From positions 1 through 37,748 of IMG/VR virus record IMGVR_UViG_3300005529_000069: a DNA stretch of 37,748 bases. One strand, written 5' to 3'. This DNA comes from a virus. Positions 1 to 37,748 of the stretch are shown piece after piece. A program made the translations under genes and the position numbers. Position 1 is the first letter of the stretch. Every line of letters begins with the position of its first letter. A model generated the notes under the pieces. That model saw only the letters and a program-made list of their open reading frames with translations, was not told where the DNA came from and made no database searches.

Positions 1-590
1 GCAGCGACATGCTCAGCCCACGTTGGGACCCCGCGTGCCCGCCGATACTGCCGATCACGGTTTCGCCTGGCCGCTCGGCAAGATTCGCAGCGACAGTTCC
101 AGTTCACGTAGGTGCTGTTAGTCCCGTGCTGCACGGTGGCCGGTATCTCGCCGGCAGGGGTGAGTCGGGTTCGTGCGACGTGTTCTCGGTGGCAAGCGCG
201 GCAGCGTCGACGACCTAACGGCGTGATGAGGGTGTTCTCGGGCGTGTATTCGTGACCGTGCTTGCAGTGCGTCTTCCGCGCATAGGCGCGGCGGGTGTTC
301 TCCGCGGGCGTGACGGGCTCCAGATGCGCGGGGTTGACGCACGGCGGGTTGTAACAGAGATGATCGACATGCAACCCGGCGGCGATCGGTCCCACGAGGG
401 CGACATATGACACGCGGTGCGCTGTCGTTCTGAAGTGCGTGCCGTCTTCACGCCGCAGTCTGATGACGCCGTAGTTCTCTTGAGTGCGATCGCCAGTCCA
501 GCACCAGCAGCCCGTCTCCGAGTCGACCCGCACTTTCGCCTCGAACCGCTTGTCGGCGGCAGCCAGGTCCTCGACGGTAAAGACGGTCAC
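1..590 (-). CDS. HNH endonuclease (HNH_3 type), C-terminus cut by window edge
   Basis: Reading leftward from a GTG at 590, the frame is open to the window edge (196 codons) although an in-frame TGA lies just upstream of the GTG. The core HVDHLCYNPPCVNPAHLEP has the H..H..C..N..C...H spacing of small phage HNH nucleases. A zinc-ribbon-like tail follows (CKHGH, then CRACHRE, then CRCESC). The GTG overlaps the stop of the preceding gene as GTGA, so the two are translationally coupled. Family members nick or cut DNA, either as homing enzymes or in packaging; which applies here is unknown. A purine stretch (GAGAAGG) lies about 11 nt upstream of the start. The real C-terminus lies outside the window or across a circular join. 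Confidence 0.85.
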   Translation of the reverse strand, partial: MTVFTVEDLAAADKRFEAKVRVDSETGCWCWTGDRTQENYGVIRLRREDGTHFRTTAHRVSYVALVGPIAAGLHVDHLCYNPPCVNPAHLEPVTPAENTRRAYARKTHCKHGHEYTPENTLITPLGRRRCRACHREHVARTRLTPAGEIPATVQHGTNSTYVNWNCRCESCRAARRNRDRQYRRARGVPTWAEHVA

Positions 591-817
591 TTCGTCGCTC
601 GCCTTCTCGCGTCATGCGGGAACGACTTTCGAAGGCCCGTGACAACGGAGATGCAAGGTTCGCCGATCGCGGCTCCGCAACCAACGCGGCTACACGAGAC
701 GCGCAACGCCCGGATAGCCGCCTCAGCCCGGTCGGGACGGGACGGCAACGTGCGCCGTGCGAACCGAACCGTGAGGCCAGGGTCAGCGTTGATCCGCCCC
801 GTTGTCTCGGCGGTCAC
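587..817 (-). CDS. Small zinc-binding protein (phage zinc-finger family)
   Basis: 76 residues. The second half holds CSRVGCGAAIGEPC followed by a basic stretch with a His (FPHDARR). This matches the C-x(4)-C-G-A-x(2)-G-x-P-C ... H-x-x-R pattern of a small zinc-binding domain very common in actinobacteriophage early genes. The N-terminal half is basic and Arg-rich without a recognisable domain. The start overlaps the stop of the xis-like gene by ATGA and the stop overlaps the HNH start by GTGA, so it sits in the middle of the early leftward operon. Nucleic-acid binding is likely, but no specific function is known. Confidence 0.7.
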   Translation of the reverse strand: MTAETTGRINADPGLTVRFARRTLPSRPDRAEAAIRALRVSCSRVGCGAAIGEPCISVVTGLRKSFPHDARRRATK

Positions 818-999
818 GCCGACGCTGCTTCGGCATCGCGAAGCGCGGTCACGTCCTCCTCGCGGAAAAGGAACGCACCGTTGGGGCCGGGGAGCTTCTG
901 CGCGACTGGCAACGCCCCCGACTCGACCAGGCGGTGTACGGTGCGGACGGACTTACCGAGCAATAGCGCAACTTGGGGCGCAGTAAGCAGTTCGGCCAT
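814..999 (-). CDS. MerR/AlpA-like HTH protein, probable excisionase or Cro-like regulator
   Basis: 61 residues, nearly all one winged-HTH domain of the excisionase/MerR type: LTAPQVALLLGKSVRTVHRL is the helix-turn-helix, followed by a wing (GAFLFREEDVTAL). It is the first gene of the leftward early operon and is divergent from the repressor. The ATG at 999 lies 6 nt after a CATGAT -10 box, so the mRNA is probably leaderless. This position and fold fit either a directionality factor partnering the integrase at 1605 or the Cro-equivalent of the switch; the sequence alone does not decide. Confidence 0.8.
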   Translation of the reverse strand: MAELLTAPQVALLLGKSVRTVHRLVESGALPVAQKLPGPNGAFLFREEDVTALRDAEAASA

Positions 1000-1005
1000 A
1001 GGCGC

Positions 1006-1034
1006 ATCATGCGCTATTGGCGCACGTCACGCAA
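1006..1034 (-). promoter_or_regulatory. Early leftward promoter, leaderless
   Basis: On the minus strand, -35 TTGCGT (1034-1029), a 17-bp spacer and -10 CATGAT (1011-1006). The ATG of the xis-like gene begins 6 nt after the -10, where transcription would be expected to start. A TGGCG/CGTCA dyad sits inside the spacer. Confidence 0.6.
1018..1029. promoter_or_regulatory. Putative repressor operator (dyad, 2-bp spacing)
   Basis: TGGCG-CA-CGTCA, an imperfect inverted repeat of half-site TGRCG placed between the -35 and -10 of the early promoter. The same half-sites recur at 1098-1113 and 2429-2444, though with a 6-bp spacing there. The spacing difference is the main weakness of the call. Confidence 0.4.
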
Positions 1035-1089
1035 GGGACACGCGCAGCGCGTTCAGGTCATCTTTGGCTTACCTCTCGACCTGTTCCGC

Positions 1090-1117
1090 TTGACGCATGG
1101 CGCGCATACGTCACAAT
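1090..1117 (+). promoter_or_regulatory. Repressor promoter, leaderless
   Basis: TTGACG (1090-1095), a 16-bp spacer and CACAAT (1112-1117). The ATG at 1124 starts 6 nt later, the same geometry as the divergent early promoter, implying a leaderless mRNA. The spacer is filled by a TGGCG-N6-CGTCA dyad, which would allow autoregulation. Confidence 0.6.
1098..1113. promoter_or_regulatory. Putative repressor operator (dyad, 6-bp spacing)
   Basis: TGGCGCGCATACGTCA: half-sites TGGCG and CGTCA around 6 bp, lying between the -35 and -10 of the repressor promoter. A further TGACG immediately upstream (1091-1095) gives a third half-site. Confidence 0.45.
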
Positions 1118-1123
1118 GCCGTT

Positions 1124-1564
1124 ATGACGACTTCCCTGCCTGCGGCTCCCCCGTGGACCCTCGGCTGGCGGCTGCGCCGGTCGCTGGAGTTCGCGGGCGT
1201 CAGCCGCGAAGCGATGGCCCAGCACCTCGGCGTCGCCGTCTCGACCATCACCCGCTGGACGCACGACGACTTCAAGCGCCCACCGAACAGGGCGAACCTG
1301 CTCGCATGGGCTCAGATCACGGGTGTCCCGCTCGAATGGCTGGAGGGCGACGAGGCGTCAGCGCCCGCTCCTGAGCCGGTCACTCTCAGTGACAAAGTGG
1401 CTGACGCGGGCGCGACAACTACTGCGAGTAAGCGGAAGCCGCAAACCGCGACACGCCGACGCTCAAAAGTGCACGGTACCCCTTCGTACCTGTCAGATTA
1501 CGAGAACATGAACTCGGGCACAACGGTTCCCACCGCAGATGCGCACTGCGCCGCTGCTGCTTAG
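1124..1564 (+). CDS. Phage immunity repressor (HTH)
   Basis: 146 residues from ATG 1124. A longer reading from ATG 1097 is possible, but it would begin inside the promoter, so 1124 is preferred. The N-terminal third carries a Cro/CI-type HTH (SREAMAQHLGVAVSTITRWT), followed by a conserved-looking LLAWAQITGVPLEWLEG segment. The C-terminal half is Ala/Thr/Ser/Arg-rich and looks disordered. It ends TADAHCAAAA, which resembles an ssrA-type degradation tail. It is divergent from the xis-like gene and upstream of the integrase. That is the order of phages in which attP lies inside the repressor gene, but no attP core was identified here. Confidence 0.8.
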   Translation: MTTSLPAAPPWTLGWRLRRSLEFAGVSREAMAQHLGVAVSTITRWTHDDFKRPPNRANLLAWAQITGVPLEWLEGDEASAPAPEPVTLSDKVADAGATTTASKRKPQTATRRRSKVHGTPSYLSDYENMNSGTTVPTADAHCAAAA

Positions 1565-1604
1565 AAGCGGGGCCTGTCCCCGCCGCATTGGCTGGGAAGG
1601 CTCG

Positions 1605-2417
1605 ATGACGCAACTGATCGACGACTACAGGAACTGGCTGGTCGCCTCCGGGGCATCACCGGACACGGTACGCGCCCGCTGCAACGCCGCTAAGCGGCTG
1701 CTGGCAGTCGCCGGCACCGAGGATCCGACACAGATCAAGCCGACTGATCTCGTGCGGGTCCTCGCGTCCGTCGAGGCCCGCTGGTCAAAGGCGACCTACT
1801 TCCACCACGCGAAGAACTTCGGTCACTGGTGTCACTTCGCGGGCCTGCGCGTCAACTTCACCGAGGGTGTCGTGAAGCCGAAACGGCCCCGCAAGAACCC
1901 TCACCCTGCCGACCTCGCCGACTTCCGCCGCGCGGTCGAGCTCGCGAAGCCGGACGAGGCGATGATGCTGCTGCTCGCGGCCTACGCGGGCCTGCGGGTG
2001 CACGAGATCGCCAAGGTACGGGGGGAGCACCTTCGGGACGGCTGGTTGTTTCTCGTCGGTAAGGGGAGCAAGGACGCCAACATTCCGGTGCACCCGGTGC
2101 TCGCTCTGCAAGCCGAGAACTGGCCCTCGGAAGGATGGTGGTTTCCGGGGCAGAAGGAGGGGCAGCCGATCTCGCGCGGCACCGTCTGGCGTCGGATGAC
2201 GAGGGCGCTGCGCCGGGCTAACCCGCACACGACGGCCACGCCGCACGCAGTGCGGGCGCTCTACGCGACCATGTTGGTGAACCTCGGTGTCGACTTGCAG
2301 ACCACGCGAGAACTGATGCGCCACAGCGACCTCGGCTCGACGCAGTTCTACGTCCAGACCGGCGACGAACGGCTGAAAGCGGCTATCGGCCGCTTGCCTG
2401 ATTTCACCGTCGCCTGA
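1605..2417 (+). CDS. int: Tyrosine-family integrase
   Basis: 270 residues from ATG 1605, chosen over an upstream ATG at 1539 because GGGAAGG lies 4 nt before it and the upstream start overlaps the repressor. The N-terminal core-binding SAM-like domain spans about residues 1-85. Catalytic residues are visible: R131 (AGLRVHE), K153 (VGKGSK), H214/R217 (HAVR), H240 (MRHSD) and nucleophile Y249 (TQFYVQT). The length is normal for small actinophage integrases that act without a large arm-binding domain. It would integrate the genome at a host attB; the att core is not identified. It follows the repressor, so it may be expressed in the lysogenic direction. Confidence 0.95.
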   Translation: MTQLIDDYRNWLVASGASPDTVRARCNAAKRLLAVAGTEDPTQIKPTDLVRVLASVEARWSKATYFHHAKNFGHWCHFAGLRVNFTEGVVKPKRPRKNPHPADLADFRRAVELAKPDEAMMLLLAAYAGLRVHEIAKVRGEHLRDGWLFLVGKGSKDANIPVHPVLALQAENWPSEGWWFPGQKEGQPISRGTVWRRMTRALRRANPHTTATPHAVRALYATMLVNLGVDLQTTRELMRHSDLGSTQFYVQTGDERLKAAIGRLPDFTVA

Positions 2418-2428
2418 CCTTCTTTGTA

Positions 2429-2444
2429 TGGCGCGTGCGCGTCA
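2429..2444. promoter_or_regulatory. Third putative repressor operator, upstream of a lysogeny-side gene
   Basis: TGGCGCGTGCGCGTCA has the same TGGCG-N6-CGTCA layout as 1098-1113. It lies just 3' of the integrase and upstream of a possible -10 (TAACGT, 2452-2457). It could place the 2485 gene under control of the phage repressor. Confidence 0.4.
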
Positions 2445-2484
2445 TTCGGCGTAACGTCGCCCTTGTCGGGTTTCGGGAGGTCTG

Positions 2485-2886
2485 ATGGCTGGCAAAGGCT
2501 GGGGCATTCTCGCGGTCGGCGTCGTCGCGGCCGCCGTCATCGGCTCGCAGATGCACAGCGGCAGCAGCCCGAGTACCGGCAGCCCGTCGAGCACCTCGAA
2601 CCTGCCGTGGTCGGGTGAGTCGGTCGACCAGCAGCGCTACGACGCTTTCGTCGCCTGCCAGCATTTCGTCAACGAGCGGCTGAAGGCTCCGTCGACGGCG
2701 AGCTACCGGGACTGGTTCGGCGACCAGAAGCCCGCCGTGTCCGGGTCGGGGCGCGGTCCGTACACGGTCGTGTCGACGGTGGATTCGCAGAACTCGTTCG
2801 GGGCGCAGCTACGGTCGGACTTCTTGTGTGTGGTGACGCGGGACGCGAGCGACACCTGGCATTCGCGGCGTGTCGTTGTCGGCTGA
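2485..2886 (+). CDS. Membrane-anchored or exported protein, possible lysogenic conversion factor
   Basis: 133 residues with GGGAGG 4 nt before the ATG. Residues 4-21 form a hydrophobic segment (WGILAVGVVAAAVIG) that could be a signal anchor. A Ser/Gly/Pro linker follows, then a compact domain beginning DAFVACQHFVNERLKAPSTASY and containing a second Cys (FLCVV). This pattern (CQ-FV-x-RLKAPSTA ... YTV-x-VDSQNSFG) recurs in small actinobacterial membrane or lipoproteins of unknown function. The two Cys could pair outside the cell. Placement between integrase and late-gene terminus, in the lysogenic orientation and behind a possible operator, suggests a prophage-expressed surface protein such as a superinfection exclusion factor. 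That role is an inference. Confidence 0.7.
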   Translation: MAGKGWGILAVGVVAAAVIGSQMHSGSSPSTGSPSSTSNLPWSGESVDQQRYDAFVACQHFVNERLKAPSTASYRDWFGDQKPAVSGSGRGPYTVVSTVDSQNSFGAQLRSDFLCVVTRDASDTWHSRRVVVG

Positions 2887-2900
2887 GGACGCAGAAAGGT

Positions 2901-2980
2901 CCCCCCGTCCCGTGCCGACGACTGCGCTAGGTCGTCTGTACGTCGCAAGGGGGCCAGCGACGTGGCACGGGAACGGGGGG
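2901..2980. repeat. Three-way-junction inverted repeat / candidate structured RNA
   Basis: An outer 16-bp stem pairs 2901-2916 with 2964-2980 (one bulged A at 2972). Inside it two hairpins stand side by side: 2917-2922 with 2931-2936 (6 bp, 8-nt loop) and 2940-2946 with 2957-2963 (7 bp, 10-nt loop). Only 2937-2939 are unpaired at the junction, so 29 base pairs are made in 80 nt. No U-run follows on either strand, so it is not a classic intrinsic terminator. It starts 14 nt after the 2485 gene stop and lies upstream of the Cys-rich gene. Confidence 0.75.
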
Positions 2981-3017
2981 TGCGGGAGAAGGCGGGAAGT
3001 TGTCGGGGGTTCGGCGT

Positions 3018-3200
3018 ATGGTTCGGGGTGTGACAGCAGACGCGGCAGAGCGTGACCCGCGCGTCGTTCACGGTCCGAACGGGATGACCGTCTGCCTGCC
3101 GTGCGCGGTCAATGAGCACGAGTCCTGCCAGCACGGCAAGGATGGCATCGTTTGCGACGGGTGCGCGATCTGCCTCGCGGTGCTGCGCCCGGGCGTCTAG
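3018..3200 (+). CDS. Cys-rich mini-protein, probable zinc-binding
   Basis: 60 residues from ATG 3018; GTG 3030 and TTG 3000 are alternatives. The C-terminal half carries CLPC, ESCQH, and VCDGCAIC: six Cys plus His in about 25 residues, spaced like a compact zinc knuckle or ribbon. GGGGG lies 8 nt before the ATG. A TATGGT box at 3017-3022 would instead favour a leaderless start at GTG 3030. The stop codon shares a CTAG with the stop of the convergent late operon. I do not recognise a named family. Confidence 0.6.
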   Translation: MVRGVTADAAERDPRVVHGPNGMTVCLPCAVNEHESCQHGKDGIVCDGCAICLAVLRPGV

Positions 3201-3352
3201 CCCATCACGTCCTGTTCGCTGTTCGGCCCGACACGGCGGCGAGCGAGGTACGGGGCTACGCCGTACAGCCATATCGGCCAGACGATGCCGCGCCGGAACG
3301 CCTCAGCCGCGCACAGCGCCCCGACCGCGGGCAGGACGAGTAGCCGTTTCAC
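3197..3352 (-). CDS. Small basic protein with hydrophobic segments, last late gene
   Basis: 51 residues from a GTG overlapping the preceding stop as GTGA. A hydrophobic N-terminus (LLVLPAVGALCAAEAF) is followed by a second apolar stretch rich in Trp and Tyr (GIVWPIWLYGVAPYLA) and an Arg-rich end. It may be a small membrane protein. It ends the leftward late operon: its TAG (3199-3197) and the TAG of the plus-strand gene (3198-3200) share the palindrome CTAG. Family unknown. Confidence 0.6.
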   Translation of the reverse strand: MKRLLVLPAVGALCAAEAFRRGIVWPIWLYGVAPYLARRRVGPNSEQDVMG

Positions 3353-3522
3353 GGCAGTTCGCCGAGCAGCGCCGCTATCTCCCGTTCGTCCTCACGGATG
3401 CGGGACTCGGCGAGCTCGACGGCGACCTCGGCGCAGTGGACGGCGTCGTGTTCGTCGTCGCGGAGCAGTTGGATTCGTTCGCGGATCTCTGTCTCGGCGT
3501 CGCCGAGCGTCCAGTCGGTCAT
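3349..3522 (-). CDS. Small acidic helical protein
   Basis: 57 residues, ATG overlapping the GH71-like gene stop as ATGA and its own stop overlapping the next start as GTGA. Composition is acidic and Leu/Glu/Arg-rich (EIRERIQLLRDDE, ELAESRIREDEREIAALLGEL) with heptad-like spacing, so it is probably a short coiled coil. Unknown function; its coupling places it with the lysis/envelope genes. Confidence 0.65.
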   Translation of the reverse strand: MTDWTLGDAETEIRERIQLLRDDEHDAVHCAEVAVELAESRIREDEREIAALLGELP

Positions 3523-5060
3523 GGCAGGCTGCTCGCGGCGACGTATCCGAGGTCTTGCACGACCGGCTTGTCGGTGACGGGGTAGGGCGAGGTGACGGAG
3601 GCGACGGACTTGCCGTCGCGGGTCACTTCTGCGGACACCGAGCCCGTGACGAGTACCGCGACTGTTGCGGAGACGCCGGCGGGAGCCGAGGCGGGCGCTA
3701 AGTCGTCTATGGTCACCAGCGCGGGCGCAGTAAGGAAACTCAACGCTTCGACGACGTCTCCTGGCGGCGTCTGCCCGGCGTTCTTCATCAGCTTCGTCTC
3801 CGGGTACGACGGTTTCGCCTGCCACGGCTGCTGACGGTGCGTGAGGATCACCGCGTCTTGGAGGATGGTCGGCGGGGTGCCGAGCTTGTACCAGGCGGCG
3901 TAGTAGCTGGAGACGTCGAGGAACGCCCGCCCGTGCTGCATCGACGGCTGGTTCGCTGTGCCTTCGGTGTGGTCGTTCCACGTGATGAGCTGGACGGCGT
4001 CCGCGTCGTTGTCGATGGCGATCTGCCAGGTGGTCCGCAGGTTCCCGGTGTTCTGCGCCTCCCAGAACCGGCCCTCACGCGGACGCTCATCCTGCACCGA
4101 CACGGGCTGCATCCACTTCAAGCCCTTCGCCCGCGCAGCCTTGATGCGAGCGGCTGAGCCGGTCGGGCTGCTCCCGGTCGGGTCACGGGTACCCCACTCG
4201 GTGATCCCGTAGGCGATGGGTGCGTACTCGTCGATATGCGCGGTCGCGGACAGAAACAGCGGCCAGAACGCGACCGGCGTGTTGTACGTGCCGGTCAGCA
4301 GGAGAAGGAACTGCTTCCACCAGTCGACCGGGTGCGTCTCCGCGTGGAACGGCGCGACGACCAGCCGGCCGTCGTCGAGGCGGTAGCAGGCCGGGTTGGC
4401 CGCGGCGACCTTCGCGATAGCCGCGGCGAGCTCGTCGGCGGTCTTGCGGCCCGGACCGGACGTCATATCCGGCATCAGGCACACCGTGAATCCGCCGTGG
4501 TTGTTGGCGGCGTCGAGCAGGCATTGGACGACCCGCGCGTTGCGTTTCGTCCCGGCGTCGGAGCCTTCGCCGGGGAAGTTGAACAGGTTGACGGTGAACC
4601 CGTCGATGCCGTACGCGGCGGCGTTGGCGACTTCGGTTTCGGCGTCTTTCGCGAGCCAGTCGACCCCGGCCGGGTACGGGTCGCGGCCGAGGGGCCGGTC
4701 GCGCATCCAACCGCCGTACGCCTTGTGTTTGCCGCCTTCGCCGCCCGGGGTGAGGTATTGCGTCTGGTAGTAGTCGACGTTGGGTGGCTTGTTGTCGACG
4801 CTGATGGGGAGGCTGGGCACGTAGTGCGCGAACACCTTGCGGGGGCTGGCGGCCATCTGGTCGAGCGGTAGCGGGTGCGGCCAGCCGACCGGAGGCGGCA
4901 GCGCGGCGTTGTGGTCGCGGCAGGTCAGTTCGGCGTAGAGCGGCGTGTCCATCAGCCCGATGAGCACGTCGGCGTCGGACGGCTGCGGCCCGACCTGCGC
5001 GTAGATGGTGCGACCGACCTTGCGACCGGTGCGCCACGGCAACTGGTCGTAGGTGGTCAC
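3519..5060 (-). CDS. Glycoside hydrolase, GH71/GH99-like fold
   Basis: 513 residues from GTG 5060 (GTGA overlap). The N-terminal 60 residues look like an adaptor. Residues 70-400 read as a GH71-type TIM barrel: KVFAHYVPSLPISVDNK near the start, YGIDGFTVNLFNFPGEG, GFTVCLMPDMTSG, and near the end DAVQLITWNDHTEGT, the family's characteristic W-N-D-x(2)-E strand end. The last 110 residues are Ala/Val/Thr-rich and Ig-like. GH71 enzymes cut alpha-1,3-glucans, so the expected target is an alpha-glucan or other envelope polysaccharide of the host. The gene is embedded in the lysis region behind holin, but it could equally be virion-borne. The family call rests on motifs recalled by eye. Confidence 0.65.
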   Translation of the reverse strand: MTTYDQLPWRTGRKVGRTIYAQVGPQPSDADVLIGLMDTPLYAELTCRDHNAALPPPVGWPHPLPLDQMAASPRKVFAHYVPSLPISVDNKPPNVDYYQTQYLTPGGEGGKHKAYGGWMRDRPLGRDPYPAGVDWLAKDAETEVANAAAYGIDGFTVNLFNFPGEGSDAGTKRNARVVQCLLDAANNHGGFTVCLMPDMTSGPGRKTADELAAAIAKVAAANPACYRLDDGRLVVAPFHAETHPVDWWKQFLLLLTGTYNTPVAFWPLFLSATAHIDEYAPIAYGITEWGTRDPTGSSPTGSAARIKAARAKGLKWMQPVSVQDERPREGRFWEAQNTGNLRTTWQIAIDNDADAVQLITWNDHTEGTANQPSMQHGRAFLDVSSYYAAWYKLGTPPTILQDAVILTHRQQPWQAKPSYPETKLMKNAGQTPPGDVVEALSFLTAPALVTIDDLAPASAPAGVSATVAVLVTGSVSAEVTRDGKSVASVTSPYPVTDKPVVQDLGYVAASSLP

Positions 5061-5137
5061 GACGTGGCCAGCACGACCACGAGCGCGATGAGCAGGACGA
5101 GGAACGCCGCGGAGAGCAGCGTTGACATGCCGCTCAC
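5057..5137 (-). CDS. 26-residue single-pass membrane peptide in the lysis cassette
   Basis: From GTG 5137 the frame encodes MSGMSTLLSAAFLVLLIALV and a short tail ending VVVLATS. That is essentially one transmembrane helix. The GTG overlaps the holin stop (GTGA) and its TGA overlaps the GH71-like start (GTGA), so it exactly bridges two genes by translational coupling. Possible roles are a second holin, antiholin or lysis regulator. An internal ATG at 5128 would give a 23-residue form. Confidence 0.65.
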   Translation of the reverse strand: MSGMSTLLSAAFLVLLIALVVVLATS

Positions 5138-5457
5138 GGCTTCGGCGCTACCACCGGAGCAGGAGACGCCGGGCCGATCACACCGCGGGTCTTCGCCCAC
5201 AGCGCCGTAGGAATCTGCGAGCGGTGCGCGAGCGTCGTCGCGACCAGCGCAGCGAACACATTGGACAGGTACGTCTTCCAGTTGTCGCCGGGGTTGAAGG
5301 CAACAGTCGGCAGCACACCCGCGAGCGTCGCCAGAGCAACCGTCACCGCGCCGAGCACCCACGCCGGAGCGTGCGCCTTCGTCAACAGACCCGCAGCATG
5401 CGCGGCGAAGTAGCCGACGATCAGAGAGATCGCGAAGGAGATCTGGACGTGGGTCAT
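5134..5457 (-). CDS. Holin
   Basis: 107 residues, ATGA-coupled to the PLD-like gene. Three hydrophobic segments are visible at about residues 5-26, 32-51 and 61-80, then an Ala/Pro-rich hydrophilic C-terminus ending VVAPKP. Size, topology and position two genes after the amidase fit a holin that permeabilises the membrane at the end of infection. The specific holin family was not identified. Confidence 0.75.
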   Translation of the reverse strand: MTHVQISFAISLIVGYFAAHAAGLLTKAHAPAWVLGAVTVALATLAGVLPTVAFNPGDNWKTYLSNVFAALVATTLAHRSQIPTALWAKTRGVIGPASPAPVVAPKP

Positions 5458-6011
5458 GTGGTCCCTGCTTTCGCGGCCCTAGCGGCCATCTGCTTGAGAG
5501 CGTCGGTATGTTCGAGATCGAGCACTCGTCGCGCTTCCACGCAAGCGACGTTGTCCAGTAGGACGGTCAGTTCGTTGTCCTGCAACGACTCACCCGACGT
5601 GGACCAGTTTGTCGACCCTGAGATCCGCCACGTCCCATCGACGACGACCATCTTTCTATGCATAATCTGGTGCTTCTCCGACTGACCGATGGCGACGCTG
5701 TTGCCGGTGAACTCGTGGGAGAACTTCTCGAGGATCGCCTTCTCATGGACGCCGCCCGCCTGCGAGCGGTCGAGGGTGATCTGCACGTAGATCGCGGGGT
5801 TCTTCAGCAGGTCGTCGAGCATCGCGGCGAGTTCGTCATCGTCGAACCCGAACATCGCGACTTGAATCGTCGAGGTGCAGGAGCCGATGACGGCTTTGAG
5901 CGCGTCGTGGACGTTGTCCTCGGGCGAGTAGAACGTCCGCATGGAGTCGGCGTAGCCGGCGAGCAGCGGCGTGGTCTTGAACTGGTCGAGGTCGGTGATG
6001 GCGAGGGTCAT
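5454..6011 (-). CDS. Phospholipase D-like / Nuc-type HKD enzyme
   Basis: 185 residues. A single HKD signature is clear: HRKMVVVD followed by GTWRISGSTNWS, giving H-x-K-x(4)-D and the downstream GSxN motif. One motif per chain matches the Nuc subfamily, which dimerises to build the active site; substrates are phosphodiesters in phospholipids or DNA. It is coupled to the endolysin by ATGA and to the holin by ATGA, so it is co-expressed with lysis genes. No obvious signal peptide. Membrane lipid hydrolysis and DNA degradation are both possible. Confidence 0.8.
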   Translation of the reverse strand: MTLAITDLDQFKTTPLLAGYADSMRTFYSPEDNVHDALKAVIGSCTSTIQVAMFGFDDDELAAMLDDLLKNPAIYVQITLDRSQAGGVHEKAILEKFSHEFTGNSVAIGQSEKHQIMHRKMVVVDGTWRISGSTNWSTSGESLQDNELTVLLDNVACVEARRVLDLEHTDALKQMAARAAKAGTT

Positions 6012-6706
6012 TTCAGCCCCTTCACCCGGTGGATCTGCGTGTCGAGCGCGTCCAGCTCGTTCGGCACCGAGACGGGTCGCGCACGGCCCTTAAGCCGTTT
6101 CGTGAGGCTGCGGGCAAGTAGCCGCGTCGCCGGGCCGAGCGGCTGCGCCTTCGGCTTCGGTTTGAGCTGGTGCCACGGCGGCGGGGTCTTGCACGGCAGC
6201 GAGTCGTCGTGGGAGTTCGCCGGGGCGTTGCGGTGGCCGCGGTGGCCGCCCTTCACCCACAGTTTCGGGTCACGTGAGGCGTTCAGCGGCGAGCCGAACG
6301 TCCACAGCGACGGCACGCCCAACTGCTCGAGCCAAGGGATCAGGTCAGCCCACAGTTCCGCGAACTTCGGCGCCTTGGTGATGTCTTTCGCCATCGACGG
6401 CCACAGCCACTCGATCTGCACGTGGACCGAGCCTTGCCGGTTCGTCTCGGGTTGCCCGGACGGATGCTCAAGCGCGTAGGCGGACCGGTTGGCGGGGAGG
6501 AACTGGCCGCGTTCGCCGGTTGTGGGGTCGAGGATGAGCGTCGGCTCGTAACCCATCTTGAGCAGAAATTCGCGGGTCGCGCCGTAGGAGCCTGTGGGCG
6601 TGACGGTGATGTGATGCGTGCACAGTCCTTCGCCACCGGCCATCGTGCCGCCTTGCGAGTGCGGGCCGTTGATCTTCGTGGCGCCGGGCAGCCAAAGTTG
6701 TCTCAC
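6008..6706 (-). CDS. Endolysin, N-acetylmuramoyl-L-alanine amidase
   Basis: 232 residues from GTG 6706, which overlaps the preceding stop as GTGA; a longer reading from 6754 would overlap it by about 50 bp. The amidase_2/PGRP-type pattern is visible: early HH (CTHHITVTP), a central VHVQIEWLW strand, and GGHRGHRNAPANSHDD near residue 165, which supplies the later zinc and catalytic ligands. The C-terminal 50 residues are basic and Pro-rich and may bind the wall. It would cleave the amide between MurNAc and the stem peptide. Confidence 0.85.
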   Translation of the reverse strand: MRQLWLPGATKINGPHSQGGTMAGGEGLCTHHITVTPTGSYGATREFLLKMGYEPTLILDPTTGERGQFLPANRSAYALEHPSGQPETNRQGSVHVQIEWLWPSMAKDITKAPKFAELWADLIPWLEQLGVPSLWTFGSPLNASRDPKLWVKGGHRGHRNAPANSHDDSLPCKTPPPWHQLKPKPKAQPLGPATRLLARSLTKRLKGRARPVSVPNELDALDTQIHRVKGLK

Positions 6707-7230
6707 GTTGCTCCTAGCGTTGGCAGGCATTTGAGCGGGTGTCTCAGATCGCAAGTCGGTGTCGATGAAGGGGTCGGGCTCGGCGACGGGGAGGGTGACC
6801 GCGACGGGCTCGGCGTGCGATGCGGTGAAGGTGACCGTGACGGCCGGGGCTGGACGACACCCGACCGTCGCGGCGACGGCGGTGAAGCGGGAACAACGAC
6901 AACCGTCAGCGACGGCGAAGGTTCGGACTGCGCGTGCCGTGACGGCGACGGACGCGGTGACGGTCGGCGGACGTTCGCGCAGTGGTCGAGCCGCATCGCC
7001 TCAAGCACCGGCGGCGTCCGCAGCCGCGGCGGAATCGAGTTCAGCACCACACACGTCCCGACCCGGTTGTTCTCCGCTGTCTGCGCCGCGTGCCGGCTGC
7101 GCCCGAGAACGAACAGGCCGAGCACGATCAGCCCGATTGCCTGCAGCAGAACCAGGCCGATGAGCGCGAGCTGCACGCGGCGGATCGTCTGGATCTTCAG
7201 CGCCACATGCTCTAGCCCGTCGCCGGTCAC
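6703..7230 (-). CDS. Single-pass membrane protein with Ser-Pro-rich stalk
   Basis: 175 residues from GTG 7230 (GTGA overlap). A basic N-terminus precedes a strong membrane helix at about residues 21-45 (LIGLVLLQAIGLIVLGLFVLG). About 40 mostly polar residues with two Cys follow, then roughly 70 residues of Ser/Pro/Arg repeats (SPSPHRTPSPSRSPSPSPSP) and a short tail with two more Cys (CDLRHPLKC). The stalk could span the cell wall. Immediately upstream of and coupled to the endolysin, it may be a lysis accessory protein. Unknown family. Confidence 0.65.
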   Translation of the reverse strand: MTGDGLEHVALKIQTIRRVQLALIGLVLLQAIGLIVLGLFVLGRSRHAAQTAENNRVGTCVVLNSIPPRLRTPPVLEAMRLDHCANVRRPSPRPSPSRHAQSEPSPSLTVVVVPASPPSPRRSGVVQPRPSRSPSPHRTPSPSRSPSPSPSPTPSSTPTCDLRHPLKCLPTLGAT

Positions 7231-7526
7231 CGGCGTCGCCTCAGCAGTTCGCGGACGTCGTCGCGCAGGTCAGCGAGGTTCGTCTCGACCACGGTCACCC
7301 GATCGTGCAAGGCGAGGAGTTCGCTGATGTCGGGGTCGCGGGTACGCCGCAACGCGACGGTCGCGGTGATGAGCCCGGCGACGAGGGTGAACGCGCCCGA
7401 GATGATCGCGACGGTGATGGGTGTCGTGCCGGTCGTGTCGGTCGTGGCCGCGGCGAGCGGGAGCGCGACGAACGGTGTCCAGACCTTCGCGCCGATGAGC
7501 AGGCGCAGCAGCGCCAGTTCCGCCAT
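7227..7526 (-). CDS. Small two-helix membrane protein with C-terminal coiled coil
   Basis: 99 residues. Hydrophobic segments occur at about residues 4-26 and 36-59, then a charged helix (LLALHDRVTVVETNLADLRDDVRELLRRRR) with heptad spacing. This layout is shared by some actinophage membrane proteins encoded next to endolysin. It could be a second holin or a membrane partner of the Ser-Pro protein with which it is GTGA-coupled. Confidence 0.65.
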   Translation of the reverse strand: MAELALLRLLIGAKVWTPFVALPLAAATTDTTGTTPITVAIISGAFTLVAGLITATVALRRTRDPDISELLALHDRVTVVETNLADLRDDVRELLRRRR

Positions 7527-7534
7527 TCACGGCC

Positions 7535-7807
7535 TCAACGGTTCCGGCAGAGGATCTTGACCGTGTCGTCGTCCTGCCGACCTGCCGACGTGGTGACGTG
7601 GATGACGATGTTGTAGTTCGTGACGTCCGACCCGCCTGACAGCCAGAATACGACGCCGGTCCCGTCCGTGGTGATCGCGTGACTGTTCACGGTGATACCA
7701 GGGTCAGCCGTGACGGTCGCCGCCGTGATGATCTCGGGCGGCGTGAGGTACGGCGTCCAGTCGGACAGGTAGTCCTTGACGGCGTCGGGGTCTTTCAGGA
7801 ACGCCAT
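7535..7807 (-). CDS. Small tail-associated protein of unknown function
   Basis: 90 residues, start overlapping the stop of the repeat protein as TGATG. It contains DYLSDWTPYLTPPEIITAATVTADPGI and then a beta-rich, Ig-like C-terminus (GVVFWLSGGSDVTNYNIVIHVTTSAG). This resembles small phage virion proteins with one beta-sandwich encoded after tail fibre genes. Possibly a head or tail decoration protein. Confidence 0.65.
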   Translation of the reverse strand: MAFLKDPDAVKDYLSDWTPYLTPPEIITAATVTADPGITVNSHAITTDGTGVVFWLSGGSDVTNYNIVIHVTTSAGRQDDDTVKILCRNR

Positions 7808-9393
7808 CAGTGGACCTCCTGCACTCGACGCTCGCCGGGTCGGGTTTGCACGCTCACTTCGACGCCGCGGATCTGCACGTCGAACGCTGCCAGGCGGGTC
7901 TGCGCTCGCGGGTCGGCAGCCTTGGCTTGCACGCGGTTCTCGGCACCGCGGGTCTGGATTCGGTCGGATGGTGTTGCGGTGGGTACGAGCTTGACTACGT
8001 CGAGCGTGTCGCTGATCGCGATGAGGTCGGCGAGCGCCCGTGCGTCGGTGAGCAACCGCAGCGCCGTGTCGGAGATCGGTATGACGTCGCCGAGCCCGTG
8101 CGCGTCGGCGAGCGCCCGGCCGAGGCTGTCCGACAGCGAGATCGTGTCGCCGAGGCTGCGACTGTCTGCCGTCGTCCTAGCGAGTGAGTCCGAGACAGGA
8201 ATCGTGTCGGCGAGCGCCCGGCTGTCCGCCTGCGTGGTGCCGAGGCTGTCGCTGACGCTGATCGTGTCCGCGAGCGACCGTGACAGCGACACGTTGCCGC
8301 TGCTCTGGCTGGTCGCCAGCGAGTCCGACAGCGGAATCGTGTCGGCCAGCGCCCTCGGGTCGGCTTCCGTCCGGGCGAGACTGTCGGACACCGGAATGGT
8401 GTCGGCGAGAGCGCGCGGGTCGGTCTGCTGACGAGCGAGCGAGTCGCTGATCGGGATCGTCTCGGCGAGCGCCCGCGGTTCCTGCGGGACCCTGGCGAGG
8501 TTGTCCGAGACGCTGATCGTGTCGGCAAGTGCTCGGGCTTCGGTCTGCGCCGACCGGGCGAGCGTGTCACTGATGCTGATCGCGTCGGCGAGGTTCCGAA
8601 CGTCAGCGACCGTGCGGGCCAGCGAGTCCGAGAACGGGACCGTGTCCGCGAATGCCCGCGGCTGCGCGTCGGAGCGGGTGAGGCTGTCCGAGAAGGGGAT
8701 CATGTCCGACAGCGACGTGCTCGCCGAGACTGACCCCTCGACCAGGTCCATGATGACGTAGACGACAGCGTTAGCGCCGCCCGTGACCGTGTCGCTGAAC
8801 GTCGACGTCGCCGTGGACGTCGCGGCGGTCATCAGCGCGCCGAAGAAGCCCTGGACGTCGGCGAACTCGTTGAGCGTCTGAGACGTGAACCCGTTCGCGG
8901 TCTCAGCGGAGTTCGACTGGAACCCGGCGTTCTGGCCGACCGCGAGCAGGTATTTCGTGCCGGACGGTGACGACGTGTCGATGGTGATCGCGCTCGACGT
9001 CCACGTCGCGGTCGACGCGGACACACCCCCGGTGAGGTGCGCCCACGGCGTCGGCGACTGCCGGGCGTTCGGCGTCTGCCACATGATGTAGCGGTAGGTC
9101 TTCGACCCGTCCGAAACGGTGACCGACTGGTTCGTTCCGGCCTTCGAGGTGTCGGCAGGCTGCCAGAACAGGTAGATGAACGCGCCGCTCGTGCCGTTCG
9201 CCTCGTGGTCGGCGAGGTTCCAGCCTGACGGGGTAGTGACGGTCTGCGACGTGCCGAGGTTCGTGGTCGACACGACCATCCACACGTCGCCGGACGGGTC
9301 GATCGTCGCCGGGTACGGCACCGAGAGCGGATTGCCAGCCCCTGGCGATGTCGCACCGTGGGCTGTGACGTTGGTGATGCTGATCGTCGCCAT
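7807..9393 (-). CDS. Tail fibre-like protein with two tandem-repeat arrays
   Basis: 528 residues. Residues 1-220 look like a beta-sandwich (VSTTNLGTSQTVTTPSGWNL, YLFWQPADTSKAG, YRYIMWQTPNA). Residues 227-467 hold 12 copies of a roughly 20-residue unit with consensus ALADTIPVSDSLARTxADxR. Residues 477-528 hold six copies of a 9-residue unit with core VQTRxxExR. The protein lies after the tailspike, among tail genes, so a fibre or fibre-tip role is likely. The arrays suggest an elongated shaft whose length could change by recombination. Only the general class can be called. Confidence 0.75.
   Translation of the reverse strand: MATISITNVTAHGATSPGAGNPLSVPYPATIDPSGDVWMVVSTTNLGTSQTVTTPSGWNLADHEANGTSGAFIYLFWQPADTSKAGTNQSVTVSDGSKTYRYIMWQTPNARQSPTPWAHLTGGVSASTATWTSSAITIDTSSPSGTKYLLAVGQNAGFQSNSAETANGFTSQTLNEFADVQGFFGALMTAATSTATSTFSDTVTGGANAVVYVIMDLVEGSVSASTSLSDMIPFSDSLTRSDAQPRAFADTVPFSDSLARTVADVRNLADAISISDTLARSAQTEARALADTISVSDNLARVPQEPRALAETIPISDSLARQQTDPRALADTIPVSDSLARTEADPRALADTIPLSDSLATSQSSGNVSLSRSLADTISVSDSLGTTQADSRALADTIPVSDSLARTTADSRSLGDTISLSDSLGRALADAHGLGDVIPISDTALRLLTDARALADLIAISDTLDVVKLVPTATPSDRIQTRGAENRVQAKAADPRAQTRLAAFDVQIRGVEVSVQTRPGERRVQEVH
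7810..7965 (-). repeat. Coding 27-bp tandem repeat (9-residue units)
   Basis: Six units in frame: DRIQTRGAE, NRVQAKAAD, PRAQTRLAA, FDVQIRGVE, VSVQTRPGE and the partial RRVQEVH. Each has Q at position 4, usually after Val. Confidence 0.75.
7993..8715 (-). repeat. Coding 60-bp tandem repeat (about 12 units of 20 residues)
   Basis: In-frame units such as ALADTIPVSDSLARTEADPR and ALADTIPVSDSLARTTADSR. Invariant features are the D four residues in, the I/V before a central SDxL, and R ending most units. One unit carries a 5-residue insertion (SSGNVSLSR). Confidence 0.85.
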
Positions 9394-9417
9394 CGGCGAA
9401 GCCCCTAGAGGTCTAGG

Positions 9418-10158
9418 TCAGCCGTGGGTGATCGTCCAGGTCGACGTGAGCGCGTCGCCGACCGCTGAGAGCGTCGCCGTCGTCCCGAGCAACGTCTCGA
9501 AGCCCATCGTCCCCGACGTCGCCGCGGTGAACAGGCCTTCCTTGCCGATCGTCACCGGCAGCAAGTCGGACCCGTTCGCCGTGTGCGTGATCGTGATGGT
9601 CGTCGTGGACGCGCCGGTCGTGTGCGCGGGCGTCCCCGCAGCCCGGATCAGCCCACCGGACGCGGTCGTGATCTCCGCGGTCAACGTCGTGTCACCCGCT
9701 GACGGCGGTGTCGTGTTCGCGGTCAGCGCGACGTACTTGAGGTTTCCCCACAGCTGGGTGGAGACGTAGTCGCGGCCCGCGTTCGTGTAGAGCGCGGTCG
9801 GACCTTTGATCGGCTTGATACCGAACTGCTTCTCGATCGCCCGCTTCAGGTCCGCGTCGTCGCAGAGGACGAACCCGGGCGCTTCGAGCGAGTGATGCGG
9901 CCACAGGCTCGGCAGGTCTTTGCTCAGCCACACGTCGAGGTCGACGGCGTCGGGCAGGATGAGGGTCGTGGTGTGCGAGGACTCGCGGGGAAGCTGCCGG
10001 ACGGTTGTCACGTCGTCGAGGCCGGTCCTGCGTCTCCCGACGGCGTGGAGTTCGCCGTAGGAGTGGTGGTGTTCTTCCTGCCCGCCGATGAAATGCGAGT
10101 GGTAGAGGCCGACCTCGCCTTCGTGGGGCGCGACGTTACCTAGCTGGATGAGTGCCAT
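9418..10158 (-). CDS. Tail-associated protein, His-rich N-terminus, unknown family
   Basis: 246 residues. The N-terminal region contains a His cluster (HSHFIGGQEEHHHSYGELH). A middle part (KDLPSLWPHHSLEAPGFVLCDDADLKRAIEKQFGIKP) precedes a C-terminal Thr/Ala/Gly-rich beta-type domain (TTTITITHTANGSDLLPVTIGKEGLF). It sits between tailspike and repeat protein, so it is probably a baseplate or fibre component. RBS-like GGCGAGAGGG precedes the ATG. Family not recognised. Confidence 0.65.
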   Translation of the reverse strand: MALIQLGNVAPHEGEVGLYHSHFIGGQEEHHHSYGELHAVGRRRTGLDDVTTVRQLPRESSHTTTLILPDAVDLDVWLSKDLPSLWPHHSLEAPGFVLCDDADLKRAIEKQFGIKPIKGPTALYTNAGRDYVSTQLWGNLKYVALTANTTPPSAGDTTLTAEITTASGGLIRAAGTPAHTTGASTTTITITHTANGSDLLPVTIGKEGLFTAATSGTMGFETLLGTTATLSAVGDALTSTWTITHG

Positions 10159-10225
10159 GTCAGCCCTCTCGCCTCGTGCGGGTCAACGTCATGTCATGCC
10201 CCTCCGGGAGTCAGGGTGGTCACGC

Positions 10226-12811
10226 TCAGATACCGCAACGCTCGAACGCCGTCTCGACAGTCACCACGCCAGCGGTCGGGTTGCCACCGTTGAAGAACAG
10301 CCACAGGACGCCGTTCGTGAAGATTTCCGAACCGTTCGCGAAATGGTTCTCGGTCGCGACGCCGAGCGGCCGGGTCGTCGCGTAGGTGTCCTTGAACACA
10401 CCGCCGTCGTACATCTTCACGTCGTAGGACGTGGCACCGCCGCCGCTGATCGCCGTCGTGATCTGAATCTTGTAGCCGACGATCCGCCAGCCGGGCGGGA
10501 TCGTCGCGCTCACCGCTGTCGACGCGCCCGACACCGACACGCCGGTCGAGGTGGTAGTCAGTACCGTTTTCGGTTTCGCGCCGGTCGTGACGTTCGCGAG
10601 CGTGTAGTTGTACGACTTCGACACGTTGGTCTTGTCGACGACCCGGTCCAGCATGAACTCGCCCGGGGTCCCCGACAGGGTGATTCCGTTCTGCTGCGAC
10701 GGGACGGCGTTGACCGTGAAAGCCACCCGGCTCACCGACGCTCCAGCTCCTACGGTCGCGCCTCCGGTGATTACCGCGGACGTGTTCGACACGACCTGCC
10801 GGACGATCGGGTAGCCGCCGCTGATCTTGAGATACGCCGGGCCGGGGATCTCCGTGTTGAACAGCGTGGACGTGCCCGTGATCGCGGTCGCGGTCGTCGC
10901 CACCGTGCCCGTCAAAGCGACGAGGTTCCCCGAGTCGGAGACGGTGCCCGTGTAGTTGAACAGGACCGTGTCCCCGATGACGTCGGTTATCTGCACGGTC
11001 GCGTCGATGCCCGGCCCGCCGATGTTCTTCACGACCACGTACTGACCGACGTAGACATCCGTCGTGTCCGTCATCAGCATCGACACCTGCCCCGCGTAGC
11101 TGCCGGGAAGGATCGACCCTGCGTTCGTCTTCGACCATGACTGGTCGTCGTAGAGGCCGGGCGAGGCGAGAACGATGATGTTGTCGGTGCCGCCCGCGTT
11201 GACGTGAATGCCGTCGCGGTCCGCGCCGCCCGTGTTCTGCCCGTTGTTGAAGTAGTTCCCGCCGACGATCGTCACGTCCGCGCCGGTGTCCCGATACAGG
11301 CCCGAGTAGCCGTTCGCGACCGCGGTGCAGTCCTCGAGGACGACGTTGTAAGCGGGTGGGATCGGCTGCGCCGGGAAGTTCGGCGCGTTGTCCGCGGTCG
11401 AGTGGATCAGGAACCCGTACTGCGTGTTCCCTTGGCTGATGACACTGTCGAACTTCACGTCCCGCCCGCTGCACTCGACACCGACCTGAGCACGGGCGAT
11501 GACACTGTCGGAGACGACGGTCTGCCAGGACGTCGCGTTGTAGTGCGAGTCGGGGACGACAAGGCCCGCGACGTACCCCGCCCCGGCCACCTGTAGCCCG
11601 TAGGTTCCGCTCGACTTGTAGGCGTTGTCGATGAACAGGCCGGTGATCTCCCCGCCCTGCACGCTCGCGAGGTTCATGCCCGCGTGAAAGCCCGAGATGT
11701 GGACGTTGCTGACCCGCAGATCCCTCGCCCCGGCGAGACTGACCCCGAGACCGGTGTGGCCGGTGCCCGAGTAGTCGTCGAGGTGCACGTCGGACAGGCT
11801 GCACTCGTTGTCCATCCGGCTCGCGTCGATCCCGAGCGACAGGTTGTCCTGCCCGTTGATGTCCGGGTAGAAGTTCTTCAGGTACAGGCCGCGGATGTCG
11901 GTCCGGTCAACGACCCGGAACTCGAAACCGTGCTGGTACACCTGATAGCCGGTGTTGGAGATGTTCAGCCCGCGGACGTTCTCGATCAGGCTGTCCTGCA
12001 CGGCAACCGCGGAGAACACCTGCGCGCTGTTGTGCACGTAGACGTCACGGACGACGATCTGCGTCGATGGGGTCGTGTCGGAAGTGCCGGTGACGTACAC
12101 GCCGAAGCACATGCAGTTGAAGAACTCGCCGCCGATGATGCTCACGTCGTTGACGTACTCGACGCGCAGCCCGATCCAGGACGTGCCCGGAGTGAACGAG
12201 CCGGACAGCGCGTCCCGGTTGCCGTTGATCCGCGCGTTCTCGATGATCGACCCGTCCGAGCCGGTCGTGAACAGCAGCGACGCGCCGACCCCGCCCGTGA
12301 GGGTCGGAGCGACCCGCTGCTTGAGGACCGCGCCCGCGCTGAAGATCAGGTGCGTTCGCTTGCTGATCGTCCAGCCGTCGCACAGGTAGGTGCCGTCCGG
12401 GACGTAGACGATCCCGCCGTTCGCCGTCGCGTTGTTGAGCGCGGTCGTGTCGTTGGTGGTGCCGTCGCCCTTCGCGCCGTAAGCAGCGCCTTTGACGTTG
12501 ATAACGGTGGCGTACATGGAGGCCGCGTCAGGGAAAATCTTGACTCGCTCGGTCCCACCCGCGTCCGCCCACAGATACGACGAGTTCGCCGGGTCGTCGA
12601 ACTGCGGCATCGACCCGTCCGCCCGCGAGGTGACCGTGGACACACCGGAAGAACCGCCGACGATGTTCAGGCCGGTGACCTGCGTGCCGCCCGTGCCGCC
12701 GTCAACGCCGACCCTCTGATCGGTCCAGAACGAAACCGCGGTGCCGGGAGCGACGAGGCCGCGGGTGATCGTCGGGTACGTCGCCGCGTCGCCGCCGTAG
12801 CGACTAGCCAT
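10226..12811 (-). CDS. Tailspike with pectate-lyase-like beta-helix
   Basis: 861 residues from ATG 12811, overlapping the preceding stop as TGATG; the longer reading to 12835 is unnecessary. Residues 1-105 are an attachment region. At about residue 107 the classic entry to a right-handed parallel beta-helix appears (VINVKGAAYGAKGDGTTNDT, then GGIVYVPDGTYLCDG). Long stretches of asparagine- and glycine-rich short strands follow (VSIIGGEFFNCM, VRDVYVHNS, LIENVRGLNISNTG) to about residue 590. The C-terminal 270 residues are a separate beta-rich, possibly trimerising, domain. Such proteins bind and often depolymerise host surface polysaccharide. Catalytic residues cannot be assigned by eye. Confidence 0.85.
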   Translation of the reverse strand: MASRYGGDAATYPTITRGLVAPGTAVSFWTDQRVGVDGGTGGTQVTGLNIVGGSSGVSTVTSRADGSMPQFDDPANSSYLWADAGGTERVKIFPDAASMYATVINVKGAAYGAKGDGTTNDTTALNNATANGGIVYVPDGTYLCDGWTISKRTHLIFSAGAVLKQRVAPTLTGGVGASLLFTTGSDGSIIENARINGNRDALSGSFTPGTSWIGLRVEYVNDVSIIGGEFFNCMCFGVYVTGTSDTTPSTQIVVRDVYVHNSAQVFSAVAVQDSLIENVRGLNISNTGYQVYQHGFEFRVVDRTDIRGLYLKNFYPDINGQDNLSLGIDASRMDNECSLSDVHLDDYSGTGHTGLGVSLAGARDLRVSNVHISGFHAGMNLASVQGGEITGLFIDNAYKSSGTYGLQVAGAGYVAGLVVPDSHYNATSWQTVVSDSVIARAQVGVECSGRDVKFDSVISQGNTQYGFLIHSTADNAPNFPAQPIPPAYNVVLEDCTAVANGYSGLYRDTGADVTIVGGNYFNNGQNTGGADRDGIHVNAGGTDNIIVLASPGLYDDQSWSKTNAGSILPGSYAGQVSMLMTDTTDVYVGQYVVVKNIGGPGIDATVQITDVIGDTVLFNYTGTVSDSGNLVALTGTVATTATAITGTSTLFNTEIPGPAYLKISGGYPIVRQVVSNTSAVITGGATVGAGASVSRVAFTVNAVPSQQNGITLSGTPGEFMLDRVVDKTNVSKSYNYTLANVTTGAKPKTVLTTTSTGVSVSGASTAVSATIPPGWRIVGYKIQITTAISGGGATSYDVKMYDGGVFKDTYATTRPLGVATENHFANGSEIFTNGVLWLFFNGGNPTAGVVTVETAFERCGI

Positions 12812-13353
12812 CAGTTCGACCGCCATTCGGCGCACAGACCCGCGTCGCCCACGTTCAGCGCAGCGGTCGACGTCTGCTGCACGACCAGCTCCAGGTAGTC
12901 CGTCGCGTTCAGGTACACGTAGTCGCTCGTCGACACCCCCGTCACCCCGGTCGCTGCCGCGTTGTGCTGCACCTGCGTCGCGGCCCGTTTCGTGCCGTTC
13001 ACCGTCAGGTAGGCGAGCCGCACCCCGGTCGCGTTCGCCGCGAACTGCGCGTTCGCGGTCACTGCGTACCAGCCGGTTGTGTTCGCCGTCAGCCGCGACG
13101 GGTGGATGACTGCCTCGTGCATGCTGTCGTAGTCGACGTCCTCGTGGTCGAGGTTCACCGCCGTGTTCGTCGCGTTCGCGACCGACTGCGCGCTAGTCAA
13201 CGTCGCCCGGCACAGCGGGCGGCGGACACTGCCGGACACGCTCGACGTAGTGAGGCCGAGCGCCCACAGGATGCCGTCGACCCAGCCCTGCGCGATCGTC
13301 GAGGTTGCGTACTCGCTCGCGGTGATGTTCGGGGGGACGGGGACCGTCGCCAC
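12811..13353 (-). CDS. C1q/TNF-like trimeric tail protein
   Basis: 180 residues. A helical N-terminal part (GWVDGILWALGL) precedes a jelly-roll signature: GWYAVTANAQFAANATGVRLAYLTVNGTKRAATQV, then YVYLNATDYLELVVQQTSTAALNV. This matches C1q-like head domains used by phages as trimeric receptor-binding tips. It is encoded between the LamG minor tail protein and the tailspike, coupled to the latter by TGATG. Confidence 0.75.
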   Translation of the reverse strand: MATVPVPPNITASEYATSTIAQGWVDGILWALGLTTSSVSGSVRRPLCRATLTSAQSVANATNTAVNLDHEDVDYDSMHEAVIHPSRLTANTTGWYAVTANAQFAANATGVRLAYLTVNGTKRAATQVQHNAAATGVTGVSTSDYVYLNATDYLELVVQQTSTAALNVGDAGLCAEWRSN

Positions 13354-13363
13354 TACGCCCCCC

Positions 13364-15259
13364 TCATGCCGCGATCACGAGACCCGTGTCGAGCTGGTTG
13401 TAGACGGACGGGGTCGCGTCGAGCCGCCACACCGCAGGAGCGACCGGTGAGCAGAACAGCGTCGCGGTCTGCGCGTCCGTCGCCAGCGACAGCGACACCC
13501 CCTGCACTTGCAGGTTCAGCGACGACGGCAACGGGCTAGGGAGGTTCGTCAGTGTGATCATGTCGAGCGGCTGCAACTGGCAGATCGCGAGCGCGACCGC
13601 CGTGCCCGCGTGCATCAGGTCAACCGTCAGCGACGGGACACCGACCCACTCCTGACGGCCCTGCGCGACCGCCCAGCCCGCCAACTGCAAGGCTTCCCAG
13701 TCCGTCGCCACGTTCAAGGTGAGCGACGACGCGGCCTCGCCGTCTTTCGTCACGCTCGTGTTGTCGACGACGCGCTGCGCCGCGCCGTTCGGGCGGGTGA
13801 CCGTGACGTCGTTGAGCATGAACTGGATGTCGTCGCGCAGCGACGTCGGGAACGACACGTGTTTCTGCGACGCGTCGAGGGTCAGTTGGGCGGCCGGGTC
13901 GTAGTTGACGATCCGCGCCCGGAACACGATCTGCCCCTGCCCGTCCGCGAACACGACCCCGCCGTCAGCCTGCGCCGCCTCGAACAGCGCCGCCTGCAAC
14001 GTCATCCCGTCCGTCGTCGCCGGACCCATCACCATGTCGCCGAGGTCGAGTGACGACCCGAAGTTCGTCCGGTAGCGCAGCAGCCGCGCGATCCGCATGT
14101 CGGCGGTCTCCGCGCCGAACCCGCCGACCGGGGCAAACCCGTTGGCTCCCGCGTTGTACAGGTTGAGCACCGACCCCGCCGTGAGGCCGGGGTGGAAGCT
14201 GAGCAGCGACAGCGCGCCGGAGAACAGCCCCGACGTCGCGGTCTTCCCGCCGACCGTGATCGGCGGCCCGGACGGGTTGAACGTGAACGTCGACCCGGAC
14301 GCGGTCTGCGGCACGTTGTCGAGGTAGGTGGTGACCGTCCCGTGCGACCCGTCGACCGCGATGACGAGGTGATGCCACGCGCCGTCGCAGTAGTTCTTCG
14401 ACGTGAACGCCGACGTGAACCCCGGCATCCCCGCTGTCACATGCCCGGACGTGTCGACGCTCGCGACGACCAGCGGCGAGTTGAACAGGTACGCCGGCGA
14501 GGTGGCCGGGGGGGTGGTCGACGGCTGGAACCACACACTCACCGCGAACGAGCTGATCACCGTGTTCGCGAAGTTGTTCGGGACCAGCAGCGTGTAGCCG
14601 CGTTGCGTCGTCGAGGCGGACCCGGCGTCCGGCGAGGTGAGCACGAGCGCCCCGCTCATCCCGAACGGGGCCGGGGTGTAGCCGAAGGTGAACGTGCCCG
14701 TGCCGTACTTCGACGCGGTGATCGTCGCGAGCAGCCCCGCGACGAGATCCCCGGTCGCGGCGGCCCCGGTCGGGTCGGTGAGCGGGTACAGCGCGTACGG
14801 GCTGAGCAGCATCGCCTCTTCGACGGCAGCCGGTCGCAGCGGGGTGTCCGCGCCCATCCGGCCGAGCACGTCCGTGCCGGAGAAGTTCGACAGCCACACC
14901 GCCGACCCGTCGCGGGAGACCTCCCACGAGTCGGCGAACACGTCCGCCAGGTAGACCGGGACACCGGCGACGGTCCCGCCGACCTGCAACCTCGTCCTGC
15001 GCCGCACGTTCGGGTAGTACGGCGACGACGCGAGTCCCGGGGTGAACCTGCCGTCGTTGTTCTGCAACGACAGCCCGACCTGCGTCGGGGTCAGGTCCGA
15101 CACCTGATCCTGCCGCCACCGCGAGATGTTCACCGCAGGGAAACCGGACCCGGCTGCGACCCGCTGCGTGATGTCCGTCCACGTCGGCGTCCCGCCGTAG
15201 GAGGTACCGGAGAAGTCAGCCCGAACCGTGTAGGAGATCGGGCCAGCAGGGATCGGCAT
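13364..15259 (-). CDS. Minor tail protein with LamG-like domain
   Basis: 631 residues, start overlapping the tape measure stop as TAATG. The N-terminal 140 residues resemble distal-tail proteins (SYTVRADFSGTSYGGTPTWTDIT, VGLSLQNNDGRFTPG). Residues 150-370 contain a concanavalin/LamG-type domain (FAVSVWFQP, YCDGAWHHLVIAVDGSHG, TTYLDNV). The C-terminal 250 residues look like a baseplate hub (DGMTLQAALFEAAQADGGVVFADGQGQIVFRAR). The LamG insertion may bind glycans. Order directly after the tape measure fits a Dit/Tal-like role. Confidence 0.85.
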   Translation of the reverse strand: MPIPAGPISYTVRADFSGTSYGGTPTWTDITQRVAAGSGFPAVNISRWRQDQVSDLTPTQVGLSLQNNDGRFTPGLASSPYYPNVRRRTRLQVGGTVAGVPVYLADVFADSWEVSRDGSAVWLSNFSGTDVLGRMGADTPLRPAAVEEAMLLSPYALYPLTDPTGAAATGDLVAGLLATITASKYGTGTFTFGYTPAPFGMSGALVLTSPDAGSASTTQRGYTLLVPNNFANTVISSFAVSVWFQPSTTPPATSPAYLFNSPLVVASVDTSGHVTAGMPGFTSAFTSKNYCDGAWHHLVIAVDGSHGTVTTYLDNVPQTASGSTFTFNPSGPPITVGGKTATSGLFSGALSLLSFHPGLTAGSVLNLYNAGANGFAPVGGFGAETADMRIARLLRYRTNFGSSLDLGDMVMGPATTDGMTLQAALFEAAQADGGVVFADGQGQIVFRARIVNYDPAAQLTLDASQKHVSFPTSLRDDIQFMLNDVTVTRPNGAAQRVVDNTSVTKDGEAASSLTLNVATDWEALQLAGWAVAQGRQEWVGVPSLTVDLMHAGTAVALAICQLQPLDMITLTNLPSPLPSSLNLQVQGVSLSLATDAQTATLFCSPVAPAVWRLDATPSVYNQLDTGLVIAA

Positions 15260-17943
15260 TACTTCTTGCGCCCCTGCGTCCGCTCAAGCCTGTTGATCGC
15301 CGCGACGATCTCCTGCGCGTCGATCTGACTGATTTTCAGTCTGCCGTGGGTATCGACTTGGACGGTCACGTGCCGCACAACGTCGCGCGCTGCCATGCGC
15401 TCCATGCGCAGCAAAGACTGCTTGATCGCTCGAAGTTCCTCGACCTGCCTGTGCACGTCTCGAGCCTGGTCCGCGATCCGTTTCGCGTACGTCGCGTCAC
15501 CGACCGCCGCGCCAGCCTGACCGCCCAACGCCGCGATCTGCTTCTGATACTGATTGAACGCCGCCACCGACGTCCCGCCCGCCATGAACTGCTGCAACAC
15601 CGCCGTACCCTGCGCCACACCCAAACCGACGATCTGCTGCAACGACGCGCCGGAGAACCCGTGCGCCTTCGCCCACTGCAGATCCTTGACGAACACCCGC
15701 AGTTGCGAGGTCTGCCCGGCCAGGTACGAGCCGACGTTCCCGAGCGCCGTGTTGCCGAACTGGTCGGTCTGGAACGCCCCGGACAGGTCCGACTTGAGGC
15801 TGTCGGCGACCGACTGGATCATCTGCTTACGGGCCGAGGTCAACGCGGCGAGCGTCTTCTGCGCGGTCTGGATCGCCGCCTTCTGCTTCGCCAGCGCCGA
15901 CAGGACCACCGACTGCAGGTGGTCGAGCGCGTTGTGCACCGACGTCGACAAGGCGTCGCGGAGTTTGCCGGCCATCCCGGTCCAGCCGTCGATCAGGCCT
16001 TGCGCGATCAACTGCCCGACGTGGTGCAGGACGTGGTAGACGGGCGAGCGGGCCTTCGACGCGCCGGACGTACCAACACCACCGCCTACCGCGCCGCCAC
16101 CACCGCCGAGCGCGCCAGCGAGTGCACCGCTGATCGCAGTCGACGTGTGCTGTGCGACATGCTGCGCCGCGTGATGCACCGGCGACGCGACGATGTGGCC
16201 CTTGATGATCGGGAACGCGTAGGAGCCCTGGTTGATCGGTGTGCCGCCGATGCCCTGCGTGACGGCCTGCGCGTTCTTCCCCTGACTGCGCCACAGCGCA
16301 TCCCACGTGGAGAAGAATCCGTGCGCGTACGCGGACGCAGCCTGCGAGCCGTAGGCCTGCGCGAACGCGACCAGCGACTGCATGTCGCCGCCTGCCGCAG
16401 AAACCGCCTGCCCGAACCCGCTCTTGACGACGTTCTCCAAGTCACCCATCGAACCTTTGATGAGTTGCGCGGTCTGGAGGAACTTCATCTCGATCTGGGA
16501 CAGCCCGGCTTTGCTCGCTGTCGCCGTAGCGGTGAGCGACGCGGTCATCTGCGCGTTCGACTGCTTCGTGTAGTTGTTGGCTTGCCACGCCGCGAGCCCG
16601 ACAGCGATGAAACCAAGCCGCAGCCCGTTCAGTGAGGCGCTCTCACCGGCAGCGGCCCCTTCCACTGCGGGTGCAAGACCGACGAAGGACCGCAGCGCAC
16701 CGACGACGCCCAGGATCACCGACGTGATCTTCATGGCGACGAGGAACTCGCCCAACGTCTTGACCAGCGGGCCGAGAACAGCCCAGTTCCGCTGGAACCA
16801 GTGCGCCATCCCCTGCACGGCGGGAAGCACGTTGTTCGTGATGAAGTTCGCGAGCTTCGTCGCGGCGGGCAGCAGGACGGTGCCGAGTTTGATCGCGAGC
16901 ACCTCCACGGAGGCGCGCATCCGGTCGAACGAATAGCCGAACGTGTGCGTGTAGCCCGTCCATGACGAGGCGAAGCCGTGCGCGGCCTTCTGCGACTCGC
17001 GGAACTTCTGGTCGAACCGGCCCATCTGCCCGATCAGCACCGACAGAGGGGCCGACGACTTCTTCCCGAACGCGTCCGTGATGACCTGCCCGACCTGCTT
17101 GCCGGACACGCCCGCGTTGTCCATGTGCCGTTTCAGGTCCCGCAACGCCTGGTTCAGCCCGCCCTGCTGCATGTCCTGAGCGAGCGTGTTCGCCTGCAAC
17201 CCCAACGCCTTCAGCACGTCAACGCCGGTCTTCGCCGGCTTCGCGAGGTTCTGCACGACCATCCGCAGTTCCGTGCCTGCCGCCGCGCCCCGGATGTTGT
17301 TGTCACCGAACACGGCGAGAGCCGCGGACGCGTCGCGCATCGTCACGCCGAACCCCTTGACGATCGCCAGCACACCCGTCCCGAGCGCGTCCGCGAGGTC
17401 CTGCATCCGCATGTCGCCTTCGCCGACCGTCGCGTTCAGGTAGCCCATCGCCTGGTTCATGTTGTGCACGCCAGGGATACCGGACGCGATCGCCGCGTTC
17501 AGCGCGTTCGTCACCGACTCCAGGTCGGCGCCGCCGAGCTTCGCCCCCTCGGCCGCGACCCGCATCGCCTCGACCGCACGAGAACCGCGCAACCCCGCCG
17601 ACTCCAGGTGGTACAGGCCTTTCGCCAACTGGTCGGGCGCGGTTGCGGTCGGCCCGGCGAGGGAGAGCATCGCCTTCGACATCCGCTGCACCTCAGCGCG
17701 CGACGCTCCGGCCTGCGTTTGCAGTTGCGTCATCGACGTCTGGAACTGCGACGCCAGCTTGATCGACGCGACCGCAGCGGTCGCACCCGCGACGGCGATG
17801 CCGAGCCCGAGCGCCTTGACCTGTTTCAGCGTCGCCGCGGACGACGAGCCGAGCGCGAGGGTTTTCTTGCCCATCCGGTCGAACGACGCGGCAGCCTGAG
17901 AGTCCAGAGCCAGGAAGTCGAAGACGAGGGAGGTAGTCGGCAC
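15259..17943 (-). CDS. Tail tape measure protein
   Basis: 894 residues from GTG 17943, chosen because AGGAGG lies 4 nt upstream and an earlier start would run into the gp10-like gene. The N-terminal TP901-type segment is clear (LKQVKALGLGIAVAGATAAVAS, then FQTSMTQLQTQAGASRAEVQ). Hydrophobic segments occur in the middle, a Gly-rich linker (GGGGGAVGGGVG) near residue 620 and coiled-coil stretches near the C-terminus. At roughly 1.5 angstrom per residue this would specify a tail of about 130 nm. It is the largest gene of the window, as expected. Confidence 0.93.
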   Translation of the reverse strand: MPTTSLVFDFLALDSQAAASFDRMGKKTLALGSSSAATLKQVKALGLGIAVAGATAAVASIKLASQFQTSMTQLQTQAGASRAEVQRMSKAMLSLAGPTATAPDQLAKGLYHLESAGLRGSRAVEAMRVAAEGAKLGGADLESVTNALNAAIASGIPGVHNMNQAMGYLNATVGEGDMRMQDLADALGTGVLAIVKGFGVTMRDASAALAVFGDNNIRGAAAGTELRMVVQNLAKPAKTGVDVLKALGLQANTLAQDMQQGGLNQALRDLKRHMDNAGVSGKQVGQVITDAFGKKSSAPLSVLIGQMGRFDQKFRESQKAAHGFASSWTGYTHTFGYSFDRMRASVEVLAIKLGTVLLPAATKLANFITNNVLPAVQGMAHWFQRNWAVLGPLVKTLGEFLVAMKITSVILGVVGALRSFVGLAPAVEGAAAGESASLNGLRLGFIAVGLAAWQANNYTKQSNAQMTASLTATATASKAGLSQIEMKFLQTAQLIKGSMGDLENVVKSGFGQAVSAAGGDMQSLVAFAQAYGSQAASAYAHGFFSTWDALWRSQGKNAQAVTQGIGGTPINQGSYAFPIIKGHIVASPVHHAAQHVAQHTSTAISGALAGALGGGGGAVGGGVGTSGASKARSPVYHVLHHVGQLIAQGLIDGWTGMAGKLRDALSTSVHNALDHLQSVVLSALAKQKAAIQTAQKTLAALTSARKQMIQSVADSLKSDLSGAFQTDQFGNTALGNVGSYLAGQTSQLRVFVKDLQWAKAHGFSGASLQQIVGLGVAQGTAVLQQFMAGGTSVAAFNQYQKQIAALGGQAGAAVGDATYAKRIADQARDVHRQVEELRAIKQSLLRMERMAARDVVRHVTVQVDTHGRLKISQIDAQEIVAAINRLERTQGRKK

Positions 17944-17951
17944 CCCGCCTC

Positions 17952-18416
17952 CTACTTGAATCCGGCTTTGATCGCGGTCTCGTGCATCTGCACGGCAAGA
18001 GCCGACTCGACGAGCGGGCCGAACGGGCGCAACGCGTCCTCGAACCAGCCGGCCGGGACCTGCGTCGCCGTCCACGCCTTCCGGTTACCGAACACCGGGT
18101 GCATGAGCGTCCCGGAGTCGAGCCGTCGCAGGTCCGACCCGCGTTTGTTCGACCGCACCCGCACCCCGGCACTCCTTGAGCCGAACGTGACCGCTGTCCG
18201 CACCGGAATCCGCCGCGCCAGGTACTTGTTAGCCCCGCCGCTCTTCGGCATTTCCTCGCGGAGTTTGTCCTTCACGGCTTTACGCGCCGGTTTCGTCGCC
18301 AGCGAGATCGCTTTCGTCATGTCCCGGCGCAAACCGACCTGCCCGGTCTCGACCAGGCGGACGCCGAAGTCACGGAGGCCCTGCGCGGTCCCGTTGTGAG
18401 TCCACTCTCCCGGCAC
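17952..18416 (-). CDS. HK97 gp10-like protein (tail completion/neck family)
   Basis: 154 residues from GTG 18416. Features include a helical start (GLRDFGVRLVETGQVGLRRDMTK), then ARRIPVRTAVTFGSRSAGVRVR, LDSGTLMHPVFGNRKAWTATQ and VPAGWFEDAL. The HPVFG...W..Q..P.GWF pattern is typical of the gp10-like family in actinophages. Its place between the tail chaperones and the tape measure is unusual, since gp10 genes normally lie in the head-tail connector cluster. It overlaps the chaperone extension frame by 47 bp. Confidence 0.7.
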   Translation of the reverse strand: MPGEWTHNGTAQGLRDFGVRLVETGQVGLRRDMTKAISLATKPARKAVKDKLREEMPKSGGANKYLARRIPVRTAVTFGSRSAGVRVRSNKRGSDLRRLDSGTLMHPVFGNRKAWTATQVPAGWFEDALRPFGPLVESALAVQMHETAIKAGFK

Positions 18417-18609
18417 GCGCCTCCGCCTCCTTCACCGCATCGTCGATCCGCAGCAGCGCATCGAGGCGCAGCGCGGACGCGTTGTCGATCTCGTCGAGAG
18501 AGAAGTTCAGCTTCTTCAGCCGGTACGTACGCAGTTCCGCAGGCATAGGCCCGCGGACAGGAAGCCCGCGGAGCGAAGCGTCTAGCCGTCGCTCCGCGGC
18601 GTAGGGGAA
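18370..18609 (-). CDS. Tail assembly chaperone extension made by -1 frameshift
   Basis: This frame is open from just upstream of 18609 to a TGA at 18370 and is entered from the upstream chaperone by a -1 shift. The likely slip site is T-TCC-CCT at 18609-18603, re-read as TTC-CCC. The extension reads FPYAAERRLDASLRG onward and ends QRDRAGPP. A free start is possible at ATG 18546 (58 residues), but the open frame upstream argues for a fusion product, as in the conserved G/GT arrangement of siphoviruses. The chaperone pair wraps the tape measure before tail tube assembly. Confidence 0.7.
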   Translation of the reverse strand, partial: FPYAAERRLDASLRGLPVRGPMPAELRTYRLKKLNFSLDEIDNASALRLDALLRIDDAVKEAEARAGRVDSQRDRAGPP

Positions 18610-19016
18610 TCGTCGGCGAGCACATCCTCATCCGTCGTGCCACCGGAGAGCGCCTTCGCGTACTTCTGGCATTCCTTCTTCAGCGCATCCAGCGCGTGCG
18701 ACGGGACGTCGAGCATCCCGTCCTCGGTGACCGGAGCGTCGAACGACCATTCGGAGACGAGCGCGAGCAGCAGCCGGTCGTCACCCTGACGCAGCAGCGC
18801 GAGTTCTTCCGGGGTCGCTCCCGCCTCGCGGAGCAGCCGCAACTGGTCCTTCACCGACAGCGCTTCGAGTTCGTCCTCGTGCGCGATGAGCATCGCGCCC
18901 GCGTTCGACAGGCTGATCCGCTCCTGAATCTCGGTGAGCGGTCGGCGTTGCCGTTCGGTGACCTCGGACGGGTCACGTAGGTGCGCCCAGTTCTCACCGG
19001 GAAGAGAAACCTTCAC
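18582..19016 (-). CDS. Tail assembly chaperone (G-like)
   Basis: 144 residues, mostly alpha-helical and acidic: HLRDPSEVTERQRRPLTEIQ, DQLRLLREAGATPEELALLRQ, ending EDVLADDSPTPRSDG. It lies between major tail protein and tape measure, the invariant position of chaperones. Its stop is close to the proposed slip site, so most translation would end here and a minority would continue into the extension. Confidence 0.8.
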   Translation of the reverse strand: MKVSLPGENWAHLRDPSEVTERQRRPLTEIQERISLSNAGAMLIAHEDELEALSVKDQLRLLREAGATPEELALLRQGDDRLLLALVSEWSFDAPVTEDGMLDVPSHALDALKKECQKYAKALSGGTTDEDVLADDSPTPRSDG

Positions 19017-19024
19017 GTTGCCCC

Positions 19025-20008
19025 CTATGCGAACGTGCCGGAAGGCAGCTGCGCCTTCGTGATCGCCTTCACCGGCGACTTACCGCCCGACGTGCCCGCG
19101 TCGGTCGAGTTCGCAAGCCCGTAGAACGTCACCGGCAGCTGCACGTAACGCCCCGACGCCCGGTCGATATGCGCCGAGTCGATGATCGCGACGGAGCACT
19201 GGAATTTCACCTCGTGCGCCGCGGACTCCGTCGACAGCAGGTCGATCGAGATCGGGACCTGCGTCTGCCCCGTGTACAGGCCGAGTGTCGTCTCACCCTG
19301 CACCGTGTCGTAGACGATCGTCGCCGACCCCGAGCACTCCACGTCACCACCAGCGAAGATCGTGTCCGGCGTCTGCGAGTTCGACAGCGTTGGCACCGCG
19401 GTCACCGTCCGCTTGATGTCGAACTCCATGTCGAGCACCTTCACCGCAGTCACCGAGTTGATCGACGCTTGCGCCTTCCAGCCCGGCAAAGCGTGCGTCT
19501 GCGTCGGGAACGACGGGGTCGGGGTCGCCGCTGTCGCGTAACTAAGCGCCATGAACTGCGCTGAGATCGTCGCGAGGCCGTCCGCCGCCCACTTCACGTT
19601 CAGCGACGAACAGCGACACGAGCCGAGCGCCCGCGCGTTGTTCCCGTTGTAATCCGTGATCGTGTACGTCTTCGGCTGCCCCGGAGACGTGTTCAGCACC
19701 GAGTGCGTCGTCGTGTACGGGTCCGACGCGCCGACCACCGCGATGTCACCGAGGATCGACTGCAAGTAGACGTTCACCTCGTCGGCGTACAGGTTGCCGT
19801 CCGCCTGGTACGTCGCCGACGTCACACCAGGGATCGCATCGTAGGTCTTCGCCATCGACGCCTGCATCGACTGGTCGTAGAGCGCCGGCACGTTAATCAC
19901 CGGCGCGAGAGTGTTCAGGCGTAGATAGTTGGTCGGGGCGACAACCGTGTTGGGGGTTGTCTCTTTCGCCCAGCCGGCGATCGAGAACTCGGACGGGATG
20001 TAAGCCAT
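19025..20008 (-). CDS. Major tail tube protein
   Basis: 327 residues, start overlapping the preceding stop as TGATG. The N-terminus has the usual tube-protein look (AYIPSEFSIAGWAKETTPNT, NYLRLNTLAPV). Beta-strand-rich stretches include KAQASINSVTAVKVLDMEFD and VECSGSATIVYDT. Size, order before the chaperones and strand-rich composition all fit the tube subunit that polymerises around the tape measure. Confidence 0.85.
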   Translation of the reverse strand: MAYIPSEFSIAGWAKETTPNTVVAPTNYLRLNTLAPVINVPALYDQSMQASMAKTYDAIPGVTSATYQADGNLYADEVNVYLQSILGDIAVVGASDPYTTTHSVLNTSPGQPKTYTITDYNGNNARALGSCRCSSLNVKWAADGLATISAQFMALSYATAATPTPSFPTQTHALPGWKAQASINSVTAVKVLDMEFDIKRTVTAVPTLSNSQTPDTIFAGGDVECSGSATIVYDTVQGETTLGLYTGQTQVPISIDLLSTESAAHEVKFQCSVAIIDSAHIDRASGRYVQLPVTFYGLANSTDAGTSGGKSPVKAITKAQLPSGTFA

Positions 20009-20235
20009 CAGGACTCCTCGGGCTCAGCCGGTGCGGCTGGTTCGGCGGGCTCAGGTTCAGGTGTTGGTTCCGGTTCGGCCTTCTTCGCCGCGGCCTTCTT
20101 CGCTTTCGGCGACTCCCAGTCGTCGGAAGGCTTCCGCGGCAGCTTGTACGTCTCGCCCGGCTTCGGGTTCGCAGCCTCGGGCGGCAACGACGGGAAGAAC
20201 AGACCCGCAGGACCGCGGTAGGTGAAGTCGGGCAT
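20008..20235 (-). CDS. Small Pro/Glu/Ala-rich protein before the tail tube gene
   Basis: 75 residues. A short folded start (MPDFTYRGPAGLFFPSLPPE) is followed by a Lys/Ala and Pro/Glu/Ala low-complexity tail (KKAAAKKAEPEPTPEPEP). AAGGGAG precedes the ATG. It is TGATG-coupled to the major tail protein. Function unknown; a flexible decoration or assembly factor is possible. Confidence 0.6.
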   Translation of the reverse strand: MPDFTYRGPAGLFFPSLPPEAANPKPGETYKLPRKPSDDWESPKAKKAAAKKAEPEPTPEPEPAEPAAPAEPEES

Positions 20236-20245
20236 GAGGCTCCCT

Positions 20246-20701
20246 TTAGGTTCCGTAGGCGTCGATGTGGATCACGAGATCGGCCTCGGCGGCGACGCCG
20301 TTCTCGTCGAAACCACTCCGCGTCGCGTAGCGGCTCAGGTAGGCGCGGGTGACGACCGCGTGCACCACCGGGGAGCCGCCGGTCGCAGCCGCGTGCATGT
20401 CGTTGGCGAGCGCGTCGCGGATCGCGTTCTTCATCGCCAGCACCCGGACCAGCCGGGCGTTGATGTCGGTCCCGCCGATTCGTGTTCTCGCTTGCAGGGT
20501 CACGTCGTAGGACTCGTCGAACGTCTGCGGGCTCGCGCCGGTGAACGGGCCGAGCGCGTCGACCCCGGTGATGTCGCCGAAGATGACCTGCTCGTTCGCG
20601 ATGTACGTGCCGAACTGTCCGACGACCTGCTGAATCCCCGGCAGCGCCGCCCCGACAAGGGACTGCAACGCCGCGAACGCCGCGGGGATCGTCGAAGCCA
20701 T
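20246..20701 (-). CDS. Probable tail terminator / neck protein
   Basis: 151 residues from ATG 20701 (TGATG overlap with the connector). It reads ASTIPAAFAALQSLVGAALP, FGDITGVDALGPFTGASPQTFDESYDV, then a C-terminal strand region with RAYLSRYATRSGFDENGVA and VIHIDAYGT. Length, mixed alpha/beta look and position between head connector and tail tube fit the tail terminator (U-like) family. An upstream in-frame ATG (20782) would overlap the connector and is rejected. Confidence 0.65.
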   Translation of the reverse strand: MASTIPAAFAALQSLVGAALPGIQQVVGQFGTYIANEQVIFGDITGVDALGPFTGASPQTFDESYDVTLQARTRIGGTDINARLVRVLAMKNAIRDALANDMHAAATGGSPVVHAVVTRAYLSRYATRSGFDENGVAAEADLVIHIDAYGT

Positions 20702-21315
20702 CAGGCGAGGCTCGGTGTCCGGGTCGGACCCTCGAGCAGCGCCGCCAGCCGCGGGAAAGCGTGCATCGGCACCGCCGACCATTGCTCTGCTGCTTCGGAG
20801 CCGATACCACCGCCGAACGAGGCACCGGGGCGCCCGTACTGTGTCTGCGTGTAAAGACCCCGAATGTCTTCGAGTACCGCCATCCGAATGTCAGCCGGCA
20901 CCGACGCACGACCGGCCGTGTAGGTGACCTGCACGTTCTTCACGCCGCCGACGAACGGTCCGACGAGACCACCGGACCAGCGGCGGGTCAGAATCCCGCG
21001 GGCCGCGTCGTCGATCGAGAACGCGTACGCGCCGGTCGGCGAACCGAGCTCGGACTGGGTGAGCGTGTAGCCGGTCGCGCCGACATACTCGGTGACCGAC
21101 TCGACGGACAGCACCGGCGGGTTGTCGAGCACGATCGACGGTCCGCCGCCGTCGTGCACTTCGGTGAACTGCTTCGGGATGATCGGCCCGGTCTGGAACT
21201 CGACGTAAGCCGTCGCCGCCTCGATGAACCCCATGATCTCCGCGTCCGCGGACGAGTCAGGCAGGTTCAGATGCGAGTGGACGTCGTCGAGGGTGACGAG
21301 CGAGGTAACAGGCAC
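20701..21315 (-). CDS. Head-tail connector (gp6-like)
   Basis: 204 residues. The N-terminus SLVTLDDVHSHLNLPDSSAD followed by IMGFIEAATAYVEFQTGPI is the typical start of gp6/connector proteins (LxDLKxHLNI ... A...VE...G). The middle has an LSVESVTEYVGATGYTL strand pattern and the end contains DIRMAVLEDIRGLYTQTQYG. It would form the ring joining portal and tail. Confidence 0.8.
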   Translation of the reverse strand: MPVTSLVTLDDVHSHLNLPDSSADAEIMGFIEAATAYVEFQTGPIIPKQFTEVHDGGGPSIVLDNPPVLSVESVTEYVGATGYTLTQSELGSPTGAYAFSIDDAARGILTRRWSGGLVGPFVGGVKNVQVTYTAGRASVPADIRMAVLEDIRGLYTQTQYGRPGASFGGGIGSEAAEQWSAVPMHAFPRLAALLEGPTRTPSLA

Positions 21316-21343
21316 CCGTCACCCTCCTCCGACAGTCGCTACT

Positions 21344-21685
21344 TCAGGACCGTCGCGCCCGTGAGCCCGCGGTCGTCTCGTCCGCCTTCTTGCCTTCGGC
21401 GGTCTCGACGTTGACCCCGGCCACCTCGGCCGGGTCCTGGTAGCCCTCGTCACCGGGCCGCAACGCGCGGTTCTCGGTCGGGTGGACCCCAGCCGCGCGC
21501 CACGCCTCGGCGGACGCCTCGGCCCGTTCGAGGCCGTACTTCTGCTCGTGCGCCGGCCCGGTCATCGTCCCGTCACGTTCGGGCTCCGGGTCCGCCGTCG
21601 CGAGGTGGTGCGCCTTGTGCGCGTCCTCGACGGTCTCGATCGTGCCGATCTTGCCTTCGCTCTCTTTCGTGAAGTGCTCAGCCAT
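21344..21685 (-). CDS. Small charged head-module protein
   Basis: 113 residues, very hydrophilic and Glu/Ala/Lys-rich (EHFTKESEGKIGTIETVEDA, EGYQDPAEVAGVNVETAEGK). It lies directly after the capsid gene, preceded by AGGAGG 8 nt from the ATG. No hydrophobic core is evident, so it may be largely disordered. Capsid decoration or an assembly factor is possible; unrecognised. Confidence 0.65.
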   Translation of the reverse strand: MAEHFTKESEGKIGTIETVEDAHKAHHLATADPEPERDGTMTGPAHEQKYGLERAEASAEAWRAAGVHPTENRALRPGDEGYQDPAEVAGVNVETAEGKKADETTAGSRARRS

Positions 21686-21715
21686 TACTGCTCGCCTCCT
21701 GGCGCGCTCGGCGGA

Positions 21716-23128
21716 TTAGAAGGTCGGTGCGACGAGGCCGGTGCCGTTGATGACAGCCACCGACGTCGTGTAACGGGAGACGATCTGCGCGGAGTAGGCC
21801 AGCGCCCGGAACAGGACACCCGCCGAGTCCGCGTACGGCTCACGGAACGTCTCGAGCCGCAACGCGCCTTCGTAGAGCCGCAGGTCGCCGCGGATACCCA
21901 CGAACACCGGGTCCTGGTTGGTGCCGGCGCCGAGGTTCGTCGGGATGTTCGGGTCGGTGATGACCTGCAGGCCGCCGAAGTAGCCGACGACACCCTGCGC
22001 GACGTCCGGGCCGGTCTCGCCGACCGGGTTGAACGCGGCGCCGAGCGGCACGACCAGCGGGCGGCTGTTCGCGTCGACCGAGGCGAGGATCCAGTTCCAG
22101 CGGCGCGGGTGCATCCAGATCGTGTCCGGCGGCATGAACCGCGCGGTCTCGATCGCGGACGCGGCGCCGAACACCTTCGAGTAGAAGGAGTTCGCGGTCG
22201 TCGACGACGCCACCGCAGGCGATGCGGAGGTGAAGGTGACGTTGACCGTGCCCGACGCGTTGAAGTACGTGTAGACGCCGTTGAGCTGCCCGGACGCGCC
22301 CGAACCGGAGATGACCTGCGTGCCGTAACGCTGCGCGTAGTCGGCGGCCAGGTCGCGGAGCACAACCTCGTCGAACGGGATGCCCGACTGGTCGAGAAGC
22401 TGCTGCGCGACGACCTGCTTGCCGCCGATCGTCGAGATCGCGCTTGAGATCGACCCGGTCGTCATGTCGGTCTGGCTCAACGCCGTGTTCTGCGTGGTCT
22501 GGATCGCTGTCGTCGTCCCGCCGGTGATCTTCGGCAGGTTGACGCTCGACACGCCTTCGGGCAGCGGACGCGGCCCGATCGAGTCGGCGAACTTGCGGCC
22601 CGGCCGCGCGTACGCGACGAAGTCCTCGATCAGCCACAGCGGCGGGCTGAACTCGCCGCCGGACCCACCAGCGCCGCCGGTGTTGCCGAGAGCACGCAGT
22701 TCCGGCTCGGTCCGCTTGGCGAGCTCGTCCTGCGCCTGCAAGGCGCTGCGGCGCAGCCGGTCGGCCGCGTCGGCGTCGCCGGTCTGCTGGGCGAGGAACA
22801 GGTCACGGAAGTACGACTGGCCGATCTTGTAGCGGTGGTAGACGGGCGCGTCGGTGACGTGCGCCCGCTGGTCGCCGACGTCGCCGGCGGCCTTGCGTGC
22901 CTCGTCGGCGTCGCGCCGCCGCTTGTCCAGCTCGACGAGTTCGGTGATCCGCTCGTCGAACGCGCGGATCTCGGCGACTGCCGCTTTGAACGCGGCGTCT
23001 TCCTCGTCGGTGAACGCGCGGTTCTCGGTGGTGAGCTTGCCGGTCAGGTCGTCGATCTCCTTCTGCTTCGCGTCACGGTTGTCGCGAATCTGGGAGATCA
23101 GGGGGTTCTCAACCACGGTCGTGGTCAT
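21716..23128 (-). CDS. Major capsid protein, HK97 fold
   Basis: 470 residues. Residues 1-110 form the coiled-coil delta/scaffold domain (KQKEIDDLTGKLTTENRAFTDEEDAAFKAA). A Gly-rich junction (GNTGGAGGSGGEFSPP) near residue 155 precedes the mature shell domain, with the P-domain helix (PFDEVVLRDLAADYAQRYGTQVISGSG) and late strands (RFMPPDTIWMHPRRWNWILA). This is the usual HK97 architecture, processed by the upstream protease. AGGAGG lies 6 nt before the ATG. Confidence 0.93.
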   Translation of the reverse strand: MTTTVVENPLISQIRDNRDAKQKEIDDLTGKLTTENRAFTDEEDAAFKAAVAEIRAFDERITELVELDKRRRDADEARKAAGDVGDQRAHVTDAPVYHRYKIGQSYFRDLFLAQQTGDADAADRLRRSALQAQDELAKRTEPELRALGNTGGAGGSGGEFSPPLWLIEDFVAYARPGRKFADSIGPRPLPEGVSSVNLPKITGGTTTAIQTTQNTALSQTDMTTGSISSAISTIGGKQVVAQQLLDQSGIPFDEVVLRDLAADYAQRYGTQVISGSGASGQLNGVYTYFNASGTVNVTFTSASPAVASSTTANSFYSKVFGAASAIETARFMPPDTIWMHPRRWNWILASVDANSRPLVVPLGAAFNPVGETGPDVAQGVVGYFGGLQVITDPNIPTNLGAGTNQDPVFVGIRGDLRLYEGALRLETFREPYADSAGVLFRALAYSAQIVSRYTTSVAVINGTGLVAPTF

Positions 23129-23234
23129 GGGTTGTCCTCCTGGACGTTGGGATGGCTGGTCCCGCGGTTCAGGTGGCGTCGGGCGGTGCCGTGGTTAGGC
23201 GGTCGCCGTATCCGGTCTGACGTGCGGTGGTGCG
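23129..23234 (-). other. Untranslated leader between protease and capsid genes
   Basis: A 106-bp gap in an otherwise overlapping operon, ending in the strong RBS CAGGAGG upstream of the capsid ATG. No convincing promoter or terminator hairpin was seen. It may set higher capsid translation or be an mRNA processing site. Confidence 0.4.
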
Positions 23235-23987
23235 TTACGCCGCGGAGCGGCGCAGTTCACCGGCGAGGCGGATCGCCTCAGCGGCTTCTTTCGTCAACGT
23301 GGTACGCGTCTCGGTCTCGGTAGGAGCGGTCTCGGTTGTTGCGGTCCGGGTGGTCAGGTTGACACCGAGCGCGTCGAGCGCAGCCTTGAGCCGGTCGATG
23401 TTCGCCGCGTCGAACTCGACGCCGGACCGGACCTCGCGGAGCATCGCCTCGGCGAGAACGTAGGCCGACTCCCGCTCGTCGCGGGCGCGTAGCTGCGCGG
23501 TCGCGTTCTCGTTCGCCGGGTAGGTGACGACGGACACGTCGCCGCCGGACAGGTTCGCCTCACGGATCGTCCGGTCCGGCATGTCACCCGAGTAGTCCCA
23601 CTCCTCGCCGCCGGCCGGCACCCGGAACGCGAACGACATCTGGTCGAGGTCGCCGCGGCGCATCTTCGGCAGCAGCCGTTGCACGTCCGGGTCGGACGGG
23701 TCGAGCGTCGCCCGCACCGACAAGCCTTTCGCGTCCGTGCGGAGTTCCAGCGTCCCCGACTTCGTCCGGGCGAGCGGCTGCCCCTCATGGTCGACGAGCA
23801 GCCTGACGTCCGGCGCGCCGGACAGGGTGCGCTTGAACGCGTCCGGGTGGATCCGCTCCCGGAAGAACCCGACCTGGTACGGGTCGTTGAACGTCGATGC
23901 GTAACCGGTGAGCACCGGCGCGGAGTCCTCGTCGCGCAACTCGAGGTTCGCGGTGACAGTCCGCGTCTCGTACGGTCGGTCAGCCAT
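23235..23987 (-). CDS. HK97-type prohead protease
   Basis: 250 residues from ATG 23987, overlapping the portal stop by 8 bp. The fold markers are visible: VLTGYASTFNDPYQVGFFRERI, DAFKRTL, then LLVDHEGQPLARTKSGTL carrying the catalytic His of the H-S(T) dyad, and RRGDLDQMSFAFRVP with the catalytic Ser. The C-terminus is a Thr/Glu-rich tail. It would cleave the capsid delta domain during maturation. Confidence 0.9.
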   Translation of the reverse strand: MADRPYETRTVTANLELRDEDSAPVLTGYASTFNDPYQVGFFRERIHPDAFKRTLSGAPDVRLLVDHEGQPLARTKSGTLELRTDAKGLSVRATLDPSDPDVQRLLPKMRRGDLDQMSFAFRVPAGGEEWDYSGDMPDRTIREANLSGGDVSVVTYPANENATAQLRARDERESAYVLAEAMLREVRSGVEFDAANIDRLKAALDALGVNLTTRTATTETAPTETETRTTLTKEAAEAIRLAGELRRSAA

Positions 23988-25221
23988 TGACGACTCCCAG
24001 TTTCGGTTTCGGCCCGACGTCCGGCGTGTCCGGTGACGTTTCCGGGGTCGGCGGTTTCGGCAGCGCCTTCGGCAGCCCCATCGGGGTCACAGTCATCGGC
24101 ACGAGCTCGAGTTCGGTTTTCTCCGCGTCGGTCAGCGGCGGCTCGTCCATCCGCCTGAGCAGCCGCGACGGCGGCATCACCTTCGACGCCACCCGGATCG
24201 CGTCGACCTTCGCCTGCGTCTCCGCGTCGGTACGGAGCAGGCTCGCCGTGTTGAACTGCACATACTGCGGCTGCGGGAGCAGCGTGAAGAACGCGTCCTC
24301 GATCCGGCGCAGCCACATCGACAGGCTGAACGTCAGGAAGTCGACCGACCGCTGCTCGACGTTCGCGTACGTCATCGACGAGCCGACTTTCCCGCCGACG
24401 AGTTCCGCGGGAACCCCGAAAATCCGCGCGATCTCCGAGATATTCGCTGCTTGCGTCTCGAGGAACTGCGACTCGTTCGGTTTCACCGAAATTTGGTTGT
24501 ACTTCACGCCCGAGCCGAGCGCGACCGGCTCCCGGTTGCGGGTCGCGGCCATCAGCCGGTCCTTCAGCGTCCGCGCCTGCTCCTGCGTGATGTCCATGTC
24601 GGATTCGAGAACGGCCTTCGGGATGCCGCCGCCGGAGAAGAAGTCGCTCGCGAACTTCCGTGACGCCAAGTCGACACCGATCGCCTCAGCCGCGTACTCG
24701 ATCGGGGACAAGCCCAGCTTCTTACCGGGCAGCGTCATCCCGCGCACATGCCAGATCCGGTCCGTCATGTCGACGCGGGACGGACCGACGAAATACCGGA
24801 CGTCGCCGGTGTCCTCGTCGACCTGCGGCTGCACCCGGTCCGGGTTGAGCAGCACCACCTGCTGCGGGTAGCCGAGCCCGTTCAGGCTCGTCTTCATCCC
24901 GTACGCGTTGCCGCGGAGCAGCAGCGACACCATCAGCTCGTGCAGCCACTCCGACTGTGTCATGTCCGCCGCCGGGGTCTGCACGAGCGGCGGGTCGGTG
25001 ATCCGCGCCGGGACATCGGCGGTCCGGCGGTAGGTCATCAGCGGCAGCATCGCGACAGCGTTCGCGAGCAGTTGCACGCAACCCCAGACGGTCGGGACGA
25101 TGAGCGCCCGGTCCGGTTGCGTGTTCACGGACGGCTGCCCGTAGATGTTCGCGCCCGGATACGGCGGAATCGGCGGCTCCGCGGTCCACTGGCGCCGTTC
25201 CCGGCCGAACAGCACACCCAT
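23980..25221 (-). CDS. Portal protein, HK97 family
   Basis: 413 residues. Recognisable segments are VPTVWGCVQLLANAVAMLPLMTYRR, QSEWLHELMVSLLLRGNAYG, VLLNPDRVQPQ, and the hub/wing region IARIFGVPAELVGGKVGSSMTYANVEQ. That last string is close to diagnostic for HK97-like portals. The C-terminus is Pro-rich. It forms the dodecameric DNA channel at one capsid vertex and follows terminase as usual. Confidence 0.93.
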   Translation of the reverse strand: MGVLFGRERRQWTAEPPIPPYPGANIYGQPSVNTQPDRALIVPTVWGCVQLLANAVAMLPLMTYRRTADVPARITDPPLVQTPAADMTQSEWLHELMVSLLLRGNAYGMKTSLNGLGYPQQVVLLNPDRVQPQVDEDTGDVRYFVGPSRVDMTDRIWHVRGMTLPGKKLGLSPIEYAAEAIGVDLASRKFASDFFSGGGIPKAVLESDMDITQEQARTLKDRLMAATRNREPVALGSGVKYNQISVKPNESQFLETQAANISEIARIFGVPAELVGGKVGSSMTYANVEQRSVDFLTFSLSMWLRRIEDAFFTLLPQPQYVQFNTASLLRTDAETQAKVDAIRVASKVMPPSRLLRRMDEPPLTDAEKTELELVPMTVTPMGLPKALPKPPTPETSPDTPDVGPKPKLGVVNG

Positions 25222-25235
25222 CAGGCGGTGTCCTC

Positions 25236-25457
25236 TCAGGAGCGGCGGTCAGTAGCCAGGTCGAGTAGCAGCAGCCCGGCAGCGGTCAGATAGCCGGCCG
25301 GCCGATAGACGAGCCACGCCCCGTAGAAGCCCAGCCCCACCACGGCGAGCCCCTGCCAGAGCCGATGAAGCCGGCCAACGCGGGTGAGAAAAGCGACGAC
25401 GGCTACCAGACCGCGTTCAAGATGTCGCCGGAGTCGTGCCGTGTCGTCCACCCCCAC
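25236..25457 (-). CDS. Small membrane protein between terminase and portal
   Basis: 73 residues from GTG 25457, overlapping the large terminase by 55 bp (a second GTG at 25451 is possible). Two hydrophobic stretches (GLVAVVAFLTRVG and WQGLAVVGLGFYGAWLVY...LTAAGLLLLDL) suggest one or two membrane helices. Short membrane-like ORFs here are common in actinophages and unassigned. The long overlap makes the start uncertain. Confidence 0.55.
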   Translation of the reverse strand: MGVDDTARLRRHLERGLVAVVAFLTRVGRLHRLWQGLAVVGLGFYGAWLVYRPAGYLTAAGLLLLDLATDRRS

Positions 25458-26884
25458 AGCGCGTTCGTCGCCGACACGAGCGGCGTGATGTCAACCTCGG
25501 CGGACCGCCGGTCCCACAACAACGCGTCACCCACCGTCCTGGTCGACGCGCCTTTCAGCGCCGCGTTCAGCTCCGGCTGGTCGAGATGCCGTAGCCGGCC
25601 GTCCGTCGCCGCGTCGTAGAACTGGCCGAACGCCTCTTTCGCGTCGGTCGTGTTCATCTCGATCACGTCGACCTTCGCGTCCTTGAGATCTTCGAGCAGC
25701 GAGGCGGCCGCGGACTGCTTGTCGACGACGACGCCGAGCGAATCCCAGTCCTCCGCCAACTGCTTCAGCCGGGCCACCACCCACGTGACGCCTGTCCGGT
25801 TGTCGACGACCTGCACCTGCGGACGCCCATCCGAGCGCACTCCGGCCACCGAGATCGACGTCCGCTGCCGCAACGGCTGCGTGTCCACCGAGAACGCGAC
25901 CTTCCCAGCCGGACGCGGCGGTGCCGCGGACAGGTCCGCGAGCGGCTCCCACAGAGCACGGGAAATCACCCAGTCGTCATCGGGGTCAGCCGGCCAGTTG
26001 CCGATGCCGAGCCTTTCCCGTGCGTACTCGACCCGGTCCATCGACCGCTGCTCACGCAACGTGTGCTCGAGCGTCAACCGAATGTTCAATCCGGGGTTCG
26101 CCTGCGCGATGTGCCGCGGGTCGACCGACACCCCGTCCGGGTCACCCCAGTAGGCATCCTCATCGACCGACCACTCCGCGTAACACAGCGACGGGTCACC
26201 GCCGGCCATCCCACGACGGCGGATCTTCGCCAGCACATGCGCGTCCTCATCCCCCGCCGACCCCGTGTACCAGATCTGCGGGTTCCCGCGCTTCGCCTTC
26301 GCGGACATCGTCGGCATAAGCGCGCCGACCGACCGCGGGTCGAGGATCATCGCCTCGTCCAGCACGACAAGATCACCCGACAAGCCGCGGCCACCCGACT
26401 TCGTCCGGGTCTTGAACTTCAGCCGCTGCCCGTTCTTCAGTTCGATGCCTTCTTCGCCGTGCGCCTTCGGCATCCGTTTCACGCGCCGGTCGAAGTCCGG
26501 GTTGCTCTCGATCAGCACCTGCAACCGCAGGAAATGCTCCATCGCGGTCTCGAACAGGTGCGCCGAGTGGATGATCAGCTTCCCGCCGAGCAGAAACAGC
26601 CACGCCAGCTCGAGCGCCTCGAGGATCGCGCCCTTACCATTCTGTCGGCAAACCACCAGGCCGATCTCGAACGCCGCCCACCGGCCGCGAGCATCCTCGG
26701 CCATCGCGTGCTTGAGCACCAACTGCTGCCACGGGTCCAGGTGCAGCCCGGCGACCGCGGCAAGATCGACAGCCTCGTCGCCGGCCTCCGTCGAAACTAC
26801 GGTCGGAGGAACCCACAAAACACGAGGGACCTGGACACCCTCAAGCTCCGAGACGCTTGGCCCGTCGAGCAAGGAGGTCATCAA
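25403..26884 (-). CDS. terL: Terminase large subunit
   Basis: 493 residues. The ATPase domain has CRQNGKGAI (Walker A variant with the QNGK of this phage family), VVLDEAMIL (Walker B and coupling Glu) and WYTGSAG (motif III). The nuclease domain begins with KVAFSVDTQPLRQ, whose Asp is a metal ligand; a further acidic position is VVVDKQSAAASLLEDL. It packages DNA into proheads with the small subunit, whose gene it overlaps by 44 bp. The full length is normal. Confidence 0.95.
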   Translation of the reverse strand: MMTSLLDGPSVSELEGVQVPRVLWVPPTVVSTEAGDEAVDLAAVAGLHLDPWQQLVLKHAMAEDARGRWAAFEIGLVVCRQNGKGAILEALELAWLFLLGGKLIIHSAHLFETAMEHFLRLQVLIESNPDFDRRVKRMPKAHGEEGIELKNGQRLKFKTRTKSGGRGLSGDLVVLDEAMILDPRSVGALMPTMSAKAKRGNPQIWYTGSAGDEDAHVLAKIRRRGMAGGDPSLCYAEWSVDEDAYWGDPDGVSVDPRHIAQANPGLNIRLTLEHTLREQRSMDRVEYARERLGIGNWPADPDDDWVISRALWEPLADLSAAPPRPAGKVAFSVDTQPLRQRTSISVAGVRSDGRPQVQVVDNRTGVTWVVARLKQLAEDWDSLGVVVDKQSAAASLLEDLKDAKVDVIEMNTTDAKEAFGQFYDAATDGRLRHLDQPELNAALKGASTRTVGDALLWDRRSAEVDITPLVSATNALWGWTTRHDSGDILNAVW

Positions 26885-27191
26885 TGCCGTCCTTCGACTC
26901 GGCCGGTGACTCGGGCAGGTTCAGCGCCTTCACACCCGCCTGGAACGTCGCCGCCAACTGCCGCGCCTCGGCCGCCGCGTCGTCGACGAGCAGTTCGTAG
27001 TCCTCGGTTCGCGTCCGGTGCGTCAGGCGCATCCACACGTCCACGTCACCGGACAGAACCTCGTCGAACCTTTCCAGCCGGTCAGCCATCCGGCACAGTT
27101 CCTCGAGCAGCACCAGTTCGGCCGCATTGAACGGCCGTAGTTGGTGCGTCGCCTCCCACATCCGCCGCCCGCGAGGGCCAAGCTCAGCCAT
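26841..27191 (-). CDS. terS: Terminase small subunit
   Basis: 116 residues: AELGPRGRRMWEATHQLRPF, then ELVLLEELCRMADRLERFDE and a helical RQLAATFQAGVKALNLPES. The R.LWEA.....L......LLEELCR..DRLE pattern is common in actinophage small terminases. It immediately precedes the large subunit and follows an HNH nuclease. It would recognise the packaging site. Confidence 0.85.
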   Translation of the reverse strand: MAELGPRGRRMWEATHQLRPFNAAELVLLEELCRMADRLERFDEVLSGDVDVWMRLTHRTRTEDYELLVDDAAAEARQLAATFQAGVKALNLPESPAESKDGIDDLLARRAKRLGA

Positions 27192-27273
27192 GTGCCGAAA
27201 CCACGGGGAGGGAAAATGCCGAGTGGCGCGTCGGGAGTGCCGTGTTTGTCCAAAAAAACCGCGTCATGGTCAC
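27184..27273 (-). CDS. Possible 29-residue ORF containing a T7 run
   Basis: A GTG overlapping the HNH stop as GTGA opens a 29-codon frame (MTMTRFFWTNTALPTRHSAF, then SLPVVSAHG) that ends overlapping the start of the small terminase. It contains TTTTTTT (27258-27252 on the minus strand), a rare homopolymer here. A -1 slip there would give RFFLDKHGTPDAPLG. Either reading may be real, or the stretch may simply be spacer holding the packaging site. Low confidence. Confidence 0.3.
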   Translation of the reverse strand: MTMTRFFWTNTALPTRHSAFSLPVVSAHG

Positions 27274-27593
27274 CACCCCGGCAGTGTGCGTCGTCTGCGT
27301 CGTGCGAGGGACTGCCGCTGCCGGAGGTTGCCGCGGATGGCTCCCTCCTGCTGGTTGCAGGCGCGGTGCCACATGCCGGGCAGATATCCGGTACGGGCCG
27401 GGTTGTGCGGCAGGTGCCAGCGGGACTGCTTGTCACCGGGGACCTTCTCCGGTCCTAGCGGTCGCCGGCAGTAGCCGCAGAGGTCTGTCGGGAGTGTGAC
27501 CTTGACGCGTCGTGCACGTTCGTTGACGTGGTCTGCCCCGTACCCGGCTGCCACGGTCTTATGTCGGGGTGCGGTGCGGAACCGGTGCGTCAC
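27270..27593 (-). CDS. HNH endonuclease next to terminase
   Basis: 107 residues from GTG 27593 with GGGGAGG 4 nt upstream. The metal and catalytic pattern is CGYCRRPLG, then SRWHLPHNPA and HRACNQQEGAIRGN. This is the small HNH type commonly encoded beside terminase, where it supports cleavage of packaged DNA. The C-terminus is Arg-rich (RRRRRTLPGW). It opens the late operon after a non-coding gap. Confidence 0.85.
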   Translation of the reverse strand: MTHRFRTAPRHKTVAAGYGADHVNERARRVKVTLPTDLCGYCRRPLGPEKVPGDKQSRWHLPHNPARTGYLPGMWHRACNQQEGAIRGNLRQRQSLARRRRRTLPGW

Positions 27594-27668
27594 GTCGCCT
27601 CCCCGGAACAGCGAGAACGCCCCGGAGCAATCGCTCAACGAGGCTGAAGAGACACGACACCAACGTGG

Positions 27669-27687
27669 GCACCGTACTCTTCGGTGC
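27669..27687. terminator. Hairpin ending the early operon
   Basis: GCACCG-7 nt-CGGTGC, beginning 3 nt after the stop of the last early gene on the minus strand. No U-tract follows, as is usual for actinobacterial terminators. The 97-bp gap holding it (27594-27690) is also the only room for a late promoter, but no confident -35/-10 pair was seen. Confidence 0.5.
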
Positions 27688-27690
27688 AGG

Positions 27691-27909
27691 TCAGGCGCAA
27701 GTATCCCTGAACGTCCCCGCGTGCCGGCGTGTCGCGGACCGCTCTGCTGCCTTGAGGTCGTAGCGGACGGGTCGGCGTTTGACGCTGGTGCGGGGCCAGC
27801 GGTCCTCATGCGCCCAGCGGTAGACGGTGCCGACGGGGACACGTAGGTGCCAGGCGAGAGCGCGAGCGTCGAGGAGTGTCGTAGAGCGGTCGCTCTGTGA
27901 CGGGTTCAT
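27691..27909 (-). CDS. Small HTH DNA-binding protein, last early gene
   Basis: 72 residues, ATGA overlap. After the MNPSQSDR start box comes a MerR/homeodomain-like HTH (LDARALAWHLRVPVGTVYRW) with a wing (RWPRTSVKRRPVRYDLKAAE). Position at the end of the early operon, just before the late genes, would suit a late-gene activator or a second excisionase-like factor. Its first eight residues are identical to those of the gene at 36774-37043. Confidence 0.75.
   Translation of the reverse strand: MNPSQSDRSTTLLDARALAWHLRVPVGTVYRWAHEDRWPRTSVKRRPVRYDLKAAERSATRRHAGTFRDTCA
27887..27894 (-). repeat. SDR start box 1
   Basis: AGCGACCG within CAGAGCGACCG, coding SQSDR at residues 4-8 of the 27691-27909 gene. 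Confidence 0.6.
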
Positions 27910-28244
27910 CGGCCCCTCCGGGTGGCGGGCACGGCTTCCGCCAGACGCTCAAGATGTGCCATTCCAGCCGCGACTTCCTCGGCGGTGAGCGGCCGCTTCC
28001 GGGCCTCCGTGGTCAGCCCAATGCGAGCGACGATGGTGCCGTGGCGGGGGCCGAACCCGTAGCGGTGGTCCTCACGCTGGCCGGTGAAGCGGTCGTAGTC
28101 CTTCAGCCCGAGATACCACTCACGCATGCGAAGGCAGCCATTCTGCAAGTCGAACGCTGCGTCCTCGATCATGTCGTAGGTCAGTCGATCGACGCCTTCG
28201 ACGACCAGCACCGCTTCCGGTACTGAAGCGCCCTTCTCTGTCAT
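27906..28244 (-). CDS. Conserved early protein with TEKGAS start box
   Basis: 112 residues from ATG 28244 (ATGA overlap), not the longer frame to 28307. After MTEKGAS come a helical core (VDRLTYDMIEDAAFDLQNGC) and an aromatic-rich middle (MREWYLGLKDYDRFTGQREDHRYGFGPRHG), ending AVPATRRGR. No family recognised. Confidence 0.65.
   Translation of the reverse strand: MTEKGASVPEAVLVVEGVDRLTYDMIEDAAFDLQNGCLRMREWYLGLKDYDRFTGQREDHRYGFGPRHGTIVARIGLTTEARKRPLTAEEVAAGMAHLERLAEAVPATRRGR
28225..28241 (-). repeat. KGAS start box 1
   Basis: ACAGAGAAGGGCGCTTC beginning inside the ATG-proximal codons of the 27906-28244 gene (MTEKGAS). Confidence 0.6.
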
Positions 28245-29020
28245 GCCGACTCCCTCAGTTTGTCGCCCAAATCCGACCAGTATCGGTGCGGCCACGTCTT
28301 CCCGCACACCGTGCAGTCGATCCCTTCAGGCTCGAGGTCGGCCGGTTCGGTCCACTCGACGACGAGGTTGCCCGGACACTGCAACGGCTTGCGTGACTCC
28401 ACGTCGCACGCGGTCACTTCGAGGCAGCGTCCGCAGACCACCTGATGCCGTCCTCTAGGGAAAGCCAGCGAGTGCGCCGCCCTGGTGAGCCGGTCGAGGT
28501 TGTCGTGCGTGTCGTCGACGTCGGGCTGCTCACACATCCAGTCGACGTGCGCGGCAAGCCACGACGCCATCGCCTGCTCGGTGTCGGCGGGCCACGCGTG
28601 CAGGTTCCGTTCCTCGATTACCCACCGGACCATCCGGACGAGCTCGGCGTGTATCTCGTCGCGGAGGTCGACCACCTTGCCGTTGAGGGAGACGCCGGCA
28701 CCTTTCGCGGAGTTGCGGCGCTTGCCTTCGTCGGACTTGTCGTGGCGGCGTTCCGGGCGGGTGAGCGCGGCTTCGAGGTCGCCGTACAGGCCAGGGAGCG
28801 AGGCGAGCATTTCCCCGATCTTCGCGTGGTGCCCGGCGCAGGCGTAGCCGACGTGAGCGCGTCGCGGGCGGTCGGGGTCGCTGCGGTGCGGGATGACGCA
28901 AGCAGGTTCTCCGCGTCGTACCCACTTCGGCGGGTCGTAGGTGTCACAGGAGCAGACGGAGATGCGAGCGGAAGTGAGGGTCCAGCCGCGACCTTCGCAG
29001 GCTTCGCAAGTCTCAGGCAT
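28241..29020 (-). CDS. Conserved actinophage early protein with zinc ribbons
   Basis: 259 residues from ATG 29020 (8-bp overlap with the previous stop). The N-terminal zinc motif is CEACEGRGW...CSC. The middle is helical with HVGYACAGHHAKIGEMLASL, a Lys/Arg linker, and EIHAELVRMVRWVIEERNLHAWPADT followed by ASWLAAHVDWMCEQ. A C-terminal ribbon has CGRCLEV...C and CTVCGKTW. This whole layout is recognisable in many actinophage genomes as a protein of unknown function. Nucleic-acid binding is plausible. Confidence 0.75.
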   Translation of the reverse strand: MPETCEACEGRGWTLTSARISVCSCDTYDPPKWVRRGEPACVIPHRSDPDRPRRAHVGYACAGHHAKIGEMLASLPGLYGDLEAALTRPERRHDKSDEGKRRNSAKGAGVSLNGKVVDLRDEIHAELVRMVRWVIEERNLHAWPADTEQAMASWLAAHVDWMCEQPDVDDTHDNLDRLTRAAHSLAFPRGRHQVVCGRCLEVTACDVESRKPLQCPGNLVVEWTEPADLEPEGIDCTVCGKTWPHRYWSDLGDKLRESA

Positions 29021-29207
29021 CGACGTCCCACCATGTCTCAGACCACCACTCATGGGCAGTCGCCATGAAGTGCTCGGTAGATGGCTCGCGGTTGCGGTGC
29101 GGCGGCAAATGCCCGGCCGGACGCTCGCAGCGGTACTCGATGGGTTCTTCGTCGTACGACGAGCCCTGGACGTAAAGCGCTGCGTCGCAGGCTTCGCGGG
29201 TGGTCAC
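29013..29207 (-). CDS. Small early protein, possible metal binding
   Basis: 64 residues from GTG 29207 (GTGA overlap). It contains CDAALYVQ..., CERPAGHLPPHRNREP and TAHEWWSETWW. Cys and His spacing (C...C....GH..PH) resembles a motif seen in other genes of this operon (compare GCVLRHGHDGMHH in the next upstream gene). Function unknown. Confidence 0.6.
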   Translation of the reverse strand: MTTREACDAALYVQGSSYDEEPIEYRCERPAGHLPPHRNREPSTEHFMATAHEWWSETWWDVDA

Positions 29208-29509
29208 GCGGAGTCACCGCAAACGCCTCGTGCGGCTTGTAGTGCGGCGTAAAGGCAGATCGAGTCGTCGGGGTGACAGTCCTCGTAGCGGCGAAGTTCG
29301 TCGCGGAGTTTCCGTGCGCTCTCGTTCCACAGGAGTCGCCGTCTCTCAAGCCAGGGTCCGCTGCCGACAACGAACTCGCGCTTCGCCCAGTCGGCCCCGG
29401 TCGCGTCGTCGTGGTGCATGCCGTCGTGGCCGTGTCGCAGCACACAACCCAACGGCTTGCCACCGATTCCGTCGATCTGCTCGGCGCACCGGCCGTGTTC
29501 GCCGCTCAT
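29204..29509 (-). CDS. Early protein with Cys/His-rich N-terminus
   Basis: 101 residues, ATGA overlap with a micro-ORF upstream. MSGEHGRCAEQIDG then LGCVLRHGHDGMHHDD suggests a small metal site; the second half is helical (RRRLLWNESARKLRDELRRYEDC). Function unknown. Confidence 0.6.
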   Translation of the reverse strand: MSGEHGRCAEQIDGIGGKPLGCVLRHGHDGMHHDDATGADWAKREFVVGSGPWLERRRLLWNESARKLRDELRRYEDCHPDDSICLYAALQAARGVCGDSA

Positions 29510-29550
29510 CGCGCCTGCCCGGTGCAGGACGGAAAGACAGGGGAGGTCAC
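29506..29550 (-). CDS. Micro-ORF, 14 residues
   Basis: GTG 29550 overlaps the preceding stop (GTGA) and the TGA overlaps the next start (ATGA). It encodes MTSPVFPSCTGQAR. The perfect two-sided coupling is the only support; the peptide may simply keep ribosomes on the mRNA. Confidence 0.4.
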   Translation of the reverse strand: MTSPVFPSCTGQAR

Positions 29551-29732
29551 GGCAACTCCCGGAAATCCGGCGCGGTCATCTCGTCCCACTCGTCGCGCCA
29601 GTCGCGCTCGCCACAGCGCGGGCACTTGTCGACTTCGGGGAATCGCAGCGCAGCGACCTGCTCAGGCGAATACGCCTGTTTAGCGCCGCAGAAACCGCAC
29701 CAGCGAAACCGGACGCCCGTCTCCCCGCTCAT
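29547..29732 (-). CDS. Small zinc-ribbon protein
   Basis: 61 residues with two CxxC pairs: WCGFCGAKQ near residue 12 and KCPRCGERDW near residue 37. That is a typical treble-clef or rubredoxin-like zinc ribbon of about 25-residue spacing. ATGA-coupled on one side, GTGA on the other. Likely nucleic-acid or protein binding. Confidence 0.7.
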   Translation of the reverse strand: MSGETGVRFRWCGFCGAKQAYSPEQVAALRFPEVDKCPRCGERDWRDEWDEMTAPDFRELP

Positions 29733-29980
29733 TCCTGCCTACCCGACACGCCACCGATCCGGGATTTCGTGGCGATAAGCCACATGGCGAACGTGAAGTC
29801 GAAGTTCCCAACGGTTTCGACGCCAACCGCAACGCCGTCCGCGTCAACGTCCAGCAGGACGCCGTGCCCATAGTCAAGGGTCGGGAACGAGCCGGTCTCA
29901 GCCGCGACGATGCGCCTGCCCATGAGCAGTGCACGGGTCGCTGCTTCGTCCGTTTCGCGGAGTGTCGTCTCGCCCATCAC
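29729..29980 (-). CDS. Early protein starting MMGETT
   Basis: 83 residues from GTG 29980 (GTG-ATG in tandem). A helical start (LRETDEAATRALLMGRRIVAAE) precedes a strand-rich part (HGVLLDVDADGVAVGVETVGNF, FAMWLIATKS). It shares a 23-bp start sequence with the next gene upstream, which otherwise differs. Family unknown. Confidence 0.65.
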   Translation of the reverse strand: MMGETTLRETDEAATRALLMGRRIVAAETGSFPTLDYGHGVLLDVDADGVAVGVETVGNFDFTFAMWLIATKSRIGGVSGRQE

Positions 29981-29985
29981 TCGCC
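29963..29985 (-). repeat. Start repeat GGCGARTGATGGGCGAGACG, copy 1
   Basis: 23 bp matching 30169-30191 with one mismatch, spanning the stop-start junction and first codons. Confidence 0.7.
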
Positions 29986-30186
29986 TCCTACCGACACAGC
30001 CCCAGAAGCAGGGGCGTCATGGGCCGTTGCATGGAACGCGTCGAATGTGTCCCGACCAGACCGCCACAGCTCCGGGGTTTCCTCGACGCCGTGCCTGTCG
30101 ACGAGATGCCGCAGGTAGTCCACTAGCGACACGAAGTACTCGTCGGCCTCGTGCGCGAACTTCGGCCTTGTCGTCTCGCCCATCAT
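29977..30186 (-). CDS. Early protein starting MMGETT (second)
   Basis: 69 residues from ATG 30186, directly following a second ATG at 30183. HEADEYFVSLVDYLRHLVDRHG is amphipathic helix, followed by WRSGRDTFDAFHATAHDA. The stop of the preceding micro-ORF lies within ATGATG. Function unknown. Confidence 0.65.
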   Translation of the reverse strand: MMGETTRPKFAHEADEYFVSLVDYLRHLVDRHGVEETPELWRSGRDTFDAFHATAHDAPASGAVSVGGE

Positions 30187-30191
30187 TCGCC
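30169..30191 (-). repeat. Start repeat GGCGARTGATGGGCGAGACG, copy 2
   Basis: Partner of 29963-29985; both encode MMGETT and include the previous gene's stop codon. Confidence 0.7.
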
Positions 30192-30248
30192 TTTCGTTAC
30201 TGAAGGAGCGGGGGAGGAACGGTCGCTCTGATTCGGTTGGCCGCTCAT
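30183..30248 (-). CDS. Micro-ORF, 21 residues, with SDR box
   Basis: ATG 30248 overlaps the Dam stop (ATGA) and the TGA overlaps the next ATG. It encodes MSGQPNQSDRSS and PAPSVTKGE, so it carries the recurrent SDR start box but ends soon after. It looks like a start module without its gene body. Confidence 0.45.
   Translation of the reverse strand: MSGQPNQSDRSSPAPSVTKGE
30220..30227 (-). repeat. SDR start box 2
   Basis: AGCGACCG in CAGAGCGACCGTTCC, coding QSDRS at residues 7-11 of the micro-ORF 30183-30248. Confidence 0.6.
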
Positions 30249-31081
30249 GCTGAGGCCTCCGAGAACAGCGTTCCTTCACTGTCGGTGACGAGCGCGCGGT
30301 TGCTCCACAGAACCTCAGTGCGTGCGCCTGTGCCTCGGTTCGCGTTGCCGGTGAAGGAGGAGATCTCGACCCGGTGCCAGCCGTCATACAACTCGTCGTA
30401 GAGCGGCGAGTGGTAGCCCGACAGGACGACGGCGGCTCGAGCCGCGTGCAGCGCGTCGGCCAGTTCCCGGTGCTCCTCCACGGTGGTCATCTCATGGCGG
30501 TAGTTCCGGGCTCGAGTGGATCCGAGGTACGGCGGGTCGCAGTAGAGCAGGACGTCCTCGTGACGTCCGTATGCCCGGATCAGGTCGAGCCCGGGCCGCG
30601 CCTCCAGCGTGACGCCGATCAGCCGTCCAGCGGCCGGTGGCATGCGCTCGACGTAGCCCTCGAGGTAGCGCGGCATGCCGGCCGACGTGCCCTTCGGGTC
30701 CTGGTAGTGCCGCCAGCCGGTTCGGCGCATCGTGGAGGACCTCGTCTGCGTGAGCAGCACCCAGACGCGGCGGGCACGCTCGAGCTCGTCTGTGACGGCT
30801 GCGAGGTCCTCCGCTCGCGCGGCCGCGTGCTCAAGCCGCGCGTGAGGCGTCAGCGCGCAGACCCTGGCCAGGTCGTCGGGCCGGTCCCGGAGCACCCGCC
30901 AGAAGGTCATGATGTCCGCGTCGAGGTCGTTGACCGTCTCCATGCGAGCCGGTGGCTTGGCGAGCAGCACGGCGAGGCTGCCGCCGAACGGTTCGACGTA
31001 GTGGTCATGGGCTGGGAGCAATCCCGCGATGGCGTCGGCCAGTGTCGTCTTGCCACCGAAGTAGGTGAACGGCGACTTCAC
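30245..31081 (-). CDS. D12-class adenine-N6 DNA methyltransferase (Dam-like)
   Basis: 278 residues from GTG 31081 (GTGA overlap). SAM-binding motif FTYFGGK at residues 5-11, VEPFGGS at 29-35, NDLDADIM at 51-58, and the catalytic DPPY at 182-185 (LLYCDPPYLGS). A late SGYHSP strand is typical of the D12 class. No cognate restriction enzyme is nearby, so it is an orphan. Protection against host restriction or regulation by methylation are the usual roles. Recognition sequence cannot be read. Confidence 0.92.
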   Translation of the reverse strand: MKSPFTYFGGKTTLADAIAGLLPAHDHYVEPFGGSLAVLLAKPPARMETVNDLDADIMTFWRVLRDRPDDLARVCALTPHARLEHAAARAEDLAAVTDELERARRVWVLLTQTRSSTMRRTGWRHYQDPKGTSAGMPRYLEGYVERMPPAAGRLIGVTLEARPGLDLIRAYGRHEDVLLYCDPPYLGSTRARNYRHEMTTVEEHRELADALHAARAAVVLSGYHSPLYDELYDGWHRVEISSFTGNANRGTGARTEVLWSNRALVTDSEGTLFSEASA

Positions 31082-31176
31082 GGCGACTCTCCGTGAACGT
31101 GGACAGAAGCGCCCGCCACGGGCTGCCGGTCGCTATCTGTCTCAGGCATCGGTGAGCCGTTATCTGTCTGAGCCAC
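31078..31176 (-). CDS. Small early ORF carrying both start boxes
   Basis: 32 residues from GTG 31176, or 23 from ATG 31149. It reads MAQTDNGSPMPETDSDRQ then PVAGASVHVHGESP, so it holds an SDR box and a truncated GAS box and little else. GTGA overlap with the methyltransferase gene. Confidence 0.45.
   Translation of the reverse strand: MAQTDNGSPMPETDSDRQPVAGASVHVHGESP
31105..31114 (-). repeat. KGAS start box 2 (partial)
   Basis: GGGCGCTTCT, coding GAS in the small ORF 31078-31176. Confidence 0.5.
31127..31134 (-). repeat. SDR start box 3
   Basis: AGCGACCG in GATAGCGACCG, coding DSDR. Confidence 0.6.
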
Positions 31177-31474
31177 GGAGCCTCCTGACCTCAGCGATGA
31201 GCGCCCGCAGCACGTCGTTGACGTGGTAGATCGGGTCCGGGTATTCGAACGTGTCGGGGATCGGCGTGTCGTACTCGTTGACCGCCTGGACCAACCGCGA
31301 CTCGTCGTAACCGGACAGGAAGTCCAGCAGGGCCGAGAGTGAGAAGTCCGCACCGACGAGATGCGGCTCAGGGTCGCCGTCGGCGAAGCCCAGCGAGCCT
31401 CCTAGCGCGTGCTCGATCTGGTCGAGGGTGAAGTCATCGACAGGGAATGGAGGCAGCGTCGCGAGATCATCCAT
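31160..31474 (-). CDS. Acidic early protein, unknown
   Basis: 104 residues from ATG 31474 (8-bp overlap). Acidic and Leu-rich: DDLATLPPFPVDDFTLDQIE, ADFSLSALLDFLSGYDESRL, YHVNDVLRALIAEVRRLRGS. Strong negative charge could mean DNA mimicry or a protein-binding inhibitor role, but this is speculative. Family not recognised. Confidence 0.65.
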   Translation of the reverse strand: MDDLATLPPFPVDDFTLDQIEHALGGSLGFADGDPEPHLVGADFSLSALLDFLSGYDESRLVQAVNEYDTPIPDTFEYPDPIYHVNDVLRALIAEVRRLRGSDR

Positions 31475-31586
31475 CGGCGGGATTCACCACAATCGCGTCG
31501 TGCTCGTGGGCGTCGGCAGCCTTCTGCGCCCTCGCGCGAGACTGAACGGCAGCCGAGCGCCAGCGGTCGCTATCGCTCGTAGTCAC
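31467..31586 (-). CDS. Small early protein with SDR box
   Basis: 39 residues from GTG 31586 (GTGA overlap): MTTSDSDRWRSAAVQSRARA then QKAADAHEHDAIVVNPADG. One short helix is likely. Unknown. Confidence 0.55.
   Translation of the reverse strand: MTTSDSDRWRSAAVQSRARAQKAADAHEHDAIVVNPADG
31564..31571 (-). repeat. SDR start box 4
   Basis: AGCGACCG in GATAGCGACCG at codons 5-8 of the 39-residue gene. Confidence 0.6.
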
Positions 31587-31813
31587 GAAACGGTCACCTC
31601 GCTCGCCACGAACGTCCGGTCACGCACCATGACCTCTAGAACGATGAAGCGGGAGCCGTCAGGCTTGATGTCGCCTTGCTGCTTCCTCAGCGTCTCGATG
31701 ATCTCGTCATAGGACTTGTGCCAGACGCTCCAATGGTTCGGCGGACGCCCGTTATAGGACGTTCCGACGAGGAACGTCACCTGTCCCGGCTCGGGCAGCC
31801 GGTCGCTAGTCAT
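31583..31813 (-). CDS. Early protein MTSDR, unknown
   Basis: 76 residues from ATG 31813. A compact alpha/beta look: GQVTFLVGTSYNGRPPNHWS, YDEIIETLRKQQGDIKPDGS, RFIVLEVMVRDRTFVASEV. It could be a small single-domain protein; no family recognised. Confidence 0.65.
   Translation of the reverse strand: MTSDRLPEPGQVTFLVGTSYNGRPPNHWSVWHKSYDEIIETLRKQQGDIKPDGSRFIVLEVMVRDRTFVASEVTVS
31800..31807 (-). repeat. SDR start box 5
   Basis: AGCGACCG at codons 3-5 of the 31583-31813 gene (ATGACTAGCGACCGG). Confidence 0.6.
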
Positions 31814-32069
31814 CGGTCACCCCTGCGGCTGTGAGTGGGTCAGCCGCAATCTCCCGGCGCAGGGCAGCAGCGGCCAAGCGCAGGCTCGGGATCAACACCT
31901 CTAAGCGGTCGGCTCGCCGGTCTAGTTCGTCGGGCCAGAACGGCCCACCGGCGAACTGCGCAGGTCCGTACATCGGATTCATCCCGCACGCCCGGAAAGC
32001 CGCTTCCTCGGCGTCGCTGTAGCGACGGGAGACTGTCGTAGAAGCGCCCTTACTCGCCTGTTCGTTCAC
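31806..32069 (-). CDS. Early protein with KGAS box, unknown
   Basis: 87 residues from GTG 32069 (GTGA overlap). MNEQASKGASTTVSRRYSDA is followed by EEAAFRACGMNPMYGPAQFAGG and a helical second half (LDRRADRLEVLIPSLRLAAAALRRE). Unknown. Confidence 0.65.
   Translation of the reverse strand: MNEQASKGASTTVSRRYSDAEEAAFRACGMNPMYGPAQFAGGPFWPDELDRRADRLEVLIPSLRLAAAALRREIAADPLTAAGVTDD
32040..32049 (-). repeat. KGAS start box 3
   Basis: GGGCGCTTCT preceded by GTAA rather than AGAA, coding SKGAS. Confidence 0.55.
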
Positions 32070-32098
32070 TGCGCCTCCCCTAGCTCGTACGCGGTCAT
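32066..32098 (-). CDS. Micro-ORF, 10 residues
   Basis: MTAYELGEAQ, with ATGA overlap upstream and GTGA overlap downstream. It contains GGGGAGGCGCA, a plausible RBS for the next gene, so it may act only as a translational coupler. Confidence 0.35.
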   Translation of the reverse strand: MTAYELGEAQ

Positions 32099-32139
32099 GA
32101 GGCAGCGCCCTGGTCGGTGTGACGCTGACGGGCGGTCAC
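32095..32139 (-). CDS. Micro-ORF, 14 residues
   Basis: MTARQRHTDQGAAS, GTG overlapping the preceding stop and TGA overlapping the next ATG. Together with the 10-residue ORF it bridges two genes through three consecutive 4-bp overlaps. Confidence 0.4.
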   Translation of the reverse strand: MTARQRHTDQGAAS

Positions 32140-32645
32140 GCCGACTCACCCTGCTCGCGGAGACGCTCGAGCTCAGCCTCAGCCTCGGCGCGTTTCGCCG
32201 CGTCCGAGAACCGCTTCGGCCTGCCGTTGCGCGGGTCCTCGCGCGGCACCGGCTTACCGACGTCGAGCACCAGACCGGGCGGTTTCGGCGCGGATTCGAT
32301 GGCCCGCGGCTGCGGCAGGGTCTCGCCGTCCATGATGCGACGGCACGCTTCCCGGCGCGCGGCCAGCCAGCCTTCGACGTCGGACGGGTCGTGGTCGACG
32401 GACGGCTCACCGTGACGTTCGAGACGCAACGCGCGGACCCGTTTGATCTCGACGAGCAGGTCACCGAGCCCGATCGGTTGCAGCCCGGGGCGCCGGCTCA
32501 ACGCCGCGACGGCTTCCTGCGCCGCAGCCATGTCGTACGGCGCGAGGTCGGGATACCAGGCGTCGGGTGTGCCTTCGGCGAGGAACGTCTGCGGGGTCCG
32601 CGCTCGGATGAACGCGACGAGCTCAACGCATTGGGTCGGGGTCAT
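32136..32645 (-). CDS. Replication-associated protein, helicase-loader-like
   Basis: 169 residues, ATGA overlap with the initiator gene. TQCVELVAFIRARTPQTFL, EGTPDAWYPDLAPYDMAAAQ, EAVAALSRRPGLQPIGLGDL and LVEIKRVRALRLER form a helical pattern frequently found right after DnaD/HTH initiators in actinophages. The C-terminus is charged (RFSDAAKRAEAEAELERLREQ). A helicase loader or primosome role is inferred from position and pattern. Confidence 0.6.
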   Translation of the reverse strand: MTPTQCVELVAFIRARTPQTFLAEGTPDAWYPDLAPYDMAAAQEAVAALSRRPGLQPIGLGDLLVEIKRVRALRLERHGEPSVDHDPSDVEGWLAARREACRRIMDGETLPQPRAIESAPKPPGLVLDVGKPVPREDPRNGRPKRFSDAAKRAEAEAELERLREQGESA

Positions 32646-33451
32646 GTTGCTCCCTCCGCGGCCCGTGCCCGAGCCATTGCGCGTTGCAAGATTTCGTCCT
32701 GGCCGTTGCGTCGCTCGCGAGGCCGGGCGTTGAGGTACTCGTGAATCGCGGACGGCAGCGTGGCCGGGTTGAGGCCCTTCTCGGCGACGATGACGAGCCC
32801 GCCGCGGATGGCGTCGGGTTGGATTCCTTCGCCGACGAGTCCGCGGACTTCCTTGCCGATGCGGGCCACGACCGACGAGGGGGGTCGTTCTCGGCAGGCG
32901 TCGACGAAGTGGCCTACGAGCTGACCGACGTCGGGATTCGGTGCGGCGAGCGCAAGTTCGCCCGACGTAGTCGGAACTTCTGTCTCTGTCCTTGTCCCTG
33001 TCTTTGTCTCAGACAGGGAATCCGGCGTGAGTCCGTCTGGATTCCGGGCGGATTCCGGTTCCTTTCCGTCTGGATTCCGCTTCGCGTCAGCTTTGGCTTG
33101 TCGGGCTTTCCGCTCCCGGTCGTTCTTGCGGTCCATGCTCATCTGCTCTGCGGAGCGGTTCCACTTGAGCCACGACCGGACGAGGTAGCCGCCGTCGACC
33201 CGCGTCCACAGTTCTTCCCGGACGAGCGTCTCGACGCGGGCATCCAATTTCTTGAGTCCGACGCCGATGACATGCGTTACCTGCATGTCGGTGATGTAGC
33301 CGTTGCCGGGTGACTCAGCACAGAAGGCGAGCCCCCGAGCGAACAGGAGCTCGGCTGCTTCGCCGGCTCGGAGCACGGCGTCGTCGCGGTAGTAGGTGGC
33401 CGACAGTTTCGCGTACGCGCCGAGTCGCTTGGGCTTCTTGTCGTCCGCCAC
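32642..33451 (-). CDS. Replication initiator-like protein (winged-helix N-terminus)
   Basis: 269 residues from GTG 33451 (TAGTG overlap). Residues 10-100 show the typical phage replisome organiser start (AKLSATYYRDDAVLRAGEAA, ELLFARGLAFCAES, GYLVRSWLKWNRSAEQMS). A basic linker and a low-complexity middle (RNPDGKEPESARNPDG, KTGTRTETE) follow. The C-terminal helices (ARIGKEVRGLVGEGIQPDAI) resemble DnaD-like ends. The linker DNA contains direct repeats, so the origin may lie inside the gene, as in lambda O. Confidence 0.75.
   Translation of the reverse strand: MADDKKPKRLGAYAKLSATYYRDDAVLRAGEAAELLFARGLAFCAESPGNGYITDMQVTHVIGVGLKKLDARVETLVREELWTRVDGGYLVRSWLKWNRSAEQMSMDRKNDRERKARQAKADAKRNPDGKEPESARNPDGLTPDSLSETKTGTRTETEVPTTSGELALAAPNPDVGQLVGHFVDACRERPPSSVVARIGKEVRGLVGEGIQPDAIRGGLVIVAEKGLNPATLPSAIHEYLNARPRERRNGQDEILQRAMARARAAEGAT
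33032..33079. repeat. Iteron-like direct repeats, candidate replication origin
   Basis: The 15-mer TCCGTCTGGATTCCG occurs at 33032-33046 and 33065-33079 (33-bp period). Two further partial GGATTCC-type copies sit beside and between them. They code RNPDG twice. A purine-rich minus-strand run (GACAAAGACAGGGACAAGGA) lies just downstream. Confidence 0.5.
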
Positions 33452-33720
33452 TACCCGTTCGCCCCCGATGAGAGGTCAGAGGTAGGTGAAACTGCGTTGT
33501 CCGACAAGCCCAACGTCGCGCGAACTGCGTCGTGGACGTAGATGCGGAGCATGTCGGGCGGGCAGAGCCGATAGTCGCCCTGCTCCATTTGCCGCCGTGC
33601 TCCATCGCACGTCGCGTCAATCTGACCAAGCGCAGCGAAGAATGCGTCGCGCAACTTCAGCGGGTCCTCATCGACGAGCCTGTCGAGAATGTCGCAGAGC
33701 TTGCTCGTGTCCGTTCTCAT
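33451..33720 (-). CDS. Early protein, unknown, helical
   Basis: 89 residues, ATGA overlap. Leu/Asp-rich helices (KLCDILDRLVDEDPLKLRDA, FFAALGQIDATCDGARRQME) and a Ser/Gly tail. It is directly upstream of the initiator gene. Not recognised. Confidence 0.65.
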   Translation of the reverse strand: MRTDTSKLCDILDRLVDEDPLKLRDAFFAALGQIDATCDGARRQMEQGDYRLCPPDMLRIYVHDAVRATLGLSDNAVSPTSDLSSGANG

Positions 33721-34157
33721 GCCCGCTCACCCCCTGCGACCATCGCCAGCGCGTCGGCGACAACGGAAAGGTCCGGGTAGGTCTGCCGGAAGACGACGGT
33801 AGGGATTCCGGCCCTCTCCGCTTCGGTGGCGCAGTGTGTTGCGCCGTTGCTCTCGTTGCGGATGAATGCGAGGCAGAGGTCGGCACCGAGCCGGACCATC
33901 GCAGAGTTACGGATGAACCCGGCGCTCGCGCCGCGCTGTTTCCAGTTCGCGGGGTGCGGTTCGTTCGTCGCGCGTGAATCCATCCTGGCCCACAGCGACG
34001 CCCAGGTGTCGGCACCCCTAGGGCAAGCGCCGTGCACCACGGTTACGTCAGCCCGTGCTGCCAGTTCGTCGAGCGCCTCGTAAATCGGCGTCTTGTCCCG
34101 CCACTCTCGGGAACCGGTGACAAGCACGCGGAGCGGGGCTCTATTCTCAGGTTTCAC
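33717..34157 (-). CDS. SLOG-family (DUF2493/YspA-like) nucleotide-sensing protein
   Basis: 146 residues from GTG 34157 (GTGA overlap), preferred over ATG 34199. A Rossmann-like core is clear: LRVLVTGSREWRDKTPIYEA, VTVVHGACPRGADTWA (the GxxxGAD nucleotide loop), and GADLCLAFIRNESNGATHCA. Members bind nucleotides or nucleotide-derived signals and occur in phages and defence loci. Partner and ligand unknown. Confidence 0.85.
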   Translation of the reverse strand: MKPENRAPLRVLVTGSREWRDKTPIYEALDELAARADVTVVHGACPRGADTWASLWARMDSRATNEPHPANWKQRGASAGFIRNSAMVRLGADLCLAFIRNESNGATHCATEAERAGIPTVVFRQTYPDLSVVADALAMVAGGERA

Positions 34158-34330
34158 GGCCGCTGCCTCCTGACAGGTGGTTGGCCTAGAGAGCGGCACT
34201 CGTTAGCGCGGGTGCCGTTCTCGCTGCCTGCAATGTTACGCCGCTCTTCCCCTGTTGGCGAGGTCTGGTTTCGTTGCGATTCAACGGTTTCCCGCCCCTC
34301 CCTGCCCGTGTCGGCGCGGAGCGGGGTCAC
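34154..34330 (-). CDS. Small Arg/Glu/Gly-rich early protein
   Basis: 58 residues, GTG overlapping the Dcm stop (GTGA) and TGA overlapping the SLOG start (GTGA). TPLRADTGREGRETVESQRN then GSENGTRANECRSLGQPP: polar and probably disordered. Support is mainly the two-sided overlap. Confidence 0.5.
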   Translation of the reverse strand: MTPLRADTGREGRETVESQRNQTSPTGEERRNIAGSENGTRANECRSLGQPPVRRQRP

Positions 34331-35298
34331 GAGGCGGCTGCCGAGGTCAGGCCGAGCAGGGTCGCGACAGCGAGCGCGCACTGTTGCGGGACGACGCTGT
34401 TGCCGAGAGCTTTGAGCGCGGCGTTGCGCGTGAGGAGGTCGGTGACCCAGCCTTCGGGGTAGCCCTGCATCCATTCGACGAAGCGGGGGCTTAGGCGCTC
34501 TCCGGTTCGTCCGGGCTCGGTAGGTCGGGGGGCCGGTCGTCCGGTGGCGTGTTCCCATCGTCGAATTGCGGGTTCGTAGGTGCCCCAAGCAGTGTCACGG
34601 CGTCGGTCAGCGTGTCCCCGGCGTGGATTCCTGTCGGCGGCAGCTTGTGGCGCGCTGCCGTTGAGTTGCGGGCCGACTTCGCGTCCCCGGCCGTCGGCGT
34701 CGGTAGCAGCGTCTTCACCACCCCCGGCAGGAGCAGTTCGTCCGACCTCGCGCCTCCGCGCGTCAAGTGTCCGCCCAGCGCGTCTGCTGCGCTCGGAGTC
34801 GGTAGCAATTCCATGACCGCGCTCGGCAGCAACGATGAACACGCGAGCCCGGCCATGACAAGCCCCGGCGTCGGCAGCTCGTATAACTCCCCACGTCGCG
34901 TCGTACCCCAGCGCGGCAAGGTCAGCGAGGACGGCGTCGAGTCCGAGAGAAACGTGCCCTGCGACGTTCTCCAACAGCACGCATCGGGGTCGAAGAACGC
35001 CAACGGCGCGCGCCACGAACGGCCAGATGTGACGCTCATCGTTGCTGCCTTTCCGTTTGCCTGCGTGAGAGAACGGCTGGCACGGGTAGCCGGCCGTGAT
35101 CCAGTCGATGGGTTCGACCTGCGTCCAGTCCGTCGCGGTGAGGTCGCCGTAGTTGGGGACGCCGGGGAATCGTTCGGCGAGGACTTTCGACGGATGGGGG
35201 TCGTTCTCCGCATGCCACGCGACGGTGCCGCCGACGACGGCTTGCAGACCGAGTTCGAGTCCGCCGATACCGGAGCAGAGCGAGCCGATGCGCATCAT
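34327..35298 (-). CDS. C5-cytosine DNA methyltransferase (Dcm-like)
   Basis: 323 residues, ATGA overlap. Motif I IGSLCSGIGGLELGL, motif IV TAGYPCQPFSHAGKRKG with catalytic C73, motif VI LLENVAGH (Glu 110), motif VIII-like GRARVFIVAA. Near the end come RLSPRFVEWMQGYPEGW and motif X ALGNSVVP. Between about 34590 and 34810 this frame is Arg/Ala/Gly-rich while another frame reads a conserved LPTP-type sequence. An orphan enzyme; likely anti-restriction. Target sequence cannot be inferred. Confidence 0.9.
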   Translation of the reverse strand: MMRIGSLCSGIGGLELGLQAVVGGTVAWHAENDPHPSKVLAERFPGVPNYGDLTATDWTQVEPIDWITAGYPCQPFSHAGKRKGSNDERHIWPFVARAVGVLRPRCVLLENVAGHVSLGLDAVLADLAALGYDATWGVIRAADAGACHGRARVFIVAAERGHGIATDSERSRRAGRTLDARRREVGRTAPAGGGEDAATDADGRGREVGPQLNGSAPQAAADRNPRRGHADRRRDTAWGTYEPAIRRWEHATGRPAPRPTEPGRTGERLSPRFVEWMQGYPEGWVTDLLTRNAALKALGNSVVPQQCALAVATLLGLTSAAAS

Positions 35299-35546
35299 CC
35301 GTTCGCCACCTCCCGCACGTCACCGCTACCGGACTCGGCAAGAAGGTGCAGGGCTCCACGTCTGCGAATGAACTCCGACGTGGAGGTGTCGATGCGCGCC
35401 CATTCGAGCCACGCGTCGCTCATCTGCGACTCCTCCCACTGGTAGGTCGGGCCGTACTTCATCCGCGCGGGCTCGGCTGGGGTTGGCCTTCGGTTGAGGT
35501 ATTCGCGGTAGAGCTCGCGGTCGTCGTCGGGGTAGAGGTAGCTCAT
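35295..35546 (-). CDS. Early protein, unknown
   Basis: 83 residues with ATGA overlaps at both ends. SYLYPDDDRELYREYLNRRP, then YQWEESQMSDAWLEWARIDT and EFIRRRGALHLLAESGSGD. Charged and aromatic-rich; function unknown. Confidence 0.65.
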   Translation of the reverse strand: MSYLYPDDDRELYREYLNRRPTPAEPARMKYGPTYQWEESQMSDAWLEWARIDTSTSEFIRRRGALHLLAESGSGDVREVANG

Positions 35547-36013
35547 GCCGACCGCTTCCGCTGGTTGTGCAGCGAGTGGGCGCTACGGCAGGGTTGGCAT
35601 GGCGGTTCGAGGCGGACGCGGTGCTGGTGGTAGCCGCGTTCGGTGCCGTGCTCGACAGGCAGCAGGCTGCGACCGGGGACGGGAAACGGCGCACCTTGCC
35701 TCGCCCGATGCGTGCACGTGCCGCAGCAGCCGTCCTGAGCGCAGCAGCGGGCCTCGTCGGCGTTGCACGACGCGCATGGCGGGCCGAGGTCGTGGGTGAA
35801 ACCTTCGCCGAACGTGATGCTGGTCCGGTGAACGTATGTGAGGACCGTCCGGCCCGTGTCCTTCCCAAGACTTCGAGCCGGACGACCCTCGCCGGCTGCC
35901 GCACGGGGGACGGCTGCCGTACCCGATGGCGCTCCACCGGGAGATGTTGCCGTCTCTGTCTGGGTCGGGACGGCGGGAACGGAGACGAGAGAGGAACGGT
36001 CGCTAGGAGGCAT
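35543..36013 (-). CDS. Cys-rich early protein with SDR box
   Basis: 156 residues from ATG 36013. After MPPSDRSS comes a Pro/Thr/Ala-rich low-complexity region (about residues 10-60). A Cys-dense part follows: GPPCASCNADEARCCAQDGC, CGTCTHRARQG and LEPPCQPCRSAHSLH. Several CxxC pairs suggest zinc binding; the last resembles the C-terminal pair of HNH-like or resolvase-type zinc folds. Unknown. Confidence 0.6.
   Translation of the reverse strand: MPPSDRSSLVSVPAVPTQTETATSPGGAPSGTAAVPRAAAGEGRPARSLGKDTGRTVLTYVHRTSITFGEGFTHDLGPPCASCNADEARCCAQDGCCGTCTHRARQGAPFPVPGRSLLPVEHGTERGYHQHRVRLEPPCQPCRSAHSLHNQRKRSA
35997..36004 (-). repeat. SDR start box 6
   Basis: AGCGACCG in CTAGCGACCGTTCC at codons 4-6 (MPPSDRSS). 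Confidence 0.6.
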
Positions 36014-36284
36014 GTTCGACCACCCGTCCGCTGTCGGGATACCAGCACGCAGCGGGCGTTTCGCCGGGATAGCGCGAGTCGTGCAGTTGACCTGCTCCGC
36101 CGATGCCGAAGAACTCGCCGTTGGGGCCGAGAACGGCTTTCGGGTCGTCTCGCTGTTGCTCGACGGTGCGTCCGTTGCCGCACCAGTTACAGAGTCCGTC
36201 CTCTTGCGTGGCCTGATTCGTGCAGCGTTCGCCGCGCCACCAGCAGCGGCATCGCAGATCGGCCCGGTCGCTATCGGCACACAT
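36003..36284 (-). CDS. Cys-rich early protein with SDR box
   Basis: 93 residues from ATG 36284. DSDRADLRCRCWWRGERCTN then DGLCNWCGNGRTVEQQ: five Cys in the first 35 residues, a probable zinc site. The rest (GPNGEFFGIGGAGQLHDSRY) is Gly-rich. Its first codons overlap the preceding gene by 14 bp. Unknown. Confidence 0.6.
   Translation of the reverse strand: MCADSDRADLRCRCWWRGERCTNQATQEDGLCNWCGNGRTVEQQRDDPKAVLGPNGEFFGIGGAGQLHDSRYPGETPAACWYPDSGRVVEHAS
36265..36272 (-). repeat. SDR start box 7
   Basis: AGCGACCG in GATAGCGACCG at codons 5-7 (MCADSDR). Confidence 0.6.
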
Positions 36285-36591
36285 CGCTACCCCCGTGGAC
36301 CGCGCTGGCCTCCGCTTTGAGCGCAGCGATGCCCTGCCGGACGCGTTCGCGTTCGTCCTCCGCTGCGCGGTGTCGGGCGTACTTGTCGTGTTCCCGTTGG
36401 AGCGCCCGCAGTTCCGTGAGCGTCACAGACTTGCGCTCGTCGGCCCGGTCGTACCAGTAGCAGCGGGTGTTGGGGCAGTCGACCTCGACGTACTGGTGGC
36501 AGGGCGTGGACCAGGAGCCGCAGTTGGTCGCGGTCGGCGTGACAACGAGAGGCTCCTGGCACGGCACAGAAGCGCCCTTCTCTGTCCCCAC
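36271..36591 (-). CDS. Early protein with TEKGAS box and Cys-rich N-terminus
   Basis: 106 residues from GTG 36591, with GGGGAGG 5 nt upstream and a TAGTG overlap. MGTEKGASVPCQEPLVV, then TATNCGSWSTPCHQYVEVDC and NTRCYWYDRADERKS, then a long basic/acidic helix (LRALQREHDKYARHRAAEDE). A longer frame to 36813 is rejected because it runs through two better-supported small ORFs. Unknown function. Confidence 0.65.
   Translation of the reverse strand: MGTEKGASVPCQEPLVVTPTATNCGSWSTPCHQYVEVDCPNTRCYWYDRADERKSVTLTELRALQREHDKYARHRAAEDERERVRQGIAALKAEASAVHGGSDVCR
36568..36585 (-). repeat. KGAS start box 4
   Basis: ACAGAGAAGGGCGCTTCT, identical over 18 bp to the copy at 37562-37579. Confidence 0.65.
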
Positions 36592-36716
36592 TACAACCTC
36601 CCCACAACGCGCACCGGCACGTCCTGTGACGGCAGCAGGTACGCGACGGCAGCCCGCCAGCCCCACACGTGCAGGAGAAGGTCGAGGACAGCGACGTGGG
36701 AGCGGAGGCGGGTCAC
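36591..36716 (-). CDS. Small early protein, 41 residues
   Basis: GTG 36716 overlaps the preceding stop (GTGA). TRLRSHVAVLDLLLHVWGWR then AAVAYLLPSQDVPVRVVGRL: one hydrophobic helix with Trp, possibly membrane-associated. Its 3' end supplies the RBS of the next gene. Confidence 0.5.
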   Translation of the reverse strand: MTRLRSHVAVLDLLLHVWGWRAAVAYLLPSQDVPVRVVGRL

Positions 36717-36784
36717 GAGGCGGCTCCGAGTGCAGCGCCGGGCGGCAAGGAACGGTCGCTATCGGCACGTCGGTCAGCAGCCAC
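36713..36784 (-). CDS. Micro-ORF, 23 residues, with SDR box
   Basis: GTG 36784, overlapping the preceding gene by 11 bp. MAADRRADSDRSLPPG and then AALGAAS, ending in a GTGA overlap. Like 30183-30248 it is an SDR start box followed by almost nothing. Confidence 0.4.
   Translation of the reverse strand: MAADRRADSDRSLPPGAALGAAS
36753..36760 (-). repeat. SDR start box 8
   Basis: AGCGACCG in GATAGCGACCGTTCC. Confidence 0.6.
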
Positions 36785-37043
36785 CGGGACACGTCCCCTC
36801 GGTCGCCAACCAAGCCCGAGCGACCTCCAACGCGCGCTCAGTGGACGGCGAGTAGGCGGGCGTGACGTTGCTGTAGACATCGTTCGATGCTCGGTCGGCC
36901 TGATGCTCAGGCTGCTTCGCGAGCACCGACTCTTCGAACAACCAGTCGGCTACAGCACGCATCCACGTCGTATCGGCGTCGCGCATCTGCTCGGCAGCGG
37001 TGCGAAGAACCCTGCTCGCCCGGTCGCTCTGTGACGGGTTCAT
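36774..37043 (-). CDS. Early protein with MNPSQSDR start
   Basis: 89 residues from ATG 37043 (ATGA overlap with the MazG-like gene). After the start box: RVLRTAAEQMRDADTTWMRA, VADWLFEESVLAK, then STERALEVARAWLATEG. Helical; unknown. The first 23 nt are identical to the start of the gene at 27691-27909. Confidence 0.65.
   Translation of the reverse strand: MNPSQSDRASRVLRTAAEQMRDADTTWMRAVADWLFEESVLAKQPEHQADRASNDVYSNVTPAYSPSTERALEVARAWLATEGTCPGGC
37021..37028 (-). repeat. SDR start box 9
   Basis: AGCGACCG in CAGAGCGACCG (MNPSQSDR), second perfect copy of the 27.9-kb start. Confidence 0.6.
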
Positions 37044-37588
37044 CGGGCCTCCCGCTCGCTCGTGTAGGTGCGCTGGTTCAGTTCCTCCCAGCGGGCGAAG
37101 ATCGCGTCGGAGAGGTTGAATCCGGCCCGGTGGGCGAGCGCGGCGAGGCAGAAGAACACGTCGGCCGTCTCGGCGGGCAGTTCGGCCAGCCACTTCTCGC
37201 GCCCGCCGCGGATGCCCTGTTCAGCCTTGAGGATGCAGCGGAGCACTTCGCCGGTTTCCTCGCCGAGCACCAGGCCGCGCTGCTTGAGGTCGTCGTCAGG
37301 GAAGCGGCTGTCGGTCCAGCCGCCCGCGAGCACTTGGTATGCCTCGATCGTGGTGTCGAACCTTGCGCCGGCATTTTCCCCGGACCACCATGACCGGACG
37401 ACCTGCCCAGCGGGGTCGGCGACTTCCCAACGCGCCGCCCCCCCGGTCTGTTGGAACATTTCGCCGTTGCGCTCGGCGCTCTCCTGCGACCCGTAGCGGT
37501 AGTCGAAACCGTCGCGCTCGCCGGTCAGCCACGTCGTAAGTCGCCAGACCTGACCTGTAGCAGAAGCGCCCTTCTCTGTCGGCGTCAC
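37040..37588 (-). CDS. MazG-like nucleotide pyrophosphohydrolase
   Basis: 182 residues from GTG 37588 (GTGA overlap). The N-terminal 80 residues are a small unknown domain (TEKGASATGQVWRLTTWLTG, RSWWSGENAGA). The C-terminal part carries the MazG pattern: GLVLGEETGEVLRCILKAEQ (metal-binding ExxE) and AETADVFFCLAALAHRAGFN (ExxD). Such enzymes hydrolyse nucleoside triphosphates or alarmones; in phages they are thought to tune nucleotide pools. The N-terminal addition is unusual. Confidence 0.85.
   Translation of the reverse strand: MTPTEKGASATGQVWRLTTWLTGERDGFDYRYGSQESAERNGEMFQQTGGAARWEVADPAGQVVRSWWSGENAGARFDTTIEAYQVLAGGWTDSRFPDDDLKQRGLVLGEETGEVLRCILKAEQGIRGGREKWLAELPAETADVFFCLAALAHRAGFNLSDAIFARWEELNQRTYTSEREAR
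37562..37579 (-). repeat. KGAS start box 5
   Basis: ACAGAGAAGGGCGCTTCT, coding TEKGAS at residues 4-9 of the MazG-like protein. Confidence 0.65.
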
Positions 37589-37740
37589 GTCGTCACCCGC
37601 TCAGGTACCCGGACGAACCAGATCGGCTCGCGGGACTTCGCCGGGGTCATCGCCTGCTCTCTCGTGAAGGTCTGTTCCAGCCGGGTGAGCAGTTTGGGCA
37701 GGGCGGTGCGGTCGGGGCAGCGTTGAGAGGGGACGGTCAT
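37585..37740 (-). CDS. Small early protein, 51 residues
   Basis: ATG 37740 to a TGA overlapping the next start (GTGA). TVPSQRCPDRTALPKLLTRL, EQTFTREQAMTPAKSREPIW, then FVRVPERVTT. Real-looking amphipathic helix and aromatic strand; unknown. It is the rightmost gene and would follow the HNH nuclease at 590 if the ends were joined. Confidence 0.6.
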   Translation of the reverse strand: MTVPSQRCPDRTALPKLLTRLEQTFTREQAMTPAKSREPIWFVRVPERVTT

Positions 37741-37748
37741 GACGACTT

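What the first reader, a model, noticed from the sequence alone, without database searches (positions are those of the whole stretch)
2901..2980. 80-nt three-way junction in the lysogeny region
Positions 2901-2980 fold into a 16-bp outer stem (one bulged A) enclosing two abutting hairpins of 6 and 7 bp, leaving three unpaired nucleotides at the junction. Such compact pairing over 80 nt is unlikely by chance even at this GC content. There is no U-run and no overlapping gene. It could be a small structured RNA, an RNA processing or stability element, a protein-binding cruciform, or an attachment/transfer-related site. Loop sequences TGCGCTAG and AAGGGGGCCA are candidates for contacts.
Basis: seen in the sequence. 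Interest (0 to 1): 0.75.

Follow-up and report, generated by a model that had tools for sequence, protein, structure and literature searches.

The report
Branched transcript-end hairpin beside integrase genes
A real, unusually stable, three-armed fold sits just after the integrase gene cluster of an actinobacterial-type temperate phage, where related phages carry plain hairpins at the ends of gene clusters, so it is most likely a transcription-stop or transcript-end signal with an unusual shape.

Summary
The fold is real. Positions 2901-2980 form a 16-bp outer stem (one bulged A), two abutting hairpins and a 3-nt junction. MFE is -56.1 kcal/mol, z about -6 on either strand; 0 of 40,000 dinucleotide shuffles match it. 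It is the window's strongest 80-nt fold, but energy alone is not overwhelming: 1 of 16 block-shuffled windows held a stronger one. The lysogeny setting is confirmed: excise-like gene, repressor and tyrosine integrase, laid out as in integration-dependent-immunity actinophages. No homologue of the element was found, so covariation could not be tested. Position is the best evidence. In 14 phage loci with related integrases, very strong hairpins (z <= -5.5) occur at 5.1/kb in convergent gaps and 1.6/kb in rightward tandem gaps, against 0.06/kb in genes; few have a U-run. I read the feature as a U-poor, perhaps two-way transcript-end hairpin (terminator, or barrier to 3' trimming) that insulates the repressor-integrase-lipoprotein operon from the convergent late operon. 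The branched shape is rare: the only case outside an ORF in 1.09 Mb surveyed. A trans-acting RNA or attachment site is not supported. Function is untested.

The parts
2901..2980 (.). Three-way-junction element; folds equally well from either strand
2901..2916 (.). 5' arm of the 16-bp outer stem (CCCCCCGTCCCGTGCC)
2917..2936 (.). Left inner hairpin, 6 bp plus a U-G closing pair
2940..2963 (.). Right inner hairpin, 7 bp; junction UGU at 2937-2939
2964..2980 (.). 3' arm of the outer stem, with bulged A2972
2981..2988 (+). Tail after the stem for rightward transcripts: TGCGGGAG, 1 U in 8
2893..2900 (-). Tail after the stem for leftward transcripts: ACCTTTCT, 4 U in 8
814..999 (-). Excise-like small HTH gene (HTH_17, phrog_66), start of the leftward early side
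1097..1564 (+). Immunity repressor (HTH_3, phrog_2328), C-terminus HCAAAA; true start possibly ATG 1124
1605..2417 (+). Tyrosine integrase
2485..2886 (+). 133-aa protein of phrog_13160, probably exported/lipoprotein-like; its stop codon lies 14 nt before the element
3000..3200 (+). Small Cys-rich ORF after the element (start 3000 or 3030); stop overlaps the stop of the convergent ORF
   Evidence: no homologue found
3197..3352 (-). Last ORF of the leftward operon (51 aa), convergent with the lysogeny side

Best explanation
The element is a transcript-end hairpin of the lysogeny operon, most likely a U-poor ('I-shaped') terminator with an unusual branched form. Proposed mechanism (inferred): as RNA polymerase leaves the repressor-integrase-lipoprotein genes, the two inner hairpins fold first and bring the arms of the outer stem together; the GC-rich 16-bp stem closes behind the polymerase, stalls or dislodges it, and leaves a 3' end that resists exonucleases. 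On the other strand the same DNA gives an equally stable hairpin followed by CUUUCU, so it could also stop leftward late transcription before it runs antisense through integrase and repressor. Shown here: the fold, its place 14 nt after a stop codon, and the enrichment of strong hairpins at operon ends beside related integrases. Not shown: any termination.
For: Stable fold on both strands. Position right after the last long rightward gene of the repressor-integrase operon and before the convergent late operon. In 14 phage loci with related integrases, hairpins with z <= -5.5 occur at 5.08/kb in convergent gaps and 1.62/kb in rightward tandem gaps, against 0.06/kb in genes and 0 in leftward tandem gaps. 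9 of 13 cassettes carry one between int and the late genes, mostly U-poor. Published precedents: U-less I-shaped terminators within 50 bp of stop codons in mycobacteria (PMC12288462); U-lacking structured transcript ends in Streptomyces (PMC8269248); late transcription of phage L5 ends in the gap before integrase (PMC5712189).
Against: No homologue, so conservation of the fold is untested. The surveyed hairpins are plain and 34-48 nt long; this one is branched and 80 nt. The need for a U-tract in mycobacteria is disputed (Czyz 2014, cited in PMC12288462, reports that it is required). The rightward Cys-rich ORF after the element, if real, needs its own promoter or read-through. Three of 13 cassettes have no such hairpin and one only a weak one. 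The survey is small and partly non-independent.
Confidence: 0.5

Rival explanations
1. It is not a terminator but a barrier to 3' exonucleases: transcripts end farther downstream (for example by Rho) and are trimmed back to this stable stem, which protects the int-lipoprotein mRNA.
For: Same positional evidence as above. Streptomyces U-lacking structured ends are interpreted either way, following E. coli Rho-dependent ends that are trimmed back to stable stems (PMC8269248). Rho is reported as the dominant mechanism in M. tuberculosis (PMC12288462).
Against: Nothing here separates it from a terminator; the weak U-tail on the - strand slightly favours termination in that direction.
Confidence: 0.24
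2. The fold is a chance or functionless product of GC-rich non-coding DNA.
For: 1 of 16 block-shuffled windows had an even stronger 80-nt fold. No homologues, so no sign of selection.
Against: 0 of 40,000 shuffles of the element reach its energy. It is the window's best fold and lies in a gap at an operon end, where strong hairpins are enriched about 80-fold (convergent) or 27-fold (rightward tandem) over genes in related loci.
Confidence: 0.12
3. It is a small structured RNA or cis-regulatory RNA (acting in trans, or sensing something) whose three-way junction matters.
For: Compact three-helix shape with a tight junction; the only branched strong fold outside an ORF in 1.09 Mb surveyed.
Against: No Rfam family, no homologue of sequence or arms, and no promoter-like match in front of it in the sigma-70 scan (actinobacterial promoters are poorly covered). 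It folds equally well from both strands, as simple palindrome-like stems do.
Confidence: 0.08
4. It is a DNA site: attachment/recombination site, transfer origin or protein-binding cruciform.
For: Folds stably as ssDNA and lies about 0.5 kb from the integrase gene.
Against: The cassette matches phages with attP inside the repressor gene (PMC4557955), and the repressor has a matching Ala-rich C-terminus. No tRNA-like core lies at the element, and it shares no 10-mer with the repressor's 3' region. No transfer gene was recognised among the neighbouring proteins scanned.
Confidence: 0.05

Closest known systems
I-shaped (U-less) intrinsic terminators / highly structured U-lacking transcript ends of high-GC actinobacteria (PMC12288462, PMC8269248)
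   Same: GC-rich stable stem, close after a stop codon, no U-run on the + strand.
   Different: Branched and 80 nt long rather than one hairpin of about 35-50 nt; termination not shown; - strand has a weak U-tail.
Operon-end hairpins beside int in phages Charlie, Santhid, HUHilltop, BigNuz, Walrus and others (found here)
   Same: Place between integrase and the convergent late genes, high stability, mostly U-poor tails, same gene order.
   Different: Those are single hairpins of 34-48 nt; no sequence similarity to the window element was found by blastn.
Late terminator in the gene 32-33 gap before integrase of mycobacteriophage L5 (PMC5712189)
   Same: Hairpin between late genes and integrase, proposed to stop late transcripts.
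   Different: L5 is a different phage group; its terminator is supported by RNA-seq, this one is not.
Hairpin-cluster terminators (PMC8355165)
   Same: More than one hairpin proposed to act as one termination unit, mostly within 80 nt of the stop codon, poly-U not required.
   Different: As I read that paper, its clusters are neighbouring hairpins; here two hairpins are enclosed in a third stem.

Membership tests
I-shaped (U-less) intrinsic terminator | Very stable GC-rich stem shortly after a stop codon | tested here: met
   z about -6, stem starts 14 nt after the stop at 2886
I-shaped (U-less) intrinsic terminator | No U-run after the stem | tested here: met
   + strand tail TGCGGGAG, 1 U in 8; the - strand tail has 4
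I-shaped (U-less) intrinsic terminator | Single unbranched hairpin | tested here: not met
   Three-way junction on both strands, so not filed as a plain member
I-shaped (U-less) intrinsic terminator | Transcription actually ends there | not testable with these tools
   Needs 3'-end sequencing or a reporter
Canonical (L-shaped) intrinsic terminator | Hairpin followed by a U-run | tested here: not met
   + strand 1 U in 8; - strand 4 in 8, broken by C; not found by the terminator scan, which allows only loops of 3-8
Known structured RNA family (Rfam 15) | Covariance-model score at or above the gathering score | tested here: not met
   No match at gathering; at E <= 10 only chance-level eukaryotic models
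Conserved structured RNA | Stems maintained by compensatory changes in homologues | not testable with these tools
   No homologue found
Integration-dependent-immunity cassette (BPs, Charlie type; the setting, not the element) | excise leftward, repressor then tyrosine integrase rightward, late genes convergent | tested here: met
   against 29-31, 51, 53, 55, 57, 58, 60, 61
Integration-dependent-immunity cassette (BPs, Charlie type; the setting, not the element) | ssrA-like C-terminus on the viral repressor | tested here: inconclusive
   Window repressor ends HCAAAA; 12 of 13 reference repressors end in AA or VA; degradation not testable
Integration-dependent-immunity cassette (BPs, Charlie type; the setting, not the element) | attP inside the repressor gene | tested here: inconclusive
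   No tRNA-like core recognised in the window; the host is unknown
Phage attachment site | Core shared with a host tRNA gene or other attB | tested here: inconclusive
   No tRNA 3'-half motif at the element; no host genome to compare

The most novel reading that the evidence does not exclude
A branched three-way-junction transcript-end element, possibly working in both directions, in which two inner hairpins fold first and draw together a long U-less terminator stem: a terminator architecture distinct from single or side-by-side hairpins, or else a new phage structured RNA.
Probability: 0.15. Interest if true: 0.5.

Novelty: new variant of a known kind. Interest (0 to 1): 0.3.

Why it matters
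If it acts as proposed, it shows how temperate actinobacterial phages keep the repressor-integrase operon apart from the oncoming late operon without a U-run, and adds a branched shape that single-hairpin terminator finders miss (one search missed it). The survey also yields a small set of U-poor hairpins beside integrases in phages of laboratory hosts (M. smegmatis, Gordonia terrae) that could test the disputed question of U-less termination in actinobacteria. As one example without homologues, its own weight is modest.

Tried and rejected
Sequence homologues of the element: blastn against phages and plasmids and exact-arm patterns in viral and genome contigs, all negative apart from a chance 21-base match to phage VWB. 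Neighbour-protein routes: no relative of the integrase, the 133-aa protein, the GH71-like protein or the Cys-rich ORF in viral contigs. Terminase and capsid relatives are distant or on short contigs. Integrase relatives in two draws of 395 genomes are 45% identical or less. A 53% relative of the 133-aa protein sits in another context (L096), where no comparable inverted repeat was apparent downstream by eye. No covariance model was built, because one sequence cannot show covariation. The only other branched strong fold in 1.09 Mb (L025:3321) lies inside an ORF and was set aside. The attP reading was dropped on the cassette type and the lack of a tRNA-like core. One script failed on file names and one timed out; both were rerun in corrected form. 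Czyz 2014 (PMC3993855) is not held and is cited through the review.

Full report
What is there. RNA folding gives -56.1 kcal/mol on the + strand (z -6.14) and -54.8 on the - strand (z -6.47); single-stranded DNA gives -33.9 (z -6.90). The shape persists when 221 nt of context are folded on either strand. It is the most stable 80-nt fold of the 37.7-kb window.

How far beyond chance. None of 40,000 dinucleotide-preserving shuffles of the 80 nt reaches its energy (lowest -55.5); a conservative Gumbel fit gives about 7e-4 per site. The best 80-nt fold in 320 shuffles of the surrounding 500 nt is -53.4. The window is long and GC-rich, however: shuffled in 300-nt blocks, its best 80-nt fold reached -57.3 in one of 16 trials. 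Energy alone would not make a strong case; position adds more.

Setting. The window is a linear IMG/VR virus record. Upstream of the element, rightward, lie a repressor (HTH_3, phrog_2328), a tyrosine integrase (PF00589) and a 133-aa protein of phrog_13160; a leftward excise-like HTH gene precedes them. The stem begins 14 nt after the stop of the 133-aa gene. Downstream lies a small Cys-rich ORF (start 3000 or 3030, stop 3200) whose stop overlaps that of a leftward ORF at the end of the late side. The integrase's matches among Mycobacterium and Gordonia phages are mostly about 30-35% identical, and most retrieved cassettes have the same order: excise leftward, repressor and integrase rightward, a few accessory genes, then leftward late/lysis genes. 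Phages of clusters G, I, N and P are of the integration-dependent-immunity type, in which attP lies inside the repressor gene and the viral repressor carries an ssrA-like tail (PMC4557955). The window's repressor ends in HCAAAA, and 12 of 13 reference repressors end in AA or VA. This makes the element an unlikely attachment site, although attP itself was not located.

Comparative evidence. No homologue of the element was found in phages, plasmids, viral contigs or genome contigs, nor a relative of its neighbour proteins in viral contigs. The compensatory-change test is therefore impossible with the material held. Instead I asked whether other phages have something similar at the same place. 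In 14 phage loci (135 kb) with related integrases and their published annotation, hairpins with z <= -5.5 occur at 5.08 per kb in convergent gaps, 1.62 in rightward tandem gaps, 0.79 in divergent gaps, 0 in leftward tandem gaps and 0.06 in genes. The counts are small: 21 strong hairpins, 13 of them intergenic. HUHilltop and Shipwreck are near-duplicates here, and other pairs from one genus are not fully independent. Nine of 13 cassettes have such a hairpin between int and the late genes; Clown, Rem711 and Butters have none in a gap, and phiGD34-2 only a weak one. Tails are U-poor on the + strand (0 to 3 U in 8) and somewhat richer on the - strand (1 to 5).

Interpretation. The element is best read as the transcript-end hairpin of the repressor-integrase-lipoprotein operon. 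Mycobacteria are reported to use U-less I-shaped terminators within 50 bp of stop codons (PMC12288462). In Streptomyces clavuligerus about two thirds of highly structured transcript ends (353 of 535) lack U, and the authors offer two readings: I-shaped terminators or trimmed ends of Rho-dependent transcripts (PMC8269248). Clusters of hairpins have been proposed as termination units without poly-U (PMC8355165). In phage L5 late transcription ends in the gap before integrase, at a predicted strong terminator (PMC5712189). By the S. clavuligerus criterion (3 or more U in 8) the element is U-lacking for rightward and U-rich for leftward transcripts (1 and 4 U), so it may work in both directions. 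The folding order (inner hairpins first, then the outer stem) is inference. Whether it terminates transcription or only blocks exonucleases is unresolved, and the need for a U-tract in mycobacteria is disputed in the work that the review cites.

What is unusual. Among 96 very stable 80-nt folds (MFE <= -44, z <= -4.5) in about 1.09 Mb of phage, prophage and host DNA, only two were branched with an outer stem of 8 bp or more, and the other lies inside an ORF of a Streptomyces contig. That survey scanned one strand with 80-nt windows, so it is a rough rarity estimate. With one example and no homologue, a specific role for the branching cannot be claimed.

Verdict. The most probable role is ordinary (transcript end and insulation) with an unusual shape. 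Interest 0.3.

Noticed in passing
window 3519-5060 (-): 513-aa protein with a glycosyl hydrolase family 71 domain (PF03659, E 8.8e-27) at the end of the late side; no tblastn match in 50,697 phage records and none in viral contigs.
   Followed up: partly
window 1097-1564 (+): Repressor ends in HCAAAA, like the Ala-ended repressors of integration-dependent-immunity phages; attP probably lies in this gene but was not located.
   Followed up: partly
window 3000-3200 (+): Small Cys-rich ORF without known relatives; TATGGT at 3017-3022 is spaced like a -10 box for a leaderless GTG start at 3030, and its stop overlaps that of the convergent ORF 3197-3352 (CTAG). Seen by eye.
   Followed up: no
window 5454-6011 (-): PLD-like domain protein (PLDc_2, E 5.4e-14) among the late genes.
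   Followed up: no
window 7807-9393 (-): 528-aa protein with many copies of a motif like 'ALADTIPVSDSLAR'; no Pfam match.
   Followed up: no
window 34327-35298 (-) and 30245-31081 (-): Two DNA methyltransferases: C5-cytosine type (PF00145) and D12 adenine type (PF02086).
   Followed up: no
window 35841-35920, 22841-22920, 34156-34235: Other very stable 80-nt folds (-48.5, -51.8 and -45.0 kcal/mol); gene context not examined.
   Followed up: no
L085:6451-6496 and L089:5983-6017: Gordonia phages Walrus and CaptainKirk2 share GUCCAGGUUCAGAG just after a strong hairpin downstream of int; such families could serve a covariation test of plain operon-end hairpins.
   Followed up: no
L087:5025-7417 (phage phiGD34-2): Genes after int in this M. 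abscessus phage are annotated as ESX complex and WXG100 proteins.
   Followed up: no
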